From positions 1 to 64,000 of the forward strand of contig DJPR01000034.1 of assembly GCA_002438605.1 (NCBI GenBank): a stretch of 64,000 nucleotides of DNA, written 5' to 3'. This DNA is from Ruminococcus sp. UBA6407. GTDB taxonomy: Bacteria > Bacillota > Clostridia > Oscillospirales > Ruminococcaceae. The notes beneath the pieces were generated by a model. It did no database searches and was not told the DNA's origin. It saw only the letters and a list, made by a program, of their open reading frames with translations. Positions within the stretch are counted from its first letter, which is position 1. Every line of letters starts with the position of its first letter. Of this stretch, positions 1 through 64,000 are shown one piece after another. Position numbers and translations under genes: made by a program.

Positions 1-28
1 GAAAATAGAGAACTGCGGTCATAAAGTC

Positions 29-57
29 TTGCATTATATTTGGTTCTGCGCTATAAT
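29..57 (+). promoter_or_regulatory. Promoter of the integrase gene
   Basis: A TTGCAT -35 box (29-34) and a perfect TATAAT -10 box (52-57) are separated by 17 bases. They lie about 55 bases before the GTG start of the integrase, which has an AAGGAGG ribosome-binding site at about 97-103. Confidence 0.65.
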
Positions 58-110
58 CAAAGAGTCAACAGCAGACTTCTACCGCTTTCAAATCGAAGGA
101 GGATAAAAAA

Positions 111-1595
111 GTGAAAGCAAGTCTGCCTTATACATTCATCACTTCCGCTAAAAACGGAAAACAGTATGTTGTTTTTGACTACAAGGATAGCACAGGAAAG
201 CGCAAGCGTAAGTGGGTGACAACAGGTCTGCCTGAAAAATGCACGAAGAAGGCTCTGAAAGAAGCAGTCGATCAGATCGTGTCGGAGTTTGACGAACAGT
301 ATAGATCAGGTGAACTCGAAAAGCCGAAGTCGGCAAGAAAGTCTGCGGTGCGTGAGCTGTATGCAGTTTATGCGGATACTCCCGAAGCGAAGCTGAAGCT
401 GAGTGCTTATATCGAGCAATGGCTGGCGGCTGTGAGACAGAATCTTGCCCGAACCACTTTCAATTCATACAGAAGTGCAAATAAGCGTTTTGTAGAGTAC
501 CTCGATGAGCATTATCCCGATCTGACACTCGGCACACTTAGATATACCCATGTGCAGGAGTTTCTCAATCACAAGCTCGATGAGGGCTGTAAGGGCAGTT
601 GTGCAAAGCAGTATTACCTTGCAATTCACTCCGCATTAGCTTATGCAGTTAGAATGGAGTACATTCCAGTACACCCGATGGACAAACTCGTTGTTCCGAG
701 AGCCGAGCGTTATGAAGCCACATTCTATAACAAGGACGAGCTGAGTAAATTGTTTGAGGTTTTCAAGGACGATAAGTTGGAACTGATCGTGCATATCGCA
801 GCCTATTATGGGCTGAGAAGAAGTGAGGTGCTTGGTCTGCGGTGGGATTCGATCGACTTCACCAATAAGACGATCACCATTCAGCGTAAGGTCGTAAGCG
901 ACTATGACGGCAGCGGTCGAAGAAAGCTCTATGTGGAGAACAGACTGAAAAACAATTCCACAAGGAGAACGCTCCCTCTGATTCCGCATATCGAAAGAAT
1001 GCTGTTGGAGAGGAAGGAGCTTGAAGCCCACTTCAAGAAAATCAGCGGCAGATCGTATGACAAAGAGTTTGAAGGCTTTGTCTGCCGTGACAGCTTCGGC
1101 AAGCTGATCGCTCCTGAGTATGTGACAACTCGTTTCCATTATGTCATTACCAAAGCAGGACTCCGTCATCTGCGTTTCCATGATCTGAGACATTCATGTG
1201 CCAGTTTACTTCTTGCGAATGATGTGCCGATGAAGGCGATTCAGGAGTGGCTTGGACACAGCAACTATACGATCACGGCAAACCTTTATAGTCACTTGGA
1301 GTATAATGCTAAGGTCGTTTCTGCGGAGACGATCGCAAGGGTGCTTGATGGTGAGACTTTAGAGCAGACGAAAGCTACTGCGGAAACTGTTGAGCCTGCG
1401 CCTGAGAAGAAGTCAACGAGGAAGAAGTCGGCAAGCAAAAAGCCTTCAACCAAAAAGACCTCGGACAAGAAAACTTCAAGTACGAAGTCCACGGCAAAAA
1501 CAACAGAAAAGCCTGCACCTAAAAAGTCAGGTGGTAGAAAAAAGAAAAGCGAAACACCCAAAGCTACGGGTGAATCGCAAGTGTCAACATTATAA
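111..1595 (+). CDS. Tyrosine recombinase (phage/ICE-type integrase) with a lysine-rich tail
   Basis: Site-specific recombinase of the tyrosine integrase family, expected to integrate and excise a mobile element. The start is GTG, 7 bases after AAGGAGG. Residues 1-60 resemble an arm-type DNA-binding domain, 92-190 the SAM-like core-binding domain and 205-400 the catalytic domain. The catalytic set is visible: R236 in GLRRSE, K280, H357 and R360 in HDLRHS, H383 in LGH and nucleophile Y393. The last 65 residues (about 430-480) are low-complexity Lys/Ser/Thr/Pro, like a histone H1 tail, which is unusual for integrases and may bind DNA nonspecifically. The gene lies at the edge of the window, so the element it serves is probably off to the left, with the attachment site possibly in 1596-1740. 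The family call is firm; the element type is unknown. Confidence 0.93.
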   Translation: MKASLPYTFITSAKNGKQYVVFDYKDSTGKRKRKWVTTGLPEKCTKKALKEAVDQIVSEFDEQYRSGELEKPKSARKSAVRELYAVYADTPEAKLKLSAYIEQWLAAVRQNLARTTFNSYRSANKRFVEYLDEHYPDLTLGTLRYTHVQEFLNHKLDEGCKGSCAKQYYLAIHSALAYAVRMEYIPVHPMDKLVVPRAERYEATFYNKDELSKLFEVFKDDKLELIVHIAAYYGLRRSEVLGLRWDSIDFTNKTITIQRKVVSDYDGSGRRKLYVENRLKNNSTRRTLPLIPHIERMLLERKELEAHFKKISGRSYDKEFEGFVCRDSFGKLIAPEYVTTRFHYVITKAGLRHLRFHDLRHSCASLLLANDVPMKAIQEWLGHSNYTITANLYSHLEYNAKVVSAETIARVLDGETLEQTKATAETVEPAPEKKSTRKKSASKKPSTKKTSDKKTSSTKSTAKTTEKPAPKKSGGRKKKSETPKATGESQVSTL

Positions 1596-1702
1596 AATAT
1601 AATATCGAAAAATGGATAGCGAGAAAAAGAGAACGTAAAAGAGCGATTTTGGTAGAAAAGTTGGTAGAAAAAAAGCGAGTTTCGACAATATATTCATCTA
1701 CC
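1533..1702 (+). repeat. GGTAGAAAA iterons near the integrase 3' end, candidate arm or attachment sites
   Basis: GGTAGAAA occurs at 1533, 1651 and 1663 in the same orientation, the last two 12 bases apart, and an inverted TCTACC lies at about 1697. Copies 1 and 3 are both followed by A-rich DNA and AAGCGA. Short iterated sites beside an integrase gene are typical of arm-binding sites flanking the core attachment site. No core site can be fixed without the other element end, so this is inference. Confidence 0.35.
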
Positions 1703-1772
1703 ACGATAGCTGACAAAGCCCGTTAATACGCTGTTTGACGGATGAAAATGTGGATTTGTTCATATAATCTCA

Positions 1773-1801
1773 TTGACTAAATCAGCACTATATGCTATAA
1801 T
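1773..1801 (+). promoter_or_regulatory. Promoter of the flavodiiron protein gene
   Basis: TTGACT (1773-1778) and TATAAT (1796-1801) with a 17-base spacer lie about 30 bases before the start codon. The gene thus has its own promoter, separate from the integrase. Confidence 0.75.
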
Positions 1802-1832
1802 ATTTTCATAATATATTTAGGAGGTTGCACTT

Positions 1833-2999
1833 ATGAAAAAGAACATTACTTCAACTATAGAATATATAGGAGTTGACGATAAATCTATCGACCTTTTTGA
1901 AAGTCAATATATTGTACCAAATGGAATTTCTTATAATTCTTATATCATTAAAGATGAAAAAACGGCTGTAATGGATACAGTTGATACAAGAAAAGCTGAT
2001 GAATGGCTGGCTAATCTTAAATCCGCACTCAATGGCAAAGCACCTGATTATCTTGTAATTTCTCACGTTGAACCTGACCATGCAGGCTGTGTTGAGCTTT
2101 TCACCAGAACTTATCCTGATGCAAAGCTTATCGGAAATGCAAAAACATTTACTATGATAAAACAGTTCTTCAACGGAATTGAACTTACTGACAAAACCGT
2201 AACAGTCAAGGAAGGAGATACAGTTTCTTTAGGTTCACATACTTTTACATTTATTATGGCTCCTATGATTCATTGGCCGGAGGTAATGGTTACTTATGAA
2301 TCATCTGAAAAGGTACTTTTTTCTGCTGACGCTTTCGGAAAATTCGGTGCAATTGATACTAATGAGGACTGGGACTGTGAGGCAAGACGATATTATATCA
2401 ATATTGTAGGAAAGTATGGAGTTCAGGTGCAGGCTCTTTTGAAAAAAGCTGCTGCACTTGATATTCAGATTATTTGTCCTTTGCATGGACCTGTTTTATC
2501 AGAAAATCTTGGACATTATATTGAAAAGTATAATATCTGGAGCAGCTACGCTCCTGAAAACAAGGGGATATTTATTGCTTACGCTTCAATTCATGGAAAT
2601 ACTGGAAAAGCAGCCGAACAACTTGCAGAAATTTTGAAGTCCAAAACTAATGACAAGGTTTCCGTTGCTGATTTGGCAAGAGATGATATGGCTGAATGTG
2701 TTGAGGACGCTTTCAGGTATGACCGACTTGTTGTGGCTTCTGCAACATATGACGGCGGATTATTTCCTTGTATGGAAAGTTTTATTGCACACCTTAAAGC
2801 TAAAAATTATCAGAATCGTACAGTTGGTTTGATTGAAAACGGTACATGGGCAGCAACTGCTGCAAAGAAAATGAAAGCAGAGTTTGAAGGAATGAAAAAC
2901 ATCTCAATTTGTGAAAACATTGTTTCAATTAAGTCAACATTAAATGAAGCATCAAGGGCTGAACTTGTTAAGCTTGCAGATGAACTTGTTTCAAAATAG
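1833..2999 (+). CDS. fprA: Flavodiiron protein (A-type flavoprotein), O2/NO reductase
   Basis: Cytoplasmic flavodiiron protein that reduces oxygen to water or nitric oxide to N2O, protecting anaerobes from both. Residues 1-250 form the metallo-beta-lactamase-like diiron domain, with the H78-x-E80-x-D82-H83 ligand motif and later His and Asp ligands in MIHWPE, SADAFG and CPLHGP. Residues 252-388 are a flavodoxin domain with the FMN loop YASIHGNT. The length of 388 aa is standard, with no fused rubredoxin. The start follows AGGAGG by 7 bases. The gene is monocistronic; whether oxygen or NO is preferred cannot be read from sequence. Confidence 0.93.
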   Translation: MKKNITSTIEYIGVDDKSIDLFESQYIVPNGISYNSYIIKDEKTAVMDTVDTRKADEWLANLKSALNGKAPDYLVISHVEPDHAGCVELFTRTYPDAKLIGNAKTFTMIKQFFNGIELTDKTVTVKEGDTVSLGSHTFTFIMAPMIHWPEVMVTYESSEKVLFSADAFGKFGAIDTNEDWDCEARRYYINIVGKYGVQVQALLKKAAALDIQIICPLHGPVLSENLGHYIEKYNIWSSYAPENKGIFIAYASIHGNTGKAAEQLAEILKSKTNDKVSVADLARDDMAECVEDAFRYDRLVVASATYDGGLFPCMESFIAHLKAKNYQNRTVGLIENGTWAATAAKKMKAEFEGMKNISICENIVSIKSTLNEASRAELVKLADELVSK

Positions 3000-3102
3000 A
3001 GAATTTTCTGATAAAGCGTTTGATGTGTTGCCTTAAAGCAGTTTTGAAACATTTCTTATAACAAGTTTTTATATTTTATATCAACATGAAATGAGGATAA
3101 TG

Positions 3103-3930
3103 ATGCAAAAGATTATATATTTAAGCCAGATTAAAGATTATGTTGAGTATATGGACCGTTCAATAATTGATTATATCGCTGAAGGACAGGTTGAAACTTA
3201 CGAGAGCTTTAATAATCACAGTATTGTGGCATTTGATTGGCAGGATATTTCGGATGATACATCTAAACCCTCACAAATACTTATTTATGTTGATAATAAC
3301 GATATATTTTTTATTTGTGAAAATGAGTCGGCATATAAAACAGCCTCTCAGCATTTTGTAGATGCTGAAACGAGTGAATTTGCAATGTATTTATTTTTCA
3401 AAAGTATGCTTAAAGGGGCAGCCAAATATCTGGATTTGCTTGAAGAAAAGGTTTCCTTTCTTGATGATGAAGTTTCAAATGGAACGGAATCAGGGCTGAG
3501 AGATAAAATAATCAATACACGCTTAAAAATAAATCGTGCTAAAAGATATTATCAGCAGCTTGATTTCCTTTTCAGTGAGATTTGTGATAATGATAATATG
3601 CTTATTACCGACAACTGCCTTAGATACTTTGAAATACTGCGAAACCGAACAGTCAGATTTTCGTCCCAATCAATGTATCTTTGGGAATATATAAATCAGG
3701 TTCGTGAATCATATCAGGCACAAATCGGTATAGAACAAAATAATGTCATGAAAGTTTTTACAATGGTTACTTCCATTTTTCTTCCGCTTACACTTATTGC
3801 CGGTTGGTATGGAATGAATTTGCAAATGCCTGAATTCAAATGGAAATATGGATATTTATTTATAATTGCGACATGCTTTCTTGTGAGCATTATATGGTTT
3901 GTTTGGTTTAAGAAAAAGAAATGGCTTTGA
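3103..3930 (+). CDS. CorA-family divalent cation (Mg2+/Co2+) transporter
   Basis: Inner-membrane CorA-type magnesium channel. The signature YGMNL motif sits at the end of the first of two C-terminal transmembrane helices (about residues 215-238 and 247-268). The N-terminal 200 residues are the cytoplasmic funnel, with a long helical stretch. At about 275 aa it is somewhat shorter than classical CorA (about 315). ATG codons occur at 3091, 3100 and 3103; the GAGG at 3093-3096 is best placed for 3103. The gene stands alone downstream of the flavodiiron gene. Confidence 0.9.
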   Translation: MQKIIYLSQIKDYVEYMDRSIIDYIAEGQVETYESFNNHSIVAFDWQDISDDTSKPSQILIYVDNNDIFFICENESAYKTASQHFVDAETSEFAMYLFFKSMLKGAAKYLDLLEEKVSFLDDEVSNGTESGLRDKIINTRLKINRAKRYYQQLDFLFSEICDNDNMLITDNCLRYFEILRNRTVRFSSQSMYLWEYINQVRESYQAQIGIEQNNVMKVFTMVTSIFLPLTLIAGWYGMNLQMPEFKWKYGYLFIIATCFLVSIIWFVWFKKKKWL

Positions 3931-3990
3931 ATATTAATGAATGTAAATTACTGCATACTATTTATAATGCAAATCAGCAAAAAATAATAC

Positions 3991-4019
3991 TTGACAAATG
4001 TGTAAAAATATGATAAAAT
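3991..4019 (+). promoter_or_regulatory. Extended -10 promoter of the rplU-prp-rpmA operon
   Basis: TTGACA (3991-3996), 17 bases, then TGA-TAAAAT with an extended -10 TG (4011-4019). It is a strong consensus promoter, as expected for ribosomal protein genes. Confidence 0.8.
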
Positions 4020-4021
4020 AT

Positions 4022-4105
4022 CATTGCCGCATATGTTGGGCTTTAAAGTTATGCTTTTGCGTACGCCTTGCATAGCGAGTTTATTGAAAAGGCAGGTGCC
4101 AGAAA
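4022..4105 (+). ncRNA. L21-type ribosomal protein leader RNA
   Basis: The untranslated leader of rplU can fold. GTTATGC (4048-4054) pairs with GCATAGC (4070-4076) around an inner GCG-TA-CGC hairpin, and a GGC-AGGT-GCC hairpin at about 4091-4100 buries the ribosome-binding site. Position and folds match the L21 leader family known upstream of rplU in Firmicutes, thought to mediate autoregulation. The family assignment is from position and structure, not a covariance search. Confidence 0.6.
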
Positions 4106-4417
4106 ATGTACGCAGTTATTGAAACAGGCGGTAAACAGTATCAGGTAAATGAGGGTGACGTTATTTTTATCGAAAAGCTCGCAGCAGAAGCTGACCAGAC
4201 AGTCGTAATCGACAAGGTTGTTGCTGTTGGTGCTGATGACGGTATTAAAATCGGTACTCCATATGTAAACGGTGCTACTGTTGAAGCTAAGGTTATTAAG
4301 AACGGCAAGGCTAAGAAAATTACTGTCTTCACTTACAAGCCAAAGAAGGGCGAGAAGAGAAAGATGGGTCACAGACAGCCTTATACACAGGTTAGAATTG
4401 AATCTATCAAGGCTTAA
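4106..4417 (+). CDS. rplU: 50S ribosomal protein L21
   Basis: Structural protein of the large ribosomal subunit, binding 23S rRNA. The N-terminal [18 protein letters not shown] and the C-terminal [15 protein letters not shown] segments are diagnostic, and 103 aa is the standard length. It is first in the conserved Firmicute order rplU-prp-rpmA, 3 bases before the next start. Confidence 0.98.
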
Positions 4418-4420
4418 TTA

Positions 4421-4735
4421 ATGATTATTGTCGAATTTCTCAGGTCCGGGAAAATGTGGACAGGCTTCAGGATTAAAGGCCATGCAGGTTTTGCGGAAAG
4501 TGGGCATGATATTGTTTGTGCAAGCGTTTCTTCAGCCATACAGCTTTCTGTAAATAACATTACTGAGATTTTTAAAATTGATGCTGATACATCAGTCAGA
4601 GAGAATAATATTGCATTTAATGTAATAAACAGCAATGATATTTCAGACGGCATTATTGCAGGTCTTAAATTACATCTTGAATTTCTTTCACAGGATTTTC
4701 CGAAAACAATTAAAATTAATACTTTGGAGGTGTAA
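4421..4735 (+). CDS. prp: Ribosomal-processing cysteine protease Prp
   Basis: YsxB/Prp protease that removes the N-terminal extension of ribosomal protein L27 in Firmicutes. The invariant [17 protein letters not shown] region carries the catalytic His and Cys. Its place between rplU and rpmA is diagnostic. The start codon follows the rplU stop by 3 bases without a clear Shine-Dalgarno site, so translation is probably coupled. The substrate is next door: L27 here begins with an MLRISMQFF extension ahead of AHKKG. Confidence 0.93.
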
Positions 4736-4737
4736 GT

Positions 4738-5016
4738 ATGTTAAGAATTAGTATGCAGTTCTTCGCTCATAAAAAGGGTGTTGGTTCTACTAAGAACGGT
4801 CGTGATTCTGAGTCTAAAAGACTTGGTGTTAAAAGAGGTGACGGTCAGTTTGTAAAGGCTGGCAATATCATCGTTCGTCAGCGTGGTACACATATTCATC
4901 CTGGTAACGGCGTTGGTATCGGTTCTGATGATACAATATTTGCAACTGTAAGCGGAAAAGTTAAATTTGAACGCTTTGGTCGTGATCGTAAGAAGGTTTC
5001 TGTTTACGCAGATTAA
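4738..5016 (+). CDS. rpmA: 50S ribosomal protein L27, precursor with N-terminal extension
   Basis: L27 reaches the peptidyl transferase centre with its N-terminal tail. The conserved [21 protein letters not shown] core is preceded by nine extra residues ending in QFF, which Prp is known to remove in Firmicutes so that Ala becomes the new N-terminus. The length is 92 aa. An overlapping TTGGAGGTG ribosome-binding site sits in the last codons of prp. Confidence 0.97.
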
Positions 5017-5040
5017 TTTACGGTGACTTTATGCAGCATA

Positions 5041-5068
5041 AATCCCGAGCTTATGCTTGGGATTTTTT
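5041..5068 (+). terminator. Rho-independent terminator of rplU-prp-rpmA
   Basis: AATCCCGAGC, TTAT loop, GCTTGGGATT (one G-U pair), followed by a T run, 25 bases after the rpmA stop. Confidence 0.85.
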
Positions 5069-5141
5069 ATTAGGACATGTTGTGTATTTTAATATAAATA
5101 AGCAAATAATAAACAGAACAGTATTTACGATATTGTTTTGA

Positions 5142-6470
<1,329 letters not shown>

Positions 6471-6471
6471 A

Positions 6472-6891
6472 ATGAATGAAAAAATAAGTGAGCGTGAGGC
6501 TAATCAGTACAGTCCGCTTTCCCTTGCATTTTTGGGAGATGGCGTTTATGACCTGCTGGTAAGAGAGCTTTTGATGCTTGAGGCAAATATGCCTGTTTCA
6601 AAGCTCCATTCAAAAAAAATAAAGCTGGTTTGTGCGGAATTTCAATCTAATGCTTATGACACTGTTCTTCCTATTTTGAACGAAAAAGAAGCAGCTGTGC
6701 TGAAAAGAGGACGCAATGCAACTGGAAATAATGTTCCTAAACATGCAAATACTGCTGAATATCGAAAGGCAACCGCATTGGAAAGCCTTTTCGGCTATTT
6801 GCATTTAACAGGTCAGAAAGACCGTATTAATCAGATATTTAAAATTATCAGCAGTCTTGACGCTCACGATAATATATCTGAAAATAGTTAA
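6472..6891 (+). CDS. mrnC: Mini-ribonuclease 3 (23S rRNA maturation)
   Basis: RNase III-type nuclease lacking the double-stranded RNA-binding domain; in Bacillus it trims 23S rRNA precursors. The catalytic motif is visible as FLGDGVYDLLVREL near residue 20, and KRGRNA and ALESLFGYLHL match the family. At 139 aa it has the usual size. The chosen start gives MNEKISEREANQYSPLSLAF, just after the obgE stop; an upstream in-frame ATG at 6424 lies inside obgE. It is co-transcribed with obgE. Confidence 0.9.
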   Translation: MNEKISEREANQYSPLSLAFLGDGVYDLLVRELLMLEANMPVSKLHSKKIKLVCAEFQSNAYDTVLPILNEKEAAVLKRGRNATGNNVPKHANTAEYRKATALESLFGYLHLTGQKDRINQIFKIISSLDAHDNISENS

Positions 6892-6907
6892 TCAGGGGTG
6901 AAAAATA

Positions 6908-7636
6908 ATGTCAGGACATTCAAAATGGAATAATATTAAACGTAAGAAAGAAGCCACCGACGCTGTTAAGGCTAAAATCTTTACTAAAATCGGACGTGAA
7001 ATTACAGTTTGCGTTAAAGAGGGCGGACCTGATCCTAACAGTAACAGCAAGCTTCGTGACCTTATTGCAAAAGCTAAGTCAAATAATGTTCCGAATGATA
7101 ATATTGAAAGAGTCATTAAAAAGGCGGCAGGCGGTGATGACAAGAATAATTACGAAACAATGATTTATGAGGGTTACGGTCCTAATGGCGTTGCAGTAAT
7201 TGTTGAGTGCCTTACAGATAATAAAAACAGAACAGCAGGTGATGTACGTCATTATTTCGATAAGTTTGGCGGAAATCTTGGTACAACAGGCTGTGTTTCG
7301 TTTATGTTTACTAAAAAAGGTATTGTTATCCTTGAAAATACAGGACTTGACGAGGATACTGTTATGGAAGACTGCTTTGAATTTGGCGGTGATGACCTTT
7401 CTGTTAATGATGATACAATTATTATCGAGTGTGCACCTGAAAATCTTCATGCACTAAGAGAAGGTCTTGCTTCAAAGGGATATAATATTTTATCTGCTGA
7501 AACTGAACAAATTCCTGCTACATATACAACTCTTACAGATGAGGAACACATCAAAAAGATGAATCTTCTGCTTGAGCATCTTGAAGATAATGATGATGTT
7601 CAGAATGTATATCATAACTGGGAAATAAATGAATAA
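6908..7636 (+). CDS. YebC/PmpR (TACO1) family regulator
   Basis: Member of the conserved YebC family, called DNA-binding regulators in some bacteria and linked more recently to translation of difficult sequences. The N-terminal MSGHSKWNNIKRKK and the YEGYGPNGVAVIVECLTDN core are diagnostic, and 242 aa is the usual length. The start follows AGGGGTG by 8 bases, 16 bases after mrnC. Which role applies here cannot be told. Confidence 0.93.
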   Translation: MSGHSKWNNIKRKKEATDAVKAKIFTKIGREITVCVKEGGPDPNSNSKLRDLIAKAKSNNVPNDNIERVIKKAAGGDDKNNYETMIYEGYGPNGVAVIVECLTDNKNRTAGDVRHYFDKFGGNLGTTGCVSFMFTKKGIVILENTGLDEDTVMEDCFEFGGDDLSVNDDTIIIECAPENLHALREGLASKGYNILSAETEQIPATYTTLTDEEHIKKMNLLLEHLEDNDDVQNVYHNWEINE

Positions 7637-7701
7637 AGACAATACCATAATGGACGATATATTGCCTAAATATTAATGTTTTAAGAGGTTACTTTTGATA
7701 A

Positions 7702-7722
7702 TTTCAAAGGTAACCTTTGAAA
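7702..7722. repeat. Perfect 10-bp inverted repeat upstream of the radical SAM gene
   Basis: TTTCAAAGGT-A-ACCTTTGAAA is a perfect palindrome with a one-base centre, 33 bases before the start of the radical SAM gene. A GGTTAC-TTTTGA half copy lies just upstream (about 7688-7698). There is no T run, so an operator is more likely than a terminator. The cognate regulator is unknown. Confidence 0.4.
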
Positions 7723-7754
7723 TTGTTGATATAATGAAAATGCAGGAGAATTGT

Positions 7755-8651
7755 ATGGAAATAAATTACTGCAAATCATGTCCAAGAAAATGCAGGGTAA
7801 ACAGAATAAATGAAAAAGGATTTTGCGGTGAAAGCAGCATTATACGAGCAGCTAAAGCATGTCTGCACAAGTGGGAAGAACCTTGTATTTCAACAGGCAA
7901 AGGTGCAGGTGCGGTATTTTTTTCAGGCTGCAATATGAAATGCGTTTATTGTCAGAATTATAATATATCATCATGCGAACAAATCGGAATGCAATTATCT
8001 GTAAGTCAACTTGCAGATGTATTTTTAAGACTGCAAGACGCAGGTGCTGCAAATATTGACCTTGTTACCCCAACTCATTTTTCATATGAAATTATTAAAG
8101 CTCTGGATATGGTCAGACACAAATTAAAAATTCCCGTAATATATAATTGCGGCGGATATGAGCTTGTTTCAGTAATTCATGATCTGAATGGGTATGTAGA
8201 TATTTATCTGCCTGATATAAAATACTACAGTGATGAAATTGCTTTTAAATATTCTTCCGTAAATAATTACTTTAAACATGCGTCTGAAGCTGTTATTGAG
8301 ATGACAAATCAGCTTGGCAATTTAAAATACAGCGGAGATACTCTTATAAGAGGTACTATAATCAGACATCTTATTATACCCAACTGCAGAAAGGACTCTA
8401 TTAAAATAATGGAATGGATTAATGATAATCTTGACAAAAATAAATTTCTTTTAAGCTTGATGAGTCAATATACGCCAAATGAAACAGTAAAAAATTCTTT
8501 TTCTGAATTAAACAGACGTATAACCAAAATGGAATATAATTCTGTACTAAAAAAAGCTGCTGAATTTGAATTCAACGGCTTTTCACAGGACAAGTCTTCT
8601 GCTGCATCCGACTATACCCCTGATTTTGATCTTTCAGGACTTACAAGATAA
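7755..8651 (+). CDS. Radical SAM protein of the PflX (pyruvate formate-lyase activase-related) group
   Basis: The radical SAM [4Fe-4S] motif is CNMKCVYC (about residue 60), preceded by an N-terminal Cys-rich stretch (CKSCPRKCRVN and CGES) typical of the PflX/COG1313 group. Their substrates are mostly unknown; homology to glycyl-radical activases suggests a related chemistry. The AGGAGA at 7744-7749 fixes the start at 7755 (MEINYCKSC), giving 298 aa. It is monocistronic, with a palindrome upstream and a strong hairpin downstream. No glycyl-radical enzyme lies in the window. Confidence 0.85.
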   Translation: MEINYCKSCPRKCRVNRINEKGFCGESSIIRAAKACLHKWEEPCISTGKGAGAVFFSGCNMKCVYCQNYNISSCEQIGMQLSVSQLADVFLRLQDAGAANIDLVTPTHFSYEIIKALDMVRHKLKIPVIYNCGGYELVSVIHDLNGYVDIYLPDIKYYSDEIAFKYSSVNNYFKHASEAVIEMTNQLGNLKYSGDTLIRGTIIRHLIIPNCRKDSIKIMEWINDNLDKNKFLLSLMSQYTPNETVKNSFSELNRRITKMEYNSVLKKAAEFEFNGFSQDKSSAASDYTPDFDLSGLTR

Positions 8652-8658
8652 TTTTTCA

Positions 8659-8691
8659 GGCAGCACCGCACGAAATTCGTGCAGTGCTGCC
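8659..8691. terminator. Palindrome (16-bp arms) between convergent genes; member of the dispersed repeat family
   Basis: Arms GGCAGCACCGCACGAA and TTCGTGCAGTGCTGCC around one base; they pair at 15 of 16 positions. It lies 8 bases past the radical SAM stop and touches the 3' end of the LysR gene. A T run is absent on the plus strand. It shares its arm sequence with 13802-13842, 17044-17075 and 51523-51574. Confidence 0.6.
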
Positions 8692-8692
8692 C

Positions 8693-9598
8693 TTATTGCA
8701 ATTCAAGATAATCCTTCAATTTTGATATATAAACAGTTCCTATATTGCTTAAAATAACGTTTTTACGCTGGATATAACCAATTTCCATAATATCGGTCTT
8801 ATCTGAAATCGGAATTGCTTTATAATCAGAGCCGTTAAGATTTCCGCAAATAATCCCCGAACAAAACGTATATCCGTTTAATCCTTTCATAAGATTAAGC
8901 ATTGTTGAACGATCTAAAGCCTTAATAACTCTTGTATAATCTGATGTGTTGAAAATTTCTTCCGCAAAGTAAAATGAACTTTTATCTCCTTGTTCAAAGG
9001 TCAGACATGGGTAATTTTCCAGCTCATCTATGCTTACGGACTTTTTTTCTGCAAGAGGATGTCCTTTCCATATGTATGCGTACACATCACAGTCAACAAG
9101 ATGATGAAATTCAAGATGATTTGTTTGTAGTATCTTCATAATAAATTTCCTGTTAAAGTCACTCAGATAAAGGACTCCTATTTCACTTTTCAAAGCGCAA
9201 ACATCTTGGATTACATCTGATGTATTCGTTTCTCGAATTGCAAATTCATAATCGCATGTATTATATTCCTTTACAGTTTCAACAAAGGCATGAACGGCAA
9301 AGGAATAGTGCTGTGCAGAAACTCCGAACTTTCGCTTGATTTTGCCATCACTGTACTTTTCGTACAAGGTTTCATACTGCTGATAAAGCTGTCTTGCATA
9401 AACAAGAAATTCTGTTCCATCTGCCGTTAATGACACACCTTTTCCGCTGCGGTTGAAAATAGTTATACCGATTTCCTTTTCAAGCTCTTTAACTGCACTT
9501 GTAAGTGACGGTTGTGCAATGTAAAGCTGTTCTGCTGCTTTATTCATTGAACCGGTTTCAGCAATCACTATTATATAATGTATTTGTTGTAAAGTCAT
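8693..9598 (-). CDS. LysR-family transcriptional regulator
   Basis: DNA-binding regulator with the LysR winged helix at the N-terminus (TGSMNKAAEQLYIAQPSLTS, residues 14-33) and a C-terminal effector-binding domain. The start at 9598 (MTLQQIHYI) follows GGAGG by 7 bases; an in-frame ATG at 9610 overlaps that site. It is divergent from the Rrf2 gene and its promoter carries the same CCTAT-N7-ATAGG box as cysK at 29.5 kb, so a role in cysteine or sulfur control is plausible. It resembles the LysR protein at 62947-63873 in its first 70 residues. The effector is unknown. Confidence 0.92.
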   Translation of the reverse strand: MTLQQIHYIIVIAETGSMNKAAEQLYIAQPSLTSAVKELEKEIGITIFNRSGKGVSLTADGTEFLVYARQLYQQYETLYEKYSDGKIKRKFGVSAQHYSFAVHAFVETVKEYNTCDYEFAIRETNTSDVIQDVCALKSEIGVLYLSDFNRKFIMKILQTNHLEFHHLVDCDVYAYIWKGHPLAEKKSVSIDELENYPCLTFEQGDKSSFYFAEEIFNTSDYTRVIKALDRSTMLNLMKGLNGYTFCSGIICGNLNGSDYKAIPISDKTDIMEIGYIQRKNVILSNIGTVYISKLKDYLELQ

Positions 9599-9630
9599 AA
9601 AATCCTCCATAATAATCGTTATGTGATTTT

Positions 9631-9677
9631 CCTATTATTTTTATAGGTATTATATCATTAGCAGACGCTTTTGTCAA
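9631..9677 (-). promoter_or_regulatory. LysR gene promoter with a CCTAT-N7-ATAGG box
   Basis: On the minus strand, TTGACA (9672-9677), a 17-base spacer and TATAAT (9649-9654) are followed at once by ACCTATAAAAATAATAGG (9631-9648). The inverted repeat would cover the transcription start, a repressor-like position. The arrangement almost duplicates the cysK promoter at 29481-29529. Confidence 0.7.
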
Positions 9678-9709
9678 GGCAGTAACACAAATAAAGAAAT
9701 TTATCTGAC

Positions 9710-9738
9710 TTGAAAACATACTAAACCTATGGTATAAT
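9710..9738 (+). promoter_or_regulatory. Rrf2 gene promoter with an AACCTAT half box
   Basis: TTGAAA (9710-9715), 17 bases, TATAAT (9733-9738). AACCTAT (9724-9730) lies just upstream of the -10 box, which would suit autoregulation if the Rrf2 protein reads this motif. Confidence 0.65.
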
Positions 9739-9815
9739 TATATTTAGTGGATTAAGACAAAGCAATTTCAAAAAATATTATTTTGCGTATAGTTACTTTT
9801 TAAAGGAGAAAAATT

Positions 9816-10253
9816 ATGAAAATTTCAACAAAAGGAAGATATGCATTAAGGATGGTCGTTGACTTAGCCGAGCATCAGCATGAAGAATTTACATCTTTAA
9901 AAGATATAGCTGAGCGTCAGGGGATTTCAAAAAAATATCTTGAACAAATTGTGCCATTGCTCAACAGAAACGGAATACTCCGTACAAACAGAGGCAATAA
10001 GGGTGGATACAGACTTGCCAAAGCTCCGGAAAACTATACAGTTGGAGATATTCTTCGTGCAACTGAGGGTTCATTTGCACCTGTAAGCTGTTTGGAATAT
10101 GAAACAAACGAATGTCCGAGAGCAGATTCATGTACCACTCTTTATATCTGGGAGGGACTTTATAAAGTGGTCAATGAATATTTTGATGGTATTACAATTC
10201 AGGATATTTTAAATCATAACAGTGATTTGAACGGCAACGATTACTGCATATAA
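9816..10253 (+). CDS. Rrf2-family transcriptional regulator (CymR/IscR-like)
   Basis: Small winged-helix regulator: MKISTKGRYALRMVVDLA opens the family domain and the recognition region is ISKKYLEQIVPLLNRNGIL. Three cysteines at about residues 88, 96 and 102 (SCLEYETNECPRADSC) resemble the Fe-S ligand set of IscR, whereas the Bacillus cysteine repressor CymR lacks such a cluster. Its neighbour is cysK (convergent), not the isc genes, so a cysteine/sulfur role is likely; Fe-S sensing is possible. The start follows AAAGGAG by 7 bases; 145 aa is typical. Confidence 0.88.
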   Translation: MKISTKGRYALRMVVDLAEHQHEEFTSLKDIAERQGISKKYLEQIVPLLNRNGILRTNRGNKGGYRLAKAPENYTVGDILRATEGSFAPVSCLEYETNECPRADSCTTLYIWEGLYKVVNEYFDGITIQDILNHNSDLNGNDYCI

Positions 10254-10278
10254 CAAATATAATCTGTGTTCAAAAAAT

Positions 10279-10314
10279 AAGGCTGATGCATAAATATACT
10301 GCATCAGCCTTTAT
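10279..10314. terminator. Bidirectional terminator between the Rrf2 gene and cysK
   Basis: AAGGCTGATGCA (10279-10290) and TGCATCAGCCTT (10300-10311) form a 12-bp stem between convergent genes, with T-rich tails on both strands. Confidence 0.85.
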
Positions 10315-10320
10315 ATATGA

Positions 10321-11247
10321 TTATTCAAACATAGGCGTGGAAAGATAGCGTTCTCCTGTATCAGGAAGAAGTGCAACAATAGTTTTTCCTTTGTTTTCAG
10401 GACGTTTTGCAAGCTGAATTGCTGCCCAAACTGCTGCACCTGATGATATACCGACAAGCACACCTTCTGTTCTTGCAATGTTTCTGCCAATCTTAAAAGC
10501 GTCTTCATTTTCAACAGGGATTATTTCGTCATAAATTTTTGTATTTAAAGTTTCGGGAACAAATCCTGCACCAATTCCTTGGATTTTATGAGGTCCTGCA
10601 ACACCCTCTGAAAGAACAGGTGAACTCTTGGGTTCTACAGCAACTACTTTCACATCAGGATTTTGTGACTTCAGATATGCTCCGACACCACTTATTGTAC
10701 CACCTGTACCAACACCTGCAACAAAAATGTCTACCTTGCCGTCAGTATCTTTCCAAATCTCAACACCTGTTGTTTTCTGATGAACAGCAGGATTAGTCGG
10801 ATTGGTGAACTGTGACGGAATAAAGCTGTTTGGAATTTCCTCAGAAAGCTCCTTAGCTTTGGCAATTGCACCTTTCATGCCCTTTGCACCATCAGTTAAA
10901 ACAAGCTCTGCACCATAAGCTTTCATAAGATTGCGTCTTTCAATGCTCATTGTTTCAGGCATTGCAATAATAAGGCGGTAACCTCTTGCAGCAGCCACAG
11001 AAGCAAGTCCTATGCCTGTATTGCCGCTTGTCGGCTCAATAATAACACTGCCTGGTTTAAGTAAACCTTTAGCTTCTGCATCATCAATCATGGCTTTGGC
11101 AATTCTGTCCTTAACTGAACCTGCCGGATTAAAATATTCAAGCTTAGCAAGAATAGTTGCTTCAAGCTGATTGGCATGTTCAATTTTTTCAAGCTCCAAA
11201 AGAGGGGTATTGCCAATAAGCTCTGTAATTTTCTTATAAATTTTCAT
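10321..11247 (-). CDS. cysK: Cysteine synthase A (O-acetylserine sulfhydrylase), first copy
   Basis: PLP enzyme making cysteine from O-acetylserine and sulfide. K46 in NPAGSVKDR binds [14 protein letters not shown] is the substrate loop and GTGGT the phosphate loop; 308 aa is standard. A close paralogue lies at 28443-29372. The gene is alone, convergent with the Rrf2 regulator, and its promoter region has AACCTAT and GGTAT elements like those of the sulfur block. The start has a GGGAG site 10 bases upstream. Confidence 0.95.
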
Positions 11248-11280
11248 ATATGAGGACTCCCTTTCATTAGTTAGTTATTA

Positions 11281-11333
11281 AACCTATCTGTTTGGTATGC
11301 TTAGATTGTATCACACTTTTTTTTATTTGTCAA
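11281..11333 (-). promoter_or_regulatory. cysK promoter with a degenerate CCTAT/ATAGG box
   Basis: Minus strand: TTGACA (11328-11333), 17 bases, TACAAT (11305-11310), then ATACC-AAACAG-ATAGGTT (11281-11298) over the presumed transcription start. It is one of five related sites in the window. Confidence 0.65.
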
Positions 11334-11358
11334 GCACTTTTCAAAAAATTTCAAAAAA

Positions 11359-11404
11359 GAGATGTTTTGACCCATAACCTGATTCGGATAATACCGACGT
11401 TGGA
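11359..11404 (+). ncRNA. Truncated TPP-riboswitch-like sequence (3' half)
   Basis: GAGATG, a spacer and ACCC lead into ACCTGATTCGGATAATACCG, followed by ACG. This matches the 3' half of the thiamine pyrophosphate aptamer, and the TCGG/CCGA stem replaces the usual CTGG/CCAG with pairing kept. The 5' strand that should pair with ACCC and the 3' end (GGGT and the P1 strand) is not found upstream, where the cysK promoter lies instead. A terminator follows at 11424. No thiamine gene is nearby, so this is probably a remnant. Confidence 0.5.
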
Positions 11405-11423
11405 TAATGTTTATAATATTTCT

Positions 11424-11454
11424 ATGCCAACGGCTTATGCTGTTGGCATTTTTG
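11424..11454 (+). terminator. Plus-strand terminator after the TPP-like remnant
   Basis: ATGCCAACGGC, TTAT, GCTGTTGGCAT then TTTTT. No open reading frame precedes it on this strand, which fits an expression platform left behind with the riboswitch fragment. A small GTACAA-AGA-TTGTAC hairpin follows at about 11483-11497. Confidence 0.7.
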
Positions 11455-11638
11455 TGTTCGTTTAGTAAGTCGTGGTAATACCGTACAAAGATTGTACGAC
11501 AGATGTTCAAACTGATTTTTGTCAGATTGCATAGAAATTATGCAGGAATACTGGCATATTTCAAGAGTTTCTGTATGATATGACGTCAGCAGATGTTCTG
11601 CAAACATGTTAACTTTGTATAACATTTTTCGAATTCTA

Positions 11639-11691
11639 TTGACAAACTCTTTATAGTGTGATATATTAAACATATGAACAAACATTCAGAT
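11639..11691 (+). promoter_or_regulatory. Metal ATPase promoter with an ArsR/SmtB-type operator
   Basis: TTGACA (11639-11644), 17 bases, TATATT (11662-11667). Directly after it, ATATGAACAAACATTCAGAT (11672-11691) carries an imperfect TGAA-N6-TTCA dyad of the kind bound by ArsR/SmtB metal sensors. No arsR-type gene is adjacent, so the sensor would be encoded elsewhere. Confidence 0.6.
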
Positions 11692-11707
11692 AAAGAGGAG
11701 GATTATT

Positions 11708-13795
11708 ATGGAGAAATGTTATAATGTTGAAAATCTTGATTGTGCTCACTGCGGCAGTAAAATAGAAGCAGAAATTAATAAAATTGCAGAAGTTGAAAAT
11801 GCTGTATTGATTTTTGCATCCAAAAAATTAAAAGTAAAGGGAAATATAACTGAAGATACAGAGAAGAAAATGCAGGCTGTATGTGACAAAATTGAAAATG
11901 GAGTTAAAATAAGTCCATATAGCGAAAAGAGTCATGAGCATAATCATGAACATGAATCACTTTCAATTGCTGCACTTATTGCAGGTGTAATATTATTTGC
12001 CATAGCAATTATTGTTCACAAATTTACTGATTTTAATATTTTAGGAATTGCTCTTTATATTATTTCATATTTGATTTTAGGACATGAAGTTCTGATTGAT
12101 ACATTTAAAAGCTTAAAGAGCGGTTCTGTTTTTGACGAAAATTTTTTGATGACAATTGCAACAATAGGTGCATTTGCTTTGGGGGATTATTCTGAAGCTG
12201 TCGGAGTTGTGTTATTCTTTAACGTAGGAAGTCTTTTTGAACATTATGCTGTAAATAAAAGCCGAAAAGCTATCTCAGATGCAATTGACCTTAAAGTTGA
12301 TGAAGCTGATGTATTGATTGATAATGAATTTAAACGCTGTAAAGCATCAGATATAAAGGTTGACGATATTGTAAGAGTTAAAAATGGTGAACATATAGCT
12401 GTTGACGGAATAATTGTATCAGGAACTACGAGAATTGATACATCTGCAATAAATGGAGAGTCAGTTCCGATAAAGGTTTCTGTTGGTGACAGTGTTGTAT
12501 CAGGATGTATTAATACATCAGATGTCATAACCATAAAAGCCACTGCTACTGCTCAGAATTCCATGATTTCAAAAATTGCAGATGCTGTTGAAAATGCAGT
12601 ATCTTCAAAACCGGGTATTGACCGTTTTATTACAAAATTTGCAAAAGTCTATACACCATTTGTCATTTGTGCAGCATTTTTGACCGCAATTGTACCGTCA
12701 TTAATTACAGGAAATTGGAGTTATTGGATATATACTGCATTGACTTTCTTGGTAATAAGCTGTCCATGTGCATTGGTTCTCAGTATTCCTCTTACATTTT
12801 TCTCAGGAATCGGAGCTGCATCAAAACGTGGGATTTTATTCAAGGGCGGCAACTCCTTGGAGGCTTTGAGTAAAATAAAGGCTGTTGTTTTTGACAAAAC
12901 AGGTACTGTAACAAATGGTACATTCGAGGTAACTGAAATTGAATGCAGCAATAATATTACCAAGGAACAGCTACTTTTGGCTGCTGCAATGTGTGAAGAA
13001 GCTTCAAATCATCCAATAGCAGTAAGCATAATGAAATACTGTAAAAAGAATAATATTAAATTTAACTCAGCTGAAAGTGTAAGAGAAATATCAGGTCAGG
13101 GAATTATTGCAGAATATGAAAATCAGACTGTTTTATGCGGCAATTCAAAGCTGATGCAAAGCAATAATATCTCAATTGCGGAAGATAAAAAAAATGTAGG
13201 CAGCATAGTTTATATTGCTGTAAATAATATTTATGCAGGAAAAATAGTTATATCAGATACATTGAAACCGTCATCAAAAGACGTTATCAATAAGTTTAAT
13301 AAATCTGGTATAAAAACAGGAATGTTAACAGGCGACAGAAAAGAAAATGCAGACAATATTGCTGAAATACTGGGTATGGACTTCGTTAAATCTGAACTTC
13401 TCCCTGAAAACAAGCTTGATGAACTGAAAAAAATACGTTCTGAATACGGTTCAGTAATGTTTGTTGGTGACGGAATAAATGACGGACCTGTAATTGCAGG
13501 TGCTGATGTAGGATTTGCAGTTCAGAATGGTTCAGATTTGGCAATTGAGGCAGCTGATGTAGTCTTGATGAATGATAATTTGAATTTAGCATATACTGCA
13601 AAACAAATTGCCGACCAAACATCTGTTATATCAAAAGAAAATATTATATTTGCATTGGTTATTAAAGCAGCAGTTATGCTTCTTGGGTTTATGGGCGTTG
13701 CAAATATGTGGTTTGCTGTTTTTGCAGACTCAGGAGTCGCAATGCTTTTGGTTCTTAACTCAATAAGGATTTTAGGAAAAAATAAGTTCAGGTAG
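11708..13795 (+). CDS. Heavy-metal-transporting P1B-type ATPase (CadA/ZntA type)
   Basis: Membrane pump exporting Zn2+/Cd2+/Pb2+-like ions at the cost of ATP. There is an N-terminal HMA domain with C12-x-x-C15, then a His-rich linker HEHNHEHES near residue 80, transmembrane helices with the CPC motif at C352-P-C354 (the Zn/Cd/Pb class pattern), phosphorylation site D396 in DKTGT, and the hinge GDGINDGP. At 695 aa it is full length. Start after AGAGGAGGA. The single HMA domain and His stretch favour Zn/Cd over Cu. The gene is monocistronic. Confidence 0.92.
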   Translation: MEKCYNVENLDCAHCGSKIEAEINKIAEVENAVLIFASKKLKVKGNITEDTEKKMQAVCDKIENGVKISPYSEKSHEHNHEHESLSIAALIAGVILFAIAIIVHKFTDFNILGIALYIISYLILGHEVLIDTFKSLKSGSVFDENFLMTIATIGAFALGDYSEAVGVVLFFNVGSLFEHYAVNKSRKAISDAIDLKVDEADVLIDNEFKRCKASDIKVDDIVRVKNGEHIAVDGIIVSGTTRIDTSAINGESVPIKVSVGDSVVSGCINTSDVITIKATATAQNSMISKIADAVENAVSSKPGIDRFITKFAKVYTPFVICAAFLTAIVPSLITGNWSYWIYTALTFLVISCPCALVLSIPLTFFSGIGAASKRGILFKGGNSLEALSKIKAVVFDKTGTVTNGTFEVTEIECSNNITKEQLLLAAAMCEEASNHPIAVSIMKYCKKNNIKFNSAESVREISGQGIIAEYENQTVLCGNSKLMQSNNISIAEDKKNVGSIVYIAVNNIYAGKIVISDTLKPSSKDVINKFNKSGIKTGMLTGDRKENADNIAEILGMDFVKSELLPENKLDELKKIRSEYGSVMFVGDGINDGPVIAGADVGFAVQNGSDLAIEAADVVLMNDNLNLAYTAKQIADQTSVISKENIIFALVIKAAVMLLGFMGVANMWFAVFADSGVAMLLVLNSIRILGKNKFR

Positions 13796-13801
13796 TTTCT
13801 T

Positions 13802-13850
13802 AAAGGCAACAGCGTACAAACTTTGTATACGGTGTTGCCTTTATTTTTTT
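13802..13850 (+). terminator. Terminator of the metal ATPase; dispersed palindrome family member
   Basis: AAAGGCAACAGCGTACAAAC pairs with TTTGTATACGGTGTTGCCTTT (two unpaired positions), followed by T2AT7. The arm belongs to the GGCAACACCGCACAAA family. Confidence 0.8.
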
Positions 13851-13888
13851 ATTTCCTGACATAAAATGATTTTTTAATAAATAAAAAC

Positions 13889-13962
13889 TTTACAATTTAA
13901 CTTGAATATGATATAATGTTACCTGTGAAATAAAGAAAGCACTGTAAAATACAGTGTTTTTT
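13889..13962 (+). promoter_or_regulatory. ddh promoter and a terminator-like hairpin in its leader
   Basis: TTTACA (13889-13894), 17 bases, TATAAT (13912-13917). Twenty-two bases later CACTGT-AAAAT-ACAGTG is followed by six T residues (13940-13962), well before the ATG at 13992. This would stop transcripts of about 40 nt. The leader is too short for a known aptamer in between. Confidence 0.6.
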
Positions 13963-13991
13963 ATAAAATCGTTATTCTTGGAGGATTTACA

Positions 13992-14981
13992 ATGAAAAAG
14001 GTAAGAATTGGTATTGCAGGCTATGGCAACCTTGGAAAAGGCGTAGAGCTTGCAATAAAGCAAAATGACGATACAGAGCTTGTCGCTGTTTTTACACGCA
14101 GAAATCCTGAAACCGTTAAACTTGCTACTGACGGTGTAAAGGTTTACAGCATTGATGATGCAGAAAAAATGAAAGACGATATTGATGTTATGATTTTATG
14201 CGGCGGAAGTGCTACAGACCTTCCTAAGCAGACTCCTGAATTAGCAAAGAATTTTAATGTTATTGACAGCTTTGATACTCATGCCAAAATACCTGAACAT
14301 TTTGCAGCTGTTGATAAGGTATGTAAAGAAAATAATCATCTTGCATTTATTTCTCTTGGTTGGGATCCGGGACTTTTCTCTTTGAACAGAATTTATGCAG
14401 AGTCAATTTTACCGAACGGCAATACCTATACATTTTGGGGTAAGGGTGTAAGCCAGGGACATTCTGATGCAATCAGAAGAGTAAAAGGTGTAAAACTGGG
14501 AATTCAGTATACTGTTCCTATTGAAGATGCAATGAATCAGGTTCGTTCAGGAAGTCAGCCGGAACTTACAACACGTCAGAAGCATGAAAGAGTGTGCTAT
14601 GTTGTTGCAGAGGACGGTGCTGACAAAGCTGAAATTGAAAATTCAATCAAAACAATGAAGAATTATTTTGATGAATATAACACAATCGTTAACTTTATTT
14701 CGGAAGAAGAATTTTATGCTGAACACAATAAGATGCCTCATGGCGGTTTCGTTATGAGAAGCGGTATGACAGGTGAAGGTGAAAAAACTCATCAGATGAT
14801 TGAATATTCACTTAAATTGGAGTCAAATCCTGAATTTACTGCAAGCGTCCTCGTTGCTTATGCAAGAGCTCTTAAAAGACTTAAAGAAGAGGGTGCAACG
14901 GGCTGTAAAACTGCATTTGACATTGCTCCTGCATATTTGTCAAGACTCAGCGGAGAAGAATTAAGAGCCACTTTACTTTAA
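13992..14981 (+). CDS. ddh: meso-Diaminopimelate D-dehydrogenase
   Basis: NADPH-dependent enzyme making meso-diaminopimelate in one step from tetrahydrodipicolinate, ammonia and NADPH, for lysine and peptidoglycan. The Rossmann motif is GIAGYGNLGKG; GWDPGLFSLNR, GKGVSQGHSDA and the MPHGGFV region are characteristic of Ddh. 329 aa is full length. Start after TTGGAGG. It stands alone between terminators. Confidence 0.95.
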   Translation: MKKVRIGIAGYGNLGKGVELAIKQNDDTELVAVFTRRNPETVKLATDGVKVYSIDDAEKMKDDIDVMILCGGSATDLPKQTPELAKNFNVIDSFDTHAKIPEHFAAVDKVCKENNHLAFISLGWDPGLFSLNRIYAESILPNGNTYTFWGKGVSQGHSDAIRRVKGVKLGIQYTVPIEDAMNQVRSGSQPELTTRQKHERVCYVVAEDGADKAEIENSIKTMKNYFDEYNTIVNFISEEEFYAEHNKMPHGGFVMRSGMTGEGEKTHQMIEYSLKLESNPEFTASVLVAYARALKRLKEEGATGCKTAFDIAPAYLSRLSGEELRATLL

Positions 14982-15059
14982 ATAACAGGTTTCCAAGCAG
15001 ACCGGCTTTTGGAAATATCCTGCAAGTGAGAATCTTCACTTGATTTACTGAATTTATTT

Positions 15060-15092
15060 GAGGCACTGATAAGTAAATCTTATCAGTGCCTC
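15060..15092. terminator. 14-bp hairpin between convergent ddh and tyrA
   Basis: GAGGCACTGATAAG (15060-15073), TAAAT, CTTATCAGTGCCTC (15079-15092). It is a perfect stem with T-rich DNA on the plus side. A smaller CAAGTGA/TCACTTG hairpin lies upstream at about 15023-15042. Confidence 0.75.
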
Positions 15093-15100
15093 TTGATATT

Positions 15101-15952
15101 TTAATTCGGTTCGCCGATACGTTTTTTCAAGTTTGCTTCTTTTATAATTCTTCCTTCTTTAATCAGCTTCATAAGTTCAGGTTTATTGTTTTCAGAAATA
15201 ACTTTGCTGTACTTTTGAAGATTATTAATAAGGATATTAAGCTCTTCTAAGAGATTATCCCTGTTCTGTAAAAACAAAGTTGACCACATTTCTTCATTCA
15301 TTGTTGCAATTCTTGTCATATCCTGAAAACTGCCGCCACTGAAGCCGCATTCTTTTTCAATAACCGGACTCTTTACATAGGCACTTGAAACTACATGAGC
15401 AAGCTGTGATGTATATGCAATCATTTTGTCATGTTCATAAGGAGTAGTCACTACAAGTTTTTTTGCACCTACTTTAATTGAAAGCTCTTTAAGCATTTTG
15501 ACGGCAGTTTTGTCACTGTTTTCAAACGGAGTAATAATAAAATTAGCATTTTTAAACAATTCAGAAGAACTGTTTTTATATCCGCCCACTTCTCTGCCTG
15601 CCATTGGATGAATACCAACATATTTAAGCTTTTTTTGATTGCAGTAATCATTAATTCTTTCAGCAAAATCTCCTTTAATTCCGCAGACATCGGTAATAAC
15701 AGTACCGCTTTTTAAATTATCTCCGATTGAAAAAAGATACTTTTCAGCCGCATCAGGATAAAGACAAATTATAATCAATTCGATTTCCTCATAATTTTCG
15801 ATGAATGTATAGTCAATTGATTTATCACTTAAAGCAAGCTGTTCAACCGATTTGTCTGTATCAAGTCCTATTATTGTATTATCTGTATACTTTTTTAATG
15901 CCTTACAGAGAGAACCTCCTATAAGTCCCAGACCTACTACAAGTATATTCAT
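15101..15952 (-). CDS. tyrA: Prephenate dehydrogenase
   Basis: Oxidative decarboxylation of prephenate to 4-hydroxyphenylpyruvate in tyrosine synthesis. The NAD-binding motif is VVGLGLIGGS at residues 5-14, and GIHPMAGRE holds the catalytic His of the family. At 283 aa it lacks fused chorismate mutase and ACT domains. It follows aroF on the same strand with a 54-base gap, an aromatic amino acid pair. Confidence 0.93.
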   Translation of the reverse strand: MNILVVGLGLIGGSLCKALKKYTDNTIIGLDTDKSVEQLALSDKSIDYTFIENYEEIELIIICLYPDAAEKYLFSIGDNLKSGTVITDVCGIKGDFAERINDYCNQKKLKYVGIHPMAGREVGGYKNSSSELFKNANFIITPFENSDKTAVKMLKELSIKVGAKKLVVTTPYEHDKMIAYTSQLAHVVSSAYVKSPVIEKECGFSGGSFQDMTRIATMNEEMWSTLFLQNRDNLLEELNILINNLQKYSKVISENNKPELMKLIKEGRIIKEANLKKRIGEPN

Positions 15953-16006
15953 TTTTCCTCCACCAAATTAAGCATATTTGAGAACCTGTCCAATGATATA
16001 ACAGCA

Positions 16007-17017
16007 TTACAGTGTTTTATTTTCAAATTCGCAAAGCTTCTTAACATCACTCATTATATCTGCAAAAGCAGCAGGAGTTACTGACTGTGCTCCGTCACAA
16101 AGAGCTTTTTCAGGATTTGGATGCACTTCAATCATAAGTCCGTCTGCACCTGCAACAACTGCTGATTTTGCAAGCGGCTTTATAAGTGAGGACATTCCTG
16201 TAGCATGGCTCGGGTCCATAATAATAGGAAGATGTGTGAGCTTATGAATCAGGGGAGCTGCTGATATATCAAAAGTATTTCTTGTGGCAGTTTCAAATGT
16301 TCTGATTCCTCTCTCACATAAAATTACATTGTCATTTCCTCCTGACATAATGTATTCTGCACTCATAAGCCACTCCTCAATTGTATTTGCAAGCCCCCTT
16401 TTAAGCAGAATAGGCTTATTGCAGTGACCAAGCTCCGCAAGCATTTCAAAGTTCTGCATATTTCTTGCACCAATCTGAATTATATCCACATCATTAAACA
16501 AATCAAGATGTTCAAGGCTCATAAGTTCAGTAACAATCGGAAGTCCTGTTTCTTTTTTTGCCATGAGGAGAAGTTCCAGTCCTTTGGCTTTAAGACCTCT
16601 GAAAGCGTATGGTGAGGTTCTTGGCTTAAAAGCACCTCCTCTGAGGAAGTTTGCACCTGCTGCTTTTACTGCTTTTGCACACTCAATAATCTGTTCCTCT
16701 GTTTCTATTGAGCATGGACCTGCCATAACAGCAAAATGACCTCCGCCAATTTTAGTACCATTTATGTCAATTACTGTATCATCAGTATGAAATTTACGAT
16801 TTACAAGCTTGTATGGTTCAGAAACTCTCTGCACTTTTTCTGCAATTTCATTTGCCTGTAAAGCAGTTATATCCAACTTTGAAGTATCGCCGACTATTCC
16901 AAGAATTGTTGAAAGAGTACCATTACTGCAATGTACCTTTAAATTCTGTTCCTCAAGCTCAGCAATAAGCTCATTGATTTTTTCTTGTGAGGCTGTATTT
17001 TTACAAACGATAATCAT
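16007..17017 (-). CDS. aroF: 3-Deoxy-7-phosphoheptulonate synthase (DAHP synthase, type I beta)
   Basis: First enzyme of the shikimate pathway, condensing phosphoenolpyruvate and erythrose 4-phosphate. Residues 1-75 form a ferredoxin-like regulatory domain as in Thermotoga DAHP synthase, the site of Tyr/Phe feedback in that group. The catalytic barrel has MAGPCSIE, RGGAFKPRTSPYAFRG and DPSHATG. Length 336 aa. Upstream of tyrA in what looks like a two-gene operon. Confidence 0.94.
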   Translation of the reverse strand: MIIVCKNTASQEKINELIAELEEQNLKVHCSNGTLSTILGIVGDTSKLDITALQANEIAEKVQRVSEPYKLVNRKFHTDDTVIDINGTKIGGGHFAVMAGPCSIETEEQIIECAKAVKAAGANFLRGGAFKPRTSPYAFRGLKAKGLELLLMAKKETGLPIVTELMSLEHLDLFNDVDIIQIGARNMQNFEMLAELGHCNKPILLKRGLANTIEEWLMSAEYIMSGGNDNVILCERGIRTFETATRNTFDISAAPLIHKLTHLPIIMDPSHATGMSSLIKPLAKSAVVAGADGLMIEVHPNPEKALCDGAQSVTPAAFADIMSDVKKLCEFENKTL

Positions 17018-17043
17018 ATTTTTTCTCCTATCTTACATATTAA

Positions 17044-17075
17044 GGCAGCATCGAACAAATTTTGTGCGGTGTTGC
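17044..17075. repeat. Dispersed palindrome, copy in the aroF upstream region
   Basis: GGCAGCATCGAACAAA and TTTTGTGCGGTGTTGC pair imperfectly. It shares arm sequence with 8659, 13802 and 51523. It sits between the divergent aroF and flavoprotein genes, so it is not a terminator of a convergent pair. Confidence 0.55.
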
Positions 17076-17270
17076 ATTGTTTTTGGCAGACATTTTTGTC
17101 TATACCGCTTTTATGATTTAAAGTATACCACTTTAAATTGAAAAAGTCAATACCTTTTTAATTATTTTTTCTGCTTATTGAAAAGAAAATTATATTATGT
17201 TATAATTTAAATAGCAGTTTCATCTGAACTGCAAAAGCGGACAGATAAATTATAATGGAAAGTGATATTA

Positions 17271-18506
17271 ATGTGTAAAACTCAATATCAGACTGATATA
17301 CTTATAATTGGAGGCGGTGCATCAGGACTTGCCGCTGCCATTGAAATAAAAAGAATAAATCCTGATTTAAACGTTATTATTGCCGAACGCCTTTTAAAGA
17401 CAGGAAAAAAAATACTTGCATCAGGAAATGGAAGATGTAATTTAGGCAATATAAATATAAATGAGGATTTTTTTCATGGTTCTGTTAAAAATAAAATGGA
17501 TATAATAAACCAAACAGAAAATACAGAGACCTTTTTCAACTCAATCGGACTTATCTGTACAGCTGATGACTGCGGAAGAATGTATCCGTACAGCAATACG
17601 GCATCATCTGTTCTTAACTGTATGCGTAACAATATAATTGAAAATAATGTTACAGAGCTTTGCGGCTGTGAGGTAAAAGAAATAAAAAAGAATAAAAACA
17701 TATTTATAGTAAGCGGGGATAATTTTGAAATCACTTCAAGAGCAGTTATTGTGTCAGCAGGAGGTTATGCCGCACCGTCAATGGGAACTGACGGAAGCAT
17801 AATGCGTATATTAAAAAAGGCAGGACATAAAACAGCAAAAATTTCCCCTGCAAATGCACCTCTGAAAGTAAATCCGACAGATTTAAAAGGCTTAAAAGGT
17901 GTAAGAATCAGGGGAAAGGCTTCGGCTTATTCAGATGGCAAAAAGCTTGACGAGGAATATGGGGAAATTCAATTCAATGAAAATGCAATCTCAGGAATTT
18001 GCATATTTAACCTTTCATATTTGTATTCTGAACATGAAAATGATTTTTCAGTTTCCTTAGACTTAACTCCCGATAAGTCATTTGCGGAGCTTATTGATAT
18101 ATTGTCTGAGTTGAGAAAAATAAATGAGCATAATACTGCTGAAAACTATCTCACAGGTTTTTTTAACAAGAACATGGCTCATTACCTTATAAAAAGAACA
18201 GGAAAAGGACTCAATGAAAGCATTTCAGCTATGAACGGCAGATATATAAAACAGCTTGCAGCGATAATAAAATCACTTGATTTCAAAGTGACAGGTTCAT
18301 CTTCTTGGCAGAATGCACAGGTTACACATGGAGGAATACATGGTCAGTCCATAGACAGCAAATTGCAGTCTGTTATTTATAAGGGAATGTTTTTTTCAGG
18401 TGAAATTTTAGATGTAGACGGAATATGCGGCGGATATAATCTTACATGGGCGTGGTCATCGGGAATATGGGCTGCAAAAAATGCTGTTGAGTATCTTGGA
18501 GGATAA
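17271..18506 (+). CDS. BaiN/HI0933-family flavoprotein (FAD-dependent oxidoreductase)
   Basis: FAD-binding oxidoreductase with the N-terminal dinucleotide motif IIGGGASGLAAAIE and the family hallmarks GKKILASGNGRCNLGN, VSAGGYAAPSMGTDGS and VTHGGI. Members include BaiN, implicated in bile-acid dehydroxylation, but most are uncharacterised. ATG at 17271 follows GGAAAG by 7 bases; an in-frame GTG at 17262 is less likely. Length 411 aa. It heads a run of three genes with the next flavoprotein and rsmA. Confidence 0.85.
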   Translation: MCKTQYQTDILIIGGGASGLAAAIEIKRINPDLNVIIAERLLKTGKKILASGNGRCNLGNININEDFFHGSVKNKMDIINQTENTETFFNSIGLICTADDCGRMYPYSNTASSVLNCMRNNIIENNVTELCGCEVKEIKKNKNIFIVSGDNFEITSRAVIVSAGGYAAPSMGTDGSIMRILKKAGHKTAKISPANAPLKVNPTDLKGLKGVRIRGKASAYSDGKKLDEEYGEIQFNENAISGICIFNLSYLYSEHENDFSVSLDLTPDKSFAELIDILSELRKINEHNTAENYLTGFFNKNMAHYLIKRTGKGLNESISAMNGRYIKQLAAIIKSLDFKVTGSSSWQNAQVTHGGIHGQSIDSKLQSVIYKGMFFSGEILDVDGICGGYNLTWAWSSGIWAAKNAVEYLGG

Positions 18507-18507
18507 T

Positions 18508-20112
18508 ATGATCAGATTAAGCAATCTTAATGTTTCTTTGGATTTTGATTTTGACGGATTAAAAAAACTATGTGCGGAAAAGTTAAACATTCCTGAAACC
18601 GATATAAAAGAGGTAAGTCTTTCAAGAAAGTCGGTGGATGCAAGAAGAAAGAATGATATACATTTTACATTATCTGTTGATATAAAAGCTAAGCAAGAAA
18701 ATGTGCTTATAAAAAAACATAAAAATGTATCACCTGTACAGCATTTTAATTATGAAATTCCAAGGATTGATAATATAAATAAAAGACCTGTAGTGATAGG
18801 TTTCGGACCTGCAGGAATGTTTGCGGCACTTGTTCTTGCAGAAAGCGGTGCAAAACCTGTAGTTCTTGAACGAGGTTCAGATGTTGAAACAAGAACAAAA
18901 GCAGTTAATCGTTTCTGGGAAATCGGGATGCTTGACACAGAATGCAATGTTCAGTTCGGAGAGGGCGGTGCAGGTACTTTTTCTGACGGAAAGCTTACAA
19001 CAGGAACTAAAGATAAACGCATTAAATATGTGCTGGAAAGCTTTGTAAGGTTTGGTGCACCAAAGGAAATTTTATATCTTGCGAAGCCTCATATCGGTAC
19101 AGATAAACTTTGTACAATTGTAAAAAATCTTAGAGAGTATATAATTTCGCTTGGTGCTGAGGTTCATTTCAATTGCAGATTTACTGATTTTACAAGTGCA
19201 GATAACAGAATTACAGGTGTAGTGTATAAGGAAAACGGACTTGAAAACCGCATTGAGTCAGATAATGTCATTCTTGCATGCGGACACAGTGCAAGAGATA
19301 CATTTGAGCTTTTATATGAAAAGAATATTAACCTTAGTCAAAAAAACTTTTCCATGGGTGTAAGGATAGAGCATCTTCAGTCTGAGCTTGACAGGACAAT
19401 GTATGGTAAATTTGCCGGGCATAAGGCACTTAAAGCTGCTGATTATAAGCTGGCAGTGCATCTGGATAACGGAAGAAGTCTTTATACTTTTTGTATGTGC
19501 CCAGGAGGATATGTAGTTGCGGCAGCGTCAGAGGAAAAAAGACTTGCTGTAAACGGAATGAGTTGTTATGCAAGAAACGGTGAAAATGCAAACAGTGCCT
19601 TGCTTGTAGGAATAGGACCTGATGATTTTGGCAGTGAACATCCTCTTGCAGGTATGTATCTGCAAAGAAGTATTGAAGAAAAAGCATTTATTGCAGGCGG
19701 TTCAGATTACAATGCACCTGTTTCACTCGTTGGCGACTTTCTGAAAGGACGAAAAACCGAAAGCTTAGGCAAAGTAAAACCGACTTACAGACCGGGATAT
19801 TCTTTTGCTGAGCCCGAAAAATATCTTCCTGAATATATCTGCGAAAGTCTTAGAAAAGGCATAGTAGAAATGGGAAAGAAGATAAATGGATTTGATGATG
19901 AAGAAGCTGTGCTTACAGGTGTGGAGAGCAGAAGTTCATCACCCGTAAGAATTAACAGAAATGAAAAACTGCAGTCGGAGTCTTTGGACGGACTTTATCC
20001 ATGTGGTGAGGGTGCAGGCTACGCAGGGGGAATAGTGTCAGCCGCAGTAGACGGAATGAAATGTGCAGAGGTAGTAATTTCAAGTGAAAATGGAGTTAAA
20101 TTAAATGGATAA
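18508..20112 (+). CDS. FAD-dependent dehydrogenase, COG2509-type
   Basis: Flavoprotein with a 90-residue N-terminal domain and a dinucleotide fold beginning VIGFGPAGMFAALVLAESG near residue 96. GEGGAGTFSDGKLTTGTKD and the C-terminal PCGEGAGYAGGIVSAAVDG are typical of this uncharacterised family. The start follows GGAGGA by 5 bases and lies one base past the preceding stop; the stop overlaps rsmA by 8 bases. The physiological substrate is unknown. Confidence 0.82.
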   Translation: MIRLSNLNVSLDFDFDGLKKLCAEKLNIPETDIKEVSLSRKSVDARRKNDIHFTLSVDIKAKQENVLIKKHKNVSPVQHFNYEIPRIDNINKRPVVIGFGPAGMFAALVLAESGAKPVVLERGSDVETRTKAVNRFWEIGMLDTECNVQFGEGGAGTFSDGKLTTGTKDKRIKYVLESFVRFGAPKEILYLAKPHIGTDKLCTIVKNLREYIISLGAEVHFNCRFTDFTSADNRITGVVYKENGLENRIESDNVILACGHSARDTFELLYEKNINLSQKNFSMGVRIEHLQSELDRTMYGKFAGHKALKAADYKLAVHLDNGRSLYTFCMCPGGYVVAAASEEKRLAVNGMSCYARNGENANSALLVGIGPDDFGSEHPLAGMYLQRSIEEKAFIAGGSDYNAPVSLVGDFLKGRKTESLGKVKPTYRPGYSFAEPEKYLPEYICESLRKGIVEMGKKINGFDDEEAVLTGVESRSSSPVRINRNEKLQSESLDGLYPCGEGAGYAGGIVSAAVDGMKCAEVVISSENGVKLNG

Positions 20113-20965
20113 TCTGACAAATATAAATGTAATCAAAGGAATACTTGAAAAACATGGATTCAGCTTTTCAAAAGGGTTGGGGCAAAATTTTCTGATAAAT
20201 CCTGATATATGCCCAAGAATTGCAGAAATGGGAAATGCACGAAAAGGTTTCGGCATACTTGAAATCGGGACAGGAATAGGAACTCTTACAGCAGAACTTG
20301 CAAAAAGAGCTGATAAAGTAACAGCAGTTGAAATAGATACCAGACTTCTGCCGATTTTAGATGAAACACTATCGGAATTTAAAAATATAAAAGTTATAAA
20401 TGAGGATATTTTGAAATGCGATGTCAACAGTCTGATTGAAAAGGAGTTTCAGGGACTTGACGTTGCCGTATGTGCTAATCTGCCGTATTATATTACATCG
20501 CCAATAATTATGATGCTTCTTGAAAATAATCTGCCTATCAGGTCAATTACAGTTATGGTTCAGAAAGAAGCTGCACAAAGACTTTGTGCAAAGGTAGGGA
20601 CAAGAGAATCAGGAGCAATAACAGTCGGTGTTAATTATTACGGAACAGTAAAAAAGCTGTTTGACGTATCAAGAGGGAGCTTTATGCCGTCACCGAATGT
20701 TGATTCTGCTGTTATAAGAATAGACATAAACAATGAAGGGAAGCTTGACGAAGAAACAGAAAAAATTTTTTTCAGTATAGTTAAAAATGGTTTTTCACAA
20801 AGAAGAAAAACTCTCGCTAACGCTCTTACAAATAAAATGAATATCAGCAAGGATACAGTTTTTAATGCATTTGACGATATAAATGCGGAAAAAAGCGTAA
20901 GAATAGAACAGCTTACAATGGAACAGCTAAAAAAGCTTGCATATTCCATAAAAAACAACCCTTAA
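20105..20965 (+). CDS. rsmA: 16S rRNA (adenine(1518)-N6/adenine(1519)-N6)-dimethyltransferase
   Basis: KsgA/RsmA dimethylates two adenines in the 3'-terminal hairpin of 16S rRNA using SAM. Visible: the QNFL segment, the SAM-binding ILEIGTGIGTLT, the acidic AVEID and the catalytic NLPYYIT. 286 aa is the normal length. It overlaps the upstream flavoprotein by 8 bases, so it is translated from the same transcript. Confidence 0.96.
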   Translation: MDNLTNINVIKGILEKHGFSFSKGLGQNFLINPDICPRIAEMGNARKGFGILEIGTGIGTLTAELAKRADKVTAVEIDTRLLPILDETLSEFKNIKVINEDILKCDVNSLIEKEFQGLDVAVCANLPYYITSPIIMMLLENNLPIRSITVMVQKEAAQRLCAKVGTRESGAITVGVNYYGTVKKLFDVSRGSFMPSPNVDSAVIRIDINNEGKLDEETEKIFFSIVKNGFSQRRKTLANALTNKMNISKDTVFNAFDDINAEKSVRIEQLTMEQLKKLAYSIKNNP

Positions 20966-21071
20966 CATGAATTACCGCATAATAATATAATATTCTGAAA
21001 CTTTAAAATGACATCTTTTTAACAGTATACAGCATATAATGTATTTATCAAATATACAAGGGTGATTAAAG

Positions 21072-23309
21072 ATGTTGAAAACAAAGGTATCAATAAAAAA
21101 CAGGAATATGGAAATTCTGGCAGGTATCATCTTATCATTTTTGATTGGATTTTTATTGTCAGACGCAAAAATATGCGGTACTATATCTTTTGTTAATGTG
21201 GCACTGGCAGGAGCTTCAAATCCGCTTTCAGCTCTGGCGGTACTTGTTGGCAGCCTGATAAAATATGTGGTGACGTCAAGCGTACATAAAAATGTTATCG
21301 TAATATGTGCAATGACGCTTATAATTGTATGCAAACTGATTTTTGATGAGAATTTATCAGCAAAGCAGGTTGGAATTATTACTGCCGCATCAGTTTTCAC
21401 ATCAGGAACAGTTGTAGCTGCGGTTATCGGTGAAAACTTCATAAAAATTGTTTTTTACCTTGTTTACAGCATACTTGCAGGTTTTTCAGCAGGTTTTATT
21501 AAAATTGCGTCCGACAGCTTAAAGCATAAAAGGGTAATTGATTTGAAATCAGCAATAAGCTGTGCGTATGCTGTAGTTTTTGTTATTTTGACCGCATCAT
21601 TTGCATCATTTGAAATCGGAAGCATTAATATAGGGAGAATTATAGGAGTAACGGTTACTCTGATAGCTGCATATCATTACGGTTATATAGGCGGAATATT
21701 ATGCGGGGCACTGACTACTTGCGGAGCTTTTCTTGTTTCATCAGAGGTTGGTTTTCCTCTCACGCTTTTATCTGTGTCAGGACTTTTAACAGGATATCTT
21801 TATAAAAACAGTTCAGCCATATTTTCAATATTTTTCATTTCAATAAACTTTATATTTCTTATAATTCTGGGTTTGCCGTCAGAGATTTTCGGATATATGC
21901 TTGAAATTATAATTGCTGTTGCATTTTTTTCAGCAGTTTCTCCGTTTTTTTCAGATAAATGGATACTTACTGAAAAAAATGAAAAGGGAATAAGTGATAT
22001 AATATCATCTCAGATGTCATTTTTAGCGTCATCTATTTCAACGGTAAGAAACGACTCAAAGAAAATTGCGGAATATTTAAAATCGTCATGCAGTAAAAGT
22101 ACGGAAATTGAAACTGCCTGTGACGCAGTATGTACAAATTGCTATAACAGGCTTTTTTGCTGGTATAACAATTATGAAATGACACGTCAGGGATTTAAAA
22201 AAATGTCGGAAATGGGTGATCCCTCAATTGAGAAGATTCCTTATGAGCTTGAGGAATGTCTATATAAGGACAAGCTTGCCCTTGAATTTGCAAAAAATTA
22301 CAGGGAAAAAATAACAGCAAAATTAATGGATTTGCGTTTTTCAGACAGTCAGAAGCTGTTGTTTGAGCAGATAAAGATTACCGAAGAGATAATTTCATCA
22401 GCAAGTGAAAAGGTTGATGTAAGATACAGTGAGTCTATAAGCAAGGCGGTAAAAGCAAAATTAAGCAGATATAATTATAATGCCCAGAATGTAATTGCTT
22501 ACTATAATTCGCAGAACAGGCTTTTAATGGAGCTTTATTTTAATGCGGCAGACGCTCCTAAAAAATGTGAAAGAATTTGTGATTTAATTTCGGACGAGGT
22601 AAAACTTTGCCTTGATTTTTCCGAGCCTGTACATTCAGGCAGGGAAATGAGAATAAGAATTTATGAGAAAACGCCTTATGAACTTGAAACATATCGTGCA
22701 TCAATGTGTGCGGAAAATTCTCAGGAAACAGGTGACAGTTCAATCGTATTCAGTGATGGTGTAGGAAACAGCTATATTGTCCTTTCAGACGGAATGGGCA
22801 GTGGAAAAAATGCATCACTTGAATCAAGAATGGTTGTAAGTATGTTTAAAAGGCTCATCATAAGCGGAGCTGATTATTCATCTGCAATCAAGCTTATAAA
22901 TTCGATTATGCTTACCAAGTCGCAGGACGAAGCATTTGCAACTCTTGATGCAGTAAAAATAAATCTTGATACCTGTAAACTTACGGTTATAAAATCAGGA
23001 GCGTCAGCAACTCTTATACGACATAGAAATCAGGTAATCAAGGTAAGCAGCCCTACTTTTCCAATTGGAATAGTTGAGGAGGCAGATACATTTTCTCGAG
23101 ATTTTGAATTTGAAAACGGAGATATAATAATCATGCTGTCAGATGGAATAAGTGAAAATGAATATCACTATATAAAAGAACTTCTTTTGCAGAGTAATAA
23201 TATAAAAGAAATAGTAAGTGAAATATGCAGAAAAGCTGATGTTTTTTCAGAAGTCGGAGGACGTGATGACGTTACAGTTATAGGATTAAGAATTTCGGAA
23301 ACAGAATAA
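21072..23309 (+). CDS. spoIIE: Stage II sporulation protein E-like PP2C phosphatase
   Basis: Membrane-bound serine phosphatase; in Bacillus SpoIIE activates sigma F in the forespore by dephosphorylating SpoIIAA. Roughly the first 300 residues hold about ten hydrophobic segments, followed by a central domain with clustered Cys (CDAVCTNCYNRLFC) and a C-terminal PP2C domain with metal-binding Asp in LSDGMGSGKNA and MLSDGISENE. 745 aa fits SpoIIE (about 800). It suggests a sporulating ancestry or lifestyle, although no other spore gene is in the window. Confidence 0.9.
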   Translation: MLKTKVSIKNRNMEILAGIILSFLIGFLLSDAKICGTISFVNVALAGASNPLSALAVLVGSLIKYVVTSSVHKNVIVICAMTLIIVCKLIFDENLSAKQVGIITAASVFTSGTVVAAVIGENFIKIVFYLVYSILAGFSAGFIKIASDSLKHKRVIDLKSAISCAYAVVFVILTASFASFEIGSINIGRIIGVTVTLIAAYHYGYIGGILCGALTTCGAFLVSSEVGFPLTLLSVSGLLTGYLYKNSSAIFSIFFISINFIFLIILGLPSEIFGYMLEIIIAVAFFSAVSPFFSDKWILTEKNEKGISDIISSQMSFLASSISTVRNDSKKIAEYLKSSCSKSTEIETACDAVCTNCYNRLFCWYNNYEMTRQGFKKMSEMGDPSIEKIPYELEECLYKDKLALEFAKNYREKITAKLMDLRFSDSQKLLFEQIKITEEIISSASEKVDVRYSESISKAVKAKLSRYNYNAQNVIAYYNSQNRLLMELYFNAADAPKKCERICDLISDEVKLCLDFSEPVHSGREMRIRIYEKTPYELETYRASMCAENSQETGDSSIVFSDGVGNSYIVLSDGMGSGKNASLESRMVVSMFKRLIISGADYSSAIKLINSIMLTKSQDEAFATLDAVKINLDTCKLTVIKSGASATLIRHRNQVIKVSSPTFPIGIVEEADTFSRDFEFENGDIIIMLSDGISENEYHYIKELLLQSNNIKEIVSEICRKADVFSEVGGRDDVTVIGLRISETE

Positions 23310-23312
23310 CAA

Positions 23313-23327
23313 CTGCACCGCACATTT
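23313..23327 (+). repeat. Half copy of the dispersed palindrome
   Basis: CTGCACCGCACATTT, 3 bases after the spoIIE stop, matches one arm of the family; no second arm is seen. Confidence 0.3.
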
Positions 23328-23388
23328 GGTAGGTACTCATATAGAAGTTTTCCACCAACTATTATGAAAGACCTAGATCATGTAATCT

Positions 23389-23427
23389 GATAAAAAGCCG
23401 GGAAAGTTTGAAAAAACTTCTCGGCTT
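23389..23427 (-). terminator. Terminator of the metK-luxS-mccBA operon
   Basis: Minus strand: AAAGCCGAGAAGTT, loop, AAACTTTCCCGGCTTT then a T run. It lies 26 bases past the mccA stop and between convergent spoIIE and mccA. Confidence 0.8.
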
Positions 23428-23452
23428 TGAATCTTTCGGGAAATGATTTGCC

Positions 23453-24364
23453 TCAAATATATAAGTTTTTGCTGAAATAACGATCTCCTCTATCGGGAAG
23501 TATGACTACAATATTTCCTGTTGCACCTGATTTTATAAGTTTTTTTGCTGCTGCCAAAGCTCCGCCTGATGATGAACCGGCGAAAATACCCTCCTTTTTT
23601 GCCAATTCTCTTGAACTGCCGAAAGCATCATCATCCGTTATTTTTATAACTTTGTCAACGAGTGACATATCCATTGTATCAGCTATAAAGTCATTACCAA
23701 TTCCTTCAATATTGTAGTCGCCGTGTTCGCCGCCGCCCATCGTAGAACCGATAGGATCGGCAAGTATTCCATTGATTTTAGGATTTTTTTCTTTCAAATA
23801 ACGCATAATTCCGCTGTATGTACCGCCGCTCCCAGCTCCGGAAACCAAATAATCAATTTTTCCGTCGAGTGCAGAGTATATTTCAGGACCTGTGGTTTCA
23901 TAATGAGCGAGCGGATTTGCGGGATTTTCAAATTGTTTTAATGAAACAGCACCGGAAATGGATTCCTCCAATTCTTTTGCTTTTGCCGATGCACCCAGCA
24001 TACCGTCCTCTCTCGGAGTATTTATTATTTCAGCCCCTAGCGCTCTCATAAGTGTTTGCTTTTCCTCAGAAAACTTTGTAGGCACAACAAAAATTACACG
24101 ATAACCTTTATTTAGTGCGGCAAATGCGATACCGAGTCCGGTATTTCCCGCTGTTCCTTCAATAATCGTTCCTCCCGGTTTCAGAAGTCCCTTTTTTTCT
24201 GCATCAGCAATCATATACTTGCCGATTCTGTCTTTAACGCTGCCCGACGGATTATATAGTTCGAGCTTTGCAAAAACATTTACGCTTTCCGGAAAACCCA
24301 AATTATTTAATTTGACAAGCGGTGTATTTCCAATCATATCCTGCATTGAATTATAATATTGCAC
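23453..24364 (-). CDS. mccA: O-acetylserine-dependent cystathionine beta-synthase (MccA/YrhA-like)
   Basis: PLP enzyme of the cysteine synthase fold, expected to join homocysteine with O-acetylserine to form cystathionine. K44 in NPSGSVKDR binds PLP, with GTAGNTGLG and GAGSGGTYSG loops. The loop GTAGN instead of the TSGNT of CysK, plus pairing with mccB and luxS, favours MccA over a third CysK. The start is GTG 3 bases after the mccB stop, with GAGG 8 bases upstream. The 303 aa length fits. Confidence 0.8.
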   Translation of the reverse strand: MQYYNSMQDMIGNTPLVKLNNLGFPESVNVFAKLELYNPSGSVKDRIGKYMIADAEKKGLLKPGGTIIEGTAGNTGLGIAFAALNKGYRVIFVVPTKFSEEKQTLMRALGAEIINTPREDGMLGASAKAKELEESISGAVSLKQFENPANPLAHYETTGPEIYSALDGKIDYLVSGAGSGGTYSGIMRYLKEKNPKINGILADPIGSTMGGGEHGDYNIEGIGNDFIADTMDMSLVDKVIKITDDDAFGSSRELAKKEGIFAGSSSGGALAAAKKLIKSGATGNIVVILPDRGDRYFSKNLYI

Positions 24365-24367
24365 AAC

Positions 24368-25525
24368 TTATTCCTCACTTTCTTTTATCGCTTGACTGAT
24401 ATCTGCAAGAATATCATCAATATTCTCAATTCCGATGGAAAGTCTTATAAGTCCATCGGTTATACCAACCTTTTGTCTGATTTCATACGGAATAGAAGCG
24501 TGCGTCATACTTGCGGGATGGCATACAAGTGATTCGACACCGCCCAAGCTTTCAGCAAGAGCAACCAATTTCAATGAAGAGAAGAATTTCTTTATATCAT
24601 AGTTGGGGTAAAGCTCAAACGAAATCATTGCACCGCCGTTTTTTGCTTGACGCTTATTTATTTCATATCCTTGTGCATTCGGAAGTCCGGGATAGTATAC
24701 ATTTTTTACAGCTTTATTATTTTTAAGATACTCTGCGGCTTTTTCGGCATTTGACACGTGACGATCCATACGCACACCAAGTGTTTTTATTCCTCTGATA
24801 AGGAGGAATGAATCAAATGGGCCTAAAATACCACCTGTTGAGTTTTGAATAAACGCTAATCTTTCGGCAAGTGTACTGTCTTTTACAACAACAAGTCCTG
24901 CAACAAGGTCGCTGTGACCGCCGAGATATTTTGTGGCACTGTGTATAACTATATCAGCACCGAGATTAAGCGGTCTTTGAAGATAAGGTGTCATAAAGGT
25001 GTTGTCTACAATAGTAAGAATGTTATGCTTTTTCGCAAGGCGTGAGATTGCCGAAATATCAGTAATTGTCAAAAGCGGATTAGCTGGACTTTCTATTAAA
25101 ACAGCTTTTACATCAGATGTGATTTTACTGTCTAAGGAGTCTATATCCGTTGTATCTTCTATTGAATATGTAATATTAAAATTATTAAATACCTTATCAA
25201 GCACACGGAAGGTTCCGCCGTACACATTGCTTGATATATTAATTTTGTCCCCAGTCTTAAAAAGGCTCAAAACTGCTGTGATAGCAGCCATACCTGAACC
25301 AAAGGCAAAACCGTTTGTTCCGTCCTCAAGCTCGGCAATCAAGCTTTCAAGTGCCGCTCTTGTCGGATTTCCCGTTCTTGAATACTCCCATTCAGGCGTA
25401 CCGCCGAGTTCTCTTTGCTCATAAGTTGAGGTTTGATATATTGGAACATTAACCGCTCCCGTATATTTATCACCGTAAATTCCACCGTGTATCAAAGTCG
25501 ATTCAATATTTTTATAGTTTGCCAT
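24368..25525 (-). CDS. mccB: Cystathionine gamma-lyase / homocysteine lyase (MccB-like)
   Basis: PLP-dependent transsulfuration enzyme that would cleave cystathionine to cysteine, 2-oxobutyrate and ammonia. The PLP lysine is in HSATKYLGGHSD; SGMAAITAVLSLF and ESPANPLLTITDI are family motifs. With mccA next and luxS before it, the lyase direction is much likelier than cystathionine gamma-synthase, though sequence alone does not exclude the latter. Start at 25525 after GAGAGG (spacing 9). About 385 aa. Confidence 0.82.
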   Translation of the reverse strand: MANYKNIESTLIHGGIYGDKYTGAVNVPIYQTSTYEQRELGGTPEWEYSRTGNPTRAALESLIAELEDGTNGFAFGSGMAAITAVLSLFKTGDKINISSNVYGGTFRVLDKVFNNFNITYSIEDTTDIDSLDSKITSDVKAVLIESPANPLLTITDISAISRLAKKHNILTIVDNTFMTPYLQRPLNLGADIVIHSATKYLGGHSDLVAGLVVVKDSTLAERLAFIQNSTGGILGPFDSFLLIRGIKTLGVRMDRHVSNAEKAAEYLKNNKAVKNVYYPGLPNAQGYEINKRQAKNGGAMISFELYPNYDIKKFFSSLKLVALAESLGGVESLVCHPASMTHASIPYEIRQKVGITDGLIRLSIGIENIDDILADISQAIKESEE

Positions 25526-25554
25526 AACCAAATACCTCTCTTTCTTAAAATAAG

Positions 25555-25592
25555 CTGATAAATTTCAATACAATTTCAACCGAATTATCAGC
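25555..25592 (-). other. Hairpin in the luxS-mccB gap
   Basis: GCTGATAA and TTATCAGC pair across 22 bases in the 110-base gap between luxS and mccB. There is no good T run, so it may be a processing or mRNA-stability element or a weak terminator. Confidence 0.35.
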
Positions 25593-25635
25593 AACTTAAT
25601 TCGCTATCAATTGTACTGATAATGCAATTATTTTA

Positions 25636-26097
25636 TTATTCTGCATAAACCATATCAGCCTCTGTTTTTTCTGATAATACATTCAGCATATCGGCAGCAA
25701 TTCCTTTTGCGCCCAATAAATCGTGTTCTTTATAGTTGCCGCATTCCTGCCGCTTGCTTCCCGGAATTTCCCCTTCAAAATTCACGATAAACTCAAAAGT
25801 TTTTCGGACAAGTGACAGAGCCTCCGACTTTTTTACATTACTGCGGAGCAGCAGATAAAATCCCGTTCGGCATCCCATAGGACCTACATAAATAACGCTG
25901 TCGGTATATTTCGAATTTCTCGCATAGGTTGCAAAAAGATGTTCAAATGTATGTAGTGCACCGTTTGAAATATAGTCGCCGTTATTTGGCTTTTTCATTC
26001 TTATATCGTAAGTGTATATATCGCCGTCAATGCGGGAAACATACATACCTTTTTCCAGCTTGTCGTGGTTTACGGTAAAGCTTGCAATCTTTTTCAT
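25636..26097 (-). CDS. luxS: S-ribosylhomocysteine lyase (LuxS)
   Basis: Splits S-ribosylhomocysteine into homocysteine and the AI-2 precursor. Metal ligands are visible: H49-T-F-E-H53 and C119 in [10 protein letters not shown], with catalytic C76 in [12 protein letters not shown] at 26097 (MKKIASF) overlaps the metK stop as ATGA, so translation is coupled; the longer in-frame ORF reaching 26151 is inside metK. Length 153 aa. Here it more likely serves homocysteine recycling to cysteine than signalling, since mccB and mccA follow. Confidence 0.96.
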
Positions 26098-28190
26098 TTT
26101 ATTTTTCCTGCCTTTTCTCTTAAAATTCCCGCTAAATCCGTCTTTTCCCAAGGAAAAGTAATATCTTTTCTGCCGAAATGTCCGTAGGCGGCTGCTTCTT
26201 TATATATAGGCTGCCTTAAATTCAATTTATCAATAATTGCTCCCGGTCTGAAGTCTATTGTTTCGGTTACTATTTTTTGAATATCAGAATCGGGGATAAT
26301 GCCTGTCCCGAATGTGTTGATATATACCGAAACCGGTGCGGCAACACCGATTGCATAAGCAATCTGAATTTCTGCCTTTTTGGCGAGGTGAGCGGCAACG
26401 ATATTTTTTGCCGCATATCTTGCCGCATATGCGGCACTTCTGTCAACCTTTGTTGGGTCTTTGCCCGAAAAGGCTCCGCCGCCATGGTGAGCGCTTCCGC
26501 CATATGTATCAACGATTATTTTTCTTCCCGTAAGTCCGCTGTCGCCGACAGGACCTCCGATTACAAACCTCCCTGTTGGATTTATCAGTATCTTTGTTTC
26601 TTTACTTAAAAGTTTTTCGGGGATAACGGGTGTTATCACCTCACGGATAATGTCCTCCCGTATCTGATCCTGCGATACATCGGGATTATGCTGCGTTGAC
26701 ACCAAGACGTTATCTGCAAAGACTGCCGTATCATTCTCATACCTTATCGAAACCTGTGTTTTTCCGTCCGGACGCAAGTATGGCAATGTGTTATTTTTTC
26801 TCACCTCCGAAAGCCTTTTTGCAAGACTGTGTGCAAGGGAGATTGCAAGAGGCATATATTCTTCCGTTTCATCACTGGCATAGCCGAAAACCATTCCTTG
26901 ATCGCCAGCTCCCGTTTCTGCCTTTGTATCAAAATTTCTTGTTTCAAGGGCATTATTTACTCCTTGCGCTATATCGGCAGATTGTTTATCCAATCTGACA
27001 ATAATCTCAACACTGTGTGAATCAAAACCAAGCTCCGAATGATTGTATCCGATTTTATATATGGCATTTCGTACCGTTTGTTCAATATTGATGGTTGCCG
27101 AGCTTGAAATTTCTCCGGCTAATATTACGGTATTGTTTTTGACCATTGTTTCCACTGCCGTTCTTGCGTTTTTGTCTTTTTCAAGATAAGCGTCTAATAT
27201 GGAGTCCGATATAATGTCGCTTACTTTGTCGGGGTGCCCCTCTGTTACTGATTCCGATGTAAAAATAAATGTATTCATTTTTTGTTTCTCCTCTCTGACT
27301 GCTGATATAAAATGTATATTTTCAAAGGCTTTTTGACCATCTGTACGACCGTCAAAATATTTTTGCTGTATTATTTGCGGTGTTTCGTGTATATCTGTTT
27401 TGTATTTGTATTTTTTAAGCACCTCCGAAATTTCTTTTACCGAATATCCGTGAAGCATCGGTTCGCCGAGTTTTTCGGTTATCAATGCAAGCTCTTTCGT
27501 TCGTTTTTCCGCCTTTGCCGAAAAAGTAGTTTCATCGGGAAAATCAAAAACTACTTCGCTTTCCGCTGATGAAAGATTTGCAATCTTTGCGATTGTATCT
27601 TCAAAGGTCGAAAGAGTAAGATAATAGGTTACACCAAGTATGGCAAAGAAAGTTGGAATTTGTCTGTTAAATCCGTATCGTATAAGTGCTTTTTCCATAC
27701 TGTCTTTTGCAAAATCAACAGGAACGAAACGAACATTGTCTGGAATAATCCATTCAAGCTCCTTGATTTTATCTTTTTTATATTTTTGCGTATTCGGATG
27801 GTCTAGTTCAAACACTTTTATATTCGGATTTGTATTCCGAAAAGAAAAGGTGTCCATTCCGGCTCCGCAAATTACATATTGAATTTCTTTATGTTTTTTT
27901 GCAAACTCATTCAGCCGTTGTTCAGTAAAAGCCGCTCTCGACAATGGAATAGGAGCTATATAGTCAGAAATGCTACTATTTATTATCTTTCTGTCAAAAG
28001 CCTTATCGGGATTGTATTTTTCTGGCATGAATCCATTTTCAATAAGCTGCCCGGCTTCTTCATATTCTGTTTTTCCCATCATATCAAACGCAAGGTAATC
28101 ATCAAAAATTTTGTCCTTATCAAAATTTGAATGATAAGCTCTTGCAAATGAGCAAAGCTTTGCGGTGATGCTTTCCATTGTATCTTTCAT
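26094..28190 (-). CDS. metK: In-frame fusion: SAM-dependent methyltransferase - S-adenosylmethionine synthetase (MetK)
   Basis: One uninterrupted frame of 698 codons. Residues 1-304 are a class I methyltransferase of the leucine carboxyl methyltransferase/PPM-like group, with SAM motif [14 protein letters not shown] and VFELDHP. Residues 305-698 are a complete Met[44 protein letters not shown]. MetK makes SAM from methionine and ATP; the methyltransferase would turn it into SAH. The MetK part has its own ATG (27278) with GAGGAG (27288-27293) 9 bases upstream inside the linker, so a free MetK may also be made. The first start (28190) follows AAAGGAG. The neighbours luxS, mccB and mccA continue the path to cysteine. 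The methyl acceptor is unknown. Confidence 0.88.
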
Positions 28191-28211
28191 CGTAAAAAAC
28201 TCCTTTCAGAT

Positions 28212-28243
28212 AAAAAAATCCGCCCATGAAATTCACGAGCGGA
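28212..28243 (-). terminator. Attenuator terminator in the leader of the metK operon
   Basis: Minus strand: TCCGCTCGTGA, ATT, TCATGGGCGGA (11 pairs, two of them G-U), then seven T residues. It stands between a Cys-rich leader ORF and the first structural gene, 22 bases before the start codon, where a plain terminator would block the operon. The 5' arm CCGCTCGT can instead pair with ACGAGTGG at 28297-28304 (eight pairs, one G-U). Confidence 0.85.
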
Positions 28244-28273
28244 ATACCTTTATTCTATATAAACATCTGACTG

Positions 28274-28411
28274 TTATATATAACAAAAAAGCCGTACCAC
28301 TCGTTTTTGACAGCAAGCGATACAGCAGCAATTATTTTTACGCATAGCAGCAAAGCCGTATTCTGCGGCTTTTGTCAAATATACAGTTGAAGAAAATATT
28401 GAGTTCATCAT
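28274..28411 (-). CDS. Cys-rich leader peptide of the metK-luxS-mccBA operon
   Basis: A 45-codon ORF (second ATG at 28408) between cysK and the attenuator terminator. Codons 28-34 (28330-28310) read Cys-Cys-Cys-Ile-Ala-Cys-Cys, and one more Cys is codon 43. A shorter start, M23 (MRKNN then the Cys run), is possible. The ribosome-binding site is weak (GCAGGGA, 7 bases away). A ribosome stalled on the first Cys codons would leave ACGAGTGG (28297-28304) free to act as antiterminator; completed translation would cover it. CGGCTTTT (28287-28294) can also pair with AAAAGCCG (28366-28373), a classical 1:2 element. There is no room for a promoter after cysK, so the leader is probably co-transcribed with cysK. 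The ORF is inferred, not proven to be translated. Confidence 0.72.
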   Translation of the reverse strand: MMNSIFSSTVYLTKAAEYGFAAMRKNNCCCIACCQKRVVRLFCYI

Positions 28412-28442
28412 TGTAAATCCCTGCTTTCGTAAAAATAATAAG

Positions 28443-29372
28443 TTAATCTGCAAACATTGGTGTGGAGAGGTATCTTTCTCCGGTATCGGGCAAAAGAGCC
28501 ACTATAATTTTCCCTTTATTTTCGGGACGCTTTGCAAGCTCTGTTGCGGCATAAACCGCAGCTCCGGAAGATATTCCGACAAGCAAGCCTTCTTTCCTTG
28601 CAAGAGTTCTGCCTGTTTCAAAAGCGTTTTCATTTTCAACGGTAATGATTTCATCATAGATGTCTGTGTTAAGAGTATCCGGCACAAAGCCTGCTCCGAT
28701 ACCTTGTATTTTATGCGGTCCGGGAGTACCCTTTGATAAAACAGGGGAGCCTGACGGTTCTACCGCAACAATTTTGACATTCGGATTTTGTGATTTTAAG
28801 TATTCGCCAACACCCGACAATGTACCGCCCGTGCCTACGCCTGCAACAAATATATCAACCTTGCCGTCCGTATCTCTCCAAATTTCAGGGCCCGTTGTGC
28901 TGCGGTGTGCAGCAGGGTTTGCCGCATTTGTAAACTGACTAGGAATAAAGCTGTTTGGTATTTCAAGTGCTAATCCCTGTGCTTTGGCAATCGCACCTTT
29001 CATTCCTTTTGCACCCTCGGTAAGAACAAGCTCCGCTCCGTATGCCTTTAATAGATTTCTGCGTTCAACACTCATCGTTTCGGGCATTGTTAAAATAATT
29101 CTGTAACCTCTTGAAGCAGCGACCGCCGCAAGACCAATTCCTGTGTTTCCGCTTGTCGGTTCAATAATGACAGAGTCGTGGGTTAAAATTCCTTTAGCTT
29201 CAGCATCATCTATCATAGCCTTTGCAATTCTGTCTTTAACGCTTCCCGCCGGGTTAAAATACTCAAGCTTTCCGTATATTGACGCTTCAAGCTTATTTTC
29301 TTTTATATAGTTATTTAGCTTCAACAGCGGAGTTTTTCCTATTAAATCAGTTATTTTTTCGTATACCTTCAT
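28443..29372 (-). CDS. cysK: Cysteine synthase A, second copy
   Basis: O-acetylserine sulfhydrylase with K46 in [20 protein letters not shown] and GTGGTLSG; 309 aa. It is strikingly similar to the copy at 10321-11247 along its whole length but is richer in G+C by eye. It begins the run cysK-leader-metK-luxS-mccB-mccA and has a promoter with a CCTAT/ATAGG box. Sulfide and homocysteine routes to cysteine are therefore expressed together. Confidence 0.95.
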
Positions 29373-29404
29373 AATAATCAGCTTCTTTCATTTGATAATT
29401 TATT

Positions 29405-29452
29405 CTATTGCTGTAAATTACCCCAACATCGTTTGCAAATAAGAATCTGCAT
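29405..29452 (-). CDS. Putative 15-residue leader peptide of cysK
   Basis: ATG with a good GAGGTGG site 6 bases upstream opens a frame encoding MQILICKRCWGNLQQ, ending 32 bases before the cysK start. It has two Cys in CKRC, next to a gene for cysteine synthesis. No terminator follows it, so any control would be translational. It might equally be chance. Confidence 0.4.
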   Translation of the reverse strand: MQILICKRCWGNLQQ

Positions 29453-29480
29453 TTTGTACCACCTCGTAATATCTATAATT

Positions 29481-29529
29481 CCTATTTATTTTATAGGTTT
29501 TATTATATCACATTTTTTGAATTTGTCAA
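29481..29529 (-). promoter_or_regulatory. Promoter of the cysK-metK-luxS-mcc region with a CCTAT-N7-ATAGG box
   Basis: Minus strand: TTGACA (29524-29529), 16 bases, TATAAT (29502-29507), then AACCTATAAAATAAATAGG (29481-29499) across the expected start of transcription. The position suggests a repressor site. The leader to cysK is about 120 bases. Confidence 0.75.
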
Positions 29530-29603
29530 TATCTTTTGCCAAAAATACTTATAGATAAAATCTATAACGCTTAATAAAATACAAATCGCATTTTATGAGT
29601 ACC

Positions 29604-29731
29604 TATAGCAACACAACAAAATCCTGCAACTATTCTGACAATTCAAACCGCATATTACTGCGTTGTCCTCCTCGCCATACGACAGTATGCTTTTGCCATC
29701 TTATGTCGCATTATTTTATTGTATTGCTATA
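29604..29731. mobile_element. MITE-like element, copy 1
   Basis: A 128-bp non-coding unit bounded by TATAGCAAcACAACAAAAT and ATTTTATTGTATTGCTATA, i.e. about 19-bp terminal inverted repeats. A copy about 90% identical by eye lies at 51172-51300. Ends in TATA suggest insertion at TA, as in IS630/Tc1-type MITEs. It lies between the aminotransferase terminator and the cysK promoter. The remaining DNA to 29824 shows nothing recognisable. Confidence 0.75.
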
Positions 29732-29824
29732 AAAAAACGAATAAGTCTTAATAAGAAATCCGACACGATAACGTAATCAAAGCTTGCGGTCTGGCACCCC
29801 GAAACCTTGCTGTATTCACATTAC

Positions 29825-29859
29825 AAAAATAACGGCGTTTTTAATGCGCCGTTATTTTT
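29825..29859 (-). terminator. Terminator of the ABC-oxidoreductase-aminotransferase operon
   Basis: AAAAATAACGGCG and CGCCGTTATTTTT pair across the aminotransferase stop codon, which lies in the loop. The stem is flanked by A and T runs and is effective on the minus strand. Confidence 0.85.
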
Positions 29860-31007
29860 GTACGAAATCCCTCAAGCCTGTTCAATGCTTCATTTAAGGT
29901 TTCATCTTTTTTTGCAAAGTGCAGTCTTATCAAATTATTGACATTTTCTTTGAAAAAGCTTGAACCTGGTACTGCACCAACACCAACTTTTTCAGCCAAA
30001 TCCTCGCAGAATTTCACATCACTGTCATAATTAAACTCAGAAATGTCAAGCAAAACATAGTATGCACCCTGTGGAATTGTGTGCTTGATTTTCAAATCAT
30101 CCAATCCCTTCAAGAACAGATTTTTCTTCTTCGTATATTTGTCTGAAAGCCATTTATAATAATCATCACCGAAATTCAGCCCGACAACGGCTGCCTCCTG
30201 AAGCGGTGCGGCAGCACCGACCGTTAGAAAATCGTGTACTTTTTTTACAGTATCGCAGATTTCGGTAGGTGCTATAACATAACCCAAGCGCCAGCCGGTA
30301 ATAGAATATGTTTTTGACAGCGAGCTGCACGATATTGTACGCTGTGCCATATTCGGCAGGCTCGAAAAATAAATATGCTTATTCGGTTCATATACGATAT
30401 GTTCGTATACCTCATCGGTAATAACATATACATCATATTTTTCTGCCAAATCCGCAATCACCTTTAATTCGTCATAGGTAAAGACCTTTCCACACGGGTT
30501 GGAGGGATTGCATAGAATCAAGGCTTTCGGGTTCTGCTTGAATGCAGCTTCAAGCTCATCCGTATCAAAGTTAAATTCGGGCGGATAAAGCGGAACATAA
30601 ATCGGTTCAGCACCCGACAAAATTGTATCTGCACCATAGTTTTCGTAGAACGGCGAGAAAACAATTACCTTATCTCCAGGGTTTGTTACTGTCATCATTG
30701 CCGCCATCATTGCCTCCGTACTTCCGCAGGTAACAACGATTTCGCTGTTCGGATCAATACTCTTTCTCATAAAACGCTCCTGTTTTTTTGCAAGAGCTTC
30801 ACGAAAATTCTGCGCACCCCAAGTGATAGAGTATTGATGAAAATCCTCTTTTGTGACTTCTGCCAAACGCTCCAATATTTCTTTTGGAGGTTCAAAATCG
30901 GGAAAACCCTGTGATAGATTGACCGCTCCGTATTTATTTGAAATTCGTGTCATACGGCGTATTACCGAATCGGTAAATGTTGCCGTGCGCTTACTTAATT
31001 CTTTCAT
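29841..31007 (-). CDS. Class I/II aminotransferase, methionine/kynurenine (YbdL/KAT) type
   Basis: PLP aminotransferase of fold type I. The N-terminal LSQGFPDFEPP is typical of YbdL methionine aminotransferase and kynurenine aminotransferases; NPSNPCGKVFT, TDEVYEH and SLSKTYSITGWRLGY (PLP lysine) follow. Substrates of this group are methionine, aromatic amino acids and their 2-oxo acids. 388 aa is standard. It ends the operon with a 2-oxoacid:ferredoxin oxidoreductase and an acid-CoA ligase, so it probably interconverts the amino acid and the 2-oxo acid handled there; methionine is favoured by the sulfur context. The sequence does not fix the substrate. Confidence 0.85.
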   Translation of the reverse strand: MKELSKRTATFTDSVIRRMTRISNKYGAVNLSQGFPDFEPPKEILERLAEVTKEDFHQYSITWGAQNFREALAKKQERFMRKSIDPNSEIVVTCGSTEAMMAAMMTVTNPGDKVIVFSPFYENYGADTILSGAEPIYVPLYPPEFNFDTDELEAAFKQNPKALILCNPSNPCGKVFTYDELKVIADLAEKYDVYVITDEVYEHIVYEPNKHIYFSSLPNMAQRTISCSSLSKTYSITGWRLGYVIAPTEICDTVKKVHDFLTVGAAAPLQEAAVVGLNFGDDYYKWLSDKYTKKKNLFLKGLDDLKIKHTIPQGAYYVLLDISEFNYDSDVKFCEDLAEKVGVGAVPGSSFFKENVNNLIRLHFAKKDETLNEALNRLEGFRTKITAH

Positions 31008-31009
31008 AA

Positions 31010-31435
31010 TTATTTCCTTTCATCGCTGTATTTTTTCAAAAAATCAATATAATTATAATACTCTATTTTTCTGCGGTCAATATCGTTTGGTACAAATTCC
31101 GAAAGCTTTTTCAGTTCATCAAGATAATCATTATTTTCCTTATGCAGAGTTCCGAAACCGATTAAACTTTTATCTTTTGCACAAAGCGTTAATATAAAAC
31201 TGCTAATACTTATAGTTTGCGGCACATTCATTGCAGGCGAGAAAATCGTATGCAATGTAATTTTCCTGTTTTCAAAAGTGCCGCTGTGTATCTTGTAAAG
31301 CTCTGCCAATGTTCACATAGGGAACATTGGCAGATTATAGAAATCACCAACACTGCTTTTTGCTTTTGCCGCAATACTGTCGGGGAAAATATGTGAATTG
31401 GCATCTGTCACCGGCAGTATACCATAGTATATCAT
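31010..31435 (-). pseudogene. Degenerate amidohydrolase (TIM-barrel, COG2159-like)
   Basis: An ATG at 31435 overlaps the CoA-ligase stop (ATGA) and opens a frame with DANSHIFPDSIAAKAKSSVG, the metal-binding start of amidohydrolases. It stops at a TGA (31321-31319) after about 38 codons. The same frame continues with family-like sequence (TIFSPAMNVPQTISISSFI, IGFGTLHKEN) to 31010. Its C-terminal 30 residues look like the family's end, so the middle of the normal 270-residue protein is missing. Two lesions, a nonsense codon and a large deletion, mark a pseudogene. A TTG restart (31309) giving 99 aa is conceivable. Confidence 0.7.
31304..31332. repeat. 11-bp perfect inverted repeat at the pseudogene nonsense codon
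   Basis: TGCCAATGTTC, 7-base loop ACATAGG, GAACATTGGCA. It spans the in-frame TGA of the amidohydrolase remnant. It may be chance, or a hairpin or operator formed after decay. Confidence 0.5.
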
Positions 31436-32772
31436 ATTGAGTAGTCAAGCTTGCGTTCGTCAATGATTCTCCTTGATTTATGCTCGCTTCGGGTATCAAG
31501 TCCGCCATCCGGATGAACAACAACCGTATATGGTTTAACTCCGATTCTTGCCTTTAACGCTGCGCTTACCTTTGCCGCTACTTCCTCATCAGTGTCAGGA
31601 TTGTCTATTTTCTTCTCGATTTCAACACTGTATTTGCAAGTGAAATCCTTTTCAAATACCCTTATCAGGTATTCGCCGGTAATGTCTTTCTGTTCACGGA
31701 TAACTGCCTCAATATCGCTGGGAAATACATTGACTGCCGAAACGATAAACATATCGTCCTTTCTGCCGTTTATATGTATTCTTCCGTGCGTTCTGCCGCA
31801 TTTGCAAGGCGTGTTGTCGATCCAGCCAATGTCGCCCGTTCTGAAACGAATAAGCGGTCTTGCTTGCTTTCTGAGTGTTGTAAATACAAGCTCGCCGACT
31901 TCTCCCGGTTTCAAAACCTCGCCTGTATGAATATCAACCGTTTCAACAAGAATATGGTTTTCGGCGATATGTAATCCATCCTTTGCTTCGCACATTGCGG
32001 CGCACGCTCCGAATATATCAGAAAGTCCGTAGAAGTCATAGACTTCCGCACCCCACAAATCTTCGATTGCTTTTCTTGTTGCGTCGATTGAGCCGCCAAG
32101 CTCACCGGCTACAATTATCTTCTTAATATTCAAATCTTTTTTCGGATCAATGCCGGCTTTAAGTGCCTTTTCGCCAAGTTGCCAAGCGTAGGAGGGACTT
32201 GTCCAGATTATAGTCGGCTGATATGTTTTCAGTATAAATAAAAGTCTTTCGCTCGGAAGCGTGCCGCCCCATATGCAAAGTGCTCCCAAGTTCTGTGCGC
32301 CGATAACATCAGGACCGCCGACATACAATGAAAAGTTAAGAGCGTGAACATATCTGTCGTTCGGTCTCATTCCGATCTGCCAAAACCATCTGCTTTCGGT
32401 ATCCTGAAATTCATCGAAATCCTTTTTTGTAAACGGACTCATTGTCGGAACGCCTGTCGAACCCGATGAGGTTGAAATAAATACGACATCTTCTTCGGGA
32501 ACTGCGCAAAGCTCGCCCAAGAATGAACCGACGCCCTGCGTATCTCTCTGCGTCTTTTTGTTTATGAACGGGAACTTTTGTATATCCGAAATCTCTTTTA
32601 TATCATCCGGTTTAACGCCTGCTTCGTCAAATGAACGCTTGTAGTACGGTGCATTTTCATATGCGAATTTTACAATCTCCTTCAAATCCGCAAGCTGTTT
32701 TTTTTCAAGCTCCTTTCTCGGAAGTGTTTCCAATTCCTCGTCCCAATATTTGTTATTTACATCTCTGCTCAT
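31432..32772 (-). CDS. Phenylacetate-CoA ligase-like (PaaK family) AMP-forming acid-CoA ligase
   Basis: Adenylate-forming enzyme that activates a carboxylic acid with ATP and CoA. The ATP loop is STSSGSTGVPT (near residue 100); YGLSDIFG and FRTGDIG are further core motifs, and CKCGRTHGRI lies before the mobile C-terminal domain. The family covers phenylacetate and many other acids; a similar gene is common beside 2-oxoacid oxidoreductases. ATG at 32772 (MSRDVNNKYW) shares one base with the preceding stop (TAATG) and has GGAGG upstream; 446 aa. Substrate unknown: phenylacetate, branched-chain acids or 3-methylthiopropionate are candidates. Confidence 0.85.
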   Translation of the reverse strand: MSRDVNNKYWDEELETLPRKELEKKQLADLKEIVKFAYENAPYYKRSFDEAGVKPDDIKEISDIQKFPFINKKTQRDTQGVGSFLGELCAVPEEDVVFISTSSGSTGVPTMSPFTKKDFDEFQDTESRWFWQIGMRPNDRYVHALNFSLYVGGPDVIGAQNLGALCIWGGTLPSERLLFILKTYQPTIIWTSPSYAWQLGEKALKAGIDPKKDLNIKKIIVAGELGGSIDATRKAIEDLWGAEVYDFYGLSDIFGACAAMCEAKDGLHIAENHILVETVDIHTGEVLKPGEVGELVFTTLRKQARPLIRFRTGDIGWIDNTPCKCGRTHGRIHINGRKDDMFIVSAVNVFPSDIEAVIREQKDITGEYLIRVFEKDFTCKYSVEIEKKIDNPDTDEEVAAKVSAALKARIGVKPYTVVVHPDGGLDTRSEHKSRRIIDERKLDYSI

Positions 32773-33665
32773 TATTTTATCCTCCAATTTTGATTGATTT
32801 TTTCCCACTTTTTATCCCGTGAGCATTTTATGATTTCTATATCGTTATCGCTTAAATGTCTGAAACGCCCTTGCTTTTTCAGATATTTTCCGACATCGGT
32901 AAATTTCTTCGGTTTATAATTCAGCGTATATTCGCCATTTTCATATTCCGCAAGATACCAAAGTCCGCAATCGACAACTTCTTTCGCTATTTCTATGGTA
33001 GAATCGGTTTCAACGCCCCAGCCTGTCGGGCAGGGTGCAATTACGTGTATGTATTTTGTGCCTTGTATTTTTGACGCCTTTTCAATCTTATTCATAAAGT
33101 CATTTATATATCCGACACTTGCCGTCGCAGCATAGGGGATATCATGCGCCGCAGCAATTTCAAACATATTTTTTTTCGGTCTTAAATTTCCGTGAATATT
33201 TTTTCCGGCAGGGGTAGTTGTTGTTTTTGCTCCGAAAGGTGTCAGAGAGCTTTTCTGAATACCGGTGTTCATATATGCCTCGTTGTCATAACAAATATAA
33301 AGAATGTTATCGTTTCTGTCAATCGCCCCCGAAAGAGCCTGCAATCCTATATCTGCCGTACCACCGTCACCGGCAAAGCCGACCGCTTGAAAGTTCGTTA
33401 TTCCCTGTGCCCGAAGCCCTGCTTCAATTCCTGTCAGCATAGACGCTGTTCCGGCAAAGGTTGAAATAATGGCGTTATTTGAAAAGCAAAGCTGCGGAAA
33501 ATTAAATCCGACCGCCGACATACAACCTGCCGGGAGTACGGCAACGGATTTTTCGCCCAAAACCTTTAATGCAATTCGTACCGCCAGACTGCCGCCGCAG
33601 CCACCGCAAGCCTTATGTCCGTAAAAGTATTCATCTTCGTTTAAGCTTTTTGCATTCAATGCCAT
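32772..33665 (-). CDS. 2-Oxoacid:ferredoxin oxidoreductase, beta subunit (TPP-binding)
   Basis: Thiamine-diphosphate subunit of a four-subunit POR/VOR/KOR-type enzyme. GDGGTADIGLQALSGAIDRN is the TPP/Mg motif, and CGGCGG (near residue 20) plus a later Cys supply Fe-S ligands. About 297 aa. GGAGGTGA favours the ATG at 33665; one at 33671 overlaps the previous stop. These complexes convert 2-oxo acids to acyl-CoA with reduced ferredoxin, or run in reverse. Confidence 0.9.
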   Translation of the reverse strand: MALNAKSLNEDEYFYGHKACGGCGGSLAVRIALKVLGEKSVAVLPAGCMSAVGFNFPQLCFSNNAIISTFAGTASMLTGIEAGLRAQGITNFQAVGFAGDGGTADIGLQALSGAIDRNDNILYICYDNEAYMNTGIQKSSLTPFGAKTTTTPAGKNIHGNLRPKKNMFEIAAAHDIPYAATASVGYINDFMNKIEKASKIQGTKYIHVIAPCPTGWGVETDSTIEIAKEVVDCGLWYLAEYENGEYTLNYKPKKFTDVGKYLKKQGRFRHLSDNDIEIIKCSRDKKWEKINQNWRIK

Positions 33666-33667
33666 TA

Positions 33668-34828
33668 TCATTCACCTCCAAGTCCTAAGAATGTAACGTC
33701 TGTTTTTCCGCTTTCAATATCACCGAAAATATTTTCAATTTCTACTTCCGATATATTTTTTCCGCCAAGTCCGCCGATATAGTTTGATGTCGTAATATGG
33801 ATATTCTGTTTTTTGAGTGCCGAATTTACATTGGTGTAAACCGTTCCTTCGTTTCCGAAAGATATGTCCTTTTCCAAAACAGCGGCGGCTTTTGCATTTT
33901 TAAGCGCTCCTGCGATTTCTTCATTCGGAAACGGGCGCAAGTAGCGAATCCGCAAAAGTCCGACCTTTTTTCCGTCATTTCTCAACTTATCAACCGTTTC
34001 TCTTACAAGTCCGGCTATACTGCCGAGAGTTACAATGATATAATCTGCGTCATCGGTTCTGTATTCTTCAGTAAGTCCCGAATATTTTCTGCCAAAAATT
34101 TTTGCAAATTTTTCTTCCGCTTCGCCGATAACCTCTTTTGCATTTAAGAGTCCGATATGTTCTTTGTACTTAAACACTGTATTCTGTGCTGGACCTGCCG
34201 AGAATGCAAGATTTTTCGGATTATTAAGGTCAAGTTTATTTTCCGTCTTAAACGGCGGAAGAAACTCATCTGCCTGCTTTTTGGTCGGAACATCTACAAC
34301 CTCATAGGTATGAGTCAGCACAAAACCGTCAAGGTTTGCCATAAACGGTGTCGAAACCCGTTTGTCCTCGGCTATATAATAGCTCATCAGAGCCAAGTCA
34401 AGACTTTCCTGTGCGTTTTCCGCATACGCTTGAATCCAGCCGCTGTCCAAAAGCGAAATTGAATCTCGCTGATCACCATATATGTTCCACGGCAAAGCAG
34501 TGGAGCGGTTTGCATTCATCATAATAATCGGGAATCGTCCGCCAGAGGCATATGTAAGACATTCCGCCATATACAAAAGTCCTTGTGACGATGTTGCGGT
34601 AAAGGCTCTTGCTCCGACAGCGGAAGCACCCATCGCACAGGAAAGTGCGGAATGTTCCGATTCAACGTGGATAAATTCAGCTTTTAATCTTTTATCCTCC
34701 ACCATTTCGGAAAGCCGTTCAACCACAATAGTCTGCGGCGTTATGGGATATGCGGAAATTACTTGCGGCTTTGCAAGCCGTATGCCCTCGGCAAAAGCTT
34801 CGTTGCCCGATAAAAATTTTCTTGCCAT
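33668..34828 (-). CDS. 2-Oxoacid:ferredoxin oxidoreductase, alpha subunit
   Basis: Subunit carrying domains I and II. SGNEAFAEG and AYPITPQT are characteristic, and the mid region SSQGLLYMAE is conserved. ATG at 34828 (MARKFLSG) overlaps the ferredoxin-subunit stop by one base and follows GGAGGCGG; 386 aa. Gene order gamma-delta-alpha-beta is that of archaeal and Thermotoga POR/VOR operons. Substrate class cannot be decided between pyruvate, branched-chain and other 2-oxo acids; the company of a CoA ligase and a transaminase argues against a plain pyruvate enzyme. Confidence 0.9.
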   Translation of the reverse strand: MARKFLSGNEAFAEGIRLAKPQVISAYPITPQTIVVERLSEMVEDKRLKAEFIHVESEHSALSCAMGASAVGARAFTATSSQGLLYMAECLTYASGGRFPIIMMNANRSTALPWNIYGDQRDSISLLDSGWIQAYAENAQESLDLALMSYYIAEDKRVSTPFMANLDGFVLTHTYEVVDVPTKKQADEFLPPFKTENKLDLNNPKNLAFSAGPAQNTVFKYKEHIGLLNAKEVIGEAEEKFAKIFGRKYSGLTEEYRTDDADYIIVTLGSIAGLVRETVDKLRNDGKKVGLLRIRYLRPFPNEEIAGALKNAKAAAVLEKDISFGNEGTVYTNVNSALKKQNIHITTSNYIGGLGGKNISEVEIENIFGDIESGKTDVTFLGLGGE

Positions 34829-35118
34829 TATTTTTCCGCCTCCATTTTTATTGTGCCTATTTTGCATATTTTGCGACAGATTCCGCAGCCCTTGCAAAAA
34901 TCATAGTCAATACCGACTTTTCCGTTTTCCTTAAAGATTACGCCGTCGGGGCAATGCAGATAACATTGCAGACAGCCGATACATTTATCAAGATTTATAA
35001 CAGGTTTTTCGTTGCGCCAACCGGCATTTTTTGTGACCAAATAACCTGCTTCATATGAGGGTGCGTCGGGAATTTCGGATAGTGATTGTGGTATTTTATC
35101 TCTTAAATACGGTTTCAT
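34828..35118 (-). CDS. 2-Oxoacid:ferredoxin oxidoreductase, delta (ferredoxin) subunit
   Basis: A 96-residue protein with two [4Fe-4S] motifs, CIGCLQCYLHCP (near residue 46) and CKGCGICRKIC (near 75). It passes electrons between the TPP subunit and ferredoxin. Its start overlaps the gamma stop by 4 bases. Confidence 0.92.
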   Translation of the reverse strand: MKPYLRDKIPQSLSEIPDAPSYEAGYLVTKNAGWRNEKPVINLDKCIGCLQCYLHCPDGVIFKENGKVGIDYDFCKGCGICRKICKIGTIKMEAEK

Positions 35119-35642
35119 ACCAACGCCTCCTTTGCTGCTGTGATTGCCGCTTTGACAGCACCGATATTCTTTTCGTGCAGCTTTTCCGGCATATACTGTC
35201 TTATTGCTTCCGAAATATCGTCAAAGCTTATTTTTCCCGATATTGCCGCAAACGCTCCGAGCATTATTGTATTTGTAATAGGGCGTTTCAGAATTTCTTC
35301 GGCGATTGTGTTTGCGTCAATCGTAAAAATTCTGTTGCTGTCAAAATACTTTTTTGTATTAAGTAATATAATACCTTCAGGTTTTAATTCGTTAAAAGCG
35401 GTATCGGAGAACAAAGTATCATCAAGGAATATCGAAAAATCTGCTTTTTCCGTTTCACTCCGATTTCCAATCGGTTTACCGTCAAGCTTTGTAAACGCTC
35501 GTATCGGGGCACCTCGTCTTTCCGGGCCGAATGACGGAAAAGCAAGAGCATAATTACCCTTTATCGCATATGCTGCTCCCAAAAGTCTTGCCGCAGTAAA
35601 CGCACCCTGTCCGCCTCTGCCGTGCCATAGTATTTCAATCAT
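35115..35642 (-). CDS. 2-Oxoacid:ferredoxin oxidoreductase, gamma subunit
   Basis: A 175-residue gamma subunit with the N-terminal HGRGGQGAFTAARLL and SFGPERRGAP motifs. It is first of the four oxidoreductase genes and only 16 bases after the ABC permease, which ties the importer to the enzyme. Confidence 0.92.
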   Translation of the reverse strand: MIEILWHGRGGQGAFTAARLLGAAYAIKGNYALAFPSFGPERRGAPIRAFTKLDGKPIGNRSETEKADFSIFLDDTLFSDTAFNELKPEGIILLNTKKYFDSNRIFTIDANTIAEEILKRPITNTIMLGAFAAISGKISFDDISEAIRQYMPEKLHEKNIGAVKAAITAAKEALV

Positions 35643-35658
35643 TGTCTTTCGTCCCTTT

Positions 35659-36579
35659 CTATTGTTTCCAACGCAGTAAATATCCCTGTAATTTGTTAAA
35701 CAAAAATGAAATCAGCATAATTACCGCTCCTATTACCAAAAGTCCGACAATGGTGCGTGTATAATCTCCGAAGTCGGAATACTGTTTTATATAATATCCC
35801 ATTCCGTTTTGTGCTCCAATCATCTCGGCTGATGTAAGCAATATAAATGACACCGACAAGCCTTGATTGCAGCCGATGAAAATCTGCGAAAGAGCCGCCG
35901 GAAGTATTACGGAAAACAGCATTGTAGGCTTGCTTACGTTCAGTACCTTTGCAGAATCAATCGTCTTTTTGTCAACATTCAGAACACCGCTCATTGTGCT
36001 TGCAAGCACGGGCCAAAATGTCGCAAGAAATATAACGAATACCGAAACGGAACGGAATGTCGGCAACAGTGCTATTCCATAGGGAATATATACAATAGGC
36101 GGTATTGAGCCTAAAAACTTTGAAATGTATGTAGCCGCATTTCCGAGTCTGACGCTCCAACCTAAAAACAGTCCCAACGGTATCGCAATAACAACCGCAA
36201 GCAAATATCCCTGAGCTATAATTTCGAGAGAGCTTTTTATATTTACATAGATTTTGCCGATGTCCTGTATAAGTTGCCAAAGGACCTTTCCGAGCGGCGG
36301 AAACAATGCTTCATTTAAGACATTGAATTTTGCTGTTACAAGAGTCCATACTATAGTCAAAGCATAGAGAAAACCAATTATATCAAGAGAAAGATTTAAT
36401 CCGTTTTCATTTTTTGATAATATCGAAGCCGCTAAAGCTAATACTTCAAGAACGATTGCAAAGCCTATGAGATAAGTGGTATGCGTTTCGCCCGAAACTT
36501 TATCCGGAAGAAGCTGAACCAGCATTAACACAACAAACAGAATATTGGTCACTCTTAAAAAACGTTTTTGCACTGTCAT
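35659..36579 (-). CDS. ABC transporter permease, SsuC/TauC (nitrate/sulfonate) family
   Basis: Integral membrane subunit of an importer. Hydrophobic helices run over residues 10-100 and 120-300, with the EAA-type loop around DAAKVL-like DSAKVLNVSKPTM (near 205). The N-terminal 100 residues add about three extra helices compared with the usual 250-residue SsuC. Its ATG shares one base with the ATPase stop. Homologues import sulfonates, nitrate or thiamine precursors; specificity is not readable. Confidence 0.88.
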   Translation of the reverse strand: MTVQKRFLRVTNILFVVLMLVQLLPDKVSGETHTTYLIGFAIVLEVLALAASILSKNENGLNLSLDIIGFLYALTIVWTLVTAKFNVLNEALFPPLGKVLWQLIQDIGKIYVNIKSSLEIIAQGYLLAVVIAIPLGLFLGWSVRLGNAATYISKFLGSIPPIVYIPYGIALLPTFRSVSVFVIFLATFWPVLASTMSGVLNVDKKTIDSAKVLNVSKPTMLFSVILPAALSQIFIGCNQGLSVSFILLTSAEMIGAQNGMGYYIKQYSDFGDYTRTIVGLLVIGAVIMLISFLFNKLQGYLLRWKQ

Positions 36580-37379
36580 TATAAAACCACCTCACTTCCG
36601 CCGATCTTATCAACAATATCACCATAAAACAATGATATAAGTTTATTACGAAAATCGTTGTATTCTTTCAAGCCAATCATTTCTGATCTGTTTCTCGGTC
36701 TTTTGAACGGTACACGGATTTCTTTGTACACACGCCCCGGTCTTGTAGACATCATAATGATTTTATCCGACAGAAAAATAGCTTCGTCAATATCGTGAGT
36801 TACAAAAACAACCGTCTTTTTGCTATCCTCCCAAAGAGAGAGCAGTAATTCCTGCAAAATGGTTCTGTTTTTTGCGTCAATAGCTCCGAACGGTTCATCC
36901 ATCAGCAATATATCTGTATCCATAGCCAAAGCACGGGCGATAGCTACACGCTGCTGCATTCCTCCGGAAAGCTGTTTGGGATATTTGCCCTTAAATTCTT
37001 CCAGACCGACTTTGTCTAAGAATTTGTCAGCGATTTTAAGCCTTTCATCTTTTTTTAATTCTTTCTTGGCTTGCTTGATTCCAAAAGCAACATTGTTTCT
37101 TGCCGTCATCCACGGGAAAAGGGAATAATGTTGAAACACAACTCCTCTGTCAAAACCTGTACCTGAAATGGGATTACCGTCAATCAGAATCTTTCCGTCG
37201 GTAGGGGAATTGATTCCTTCAAGAATACTTAAAAGGGTGCTTTTTCCACAGCCGCTTGAACCTATGATGCTTACAAACTCTCCCGGCTCAACCGAAAATG
37301 AAACATTGTCAAGTGCTTTGAAAGAATGGTTTTTATCGGAATATTCAACTGTTAAATTTTTAATATCTATTTTACTCAA
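36579..37379 (-). CDS. ABC transporter ATP-binding protein, SsuB/TauB family
   Basis: ATPase of the importer: Walker A GSSGCGKST (near 38), signature LSGGMQQRVAIARAL, Walker B ILLMDEPFGAID, H-loop FVTHDIDEA. 266 aa. Second gene of the operon, 68 bases after the substrate-binding protein. Confidence 0.92.
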   Translation of the reverse strand: MSKIDIKNLTVEYSDKNHSFKALDNVSFSVEPGEFVSIIGSSGCGKSTLLSILEGINSPTDGKILIDGNPISGTGFDRGVVFQHYSLFPWMTARNNVAFGIKQAKKELKKDERLKIADKFLDKVGLEEFKGKYPKQLSGGMQQRVAIARALAMDTDILLMDEPFGAIDAKNRTILQELLLSLWEDSKKTVVFVTHDIDEAIFLSDKIIMMSTRPGRVYKEIRVPFKRPRNRSEMIGLKEYNDFRNKLISLFYGDIVDKIGGSEVVL

Positions 37380-37447
37380 ATTGTATCACCTTTGCGTTAT
37401 GCTAACCGACAGAACATTGTATGAATGCTCTGCCGGCAGTGGTTTAC

Positions 37448-38533
37448 TCATTCATACTTATCAAAATGTTCTTTTAAATCGTTGTATGTTTTGTCATCGG
37501 GATTTTCTTCTAATATACTTTCCAGCGCTTTTGAATATACGGAAGTATTATACAGAGGCTCTATATCATAGTCATTCGTATATCCGAGATCCACAATCGT
37601 CTTTTTTAATTCAAGCGTTCCCTGTTTATCGGGATCCGGACTTGAAGAACTGTATCCGCCGTAGACTTCAGTTTTTATATAATCAGGATCAATGTCTATA
37701 TACTTCTTTATATCCTGTATGGTCTTGTCCTCATTTTCCCGTGAAAATTTATATGCCTTGATAACAGCTCTTTCAAAAGCATTGTATGCGTTCGGATTTT
37801 TTTCAAGAGCAGCAGTCGAGGCAACCTGTCGGCAGCATGGCTGATTTTTTAATTCCTCGATTTCCGAGCAATAGTAAACGACTTTATATCCCTGACCTTT
37901 CGCCAATGATGCATAAGGCGAATATACCGAAGCAGCGTCAATTGAAGAATTTTGCAATGCTACATATGCGTCTTTTTGGCTGTCAAAGTAAACTATATTT
38001 ACCTTATCGCCGCCTTCACCTATTTCTATGCCGTTATTCTTCAATAAAAGCTGAAGTTCTGCATCCTGTATGCTGTTTTTAACGGAAGCAACATTTTTTC
38101 CTTTTAAGATGTTAATGTCAATATCATCAGTATCTTTTGCATATTCAGATTTGATTACATAACCGTGTCCGTTTGTCATTGCACCTCCGAAAATAGTAAG
38201 GTCATGTCCCTGACTTTGAAATGTAAGTGCCGGAACTGAACCGATGAGAGCTACATCAAGTTTTCCCGATTCAAGTCCCGAAGCAAGTTCCGATGCACTT
38301 GAAAATTGTGTAAGCGTTACATTCAATCCTTCTTCTTCAAAGTATCCTTCTTCTTTTGCAACAAAACCTAAAAGATGAGCAGTTGAATTTAAGTAACCGA
38401 GATTAAAAGCCTTTTTCTCAAGATTTGAAGTTTGTGCTGTGTTATTTGTTTGTTTATTCTCTGTGCTTTGGCATCCTACCAATGATAAAATTGTTATTGC
38501 AGCAACAAAACCTGCTAAAATTGTTTTTTTCAT
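37448..38533 (-). CDS. ABC transporter substrate-binding lipoprotein (NMT1/SsuA-like)
   Basis: Extracellular lipid-anchored receptor of the importer. The signal peptide ends in the lipobox LVGC (Cys21). The mature part shows GYLNSTAHLLGFVAKEEGYFEEEGLNVTLTQF, written here only for the first segment GYLNSTAHLLGFVAK, and GKLDVALIGSVPAL, typical of SsuA/TauA/ThiY proteins that bind sulfonates, pyrimidines or related acids. 361 aa. Its own ribosome-binding site is weak, and a small ORF ends 18 bases upstream, suggesting coupling. Confidence 0.88.
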   Translation of the reverse strand: MKKTILAGFVAAITILSLVGCQSTENKQTNNTAQTSNLEKKAFNLGYLNSTAHLLGFVAKEEGYFEEEGLNVTLTQFSSASELASGLESGKLDVALIGSVPALTFQSQGHDLTIFGGAMTNGHGYVIKSEYAKDTDDIDINILKGKNVASVKNSIQDAELQLLLKNNGIEIGEGGDKVNIVYFDSQKDAYVALQNSSIDAASVYSPYASLAKGQGYKVVYYCSEIEELKNQPCCRQVASTAALEKNPNAYNAFERAVIKAYKFSRENEDKTIQDIKKYIDIDPDYIKTEVYGGYSSSSPDPDKQGTLELKKTIVDLGYTNDYDIEPLYNTSVYSKALESILEENPDDKTYNDLKEHFDKYE

Positions 38534-38551
38534 AATATTTACCGTGCGATA

Positions 38552-38665
38552 TTAAATATCAATAATCCTTTCTTTAATTGATTTATTGTAATATGAATAT
38601 TTCCTGCAACACATTCGATTCATACATCGTTTGGATTCTCCGATAAGTAATGTAATTGTTCTCAT
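38552..38665 (-). CDS. 37-residue Cys-containing small protein or leader peptide
   Basis: ATG 7 bases after a strong GGGAGG opens a 37-codon frame, MRTITLLIGESKRCMNRMCC followed by an RKYSYYN-type basic and aromatic tail. It has Cys at 14, 19 and 20. It lies between the operator/promoter and the substrate-binding gene, so it is the first gene of the operon. With the poor ribosome-binding site of the next gene, translation of this ORF may control it. No terminator lies between them. Family not recognised. Confidence 0.6.
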   Translation of the reverse strand: MRTITLLIGESKRCMNRMCCRKYSYYNKSIKERIIDI

Positions 38666-38683
38666 ATTATCAGCCTCCCATCA

Positions 38684-38747
38684 AAACATATCAAGTTGAT
38701 ATGTTTACTATGCTATGATTTTAACATAATTTTCTTTGTTTGTCCAA
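38684..38747 (-). promoter_or_regulatory. Promoter and palindromic operator of the ABC-oxidoreductase operon
   Basis: Minus strand: TTGGAC (38742-38747), 18 bases, TAAAAT (38718-38723). AAACATATCAA-C-TTGATATGTTT (38684-38706) is a perfect 11-bp inverted repeat just downstream of the -10 box, a repressor position. It differs from the CCTAT/ATAGG box, so a second regulator is implied. Confidence 0.7.
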
Positions 38748-38811
38748 TACATATAATTTATCAGTTCATATAGATGAAATTTATAGATGAAGAAACTTGT
38801 TTTAATTTTTT

Positions 38812-38858
38812 AGAAAAAACAAACGGTTTACTGCCATATTACAAGCAGCAAACCGTTT
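38812..38858 (-). terminator. Terminator of the transsulfuration-family gene
   Basis: Minus strand: AAACGGTTT-G-CTGC, loop, GCAG-T-AAACCGTTT, then TGTTTTTTC. It lies 145 bases past the stop of the gene at 39003; the gap between shows only a doubtful 25-codon ORF. Confidence 0.75.
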
Positions 38859-39002
38859 TCTGTTGACTGATAACAAAATAAGAACCGATGTCAAAGCTAT
38901 ACTAATCCAACACAGCTTGTTTTAGATGCCGCATTCGTTTCCGTTTTTTATTCTGTATTTCCTTCCTTACAATAATCATATCCCCCGTTATTTTGACCTT
39001 GT

Positions 39003-40202
39003 TTAAAATAGTCCTATCTTATGAAATGCTTGCTCTAAATCCTCTATAATATCTTCCGGTTCCTCAAGACCTACGCTGAACCGAATAAAACCATTTCGGA
39101 ATTTTTCCGGATAAAGTTCGATTCTTTCATCGTAACTCGGCTGCGGAAAAATCAGGCTCTCATCGTGACCGAGCGAAACGGCAAATGTAATAATTTTGAG
39201 TGCTGCACAAAATTTTTCTACTGTTTTATCATCAGCATTCACACCAAAAGAAATAACGCCGCCGTAACCGTTTTGCATTTGTCTTTTTGCAAGCTCGTGT
39301 CCAGGATTGCTTACAAGTCCCGGATAAGAAACAAAAGTAACATACGGCTGTTTTTCAAGCCACTCTGCAACAATTTGAGAAGATTTGTTTATTCTTTGCA
39401 TTCTGAGTGGAAATGTCACAGAACCTCGGAAAATCTGCCAAGCGTTAAATGGACTGATAACCGAGCCGACATTTACCTGTGCTTCATACCTAATACGATC
39501 CATTGTTTCAAGATCGTTTGACAAGATTGCTCCTCCTTGTGCATCTCCGTGTCCGTTTATAAATTTGGTTAAAGACTCAACAACAAAATCAGCACCGAGT
39601 TTAAGCGGTTTTTGATTATATGGAGAAGCAAATGTGTTATCTACGGAAAGTACGGCTCCGTTTTCGTGAGCGATTTTTGCAATGGCGGCAATATCGGTAA
39701 TACCAACAGTCGGATTATCCGGTGTTTCGATATGGACAAGTTTTGTGCCGGGAGTGATTGCTGCTTTTACCGAGTCTAAATCAGTCATATCGACCATAAC
39801 AGTTTCCACCCCGAATTTCTTGTTAAACAATTCGTGAAACAAACGATAAACAGCCATATAACTGACTTTCGGATAAATAACCCTGTCCCCGGATTTTAGA
39901 AGTGTCCAAAACAATGCGTGTAATGCTGCTACACCGCTTGCAAGTACAATTGCGTCATCCGCCTCATGAAGTGCGGCAATCTTTTCTTCCAGCCAATGTT
40001 GATTTGGATTCCCGTTTCGAGAATACATTAAGAGATCGGTAGAAGAATAATTCACTTGAGAAAGATCATCAGGCAACTTATAACTGTTTGCCATATGCAG
40101 TGGTCTTCTTACAGCTCCCGTTCCCTCATCGTAATCTGTTCCGGTATGTATTGCCTGTGTTGCAATTCCATATTGTTTATATGAATTTTCTTTTTTAGCC
40201 AT
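39003..40202 (-). CDS. Cys/Met metabolism PLP-dependent enzyme (cystathionine gamma-synthase/lyase family)
   Basis: Transsulfuration-family enzyme of 399 aa. The PLP lysine lies in ESLTKFINGHGDAQGG; ASGVAALHALFWTLL and ETPDNPTVGITDIA are family motifs. Its PLP loop differs from the usual HSATKY, so it sits apart from mccB (24368). Candidates are O-acetylhomoserine sulfhydrylase, cystathionine gamma-synthase or methionine gamma-lyase; sequence reading cannot decide. It is transcribed alone from a promoter with CCTAT boxes at the upstream end of the sulfur block. Confidence 0.82.
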   Translation of the reverse strand: MAKKENSYKQYGIATQAIHTGTDYDEGTGAVRRPLHMANSYKLPDDLSQVNYSSTDLLMYSRNGNPNQHWLEEKIAALHEADDAIVLASGVAALHALFWTLLKSGDRVIYPKVSYMAVYRLFHELFNKKFGVETVMVDMTDLDSVKAAITPGTKLVHIETPDNPTVGITDIAAIAKIAHENGAVLSVDNTFASPYNQKPLKLGADFVVESLTKFINGHGDAQGGAILSNDLETMDRIRYEAQVNVGSVISPFNAWQIFRGSVTFPLRMQRINKSSQIVAEWLEKQPYVTFVSYPGLVSNPGHELAKRQMQNGYGGVISFGVNADDKTVEKFCAALKIITFAVSLGHDESLIFPQPSYDERIELYPEKFRNGFIRFSVGLEEPEDIIEDLEQAFHKIGLF

Positions 40203-40236
40203 TTATTTTCACTTCTTTCTTTATTTTAATGAGAAC

Positions 40237-40280
40237 AGTATAACATATATCACATACTTTGTCAATAGGTTTTATAGGAG
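40237..40280 (-). promoter_or_regulatory. Promoter of the transsulfuration gene with two CCTAT boxes
   Basis: Minus strand: TTGACA (40260-40265), 17 bases, TATACT (40237-40242). CTCCTATAAAACCTATT (40264-40280) overlaps and precedes the -35 box. The boxes are in direct, not inverted, order and upstream, which differs from the cysK sites. Confidence 0.65.
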
Positions 40281-40768
40281 TTACGCGTAAATCAATTTTG
40301 TTGATTAAAAAATTTGCTTTATGGCACTATATATTAATTTTGAATACTTTAGTATGTTTTTCAGATAATTTTCGTCGTTTAATCCTTTACAGTTGTAAAT
40401 AAAGTAATGGCTTTGTTTTTACGTTGTTCCAAAGTATAAAAAGGTCTTAAAAGAAGTCTTTGATATTTCTGGTCACATAGCATACTATAACGTGATGACA
40501 CGATTTATCGGGCTTTTTTGCGTATCTGGAGTCGAAATTTTTTATATGAAAACCGTAGATGCAATTTCGCCTTTTCAGCATGAAATAGGACTCATTGGGC
40601 GGTAGCGGAAGGAGTGGGCAAAAAAGTCCGTGCAAAGTGGGCAGTGTTAGCGGTATATATAACATTACAAAAACATACTATAATCTTGAAAATTTATTGT
40701 TTTTTTACTTTTTTTATGTTACAATTTTATAAGAAATTTCTGTAGGGTATATTAATTGGAGGATTAAT
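40281..40768. other. Intergenic region before the response regulator
   Basis: About 490 bases without a convincing gene. A 72-codon frame (40447-40665, minus) has no ribosome-binding site and biased composition. The stretch 40540-40665 is richer in G+C than its surroundings and may be a remnant of a repeat or element. The gene at 40769 has a GGAGG site 6 bases upstream. Confidence 0.4.
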
Positions 40769-41443
40769 ATGGCACATATTCTTGTAATTGAAGATAATAA
40801 TGATATAAATAATCTACTTAAGGAGGCACTGAATAAATATAATTACACTTGCGACCAAGCATTTTCGGGTACTGAAGCAAGGCTCCTGTTTCAGATTAAT
40901 AAGTACGATCTTATTCTTCTTGACCTTATGCTGCCTGGAATAAAAGGGGAGAACGTTCTGCAATACATACGGGAACGCAGTGACATACCTGTTATTGTAA
41001 TAACTGCAAAGGATAGTCTTGACGATAAAATTGACGTATTGGTAAATGGTGCTGATGACTATATTACCAAGCCTTTTGAAATCAAAGAAGTAATAGCAAG
41101 AATTACAGTTCAGCTGCGTCACAGTGAAAAATATACAAATGATTTGGAAGTTTTTCAGCATAAGGATATAGTATTAAATAAACAGGACTTTAGTGTTACT
41201 GTTTTAGGTGAAAAACTTCCAAAAGTTACAAAGCAGGAGTACTCTATCCTTGAATTGCTTGTACGCAATCCTAAACGTGTGTTTACCAAAGAGGAAATCT
41301 TTGAATACGCATGGGATGAACAGTATATGGGAGAAACCAAGACGCTGGATGTGCATATAAGCAACATAAGGAAAAAATTAAAAGCTGTTTCGGATGTTGA
41401 ATTTATAGAAACAATCTGGGGAATTGGTTATAAACTTTACTAA
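40769..41443 (+). CDS. OmpR/PhoB-family response regulator
   Basis: Two-component regulator with receiver domain (phospho-acceptor D52 in LLDLMLPG, K102 in TKPF) and a C-terminal winged-helix DNA-binding domain from about residue 130. 224 aa. It stands before an ABC transporter and a histidine kinase, the arrangement of peptide-antibiotic response systems. Confidence 0.93.
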   Translation: MAHILVIEDNNDINNLLKEALNKYNYTCDQAFSGTEARLLFQINKYDLILLDLMLPGIKGENVLQYIRERSDIPVIVITAKDSLDDKIDVLVNGADDYITKPFEIKEVIARITVQLRHSEKYTNDLEVFQHKDIVLNKQDFSVTVLGEKLPKVTKQEYSILELLVRNPKRVFTKEEIFEYAWDEQYMGETKTLDVHISNIRKKLKAVSDVEFIETIWGIGYKLY

Positions 41444-41502
41444 TTCTTTACTTTTATTTTGCGGTTTATTAGCAACTGGAAATTATAATTAAATACAGTA
41501 AA

Positions 41503-41520
41503 GACAACACCGCACAAAAA
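41503..41520 (+). repeat. Half copy of the dispersed palindrome
   Basis: GACAACACCGCACAAAAA matches one family arm in the gap between the response regulator and the ABC ATPase gene; the partner arm is missing. Confidence 0.4.
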
Positions 41521-41559
41521 TTATTCATTATTGCAAGAAACAGAAGGAGATGTAATTAT

Positions 41560-42477
41560 ATGAGCGAATATTTACTTACCACAAGAAACCTGACTAAGAC
41601 TTTCGGTAAGCATAAAGCTGTAGATGGCATAAATATGCACATAAAAAAAGGTTCGATCTATGGCTTTATTGGCAGAAACGGAGCGGGAAAAACTACGTTT
41701 ATGAAAATAATAAGCGGACTTTCAGCTCCGTCTGAAGGAGAATTTTCACTTTTTGGTTATCCATATTCTGAAATTAGTAAAGTGAGAAACAGAGTAGGCT
41801 GTCTTATTGAAGCTCCGGGACTGTATCCAGATATGTCAGCTTTTCAGAATTTAAAGGCAAGATGCATCGGCAGCGGAGTTTACTCTAAAAAATATGTTGA
41901 GGAGCTGCTTGAACTTGTAGGACTTTCAAATACGGGACATAAAAGGTCAAAAAAGTTTTCACTTGGTATGAAACAGCGTCTTGGAATTGCTATGGCTCTT
42001 GTAGGTGAACCTGATTTGCTTGTGCTTGATGAACCTATTAATGGTCTTGACCCTCAGGGTATCGTTGAAGTCAGGGAGATTATTCAGCGTCTTGCAAAAG
42101 AAAATAACATGACTATACTTATTTCAAGCCATATTCTTGATGAGCTTTCAAAAATTGCAACACACTACGGAATTATAAACAATGGAAAACTTATAAAGGA
42201 AATGTCAGCAGAAGAAATGATGTCCGAATGTAAGGAACGTATAGAAATCAATGTTGATGATACTAAACACGCTCTCACAGCTTTGGATAAAATAGGTATT
42301 ACAAAATATCAGGTAGTTGATTCTCATCACATTTGCATTATGGAAAGAATAGAAGAAAGTGCAAATATAAATAAACATCTTGTCGAATCCGGAGTTGCTC
42401 TTATAGAGAGTTCAATTTGTGGCGAAGAATTGGAAGACTACTACATTAATCTTACAGGAGGTGCTGTAAATGCTTAA
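41560..42477 (+). CDS. ABC transporter ATP-binding protein (BcrA/lantibiotic-immunity type)
   Basis: ATPase with Walker A GRNGAGKTT, signature FSLGMKQRLGIAMAL and Walker B LLVLDEPINGLD. The 305-residue length, with a 90-residue C-terminal extension, matches BcrA-type exporters and NisF/SpaF-type immunity proteins. Start after AGAAGGAGA. It overlaps the permease gene by 8 bases. Confidence 0.9.
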   Translation: MSEYLLTTRNLTKTFGKHKAVDGINMHIKKGSIYGFIGRNGAGKTTFMKIISGLSAPSEGEFSLFGYPYSEISKVRNRVGCLIEAPGLYPDMSAFQNLKARCIGSGVYSKKYVEELLELVGLSNTGHKRSKKFSLGMKQRLGIAMALVGEPDLLVLDEPINGLDPQGIVEVREIIQRLAKENNMTILISSHILDELSKIATHYGIINNGKLIKEMSAEEMMSECKERIEINVDDTKHALTALDKIGITKYQVVDSHHICIMERIEESANINKHLVESGVALIESSICGEELEDYYINLTGGAVNA

Positions 42478-43216
42478 TTTAATAAAAATGGACTTGTATC
42501 GTATGTTCAGCATGGCAAGCTTTTATGTGATTATATGCTTATTTTCAATAGAATGTGTTTTAATGGTATATTCATCAACTATGGAGTCAGATCCGCTTTA
42601 TTTGTCAATAGCAGATTTAATAATGACGACAACAAGTACACCTTTTATTACTTTGTTTACAGGAATTTTCAGTGCATTATTTTTAATAGCAGATAAATCA
42701 AGCCAATTTATAAAAAACTACGGTGGACAGCTTAAACATCGCTGCTCAAGAATCTTTTCAAAAATTATTTGTATTATTATTTATAACATACTTTTTTCAG
42801 CAATAACCATTTTGCTTTTAATTGTTTCTGATAAGATATTTAAAACTAATTTAGAACTTGGTTTTGATGCCAATTTTTTCAGGTATTATGCTTTGGCATT
42901 TTTTGGCAACATAGCATTCTGCATAGTAATAGTCCTTATATCTACTTTATTTAAAAGCACTATTCCTGTTGTAATATTACCTATATTAATTTCTACATCT
43001 GTTTTTTCAATCATATTTTCAGGAGTTGACAACATTTTACATAGAATTGGTATTGATTTTTCAACTCAGAAATATATGCTTTCAGAAAATATATATAATT
43101 TGCCATGGCTTGAAGGTACTGATAACATCAGTTTTTTTGTTTTGCTTTTCCTTGGATATTCCATTATTTCTGCAATTTTAAGCTGTATAATTTTTAAGAA
43201 AAAGGATATCGCATAA
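42470..43216 (+). CDS. ABC-2-type permease
   Basis: A 248-residue membrane protein with about six hydrophobic segments (residues 15-35, 55-75, 100-125, 140-165, 170-190, 222-243). It is of the size and layout of bacitracin/lantibiotic immunity permeases and is paired with the ATPase upstream. Family assignment is mainly from context. Confidence 0.75.
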   Translation: MLNLIKMDLYRMFSMASFYVIICLFSIECVLMVYSSTMESDPLYLSIADLIMTTTSTPFITLFTGIFSALFLIADKSSQFIKNYGGQLKHRCSRIFSKIICIIIYNILFSAITILLLIVSDKIFKTNLELGFDANFFRYYALAFFGNIAFCIVIVLISTLFKSTIPVVILPILISTSVFSIIFSGVDNILHRIGIDFSTQKYMLSENIYNLPWLEGTDNISFFVLLFLGYSIISAILSCIIFKKKDIA

Positions 43217-43218
43217 TT

Positions 43219-44151
43219 ATGTATTGTATTGTTTTAATATTATGTGCAGTTATTTTTATATTGACATTAAAAATATTTCAGTACAGGCGACAGATGAAAC
43301 TCATCTGCCGCCAATTGGCGTTTATAAGAAAAAATGACAGTATTTCCATAATATCAACAGAAATGCAGTCAGGTATTACAGGTAAACTGCGTAATGAAAT
43401 TAATATGCTGATAAAAGAAAAAAAGAAACTTCAAAAGCTTTATTTGGAAAAAGAACACAATATTGCCTATACATATACAAATATAGCACATGACATAAGA
43501 ACGCCGCTTACTTCATTGGACGGCTATTTTCAGCTCCTTTATGATAGTCAAAGCAACGAGGAGAAGGAAAGGTATATTAATATTATTAAGGAACGTATAA
43601 CCAGTTTAACAGAAATGCTTGGTGATCTTTTTACATTTACCAAACTAAAAAATGATGCATACGAGCTTGAACTTTCATCAGTAAATTTAACCGCAATATT
43701 AAAAGAAACAATTTTATCTTATTATGAAGATTGGCTTGCCAAGGGGATAAATCCAAATATAAATATAACAGAAAAAAGCTGTATTATTAACGGAAATGAC
43801 TTGGCTGTAAGACGTGTAATTCAAAATATAATAAAAAATGTTCTTGTACATGGCAATGATGAAATATCAATCAGTCTTGAAAGTGAAATGAATGTTAATC
43901 TTATAATAAGCAATAAGATAGATAACCCTGAAAAAATAGAAATCGACAAAATTTTTGACAGATTTTATAAAGCAGATGAATCAAGGACAGTTTCTTCATC
44001 AGGTCTTGGACTGTCAATTGCATATGAGCTTGTCAGACATATGAAGGGGAGTATAGAGGCTGATATAAATGGAAATATATTTTCTATTAAAATTATATTT
44101 CACTCAATAAGTAAAGACGTTACCAAAAATAATTTTCCTCATAAAAAATAA
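43219..44151 (+). CDS. Sensor histidine kinase
   Basis: Small kinase (310 aa) with one N-terminal transmembrane helix (residues 1-18) and no real extracellular sensor. H91 lies in HDIRTPLTSLDGY; the ATPase part has N (IIKNVLVHG) and SSGLGLSIAYELV. Kinases with tiny sensors usually sense through their ABC partner, which fits the gene cluster. It starts 3 bases after the permease stop. Confidence 0.9.
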   Translation: MYCIVLILCAVIFILTLKIFQYRRQMKLICRQLAFIRKNDSISIISTEMQSGITGKLRNEINMLIKEKKKLQKLYLEKEHNIAYTYTNIAHDIRTPLTSLDGYFQLLYDSQSNEEKERYINIIKERITSLTEMLGDLFTFTKLKNDAYELELSSVNLTAILKETILSYYEDWLAKGINPNINITEKSCIINGNDLAVRRVIQNIIKNVLVHGNDEISISLESEMNVNLIISNKIDNPEKIEIDKIFDRFYKADESRTVSSSGLGLSIAYELVRHMKGSIEADINGNIFSIKIIFHSISKDVTKNNFPHKK

Positions 44152-44235
44152 TGTAAAATGTTAGTTGGGATTTTGATAAAAACGCACCTCAGCTTTGCTT
44201 TAAGGATATTTTGTTTTAATATGGAATAATTGCGT

Positions 44236-44278
44236 TTCTAAAATAAGCTATTGCTTTTAGTGACGGCTTATTTTAGAA
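44236..44278. repeat. 13-bp inverted repeat
   Basis: TTCTAAAATAAGC (44236-44248) and GCTTATTTTAGAA (44266-44278) with a 17-base loop. It lies between convergent genes and may act as a terminator, although a stable AT-rich stem of this length may also be a transposon relic. Confidence 0.45.
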
Positions 44279-44295
44279 GAACTTTGAAATAAAGA

Positions 44296-44319
44296 AAGAG
44301 CAGCATTTCAGCTGCTCTT
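44296..44319 (-). terminator. Terminator of the acidic membrane protein gene
   Basis: AAGAGCAGC, 6-base loop, GCTGCTCTT then TTCTTTATTT on the minus strand, 9 bases past the stop. Confidence 0.75.
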
Positions 44320-44327
44320 CATCTTAT

Positions 44328-46163
44328 TTAATTCCAATTTATTTCATCATCAAAATCGTAATCTTCGTCATACCAATCTTCGTAATCTTCTTCGTCCCAG
44401 TCATAGTCTTCCCAGTCATAATCATCATCATAATCGTAATCGTAGTCATCATAATAATAATCGTTAGAAGTATTAAACAATTCATCTGAAATCATTTCAG
44501 CAATAGTTTCAGAAATATCCTTACCAAAACCAAGCTTCGTGAATATCGAATCAACAAAATTAGTAAATTCATCCTGAGTTACATAATCTTCAATATTAAA
44601 GTCGGATTCATTATCAATCATATAAGCATCATCAGTGCTTGGTATACTTACATCACCTGATTTATCAGAAGAATATTCAATTTCAATTTCGCCATAGTTT
44701 ACATCATTGATATTAAGGTCGAAATTAATTTTCTGAGATTTTCCATCTGAAGAAAGTGTCAGAGAGAACGGTTCAACTTCAGGAATAACAAATGTAAATT
44801 CTCCATCAAAATATGCTTTTTCCTTATTTATCACCTTGAATTTATCAAACTCAACAGATAAAGTTACACTTTCGTCCTCATCGTCATAAGAACCGGTATT
44901 GAAAGAAACTTCAAATTCACCGCTGTATGTTTCATTTTTGCTTTCAACTGCACTAAATTCACCATTGAAAATATTATCACCATCAGAAGAAATTGAAGCT
45001 ATTCCGCAAATATTATCATCTTCTTTTCCAATAATATATTCATAGCTGAAGTTTTCGTCATCTGAATCCGTATTAAATGAGCAGCCCCTGATATGACCCT
45101 TAGGGTCAACGTATGTAACGATTTTTCCGGTTATTGAATCATCATCTGCATTTTCTTTTGATTCCTTGAGTTCATCAAGAGCATCATTAATTGCATTGTC
45201 AAACTCTTCTTCTGTACATATTTCTAACTTATCAATTACAATTTTCTTTATGGTCTTATCTTTTGAAATTTCCTTTAAATAATTTTTTGAAAGATCATAG
45301 ACCAAATCAGAGTCGAGGTCAACAGTTAATGTTGTGTATTTTACAGTGATATCGCCAATATCAATATCTTCTTTTTTTTCAAGCTCAACATCATCAATTG
45401 TAGTATACCATATATTTGAATACTTATTTAAAAGTTCTTCAAGTTCTGAAGCTGAAATAAGTGACTCAGGATCCTTCAAATAATTGTTGAACTTTTCATA
45501 GGCTTCGTCATCAGAAATTTCTTCTTCAAGAATTTCATTAAAATTTATGCCAAGATATTTTTCGGTAAGCTGCGGAATTCTGAAGAAACATGAAAGCCCT
45601 TCAAAATCCAAGGCATATTCAAGTGAAATAAGGGTTTCATCATTTACGGCTGCAAAAACAGAACCGCTACCGTTAGTTCCTTTAGAAGCAGAGTTGCTTC
45701 CAAGCGTAATTTTATTAATATTATTTATAACATCAATAAACTCTTTGGTATCATTATCTTCATATTCTTCATAACCTGTACCAAATATTGTTGTAAGAAG
45801 TTCTGATTTTACATCATCTGTTGCACTATAACTTATTTTAAAATCAGAAGAAGTATCGTCTTTTGAATTACCGCTCATCAAATCGGCAAGCTCTTTATAG
45901 GAATCCGCAAATTTCTTTGCAGCTTCCTTAGAATTTTCTTCATTAACCCATGCATAATATTTTTCAGGTGACAGAGTAGCAAGCTTTATTTTATTTTTTA
46001 CAAAATCAGAAGTATTATAGGCAATTAAAGTACCGCCTGCACCAACAGCAAGAACACCGGCTGTAACAGCAGCAATAATCGGACCTTTCTTTCTTTTTGT
46101 TACTGTTTCAACACCTGAAACAACATCATAATTACTTTGATTATTTTCATATAATTCCGACAT
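44328..46163 (-). CDS. Single-pass membrane protein with Asp/Tyr-rich C-terminus, function unknown
   Basis: A 611-residue protein. One N-terminal transmembrane helix (about 29-50, GPIIAAVTAGVLAVGAGGTL) places a long, strongly acidic, Ser/Asp/Lys-rich domain outside. The last 45 residues are almost only Asp, Glu, Tyr and Trp (DYDYDDDYDWEDYDWDEED). Such a tail could bind Ca2+ or positively charged surfaces. ATG at 46163 is 9 bases after AAGGAGG; an ATG two codons earlier is too close. Monocistronic. I do not recognise the family. Confidence 0.8.
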   Translation of the reverse strand: MSELYENNQSNYDVVSGVETVTKRKKGPIIAAVTAGVLAVGAGGTLIAYNTSDFVKNKIKLATLSPEKYYAWVNEENSKEAAKKFADSYKELADLMSGNSKDDTSSDFKISYSATDDVKSELLTTIFGTGYEEYEDNDTKEFIDVINNINKITLGSNSASKGTNGSGSVFAAVNDETLISLEYALDFEGLSCFFRIPQLTEKYLGINFNEILEEEISDDEAYEKFNNYLKDPESLISASELEELLNKYSNIWYTTIDDVELEKKEDIDIGDITVKYTTLTVDLDSDLVYDLSKNYLKEISKDKTIKKIVIDKLEICTEEEFDNAINDALDELKESKENADDDSITGKIVTYVDPKGHIRGCSFNTDSDDENFSYEYIIGKEDDNICGIASISSDGDNIFNGEFSAVESKNETYSGEFEVSFNTGSYDDEDESVTLSVEFDKFKVINKEKAYFDGEFTFVIPEVEPFSLTLSSDGKSQKINFDLNINDVNYGEIEIEYSSDKSGDVSIPSTDDAYMIDNESDFNIEDYVTQDEFTNFVDSIFTKLGFGKDISETIAEMISDELFNTSNDYYYDDYDYDYDDDYDWEDYDWDEEDYEDWYDEDYDFDDEINWN

Positions 46164-46402
46164 TAACATTTTCCTCCTTAAAATCCCAATATATAAGCTT
46201 TTGTTTTTAGCTACTGCTTTTATAATAGCATAGTTTTCCTATAAAGTCAAATAATAAAACATTTTTTAATTAATTGTTTATAATTTGTAATAAATTTGTT
46301 TATTTATAGCAATTTGAAAAGTATGTATAAACAATTAAAATAATGCAATAATATAAACATGTTCCGATGGAGCAGCAATTTGAATTTAAAGGAGTTAAAA
46401 AA

Positions 46403-46585
46403 ATGGAAAACAAAACTAAAAATTCAAGTATTAAATGTTCAGTATCACAGTGCAAGTACAACATGGTAACTGAGGATTATTGCAGCCTTAACTGTATTTC
46501 AGTCGGCACACATGAAGCTAATCCTACAGTACCAGAATGTACAGACTGCAATTCATTTGTAAAGCGTACAGGCTGCTGCGGCTAA
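46403..46585 (+). CDS. DUF1540 small Cys-rich protein
   Basis: A 60-residue protein with eight Cys in its DUF1540 part: IKCSVSQCKYN, YCSLNCISVG, PECTDCNSFV and a terminal CC. The domain is common in spore-forming clostridia and presumed to bind metal; function unknown. ATG at 46403 follows AAAGGAG by 7 bases; an in-frame ATG at 46367 has no such site. Confidence 0.88.
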   Translation: MENKTKNSSIKCSVSQCKYNMVTEDYCSLNCISVGTHEANPTVPECTDCNSFVKRTGCCG

Positions 46586-46591
46586 AAAAAT

Positions 46592-46607
46592 CCCGACTTA
46601 TGTCGGG
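46592..46607. terminator. Short hairpin after the DUF1540 gene
   Basis: CCCGAC-TTAT-GTCGGG, 7 bases after the stop. The T run lies on the minus strand only, so its effect on the upstream gene is doubtful. Confidence 0.45.
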
Positions 46608-46753
46608 TTACATAAGTTGCTTCAGCGGTAGTGTACTTATTTCTATTTATATTCTGCTCTTGACAACAATGTGACAGTAAGCTATAATGTATATGAAAAT
46701 AATGAACGATAATGAACAGCAGGGGACTGCTGATACATAAAAGGGATGTTCTT

Positions 46754-47233
46754 ATGGCTAAAGAAATTAAAACAAATGCAATCAGATTTCTGGATAATTG
46801 TAAAATCAAATACGAAATAAATATATATGAATGCAAAAATTTTATTGATGGTGTGGATGTTGCTGAAAAATTAGGGCAATCAAATGCAGAAACATTTAAA
46901 ACTCTTGTTGCACAAGGGAAAAGCGGCGATTATTATTGTTTTCTTATTCCTGTAAATCTTGAACTAGATTTGAAAAAAGCTGCAAAGAGTGTAAATGAAA
47001 AATCAGTTTCCTTAATACCTGTAAAAGATATTACAAAGGTTACAGGGTATGTAAGGGGCGGATGTACTCCTATCGGAATGAAAAAGCAGTTTCTTACTGT
47101 AGTACATAGTACAGCAAAAGAACTTGAAAATTTTTATATAAGCGGCGGAAGAATAGGCACACAAATAAAGCTTTCTCCAATTGAGCTTGTAAAATCAATA
47201 AACGGAAAATTTGATAATATTATAGCAGAATAA
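46754..47233 (+). CDS. ybaK: Cys-tRNA(Pro)/Cys-tRNA(Cys) deacylase, YbaK/EbsC family
   Basis: Trans-editing enzyme that hydrolyses Cys mischarged onto tRNA-Pro. KTLVAQG, RGGCTPIGMKK and GRIGTQIKLSP are diagnostic of the YbaK fold. ATG at 46754 follows AAAGGGA; 159 aa is standard. Monocistronic with its own terminator. Confidence 0.92.
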   Translation: MAKEIKTNAIRFLDNCKIKYEINIYECKNFIDGVDVAEKLGQSNAETFKTLVAQGKSGDYYCFLIPVNLELDLKKAAKSVNEKSVSLIPVKDITKVTGYVRGGCTPIGMKKQFLTVVHSTAKELENFYISGGRIGTQIKLSPIELVKSINGKFDNIIAE

Positions 47234-47234
47234 T

Positions 47235-47271
47235 AAATCTCCTCAAGAGCAATGTACTTTTGAGGAGATTT
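47235..47271 (+). terminator. Terminator of ybaK
   Basis: AAATCTCCTCAA-A/G-rich loop-TTGAGGAGATTT followed by TTATAATTT, directly after the stop; it also serves the convergent gatD side. Confidence 0.85.
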
Positions 47272-47317
47272 TTATAATTTGAAGATGTGTATAGGTGCTT
47301 GTGAAGATAGAGTATTA

Positions 47318-48055
47318 TTATAAAATTCGTTCAAAAAGCTGTTTACGGCATTCTTCTTCAAATTTATCATTAACAGGCTGAGGAACAAAAACAGAACCTG
47401 TTTTTCTTGACATGGTATAAGAGATAATATAATCTGCAACTTTTGGATTCTTTGAAAGCAAAGGTCCATGAAGATAAGTTGCAATCACGTTTTTCTCCAT
47501 ATAGCCGTCAGCTTCGCTTTTAAACTCATTTCCATTTCCATAGAGTACTTTTCCAAAAGGAGTTTTTACGCCTTTGGTCTGACCGCCATGATTTTCAAAA
47601 CCTATAACACGATAATTCTCACCATTCAAATTAGATTCAAGAATAACATTTCCTATACAGCGACAGCGTTTATTTGTAGACGCTATGGTATAGTAATCAA
47701 AAAGACCCAATCCTTCAATTTTTTTATCATTTGAATCTTTATAGTATTGTCCCATAAGCTGATAACCGCCGCAAATCATAAACAAAAAAACACCGTTTTT
47801 ATATGCTGATTTAATATTTTCCCTGTATGAAAGCAGATCATTTACAAGAAGCTGCTGTTCAACATCAGCACCGCCTCCAAAATAAATAATATCCTGATTT
47901 TCAAAATCAGTATCTTTGTCACCAATAAAATGTTGAGCCACTTCAAGTTCAATTCCACGAAGCCTACAGCGGTATTTCAGAATTTCAACATTTCCGTTAT
48001 CACCATATAAATCAAGCATATTTGAATACATATGCAGAAGTTTAAGCGTTACCAT
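47318..48055 (-). CDS. gatD: Lipid II isoglutaminyl synthase, glutaminase subunit GatD
   Basis: Class I glutamine amidotransferase that supplies ammonia to MurT to amidate the D-Glu of lipid II. Nucleophile C95 lies in MICGGYQLMG, and the catalytic His in TYLHGPLLSKNP. 245 aa. It overlaps murT by 14 bases, with the ribosome-binding site AAAGGAA inside murT. Confidence 0.94.
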   Translation of the reverse strand: MVTLKLLHMYSNMLDLYGDNGNVEILKYRCRLRGIELEVAQHFIGDKDTDFENQDIIYFGGGADVEQQLLVNDLLSYRENIKSAYKNGVFLFMICGGYQLMGQYYKDSNDKKIEGLGLFDYYTIASTNKRCRCIGNVILESNLNGENYRVIGFENHGGQTKGVKTPFGKVLYGNGNEFKSEADGYMEKNVIATYLHGPLLSKNPKVADYIISYTMSRKTGSVFVPQPVNDKFEEECRKQLFERIL

Positions 48056-49403
48056 TTGAAGTTCCTTTCATTTCTACAGAGTCCATATATTTTTTTATTG
48101 CAGTTCTTGTTGGCTGTACAGCAGTATAGTTGGCTATAGCGAATTTAGTACCTTTTGTTGTGAAAAGCTCAGCAACAGCATTATCAAGCTCAGGCTTTAC
48201 AATAATTTTATCAGCATCATATCCTGAACATTTTATTCTTATGGCAATATCATATGCTCTTGTACCGCTTGTTACAACTCTATCAACGTCCTTGAATACA
48301 GAAAGATTAATATCCCAAATCCATGAAACATCATTTCCGTCTGCAATATTGTCATTCAGAACAAATAAAAGTTCTTTGGAGCAGTTGAGTTCATTCATAA
48401 CCCTTAAAGTCATGTTTGCCCCGACAGGATTTTTGGCAAGATTAAGTATAAGAGAGCTTTCATTAATATTAAATTTCTCAAGTCTGCCATTATTTACTTC
48501 AAAATTTTCAAATGCATCATGCAGTATTTTTTTGTCTATGTTATAAAGACTCGCTGTTGTATATACTGCTGCCATATTATACATATAATATATACTGTTA
48601 TGACGAGTACGATATGTTTCGCCATTAACTTCAAAACTAGGCACACTTTGATTTACATTTTTTACTTCCACAAAAGGCTTTATATTACCAAATCCACATT
48701 TATCACAATGAAATCTTCCAATGTGAGAGTACTGATAGTAATCATATGTCAGTTTAGTGCCGCAGAAAGGGCAGAATTTTCCTTCACCAACTTCATAAGG
48801 CTCATTTGTTGCTCCGGAATATCTTTCAACGCTGAAATAAAATATATTTTTATTATTTGGATTAGCTTTTCCAAGTCTTGCAATATTGGGGTCATCAGCA
48901 TTTAAAACTACATTTCCTTCAAATGTATCAAGAAACCCTTTTATTTTTAAAATAAGTGTTTCCACCTCGCCATTTCTGTCGAGCTGATCTCTGAAAAGAT
49001 TTAAAAGCACAAGGGTCTGCAGCTTAAGCTTTGAATAAACTACAGGAACATGAGATTCATCAGTTTCAAGAACAAGAAAATCAGCCTTGATTCTGCCTCG
49101 TATGTCGCATTTATCAAGTAAAAGCGAGCAAATACCTGTATCGAGATTATTTCCTTGACTGTTGGTTATTATATTTCCGCTGTAATTTTTAAAAATATAA
49201 CTTAGGTAATTGGTTACAGAAGTTTTTCCATTTGTTCCGGTTACAGCTATAATCGGACATTCTACTTTAAAAGCACTAAGTGCGTTTTTATTTATTCCGC
49301 ATAATATCAATCCAGGAAGATTACCTGCATTTTTTCCTATAAGACGCATTGCCTTTACAATTATTTTACCTAAAAATATAGTTAACGTGTTCTTAATTCC
49401 CAT
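48042..49403 (-). CDS. murT: Lipid II isoglutaminyl synthase, Mur-ligase subunit MurT
   Basis: Mur-ligase-type ATPase that amidates lipid II with GatD. ATP motif VTGTNGKTSVTNYL; a Cys4 zinc ribbon FCPFCGTK...HCDKCGF near residue 215 is characteristic of MurT; then the DUF1727 C-terminal domain. 453 aa. CCGGAG 9 bases before the ATG. Confidence 0.95.
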   Translation of the reverse strand: MGIKNTLTIFLGKIIVKAMRLIGKNAGNLPGLILCGINKNALSAFKVECPIIAVTGTNGKTSVTNYLSYIFKNYSGNIITNSQGNNLDTGICSLLLDKCDIRGRIKADFLVLETDESHVPVVYSKLKLQTLVLLNLFRDQLDRNGEVETLILKIKGFLDTFEGNVVLNADDPNIARLGKANPNNKNIFYFSVERYSGATNEPYEVGEGKFCPFCGTKLTYDYYQYSHIGRFHCDKCGFGNIKPFVEVKNVNQSVPSFEVNGETYRTRHNSIYYMYNMAAVYTTASLYNIDKKILHDAFENFEVNNGRLEKFNINESSLILNLAKNPVGANMTLRVMNELNCSKELLFVLNDNIADGNDVSWIWDINLSVFKDVDRVVTSGTRAYDIAIRIKCSGYDADKIIVKPELDNAVAELFTTKGTKFAIANYTAVQPTRTAIKKYMDSVEMKGTSNGNA

Positions 49404-49544
49404 TTACAAATTCTCCGGTTTTTTAATCAGCAGTATTACAAATTACAATTATTATAATAAAACAAATATCAGTTTTTGTCAAGATTGAAAATAAAATTTT
49501 AAATTATATTCAAGTAGTACAATAATAAAATTAAAGTAAAAACT

Positions 49545-49584
49545 ATCCTAACTGCGCCAAACTTATATTTGGCGCAGTTAGGAT
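49545..49584 (-). terminator. 17-bp perfect hairpin after the sigma factor fusion gene
   Basis: ATCCTAACTGCGCCAAA, CTTATA, TTTGGCGCAGTTAGGAT; on the minus strand it is followed by AGTTTTTACTTT. It lies 58 bases past the stop. An ATTAAAG/CTTTAAT stem sits between. Confidence 0.8.
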
Positions 49585-49642
49585 GCAAACATTAAAGGCT
49601 GTAATTAATTTGCTTTAATGTCTGTAATATAAAAATATAAAT

Positions 49643-51151
49643 TTATCGCATTGTATCAGGAATATCGTATTTGTCTTTCCAGCTGTTATCAATGTAATCT
49701 AACGAAATGCTGCTTATTATATTTTCATATTCTTGCTGACGAATGCCGCTGCAATCACTAAAAATGATCACATGAGAATCGTTCACATTACTATCAAAAA
49801 GAACAATTATTCCACTTATATTCCCCATATTGCTATTCGCAGTAAAACTACATCTTTTAGCTGCCTTTTCGTTTGGTGATTCCGGAGAATTTGTATTATC
49901 CACAGAAATAATAATCTGCTGTGGTTCTGAAACAGATACATTATCGTAGAAAAATGAAAGCTCGCTCAAAATATCAATTTTCTCAAATTCTTCAAGACGA
50001 GTCATAAAAATTACTTCATCACCGCTGAATGTGTCAGGTCTGAATTTCAGAACCTCTTTATTATGCATGCTCCAGAATCTTCTATTCTCAAGGTCTGATT
50101 CACGTATTTTTAAAGATGTAAGACTATAACTGTCATCTGCATTTTTTGATTTAAAAAAGTTTGACGGTGTATAATTTTCAGGAATAAAAACTTTCATATG
50201 ATTTGAATCAAATGTATATTCAACTGGTTCACCTCCGGGTTCTGAAACGCCTGTTGTCAACTCAGTAACAGGTTCGGTAGTCACCTGCTGAACAGTTGCA
50301 GTCTTTACAATAGCTGGAACAGCGGCAGTAGGTGCAGTTATTTTAGCACTTGTAGAATGTTTTGGTATTGCAGATGCTTTTTCATCATTATTTACAATAT
50401 GATAGATTCCAACAGATCCTCCAGCAACAGTAACAGCTGTTGCTCCTATAACAATTTTGGTTTTTGTATATGCAAATATAGATTTTAATGAACGTGATGC
50501 TTTACTTTTTCCAATAATATTGTTCATTATTGTTGATGTGGCTGCTGAAACAGTAAAAGCTGAAGCATGAGCTTTCAGTAAAGCTGAAACAAGGACTGTA
50601 GTACCGCCCAAAGTAATTCCACGTTTTACAAGTTCATCTTTTAAAATTTTTCTGCTGTGGTAAAGACGTGTTTTTACTGTTCCTTCAGGGCAGTCAAGCT
50701 CCTTTGCAATATCTCCGACAGACATTTCATCATAATAATATAATACAATAGTCAGTCTTTGAGATTCGGAAAGATTTTTTGTTATAATTTCTGTAATGAT
50801 TCTTTGAATTTCTGCTCTTTCAGCATAACTTTCAGGAGCATAAAGCTCTCCTTCCTCAACGGCTGTTTCATCAGGTTCGTCTACACGCAGCTGAGGCTTT
50901 TCTGCTCTTAATTTATTGTAGTATTTATGAAGTGCAATAGTATGAAGCCAGCCTTTAAAATTTTCATCACGTCGATACTGGTCCAATTTTTCAAATGCAG
51001 TAAGATATGTATCTTGAAAAAGATCCTGTGCATCATGCTCGTTTCCGCATAACTGCTGACAATAACAGAAAAGCTCGCTGCCGGTTAATTCATATATTTT
51101 TTCCATTGCCTTTCTGTTTCCGTTTTTTGCTTTAGCAATAAGCTTAGTCAT
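49643..51151 (-). CDS. ECF-type sigma factor fused to a transmembrane segment and extracytoplasmic domain
   Basis: Residues 1-90 match sigma region 2 (DLFQDTYLTAFEKLDQY, FKGWLHTIALHKYYNKLR) and about 120-175 region 4 (LTIVLYYYDEMSVGDIAKELDCPEGTVKTRLYHSR, first part shown as IAKELDCPEGTVKTRLYHSR). A hydrophobic helix near 225-245 (KIVIGATAVTVAGGSVGIYH) is followed by a Thr/Pro linker and about 230 residues likely outside the cell. The design ties a sigma factor to the membrane, with a possible sensor. ATG at 51151 follows GGAAAGGAAAAG; the frame stays open upstream through the MITE but lacks a site there. 502 aa. No separate anti-sigma gene is adjacent. Confidence 0.85.
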   Translation of the reverse strand: MTKLIAKAKNGNRKAMEKIYELTGSELFCYCQQLCGNEHDAQDLFQDTYLTAFEKLDQYRRDENFKGWLHTIALHKYYNKLRAEKPQLRVDEPDETAVEEGELYAPESYAERAEIQRIITEIITKNLSESQRLTIVLYYYDEMSVGDIAKELDCPEGTVKTRLYHSRKILKDELVKRGITLGGTTVLVSALLKAHASAFTVSAATSTIMNNIIGKSKASRSLKSIFAYTKTKIVIGATAVTVAGGSVGIYHIVNNDEKASAIPKHSTSAKITAPTAAVPAIVKTATVQQVTTEPVTELTTGVSEPGGEPVEYTFDSNHMKVFIPENYTPSNFFKSKNADDSYSLTSLKIRESDLENRRFWSMHNKEVLKFRPDTFSGDEVIFMTRLEEFEKIDILSELSFFYDNVSVSEPQQIIISVDNTNSPESPNEKAAKRCSFTANSNMGNISGIIVLFDSNVNDSHVIIFSDCSGIRQQEYENIISSISLDYIDNSWKDKYDIPDTMR

Positions 51152-51171
51152 TTTTTCTTTTCCTTTCCAAC

Positions 51172-51300
51172 TATAGCAATACAACAAAATCCTGCAACTA
51201 ATCTGACAATTCAAACCGTATATTACTGCGTTGTCCTCCTCACCCATACGACAGTATGCTTTTGTCATCTTATGTTGCATTATTTTATTGCATTGCTATA
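51172..51300. mobile_element. MITE-like element, copy 2, in the sigma gene 5' UTR
   Basis: A 129-bp unit with ends TATAGCAATACAACAAAAT and ATTTTATTGCATTGCTATA, near-identical to 29604-29731. It is only 20 bases before the sigma factor ATG and separates the ribosome-binding site from the likely promoter at 51320. Confidence 0.78.
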
Positions 51301-51319
51301 AAATTTTGTTCTTATATTT

Positions 51320-51330
51320 ATTATAACACA
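51320..51330 (-). promoter_or_regulatory. Candidate -10 region of the sigma factor gene
   Basis: Minus strand TG-T-TATAAT (51320-51328), an extended -10 box without a well-spaced -35 box (a TTGAAC lies 20 bases upstream). Transcripts from here would carry the MITE in their leader. Confidence 0.45.
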
Positions 51331-51522
51331 GAAACTGCCTTTTTGGTTCAATTTTTTCTTAACGATTTTTTTATTTTTATTCTTCTTGTATTTATTTAAA
51401 CCTCCAAATCTTATTTGTAATTATTTACAATTTATATTTAATGTGTTATCATAATTATAGGATAGATTTTTCTATAAACAAAAAACAGACTTTCTTTGTA
51501 TAATGTTTTTAGGCAGCATGTT

Positions 51523-51574
51523 ATAGGCAATATCGTACAAAAACTTTTGATGTGCCTTGTGCGGTGTTGCCTAT
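51523..51574. repeat. Dispersed palindrome upstream of the LRR-dockerin gene
   Basis: ATAGGCAATATCGTACAA and TTGTGCGGTGTTGCCTAT pair around a 16-base loop. GGCAGCATG at 51512-51520 may be a second arm start. The rest of 51331-51522 shows only AT-rich DNA with a possible TTTACA-N17-TATCAT promoter (51425-51453). Confidence 0.55.
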
Positions 51575-51639
51575 ATACAAAGAATATATCTGTTAAGTTT
51601 TATATAATACAATCCGAATGTTAAAAAGGAGTAATGAAG

Positions 51640-54057
51640 ATGAAAACATTGAAAAAAATTTACGCCGTTTCAACAGCGGCAATAACTGCATTTTCAGTAT
51701 GCTGCATTCCGGCAGTTTCTGAAAGTATTACCACTTCCCTATCGGCTTTGGCTGCAGAAGAATCATCAGAACTTACTGATGCAAACACAGGTCTGAAATA
51801 TATTGTTGAAAATGGAACAGCAACAATAACAGGATGCGATCCAACCCTTATTAATGTAAATATTCCTGCAAATATTAATGGAAATCCTGTTAAAACAATA
51901 GGTGAAAGTGCTTTTTCATCAAATAATAAACTTGAAAAAATAACTATTGCCGAAGGTATTACAACAATTGATGACAATGCCTTTTCTTACAGCAGATTTA
52001 TTACATCTGTAGATTTACCTTCAACTGTTACATATATTGGTAATGGTGCTTTTGATATGTGTACAAGATTATCAGATGTTGAAATTCCATCAGGAGTTAC
52101 TGTTATTAATTATCGTACATTTCGCTGCTGTGCTTTAGAGCAGGTTGTAATTCCTGAGGGTGTAACGGAAATAAGAGAAAGTGCGTTTGAAAGCAACAAT
52201 GAACTGCTTGAAGTTGATATTCCGTCTACTGTAAGCGTAATTGGCAGCAAAGCATTTGACGGCTGTCAAATGCTGCAATATTTAATCGTACCCTATGGAG
52301 TGGTAAGCATTGGAGATAATGCATTTCATGGCTGCAACAATATGTCATTTGTAGCACTTCCTGAAAGCTTGCTTTATATTGGAAAAGAATCTTTTGATTA
52401 TTGTCGTGCATTAAAAAAAATTACACTTCCTGACTCTCTTATAAGTATAGGTGATGCTGCGTTTTATGACACCTCAATTACCGAATTTGAAATTCCGGAC
52501 AGTGTTATTTATGTTGGTACCTACGCTTATCCTAAGAATGCTGTTACTGAATTGGTTGACGGTGTTGATTACATTGGGAAATGGGCTGTAAATCATGAAA
52601 ATGTTAATGATTTTAAAATTCGTGAGGGTACTGTTGGAATTGCAGAAAGTACATTTTCATATGCTTCATGCAAAGAAATGGAATTTCCATCTACTCTTAA
52701 ATATATCTGTCCAACAGCTTTTTATAAATCTAAAATAGATAATTTTACAGTTTCAGAAGATAATCCGTATCTTTGTGCTGCTGACAGCGTTATATACAGT
52801 AAGGATATGACTGAAATTATATTATATCCTGATTGTAAATCCAATGAAAGTTTTGATATTCCTAATACTGTATGCATGATTGATGATTATGCTTTTTATA
52901 ATTGCAGTCTGCTGAAATCTGTAACAGTTCCTGAATCTGTATGGTATGTAGGAGATTATTCATTTGCATATTGTTCCGGAATAACTGAAATAAATCTGCC
53001 TGAGGGCGTTGAACGTATCGGTGATTTCGCATTTTATGAATGTTCAGGACTTGAATCATTTGATATTCCGGATAGTGTCATAAGTGTTGGAGCCAGTGCT
53101 TTTAGCGGATACCCTGTCTGCGTTGACAGATACGGTCATGTTATGGTTGATGATTGGATAATTTACGGAGATGATTTCTATTCGGAAATTGAAATTAATG
53201 AGGCAGTAAGAGGTATTGCAGACAATGCTTTTAATAACTGTTCGATTACTGATGTAACTTTTCCAAGTTCAGTTGAATATATTGGTGATTCAGCTTTTGA
53301 AAATTGCAAAGAGCTAAAAAACGTCACAATGTCGGAAGGACTTGTATCAATTGATGATTATGCCTTTTTTGGATGTAAAAAACTTAATACACCTGAAATT
53401 CCTGACAGTGTAATTCGTATAGGAACTCTTGCTTTTAAAGATTGTTTCAATGCAGTTAAAAATTTTGATGGCATTGGATATGTTGATTCATGGGCAGTTG
53501 ACGCTGATTATTCTATTGATAAAGCAGTTCTTCAAAATGGTATAAGAGGTATTGGTGAAATGGCGTTTTATGGCTGTATCGACCTTAAATCTGCTGTACT
53601 ACCTGATACACTTTGCTTTATTAATCAATCTGCTTTTGAATACTGTCTGAGTCTTGAAGACATAACGCTTCCTGAAAGTTTACTTTTGATTAATAACAGA
53701 GCATTTTCTGAATGTGAAAAGCTTTCAAAAATCTCTTTTTTAAATCCTGAAACTTTAATTTCTTTAAATTCCTTAACAATTGATGAAAATGCTGTTATTT
53801 ATGGTTACAAGGGGTCATCTGCTGAGGAATATGCCATAACATTTGAACGGAAATTTGAAGCACTTGATGATGTCGGTACAAAAATTACAGGTGACGTAAA
53901 TTCAGACGGAACATTTGATATTTCAGATGCAGTGATGCTGAAAAATTATATTGTCAATGCAGGAAGTCTTACAGACTGGACAGTCGGAGATTTATCAGAG
54001 GACGGTATAATTGATATTTTTGACCTTGCATTAATGAAAAATCTGTTAATTTCATAA
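51640..54057 (+). CDS. Secreted BspA-type leucine-rich-repeat protein with C-terminal type I dockerin
   Basis: Signal peptide at residues 1-40 (hydrophobic AVSTAAITAFSVCCIPAV). From about 45 to 740 the protein is built of LRR_5/BspA repeats of 23 residues, patterned as IxxxAFxxCxxLxxVxIPxSV. Residues about 752-805 form a type I dockerin with two calcium loops, DVNSDGTFDISDAVMLKNY and DLSEDGIIDIFDLALMKNL. Dockerins dock proteins to cohesin scaffolds, as in cellulosomes of Ruminococcus. No catalytic domain is present. ATG at 51640 fits AAAAAGGAG (7 bases); 51634 is too close. 805 aa. Likely a surface adhesion or complex-assembly role. Confidence 0.9.
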   Translation: MKTLKKIYAVSTAAITAFSVCCIPAVSESITTSLSALAAEESSELTDANTGLKYIVENGTATITGCDPTLINVNIPANINGNPVKTIGESAFSSNNKLEKITIAEGITTIDDNAFSYSRFITSVDLPSTVTYIGNGAFDMCTRLSDVEIPSGVTVINYRTFRCCALEQVVIPEGVTEIRESAFESNNELLEVDIPSTVSVIGSKAFDGCQMLQYLIVPYGVVSIGDNAFHGCNNMSFVALPESLLYIGKESFDYCRALKKITLPDSLISIGDAAFYDTSITEFEIPDSVIYVGTYAYPKNAVTELVDGVDYIGKWAVNHENVNDFKIREGTVGIAESTFSYASCKEMEFPSTLKYICPTAFYKSKIDNFTVSEDNPYLCAADSVIYSKDMTEIILYPDCKSNESFDIPNTVCMIDDYAFYNCSLLKSVTVPESVWYVGDYSFAYCSGITEINLPEGVERIGDFAFYECSGLESFDIPDSVISVGASAFSGYPVCVDRYGHVMVDDWIIYGDDFYSEIEINEAVRGIADNAFNNCSITDVTFPSSVEYIGDSAFENCKELKNVTMSEGLVSIDDYAFFGCKKLNTPEIPDSVIRIGTLAFKDCFNAVKNFDGIGYVDSWAVDADYSIDKAVLQNGIRGIGEMAFYGCIDLKSAVLPDTLCFINQSAFEYCLSLEDITLPESLLLINNRAFSECEKLSKISFLNPETLISLNSLTIDENAVIYGYKGSSAEEYAITFERKFEALDDVGTKITGDVNSDGTFDISDAVMLKNYIVNAGSLTDWTVGDLSEDGIIDIFDLALMKNLLIS

Positions 54058-54065
54058 TAAACCCC

Positions 54066-54102
54066 AAGCCTGCCCACGATAATTGAAGTGGACAGGCTTT
54101 TT
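54066..54102. terminator. Terminator of the LRR-dockerin gene
   Basis: AAGCCTGCCCAC (54066-54077), loop, GTGGACAGGCTT then TTT; between convergent genes. Confidence 0.82.
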
Positions 54103-54109
54103 CTATAAA

Positions 54110-56641
54110 TTATTCTGTACTGCGTAATCGGTCTGTAACACTGTTTTTTGCAACCATTCGATAAACTGCGGCTGGAACCAGTATACATATTATTAAAATA
54201 ATCAGAGAAATACAGATTATCAGCTGCCATGGATAACTAAAGATTGCATAATCAGCAATTTTTAACGATAATTTTCCAAATATATAAACGATTCCGCTTC
54301 CTAATGTAAGAATCAGACCATCAGTTATTAATGCATAATAAAATCCTTCAAATATAAGCATTTTTCTTACTTGCTTTTTGGTCATTCCTATGCTTTCCAT
54401 TACTGCAAGTTCATTTCGTCTGGTAAAAATTCCAGTAAGCATTACATTTATAAAGTTGATTATTCCTATTAATATAAGAACAGCACATATTCCTGATGTC
54501 ATGATCCGCATTGATAAAATTGAAGATCTGAATTCTTCTAATTCTTCTGATTTTATTTGAATATGAGCTACAGACGGAATACTGATATTATGCTGAGTTA
54601 ACTGCTTGATTTGCGTACGAACTGATTCTTCATTTTCAGGACTGCAGTTTGCAATAATCGTTTCAACATGCGGTGAATCGCTAAGTTCATTAATAACGCT
54701 CTGACTAACCAAAACACATTCAGGCGCACCCACCGTACACCAATAATATCCTATTTCGAGTAGAGCATTATCATCACTTGAGGCACATACACCAACTTTT
54801 ATATCTTTTTTTCTGCCTGTTTTTTCATTAATAAGCGTTATAGTTTTTCCTTCCATTTGAGCTGCTTTGGTTTTATCATTAATGTAACCGATGAAGCATA
54901 TTTCTCCCTTTTCAAACTTATCTATATCAACCTTTTTCTTTGCTTTTGTGTTATGCATTTCCATCATGGCAGCGTCAATTCCAAGAATGGGTGCATTATA
55001 TTTTAAATTATTTTTTGGGTTTTCATAGATCTTTGCAATATCATCAGAGTTTGAACCATCTCTTTCAGCAGCTTCTTTCAAGAAAGGTTCAAATGTTTCT
55101 TTATCATAAACAAGAGATATATCAGCACTTGTATTGGTTATTACTTCCGTTATCCCTTTTACTTTCCTGATGTCATCTGCTAATTTAATTGATGCTTCAG
55201 TTTTCTCATTATCCTTGATTTCAAAATCTTCTTCAGATGAACAATCAGTATAAATTACAAAATCATTTGGCAAATAATAGTCAGCATAATTTTTTAGGTC
55301 TAAACTGTTAAGAAAGGTTTGTGTTGACAAAAGTGCAATTACACCCATTAAAAGTGATGCAAATACAAGAACAGTACGCTTTTTCTCACGAAATATATTT
55401 CTGTATGCCATTTTATATATTTTACCGCCGTTTGTTGCTTTTCGTGATTTTATTTTGCAGTTATTTTGTCCATTATATTTGAGAGCTTCTATTGGAGAAA
55501 TACTTCCTGCAAATTTGGCAGGTTTACGGCAGCTTATTAAAATCGTTAATAAAGCAAATAAAATTGTACCTATATAAATAAGTGGATTAAAACTGATATC
55601 TGTCGGCATTGCAGAATAAAAGTCGCCTCCAAACATTGAAATAGAATATGGAACGGCTTTAAATGATACAATTGTTCCAATCAAAATTCCAATTGGTATG
55701 CCAATAACTGATAAACTGAGTGATTGGTATTTTACAATACTTCTGATTTGTTTTGATGTAGTTCCTATTGTTTTAAGTAAGCCATAAAATCTTATGTCAT
55801 GGTTTACTGAAATATACATAATATTATAAATCAAAAGATAACCGCTTATAATTATAATCAAACAGATAAAAAGAACTGCTGCCGCAATTACAATGCCGTT
55901 GTTTTCATTATTATCAAATGTACATTCAAATTCCTGTCCCTGATTCAATTTTACACTTTCATACAGTTGGTCGTACAGTATGTTTTGCAGGAATGATTTT
56001 GATGAAATTGAAATTAATCCGTCTTGTTCAGCAGTGAGTCCAAGACTATCTGAAAACTTTTCTGAAACAAATGCGTCATAATTGTTTGTACGGAAACCAT
56101 AATCAACGAAATATCCTGATAATTTAAAAATTTGCTCCTCATTTTTCAGCATAAGCGGAATATCCATTCCAATTTCAGGAGATTTAATTCCTACTGCATT
56201 AAGTCCACTTACCGAAAGCATTATTTCATTTTTTTCATTAGGATAATTCCCCTTTAATGAGGATAAGGCAGGTTTAATATTTCCGTTGAAATTTTCCTTA
56301 TCATGATATATAAGTTTAAAATTCAAATCTTGATCTTCTTCTGATTTAGCTTTACAAACAGGAATGGTTACACCTGCTGCACTAAGTGCAGAACATTTTT
56401 TTATTTCGTCAATTTGTTCCGGAGCAGGATTTGCAAGTGATATTTCAGCAGTAGTTCCTGCTTGTCTTATCAGCATTGTATTCATATTTTTTGCCATTGA
56501 AAAACCAATGCTGAAAACAGTTGTAAACATGAACGTCATAAGAATAATGGCAAGAATAGTTATTCTGTTTCGCATTTTGTTTTTATGCATAAAACGTTTG
56601 CTGATTTTTCTTGTAATAGCTTGATTATTATTTTTAAGCAT
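54110..56641 (-). CDS. MacB/FtsX-type ABC transporter permease
   Basis: An 843-residue permease with two FtsX-type membrane modules: an N-terminal helix (about 28-50), a large outside domain, three helices at about 255-375, then a second set with helix near 425, an outside domain and three C-terminal helices. Such proteins export peptides or act in mechanotransmission, or resist antimicrobial peptides. The ATG shares one base with the ATPase stop (TAATG). Confidence 0.88.
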   Translation of the reverse strand: MLKNNNQAITRKISKRFMHKNKMRNRITILAIILMTFMFTTVFSIGFSMAKNMNTMLIRQAGTTAEISLANPAPEQIDEIKKCSALSAAGVTIPVCKAKSEEDQDLNFKLIYHDKENFNGNIKPALSSLKGNYPNEKNEIMLSVSGLNAVGIKSPEIGMDIPLMLKNEEQIFKLSGYFVDYGFRTNNYDAFVSEKFSDSLGLTAEQDGLISISSKSFLQNILYDQLYESVKLNQGQEFECTFDNNENNGIVIAAAVLFICLIIIISGYLLIYNIMYISVNHDIRFYGLLKTIGTTSKQIRSIVKYQSLSLSVIGIPIGILIGTIVSFKAVPYSISMFGGDFYSAMPTDISFNPLIYIGTILFALLTILISCRKPAKFAGSISPIEALKYNGQNNCKIKSRKATNGGKIYKMAYRNIFREKKRTVLVFASLLMGVIALLSTQTFLNSLDLKNYADYYLPNDFVIYTDCSSEEDFEIKDNEKTEASIKLADDIRKVKGITEVITNTSADISLVYDKETFEPFLKEAAERDGSNSDDIAKIYENPKNNLKYNAPILGIDAAMMEMHNTKAKKKVDIDKFEKGEICFIGYINDKTKAAQMEGKTITLINEKTGRKKDIKVGVCASSDDNALLEIGYYWCTVGAPECVLVSQSVINELSDSPHVETIIANCSPENEESVRTQIKQLTQHNISIPSVAHIQIKSEELEEFRSSILSMRIMTSGICAVLILIGIINFINVMLTGIFTRRNELAVMESIGMTKKQVRKMLIFEGFYYALITDGLILTLGSGIVYIFGKLSLKIADYAIFSYPWQLIICISLIILIICILVPAAVYRMVAKNSVTDRLRSTE

Positions 56642-57309
56642 TATTTGCTCACCACCTTGCCGTCCTCAATACGAATCATGCGGTTTGCCATAATTGCAAT
56701 TTCTTCATTGTGAGTAATCATAACAATAGTCTGCTGAAATTCTCGGCTTGTAACTTTCAGCAATGAAATAACGTCCATGCCTGTTTTGCTGTCAAGGTTT
56801 CCTGTGGGTTCATCTGCAAGAATAATTGCAGGCTTTGCAGCTAATGCCCTTGCAATTGCAACTCTCTGCTGCTGTCCGCCTGAAAGCTGATTCGGCATTG
56901 CATTTACTTTTTCATTAAGTCCCAATGTTTTTATAATCGTCTGTATGTAATTCTTATCTATTTTTGTTCCGTCCAGTTCAATTGGAAGAACAATGTTTTC
57001 GTATACGTTAAGCACAGGCACAAGATTATAATTCTGAAAAATAAAGCCGATGTTTCGGCGGCGAAATATTGTAAGTTCCTCATCATTCATATCTGAAAGC
57101 TTTTTGTTTTTTACATATACTTCTCCTGATGTCGGACGGTCAAGTCCGCCAAGCATATTCAGCAATGTGGACTTTCCGCTTCCTGATGTACCTATAATTG
57201 ATACAAATTCTCCGTCATCTATCGAAACAGAAACGTTATCTAATGCTTTTACCATGTTTTCTCCTGAACCATAGTACTTGCATAAGTTTTGTGATGTTAA
57301 AATCTGCAT
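56641..57309 (-). CDS. MacB/LolD-type ABC transporter ATP-binding protein
   Basis: 222-residue ATPase with Walker A GTSGSGKST, signature LSGGQQQRVAIARAL, Walker B IILADEPTGNLDS and H-loop MITHNEE. ATG at 57309 (MQILTSQNL) is 10 bases after GGAG; a GTG at 57318 overlaps that site. First gene of a two-gene operon with the permease. Confidence 0.93.
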   Translation of the reverse strand: MQILTSQNLCKYYGSGENMVKALDNVSVSIDDGEFVSIIGTSGSGKSTLLNMLGGLDRPTSGEVYVKNKKLSDMNDEELTIFRRRNIGFIFQNYNLVPVLNVYENIVLPIELDGTKIDKNYIQTIIKTLGLNEKVNAMPNQLSGGQQQRVAIARALAAKPAIILADEPTGNLDSKTGMDVISLLKVTSREFQQTIVMITHNEEIAIMANRMIRIEDGKVVSK

Positions 57310-57386
57310 TTTAAGCACTCTCCTTTTTTGTTTTTCTGTTTCTATTTTAATATATAGTTCTTACAATCTTGTGACAGTTTTTTTGA

Positions 57387-57418
57387 AATAAAAAAACGCT
57401 CTATGGATAAGAGCGTTT
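57387..57418 (-). terminator. Terminator of the hydrogenase operon
   Basis: Minus strand: AAACGCTCT, TATCCAT, AGAGCGTTT then TTTTATTT, 15 bases past the hydrogenase stop. Confidence 0.85.
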
Positions 57419-57432
57419 CTTACATATGCTTG

Positions 57433-58863
57433 TTATAATATCGAAATAGCCTCGCTTATGCTTTTTTCATAAGCTTCTCTGCCGTATTTATCAACTTCAG
57501 CTTTATTTTTTTCTCCATGTGTAAGACAGCCTGCACCACCGATACATCCGCCTTTACATGCCATACCCTCAATAAAGTTTCCATTCAATACATTCTTTGA
57601 TTTTTTCAGAAGTGCTGTGCGACATTCTTCAATTCCGTCACATGCTACAGCTTTAAGCTCAAAGTCAGTTATATTTTGTTCTTTCAGACCTTGTGCAACA
57701 GCATCTGAAAGTCCACCGCTTCTTGCAAAAATTCTTCCGAAGTATGAGGCATTATCAAGAACATCCTGATTCAATGCGGTTATGTCGATGTCCTTACTAT
57801 CAAAAAGTGCCTGTAATTCTTCAAATGTAATTGCAGCATCAACATACGGCTTTACGTTTTCTTTCTGAACTTCTGCTTTTTTTGCAGTACATGGACCTAT
57901 AAAAACTACCTTACATGGAGCGTCATGTTCCTTTATATATTTTGCAATCTCCGCCATTGGCGAGAGATTATGTGATACAAGCGGCAGCATATCAGGAAAA
58001 GCCTTTTCAATGTAGCTCACGAATGCCGGACAGCATGAGCTTGTGAGAAATCCTTTTTCAGCAAGCTCAGCCGATTCCTTGTAAGCAACCATATCAGCTC
58101 CTAAAGCAGCCTCGACCACTGTATGAAATCCGAGCTCCTTAAGACCTGTAATTACCTGACCAAGCTTTGCATATGTAAACTGGCTTGAAATTGACGGTGC
58201 AACAACGGCAAACACTTTATATTTACTGTTGTTTTCACTTTTCTTGATAATGTCAATAACATCAAGAATGAATGATTTATCCATAATTGCACCAAACGGA
58301 CATTGATATACGCATGCTCCGCAGGCAATGCACTTATCGTTGTTTATTTTAGCTGCCTTATCCTCATTCATGGATATTGCTTTGATTTTACATGCACTTT
58401 CGCATGGACGCTTTCTGTTTATGATTGCAGTATATGGACAGACCTTTGCACATGCTCCGCAATCAACGCATTTTGATTTGTCTATATGTGCCGTATGATT
58501 ATGGTCAAATGAAATAGCACCTCTGCGACAAACATCTTCACAGCGATGTGCAAGACAGCCTCTGCATGAATTAGTAACTTCATATCCGCCCATAGGACAT
58601 TCGTCACAAGCAGTTTCTATGACTTCGATAACATTCGGATTCTCTTTGTCGCCGCCCATTGCTAGTTTAACACGGTCGCTTACAATTGCACGTTCCTTGT
58701 AAACACAGCAACGCATTGTAGGAGTTTTTCCCGGAACAATTATTTCGGGAATATTTAAAATATTATCAAGCAGAGCATCATTCCATGCAAATCTTGCAAC
58801 CTCACGAAGAACTCTGTATTTAAGATGCTGAACTTTAGTATCAAATTTTCTCACAATAATCAT
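57433..58863 (-). CDS. Monomeric [FeFe]-hydrogenase-like protein (group B type)
   Basis: H-cluster motifs are all present: P1 TSSCCPAFVSYIEKAFP (near 270), P2 GPCTAKKAE and P3 EGMACKGGCIGG. Three [4Fe-4S] motifs precede: CRGCLAHRCEDVC, CVDCGACAKVCP and CIACGACVYQCP. 476 aa. Reversible H2 oxidation is expected; motif details and domain layout suggest the less-studied group B rather than the bifurcating group A, which is inference. It is last in an operon with a sensory hydrogenase-like protein and a phosphatase, as described for HydA2/HydS of Ruminococcus albus. Confidence 0.85.
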   Translation of the reverse strand: MIIVRKFDTKVQHLKYRVLREVARFAWNDALLDNILNIPEIIVPGKTPTMRCCVYKERAIVSDRVKLAMGGDKENPNVIEVIETACDECPMGGYEVTNSCRGCLAHRCEDVCRRGAISFDHNHTAHIDKSKCVDCGACAKVCPYTAIINRKRPCESACKIKAISMNEDKAAKINNDKCIACGACVYQCPFGAIMDKSFILDVIDIIKKSENNSKYKVFAVVAPSISSQFTYAKLGQVITGLKELGFHTVVEAALGADMVAYKESAELAEKGFLTSSCCPAFVSYIEKAFPDMLPLVSHNLSPMAEIAKYIKEHDAPCKVVFIGPCTAKKAEVQKENVKPYVDAAITFEELQALFDSKDIDITALNQDVLDNASYFGRIFARSGGLSDAVAQGLKEQNITDFELKAVACDGIEECRTALLKKSKNVLNGNFIEGMACKGGCIGGAGCLTHGEKNKAEVDKYGREAYEKSISEAISIL

Positions 58864-58866
58864 CCT

Positions 58867-60039
58867 TTAAAAATAACTTACCTTTATGCGTTTTCCCATT
58901 TGTTTAAGACATGCGGACAGCTCCTCAACAAGTCTCATTTTAATATTGAAGTTGATTGGCAGGTCTGGATTCTGATGTGCAGGATTAACTGCTCTTCCCA
59001 CATAAAAGTTAATATCAGTTGCTTCTTCAAACAGTAATCGGCAAATCAGTGAAGCTCCGTCATTACTGAATCCCCACTCCTCGTATTTTTCGTTTTTATC
59101 AAGCATATCTTTGGCGTATTCAATAACCTTATTAATTGTAATTACACCCTCGGTTACAAGGTCAACTCCCTCAATTTCAGCTGTAGGCGGAATATCACTT
59201 CGTTCAAACTTTAAGCTTGGTTTAAGAGGCTTTCCGAGGTATTTCGCAGCAATTGTTGAGGTAGTTCCTCCACATATAATATGCTTTCCCTCTTTAGAAA
59301 AGAATAGGGACATCATTCTGTCACAGTCATCACGATTAGACGGCGGACCAAACAATAAATTCATTGGTTCACGCTTTCTTATTCTTATAACGCAGGCAGT
59401 AGCATCATCACCGGGCTGACCTCCATACAATTTATTGCATTCATCAACAAGCATTGAGGAAAGCGTTTTAGCTGTATATCCAACATAAGAAAGGTCTTTC
59501 ATAAATTCTGCAATTTCTTCATATTTCCAGCCAAAATTATATGCAGTACCTATTCCGGCATGCGGACAGCCGTCACTCATTGCTACAAAAATATCATTTT
59601 CCTGCAATTTAATAGTGGTCTTGTAAATCTTTTTTTTATCAATAATCAATTCGCTTTTCGGATAGTCATAGATTTCATAATTTCGGATAAGAATAACCTG
59701 CGGATTGTCATATTGAATAAGTTCAGCAGTTGAATTATCAATGATGTGTATAATTGTAAATGTTGAATAAGCTACTCCTCGAACCGAACATATAGGAAGC
59801 GTTGCAGCTATAGTTGAAACACATTCTTCAAGCGGCAGTCCTTCTGCCATCATAGTGGATATAATTTTTGAAGTAAGCGTTGATAGTATGCTTGCTTTTA
59901 CTCCGCTGCCAAGACCGTCCGCAAGCACAATCACCATTGAATTTTCATTCTGCTCAACAATGTCCACATGGTCGCCGCAAAGCTGTTCACCCTCATGATT
60001 TATACTTTTCCAGCCAATTTCAGCACATAGATTATTCAT
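58867..60039 (-). CDS. SpoIIE-like PP2C serine phosphatase
   Basis: Soluble 390-residue protein with an N-terminal PP2C domain: LADGLGSGVKASI and AMSDGCPHAG carry the metal-binding Asp residues. It lacks transmembrane segments, unlike the SpoIIE at 21072. About 160 further residues (from 225) form a separate C-terminal domain of unknown role. It lies between the two hydrogenase-like genes (3-base gap and 8-base overlap), so it probably relays a redox or H2 signal. Confidence 0.85.
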   Translation of the reverse strand: MNNLCAEIGWKSINHEGEQLCGDHVDIVEQNENSMVIVLADGLGSGVKASILSTLTSKIISTMMAEGLPLEECVSTIAATLPICSVRGVAYSTFTIIHIIDNSTAELIQYDNPQVILIRNYEIYDYPKSELIIDKKKIYKTTIKLQENDIFVAMSDGCPHAGIGTAYNFGWKYEEIAEFMKDLSYVGYTAKTLSSMLVDECNKLYGGQPGDDATACVIRIRKREPMNLLFGPPSNRDDCDRMMSLFFSKEGKHIICGGTTSTIAAKYLGKPLKPSLKFERSDIPPTAEIEGVDLVTEGVITINKVIEYAKDMLDKNEKYEEWGFSNDGASLICRLLFEEATDINFYVGRAVNPAHQNPDLPINFNIKMRLVEELSACLKQMGKRIKVSYF

Positions 60040-61705
60040 TGCTTATAGACTCCTTAAGTTTATACAGTGCAATTTTTGTTTCTGCAGCAGTTTCTCCGAG
60101 AAGCGATGCGATATCCTGAACGATACGCATTTGTTTGTCAACAACCCGGTCTGCAATTTCAATAGTCTGACGGCTGATGCTTTCCTTTTTTTCTTTAACT
60201 GTTTCTTCATCTGTGACATCACGCATAATGCAAATCAGAAGTCTGTATTCTTTATCATATATTATAGTTTCGTCTACATATTTCTCATATTCTGCAAGAT
60301 AAATATGTCTGTCATGAATAGCTTTTCCGCTGTTTAATACTTCGATAAAATCTTTTGGGTCGAGGACTCTTACAATCGCATCGCCCAATATATAACTTGC
60401 CGATTTAATATTCATTATTTTAAGTGCAGCCTTATTTATCTGCTGAACCTCAAGCTTTTCATTCAATACAATAAGTCCATTCGGAGTGTTGCGGACAATA
60501 TTATCCGAAAAACTCTCCGCTTTATCCTTTAAATATGGCAGACACATTGAGATTTCTGCTTTTCCCTGATATATCGCAACAGCCTTTTCACGACAGGTTT
60601 CATATCCGCATGAACCACAGTTAAGCTCGTCAGACGGCTTTGTTTTGCCCATCTGACACAATATTTCTTTTATTTCGCTTTCTGAAGGATACTGCGACTT
60701 TCGTTCAATAACAGTAAATTCCTTGCGCAGCTCCAGACTTTCAGGCTGTTCAACATCAAAATCCTTTTCACCTGCAAACTGTGCTACAGCCATATAGTCC
60801 TTTACAGGCGAACGGTGAAATTTTTCCATTACAGGACCACCTGCACAGCTTCCTGAACAGACTGACATCTCGATAAAGCATTTGTGAATTTTTCCGCTTT
60901 CTATCTCTTTAAGAGCAGCAATACAGTTTTCTGTTCCATCAACAGCAAGGTAAGTATAATCAGGATTTTTCTGCGTAAGAGTTTTAAGTATTCCGCCTGT
61001 TGTAGGAAAGAAACGTGCAAGTCCATTTTCTCCGCTGTCAGCTTCCGGTTCAAGCTCAATATTCTCAGCTTTAAACCAGTTAGTAAGCTCGTCAAAGGTC
61101 ATAACTGCATCTACAATGCCGCTGTAATACTGTGCTTCGTCTTTTTTGGCAACACATGGTCCTATAAAAACTGTTTTAGCATTCGGAAAGCGTCTTTTTA
61201 TATCCATACAATGTGCCTGCATTGGTGAAAGAACAGGTGCAAGATATTGGAGTGTGGACGGGAAATATTTTTGAATTAAAAGATTAGCCGAATGACAGCA
61301 TGAACTAATGATTACATCACTGTTTCCTTCATTGATGATTTTTTCATACTCATTTTTGACTATTGTTGCACCTAATGCAGTTTCTTCAGCATCGAAAAAT
61401 CCAAGTTTCTTTAATGCTTTTCGCATCGCTTCTATGCCTATTCCCTCGTAATTCGCAACAAATGACGGGGCTATACTTACAATAACCGGAGCATTGTCCT
61501 GAAGAAGAACTTTCACCTTTTCTGTTTCATCAACAATCTGTTTAGCATTTTGCGGACAGACTACAAAGCAATGTCCGCACAAAATACATTCATTGCCGAT
61601 AATATAAGCCTGATTTCCGGAAAAACGTATTGATTTTACAGGACAATGTCTGATACATTTGTAACAGTTTTTGCAGTTTGATTTTTTTAACGTAAGACAA
61701 TCCAT
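60032..61705 (-). CDS. Sensory [FeFe]-hydrogenase-like protein with PAS domain (HydS-like, group C)
   Basis: Two [4Fe-4S] motifs at the N-terminus (CKNCYKCIRHCP, CILCGHCFVVCP) and an H-domain with changed motifs: SSCCHSAN for P1, GPCVAKKDE for P2, MSVCSGSCAGGP for P3. Next a Cys4 Fe-S domain (CGSCGYETCREKA) near residue 370, then a PAS domain (about 400-510) and a C-terminal helical stretch. This matches putative H2 sensors of Ruminococcus. P1 has His where catalytic enzymes have Pro, so weak or no turnover is likely. 557 aa. Confidence 0.85.
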   Translation of the reverse strand: MDCLTLKKSNCKNCYKCIRHCPVKSIRFSGNQAYIIGNECILCGHCFVVCPQNAKQIVDETEKVKVLLQDNAPVIVSIAPSFVANYEGIGIEAMRKALKKLGFFDAEETALGATIVKNEYEKIINEGNSDVIISSCCHSANLLIQKYFPSTLQYLAPVLSPMQAHCMDIKRRFPNAKTVFIGPCVAKKDEAQYYSGIVDAVMTFDELTNWFKAENIELEPEADSGENGLARFFPTTGGILKTLTQKNPDYTYLAVDGTENCIAALKEIESGKIHKCFIEMSVCSGSCAGGPVMEKFHRSPVKDYMAVAQFAGEKDFDVEQPESLELRKEFTVIERKSQYPSESEIKEILCQMGKTKPSDELNCGSCGYETCREKAVAIYQGKAEISMCLPYLKDKAESFSDNIVRNTPNGLIVLNEKLEVQQINKAALKIMNIKSASYILGDAIVRVLDPKDFIEVLNSGKAIHDRHIYLAEYEKYVDETIIYDKEYRLLICIMRDVTDEETVKEKKESISRQTIEIADRVVDKQMRIVQDIASLLGETAAETKIALYKLKESISNE

Positions 61706-61741
61706 TTCCCTGCTCCTTTCACTTAAAATAACGTTATGAAT

Positions 61742-61981
61742 TTATACCGCAGCTGCTATATTTTCGTTAAAAAAGTCTTTTACATTTTCCGGGCTTACAG
61801 AAAAGAATTTATCATCAACAGAAACACATACTCCCTGCTGACATTTACCCATGCAGAATGTACCTGTAAGCTCTACCTTATCGGAAAGATTATTTTCGTG
61901 AATAAGGTATTGAAGCTGTTCAACTACCTGACGTGAACCTTTAATATGACATGATGAACCAATACAAACTGTAACTTTCAT
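61742..61981 (-). CDS. Thioredoxin-like [2Fe-2S] ferredoxin
   Basis: 79-residue protein resembling the 24-kDa NuoE-type ferredoxin domain. Four Cys in the expected pattern: C6-x4-C11 (CIGSSCH) and C43-x3-C47 (FCMGKC), with another at 51. It would carry electrons to or from the sensory hydrogenase 36 bases downstream. Confidence 0.88.
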   Translation of the reverse strand: MKVTVCIGSSCHIKGSRQVVEQLQYLIHENNLSDKVELTGTFCMGKCQQGVCVSVDDKFFSVSPENVKDFFNENIAAAV

Positions 61982-61993
61982 TTTAACATCCTC

Positions 61994-62743
61994 CTACTCG
62001 TAATCAACAACATCAATCCATGAACGTAAAAATTCACGTTCTGTTTCATTACCTTTTACTGACTGTGAAGCAGCTACAATCGGCATCCACTTCTGAACAT
62101 ACTGCATTGCAGTATTGCTTTTATCACAGAAAAGGCTGAGATATTTTTTTGCTCCGCTTATATCACCGTTTAACCAGAATAAAAGATATGTTCTTGCTGC
62201 ATCAGCCGATGCATTTCCCTGTGTTGCATGTGACCAGTCAATTATGTATGGTATTCCATTGTCTGAAATAATAATGTTTGACGGATTAAAATCGCCATGA
62301 CAAAGCTTATTATGCTTAGGCATTGAATTAAGTCTTGTATGCAAATCGTATCGAACCGTTGCATTGAAATCTGTTTGAGAGATTTTGCGGTTCATTTTGT
62401 CTTTCAGCTTTCCAAGCATAGGACAGCTTTTTTCATGCATTTCAAGCTGTAAATCAACAAACTCCTCAAGATACTTATCTTTATTTCCCGGATTTTCAAG
62501 CATAAGCTGTGCAAGTGTTTTACCCTTAATAAATTCTGAAACAATAGTCCACTTTCCGTCAAGCATTGTTACTTCAAGAATTTTCGGAATGGCAAGCCCT
62601 GTTTCTTCAACTCTGGCTTGATTAAGAGCTTCATTTAATATATCAGCCTTTGAATAATCTTCATTAAACACCTTTAGGCAACGTTCGCCGTCACGATAAA
62701 CAGTCTTGCCTGTTCTTACAGCTATAATTCTATCCAGATTCAT
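61994..62743 (-). CDS. APH-fold phosphotransferase/kinase
   Basis: 249-residue aminoglycoside-phosphotransferase-like kinase. Catalytic loop LCHGDFNPSNII with Asp in HGD and the metal-binding IDWSHA motif are clear; the N-terminal lobe has the lysine in GERCLKVF. Because it leads an operon with a PP2C phosphatase and H2-sensor-like protein, it is more likely a protein or small-molecule kinase of that signalling set than a drug-resistance enzyme. ATG follows AGGGAGGA. Confidence 0.82.
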   Translation of the reverse strand: MNLDRIIAVRTGKTVYRDGERCLKVFNEDYSKADILNEALNQARVEETGLAIPKILEVTMLDGKWTIVSEFIKGKTLAQLMLENPGNKDKYLEEFVDLQLEMHEKSCPMLGKLKDKMNRKISQTDFNATVRYDLHTRLNSMPKHNKLCHGDFNPSNIIISDNGIPYIIDWSHATQGNASADAARTYLLFWLNGDISGAKKYLSLFCDKSNTAMQYVQKWMPIVAASQSVKGNETEREFLRSWIDVVDYE

Positions 62744-62854
62744 GATCTGTTCCTCCCTTATATCTTTTTAAGATACTTTTTGTCATAATCGGAATTTCTC
62801 ATAACATTGTGAAGAAAATCCGCATATAATATGTTTTTTCATATCTTTGTTATA

Positions 62855-62883
62855 ATTTTAACATAGTTTTTATATAGTGTGAA
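62855..62883 (-). promoter_or_regulatory. Promoter of the H2-sensing operon
   Basis: Minus strand: TTCACA (62878-62883), 17 bases, TAAAAT (62855-62860). The leader to the APH-fold kinase gene is about 105 bases with no recognised motif. Confidence 0.6.
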
Positions 62884-62946
62884 ATGCCTCTTTGTAATAT
62901 GGGTAATATACTTTTTGATATATCCGGATACATAAGGGAGAAAAAT

Positions 62947-63873
62947 TTATCCGAAAATTTCACGCTTGGATTTTATAAGCTGCTCAACAAAAATATTGTC
63001 AAGTTCTGAAAGTTTATATTCACTGCGATGTATTAGTACATCTTTATATACTCGTTTATTTTCATTACAGCTGCACTGTACAAGATTATATCTTTTTAAC
63101 AACGACTGAGGCATTGGTGAAACCCACATAAAGCATTCCGGATTTTGAGTAAGCAATTCAAATTGACTTGCTCTTTCAAATACAAAAATCCGTCTGTTTG
63201 TATTATCCGGAAGCTCCTCTTTTTTTACCGAAGCAAATGGAAGTGACGGTACATATGGGTCGCCATGAGCCACTTCTATTAAATCAGACAAATCGTCATA
63301 TGTTATATTATCCTTTGAAGCAAGCGGATTTTTTTCATTCATTAACAAAACATACTTAAATTCTGTAACGAACTCACAACTGAGACCCTTTTCGTTCATC
63401 ATATCTTTATAGTATCTGTCATAGTTTTCTGCATAACGAATAATTCCAAGTGAATAATTTTCATGAATTATATTTTTTATTGCCCGCATTGCATTAGTTT
63501 CTTTATAGAAAATTTCTGCATGTACGGATTTATCTATAAGCTTTGAGAATTTTGCAAATGCGTCTGTTATATAACCGGCACGAGGAACTGAAATTGAAAA
63601 TCTTTTTTTGTTCAAAGCATCTTTCTTAAATATATCTTCAATTGAGTCGATCTGGCTTAATATTGAGCGTGCATAATGGACAAACTGTTCTCCGTCAGGA
63701 GTTAAAATCATTCCCTTTGCACTTCGTTCAAAAATGCTGATTCCAAGTGAATTTTCAAGTTCTTTAATCGCACGGCTCAAATTCGGCTGACCAACATACA
63801 ATTTTTCAGCAGCTTTATTTATTGAACCTGTTTCCGCAACCTCAACAGCATATTTCATGTGCAGTAAATTCAT
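62947..63873 (-). CDS. LysR-family transcriptional regulator
   Basis: Winged helix at residues 1-65 (ETGSINKAAEKLYVGQPNLS) followed by a substrate-binding-like effector domain; 308 aa. It is similar to the LysR protein at 8693-9598 and likely a paralogue. It lies just upstream of the hydrogenase operon on the same strand and may control it, but no site is evident. Start after CCGGAGG. Confidence 0.92.
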   Translation of the reverse strand: MNLLHMKYAVEVAETGSINKAAEKLYVGQPNLSRAIKELENSLGISIFERSAKGMILTPDGEQFVHYARSILSQIDSIEDIFKKDALNKKRFSISVPRAGYITDAFAKFSKLIDKSVHAEIFYKETNAMRAIKNIIHENYSLGIIRYAENYDRYYKDMMNEKGLSCEFVTEFKYVLLMNEKNPLASKDNITYDDLSDLIEVAHGDPYVPSLPFASVKKEELPDNTNRRIFVFERASQFELLTQNPECFMWVSPMPQSLLKRYNLVQCSCNENKRVYKDVLIHRSEYKLSELDNIFVEQLIKSKREIFG

Positions 63874-63906
63874 TTTTTACCTCCGGAAATTTATGATGTT
63901 TATATC

Positions 63907-63935
63907 ATTATAACATATAAAATCAAAATAGTCTA
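63907..63935 (-). promoter_or_regulatory. Promoter of the second LysR gene
   Basis: Minus strand: TAGACT (63930-63935), 17 bases, TATAAT (63907-63912), 34 bases before the start codon. Confidence 0.65.
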
Positions 63936-64000
63936 CGATTTTTTTATTTGTACATCTGTTTTGTATATATATCTTGCTGAGTTCCGATTTTGCCCTCAAT

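What the first reader, a model, noticed from the sequence alone, without database searches (positions are those of the whole stretch)
28212..28411. Candidate cysteine-responsive ribosome-mediated attenuator ahead of a methionine-to-cysteine operon
Seen directly: a 45-codon ORF with the Cys codon cluster Cys3-Ile-Ala-Cys2 (28330-28310), then an 11-pair terminator with seven T (28243-28212), then the ribosome-binding site and first gene. ACGAGTGG (28304-28297), right after the Cys codons, can pair over 8 positions with the terminator 5' arm CCGCTCGT (28242-28235). Next to it CGGCTTTT (28294-28287) can pair with AAAAGCCG (28373-28366). This is the 1:2, 2:3, 3:4 scheme of amino-acid attenuators. 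Known: Cys-rich leader ORFs act this way in mycobacteria. Inference: low Cys-tRNA stalls the ribosome early in the Cys run, freeing the antiterminator, so SAM-SAH-homocysteine-cysteine conversion is switched on.
Basis: partly seen in the sequence, partly recalled or inferred. Interest (0 to 1): 0.93.

Follow-up and report, generated by a model that had tools for sequence, protein, structure and literature searches.

The report
Cysteine-sensing leader switch in Ruminococcus
In an uncultured relative of the bacterium Ruminococcus, a short gene rich in cysteine codons and a predicted transcription stop signal sit just before genes predicted to turn methionine into cysteine, and this layout, which recurs in related species, would likely let the cell read through the stop only when cysteine runs short.

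Summary
Observation confirmed base for base: a 45-codon leader with Cys3-Ile-Ala-Cys2, an 11-bp terminator with T7, then LCM-methyltransferase/MetK, LuxS and MccB/MccA-like genes. Comparison supports a real cysteine attenuator: 48 of 49 other same-genus genomes with this methyltransferase have a Cys-cluster leader plus terminator before it, as do two close MAGs; 4 of 9 genomes outside the genus have the Cys leader. Among 274 other genes in these loci none has 4 or more clustered Cys; 32 of 41 methyltransferase genes do. Own antiterminators beat swapped ones (5 of 20,000 permutations reach). One arm is corrected: the Cys codons themselves pair with the antiterminator arm (13 bp). A modelled ribosome on the first Cys codons raises antiterminator pairing from 0.12 to 0.72 in the window; the main genus group shows no such contrast. 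The same genome has a T-box before cysE-cysS whose specifier reads UGC but no Rfam match in the window, so it likely reads Cys-tRNA by two unrelated devices. I found no printed Cys attenuator in Clostridia. Known kind, new family; no expression data.

The parts
28274..28411 (-). Leader ORF, 45 codons, MMNSIFSSTVYLTKAAEYGFAAMRKNNCCCIACCQKRVVRLFCYI
   Evidence: Cys run unchanged in L033 and L034
28310..28330 (-). Control codons Cys-Cys-Cys-Ile-Ala-Cys-Cys
   Evidence: modelled stalling on the first three frees the antiterminator arm
28314..28326 (-). Segment 1: part of the Cys run, 5' arm of a 13-bp hairpin
28291..28303 (-). Segment 2: 3' arm of the Cys-run hairpin, followed by six T (28290-28285)
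28297..28304 (-). Antiterminator arm ACGAGTGG, overlaps segment 2
   Evidence: (L033 homologue)
28235..28242 (-). CCGCTCGT, segment 3: terminator 5' arm that the antiterminator captures
28212..28243 (-). Predicted intrinsic terminator (stem 28243-28219, T7 28218-28212); stem sequence changes but pairing is kept in L033 and L034
28366..28373 (-).
28443..29372 (-). cysK, cysteine synthase, 31 nt before the leader; no terminator-like site in between, so probably cotranscribed (inferred)
26094..28190 (-). First controlled gene: LCM-family methyltransferase fused in frame to MetK (698 aa)
25636..26151 (-). LuxS, S-ribosylhomocysteine lyase (first start codon of the frame; true start may lie inside)
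24368..25531 (-). MccB-like cystathionine gamma-lyase/homocysteine desulfhydrase (best NCBIfam model, 555 bits, below its 594 cut-off)
23453..24364 (-). MccA-like PALP enzyme (cystathionine beta-synthase type by context; below NCBIfam cut-offs)

Best explanation
This is a leader ORF with a run of cysteine codons and a predicted terminator ahead of a predicted methionine-to-cysteine operon, and it likely works as a ribosome-mediated attenuator that reads the supply of cysteinyl-tRNA. Shown by sequence and comparison: the leader, the terminator-like hairpin, complementarity of one segment both to the Cys codons and to the terminator 5' arm, and recurrence of leader plus terminator in relatives. 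Predicted by folding, window type: with no ribosome, or one just past the Cys run, the Cys codons pair with segment 2 and the terminator can form; with a ribosome held on the first three Cys codons segment 2 is free and captures the terminator 5' arm before its 3' arm is made. Inferred: lack of charged tRNA-Cys holds the ribosome, transcription runs on into methyltransferase-MetK, LuxS, MccB and MccA, and methionine sulfur goes to cysteine. In the window the switch lies after cysK and would gate only the methionine branch.
For: 48 of 49 other same-genus genomes with the methyltransferase have a Cys-cluster leader ORF before it: 35 of 36 in the first set and 13 of 13 in a fresh set; each of the 48 has a terminator-like hairpin. 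Outside the genus 4 of 9: G090, G270, G360, G442. Control: 7 of 274 other genes have 3 clustered Cys and none 4 or more, against 37 and 32 of 41. Own against swapped antiterminators: 5 of 20,000 permutations reach. Modelled A-site scan: 0.72 on Cys codons 28-30, 0.09 on the last Cys, 0.02 at the stop, 0.12 with no ribosome; L033 and L034 alike. Five main Cys columns kept in 44-48 of 48 leaders, both TGT and TGC in use at four of them. No Rfam family at gathering score in the window or 20 related loci.
Against: No expression data. 22 genus-group representatives: modelled antiterminator already forms without a ribosome; stalling raises it by more than 0.05 in 1 and lowers it in 1; a ribosome at the stop lowers it in 11 and raises it in 3. 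L127 shows no contrast either, and L126 only a weak one. The 1:2 swap test is weak (1,045 of 20,000). L071's terminator and antiterminator are not convincing. Codons 44-45 of the window's scan also give 0.72 and 0.67 with one footprint. The leader's Shine-Dalgarno is weak in the window. One genus locus, L060, lacks a leader in the 147 nt before its contig end.
Confidence: 0.83

Rival explanations
1. The leader stalls the ribosome through its nascent peptide or thiol chemistry and senses something other than charged tRNA-Cys.
For: In the genus group the end of the leader is kept as YAQRCC (Q 46, R 46, A 47 of 48) and nearly as DNA.
Against: That motif is absent from the window, L033, L034, L071, L125, L126 and L127 leaders, which share little more than clustered Cys codons.
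Confidence: 0.07
2. The ORF encodes a functional Cys-rich small protein and the terminator is an ordinary one.
For: Cys-rich short peptides can bind metals or be modified (general knowledge).
Against: Peptides differ between lineages except for Cys; none of seven tested matches NCBIfam and the window's none in Pfam; the antiterminator swap test is not expected of a coding-only feature.
Confidence: 0.04
3. Control is at the promoter by an Rrf2/CymR-like repressor; the leader and terminator add little.
For: One clear Rrf2 protein, in this window at 9816-10253 beside a second cysK; ATAGGAAT lies after a promoter-like site before cysK and in the 420 nt before the gene in 33 of 36 genus loci. The box as CymR-like is recalled.
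Against: ATAGGAAT is at chance frequency in the window (4 found, 3.5 expected); the protein is below both the CymR and IscR cut-offs; it leaves the Cys codons and pairings unexplained. The two layers are compatible.
Confidence: 0.04
4. A chance Cys-rich ORF beside an ordinary terminator after cysK.
For: The terminator scan alone is not above chance.
Against: Conservation in 48 of 49 genus genomes and the control set.
Confidence: 0.01

Closest known systems
uORFC-8-2 motif before cysS in Rhodobacterales (PMC8632094, passages read)
   Same: Short ORF with tandem Cys codons inside the first stem, then a terminator; predicted Cys-tRNA attenuator.
   Different: Alphaproteobacteria, controls cysS, two Cys codons; sequence relationship to the window not tested beyond the Rfam scan.
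Cys-run leaders of Mycobacterium, Propionibacterium and Bifidobacterium (PMC1262725, passages; Canestrari 2020, title only)
   Same: Runs of Cys codons in a leader before cysteine genes.
   Different: There the Cys run is near the stop codon and no conserved terminator hairpin was found; here an intrinsic terminator and antiterminator are present.
Cys T-box (and S-box plus antisense RNA) of ubiG-mccBA operons in Clostridium (PMC2940859, passages)
   Same: Same kind of operon, methyltransferase with mccB, mccA and sometimes luxS; premature termination relieved by cysteine lack.
   Different: T-box binds tRNA directly; none reaches the gathering score here. The methyltransferase here is of the LCM family.
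trp/his-type attenuators of enteric bacteria (general knowledge)
   Same: Four-segment logic with control codons in segment 1.
   Different: The stop codon lies after segment 2, so a terminating ribosome sits between the antiterminator arms; segment 2 is followed by its own run of T; in the window the device lies inside an apparent operon, after cysK.

Membership tests
Ribosome-mediated amino-acid attenuator | Translatable leader ORF with a run of codons for the regulated amino acid | tested here: met
   translation itself not shown, and the window's Shine-Dalgarno is weak
Ribosome-mediated amino-acid attenuator | Intrinsic terminator between leader and first gene | tested here: met
   predicted
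Ribosome-mediated amino-acid attenuator | Antiterminator that excludes the terminator and covaries with it | tested here: met
   swap test 5 of 20,000 over 23 clusters
Ribosome-mediated amino-acid attenuator | Segment 1:2 pairing that sequesters the antiterminator when the ribosome does not stall | tested here: inconclusive
   clear in the window type; weak in the swap test and without effect in the genus-group model
Ribosome-mediated amino-acid attenuator | Controlled genes act in the pathway of that amino acid | tested here: met
   by homology
Ribosome-mediated amino-acid attenuator | Readthrough depends on tRNA charging | not testable with these tools
   needs an experiment
T-box | Match to RF00230 at the operon | tested here: not met
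   none at gathering score in the window; own-genome matches lie on other contigs
SAM (S-box) riboswitch | Match to RF00162 at the operon | tested here: not met
   the only own-genome match is before the other metK on contig C9

The most novel reading that the evidence does not exclude
Ruminococcus and kin read charged tRNA-Cys with two unrelated RNA devices in one genome: a T-box on cysE-cysS and, on the methionine-to-cysteine operon, an undescribed family of ribosome-read attenuators in at least two designs. In the window type the Cys codons are the 5' arm of a first terminator inside the leader (13 bp plus six T), so untranslated transcripts end at terminator 1, well-fed ones at terminator 2, and only a ribosome waiting for Cys-tRNA lets polymerase pass. 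In the genus type the default is open and a translating ribosome closes it.
Probability: 0.35. Interest if true: 0.78.

Novelty: new member of a known kind. Interest (0 to 1): 0.66.

Why it matters
In Firmicutes amino-acid sensing at the RNA level is usually assigned to T-boxes; PMC1262725 (passage) states that no aminoacyl-tRNA-synthetase gene there was known to use classical attenuation. Here one genome carries a T-box before cysE-cysS with a UGC specifier and, on its methionine-to-cysteine operon, a leader with the anatomy of a ribosome-mediated attenuator. That sets up a natural comparison of two sensors of the same signal. It also suggests why the operon carries its own MetK: the other metK has an S-box, which would shut it when SAM is plentiful, while this one would answer to cysteine (inference).

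Tried and rejected
Rfam families at the operon: none at gathering score. Copies of the genus motif TATGCTCAGCGATGTTGC elsewhere: ten non-operon places from the listing were fetched; the script found the motif in eight of these loci, six within an open frame unlike a leader, two unresolved; other listed places were not read. Own-genome search for TGY3-N6-TGY2 gave 20 places, the window's one among them; the rest were not followed up. Consensus fold of 35 genus leaders gave mainly the terminator and one long-range helix and was not used. A promoter-like site on the + strand inside the leader (28307-28335) was not pursued.

My own errors, found on checking: loci from the genome search are not turned to the match's strand. 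therefore read minus-strand loci the wrong way round (superseded). One search did so for L127, L128 and L130 (redone: L127 does have a leader). Searches did so for five T-box loci (redone: one T-box precedes cysE, which I had first missed). One search's MetK query was in the wrong frame (redone). In one search the four zeros are L055, L072, L073 and L074; L055 does have a leader but missed the Shine-Dalgarno filter, and L060 was left out for its short upstream.

No Cys attenuator in Clostridia showed up in the paper searches; these cover open-licence PMC papers only.

Full report
What is there. On the minus strand cysK (29372-28443) is followed after 31 nt by a 45-codon ORF (28411-28274), a predicted terminator (28243-28212), a ribosome-binding site and a long gene at 28190. 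That gene is an LCM-family methyltransferase fused in frame to MetK; LuxS, an MccB-like and an MccA-like enzyme follow. The set suits the route methionine, SAM, SAH, S-ribosylhomocysteine, homocysteine, cysteine (pathway knowledge). No SAH nucleosidase gene is in the operon; two PF01048 proteins lie elsewhere in the genome, their substrate undetermined. The closest named records are MAGs titled Clostridiales bacterium SUG1531 and uncultured Ruminococcus sp. RUG14314.

The pairings. RNA 28331-28212 folds at z -6.47 against shuffles. Part of the Cys run (28326-28314) pairs over 13 bp with 28303-28291, which is followed by six T. The antiterminator arm ACGAGTGG (28304-28297) overlaps that 3' arm, so the two pairings exclude each other.

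Ribosome scan. The transcript up to the terminator loop was folded with a ribosome-sized stretch held unpaired (codons from 22 on). In the window, pairing of the terminator 5' arm with the leader is 0.72 with any of the first three Cys codons in the A-site, 0.33 and 0.09 on the last two of the run, 0.00-0.08 on codons 35-43, 0.02 at the stop and 0.12 with no ribosome. Codons 44-45 give 0.72 and 0.67 with one footprint, 0.39 and 0.00 with another. L033 and L034 behave alike; in L034 it is 0.6 or more only on codons 28-32. L125 goes the same way (0.69 against 0.17), L126 weakly (0.34 against 0.09). The 22 genus-group representatives do not: with no ribosome the arm is already paired (0.68-1.00), stalling adds more than 0.05 in 1 and takes away in 1, and a ribosome at the stop lowers it in 11 and raises it in 3. 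L127 is like them (0.75 with none, 0.76 on its first Cys codons). For these the scheme needs a ribosome lying between the arms, which the model does not represent, so that step is inferred.

Relatives. In the genus 50 of 125 genomes, own included, have the methyltransferase at E <= 1e-60. I read all 49 others: 36 first, 13 later as a fresh set. A short ORF with at least three Cys in 12 residues lies before the gene in 35 of 36 and 13 of 13, and each of these 48 has a terminator-like hairpin before the gene. The exception is G036/L060, whose contig ends 147 nt upstream and whose sequence there is unlike the others. All 36 loci of the first set have mccB and mccA next in order. mccB is found in 52 of 125 genus genomes: the 50 plus G004 and G067. 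Three methyltransferase homologues at 33-37% identity (L072-L074) have no mccBA beside them and no such leader.

Outside the genus. 10 of 394 order genomes have the gene, own included. Of the nine others, G090 (L071/L128), G270 (L126), G360 (L125) and G442 (L127) have a Cys-cluster leader with a Shine-Dalgarno-like sequence; the five at 32-38% identity do not, though L133 has a longer ORF with three scattered Cys and no Shine-Dalgarno. In L071, L125 and L126 the leader follows cysK. MccB lies in the fetched flank of L125, L127 and L128 but not of L126 or the five without leader. By eye, L125 pairs ACAGGTGGCTT with AAGCCGTCTGT and L126 pairs ACAGGCGG with CCGCCTGT.

Controls. Before 274 other long ORFs in the same loci the test with a Shine-Dalgarno filter gives 3 clustered Cys in 7 and 4 or more in none; the methyltransferase genes give 3 or more in 37 of 41 and 4 or more in 32 of 41 (zeros named). 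Own against swapped antiterminator energy over 23 clusters at 85% identity: -18.57 against -16.72, sd 0.46, reached in 5 of 20,000 permutations (L071 left out beforehand, L125-L127 not yet in the set). The parallel 1:2 test is weak, 1,045 of 20,000. In 48 genus leaders the five main Cys columns hold Cys in 44, 47, 48, 46 and 44, with both TGT and TGC at four of the five.

Other sensors in the genome. No Rfam family reaches its gathering score in the window or in 20 related loci. The genome has 9 T-box matches, 5 over the cut-off, and one S-box, before the other metK on contig C9. The first long frames after 8 of the 9 T-boxes are a radical SAM protein, valS, a TrpB-like enzyme, leuA, thrS, cysE, trpE and alaS. 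The T-box before cysE (87.9 bits, cut-off 93) shows GAAG-UGC at the specifier position (alignment, read by eye), and cysS follows cysE. So this genome likely reads Cys-tRNA by a T-box at cysE-cysS and by ribosome position at the methionine branch.

Against the literature. In C. perfringens and C. botulinum the equivalent ubiG operon has a Cys T-box; in C. acetobutylicum a T-box, an S-box and antisense RNA take part (PMC2940859, passages). Cys-codon attenuators are described before cysS in Rhodobacterales (PMC8632094, passages) and as leaders in Actinobacteria (PMC1262725, passages). Seven paper searches showed none in Clostridia, within open-licence papers.

Verdict. A real, conserved device of a well-known class and an apparently new family. 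The mechanism is strongly suggested by anatomy and comparison; the cysteine response is untested.

Noticed in passing
26094-28190 (-); L033:885-2972; L034:6001-7200: Methyltransferase and MetK form one open frame in the window and in L033; in L034 the methyltransferase is followed directly by MetK residues from about 227 on, so its MetK looks shortened.
   Followed up: partly
G000 contig C9:124748-126089 (L002, L142): A second MetK, 58% identical, is the only gene found with an S-box in this genome; the operon's MetK has none.
   Followed up: partly
G000 contig C34:29659-29851 (L139): T-box with an apparent UGC (Cys) specifier before cysE and cysS in the same genome.
   Followed up: partly
9816-10253 (+) and 10321-11247 (-): Rrf2-family regulator (below both CymR and IscR cut-offs) next to a second cysteine synthase gene.
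   Followed up: partly
29405-29529 (-): Before cysK: promoter-like TTGACA (29529-29524) and TATAAT (29507-29502), ATAGGAAT (29485-29478), then a 15-residue ORF MQILICKRCWGNLQQ with two Cys (29452-29405); the box resembles one before the genus-group leaders.
   Followed up: no
3' part of genus-group leaders, e.g. L042: TATGCTCAGCGATGTTGC (YAQRCC) is kept almost letter for letter, beyond what Cys codons need; by eye it can pair with sequence just before the terminator in L041 and L059. Role unexplained.
   Followed up: partly
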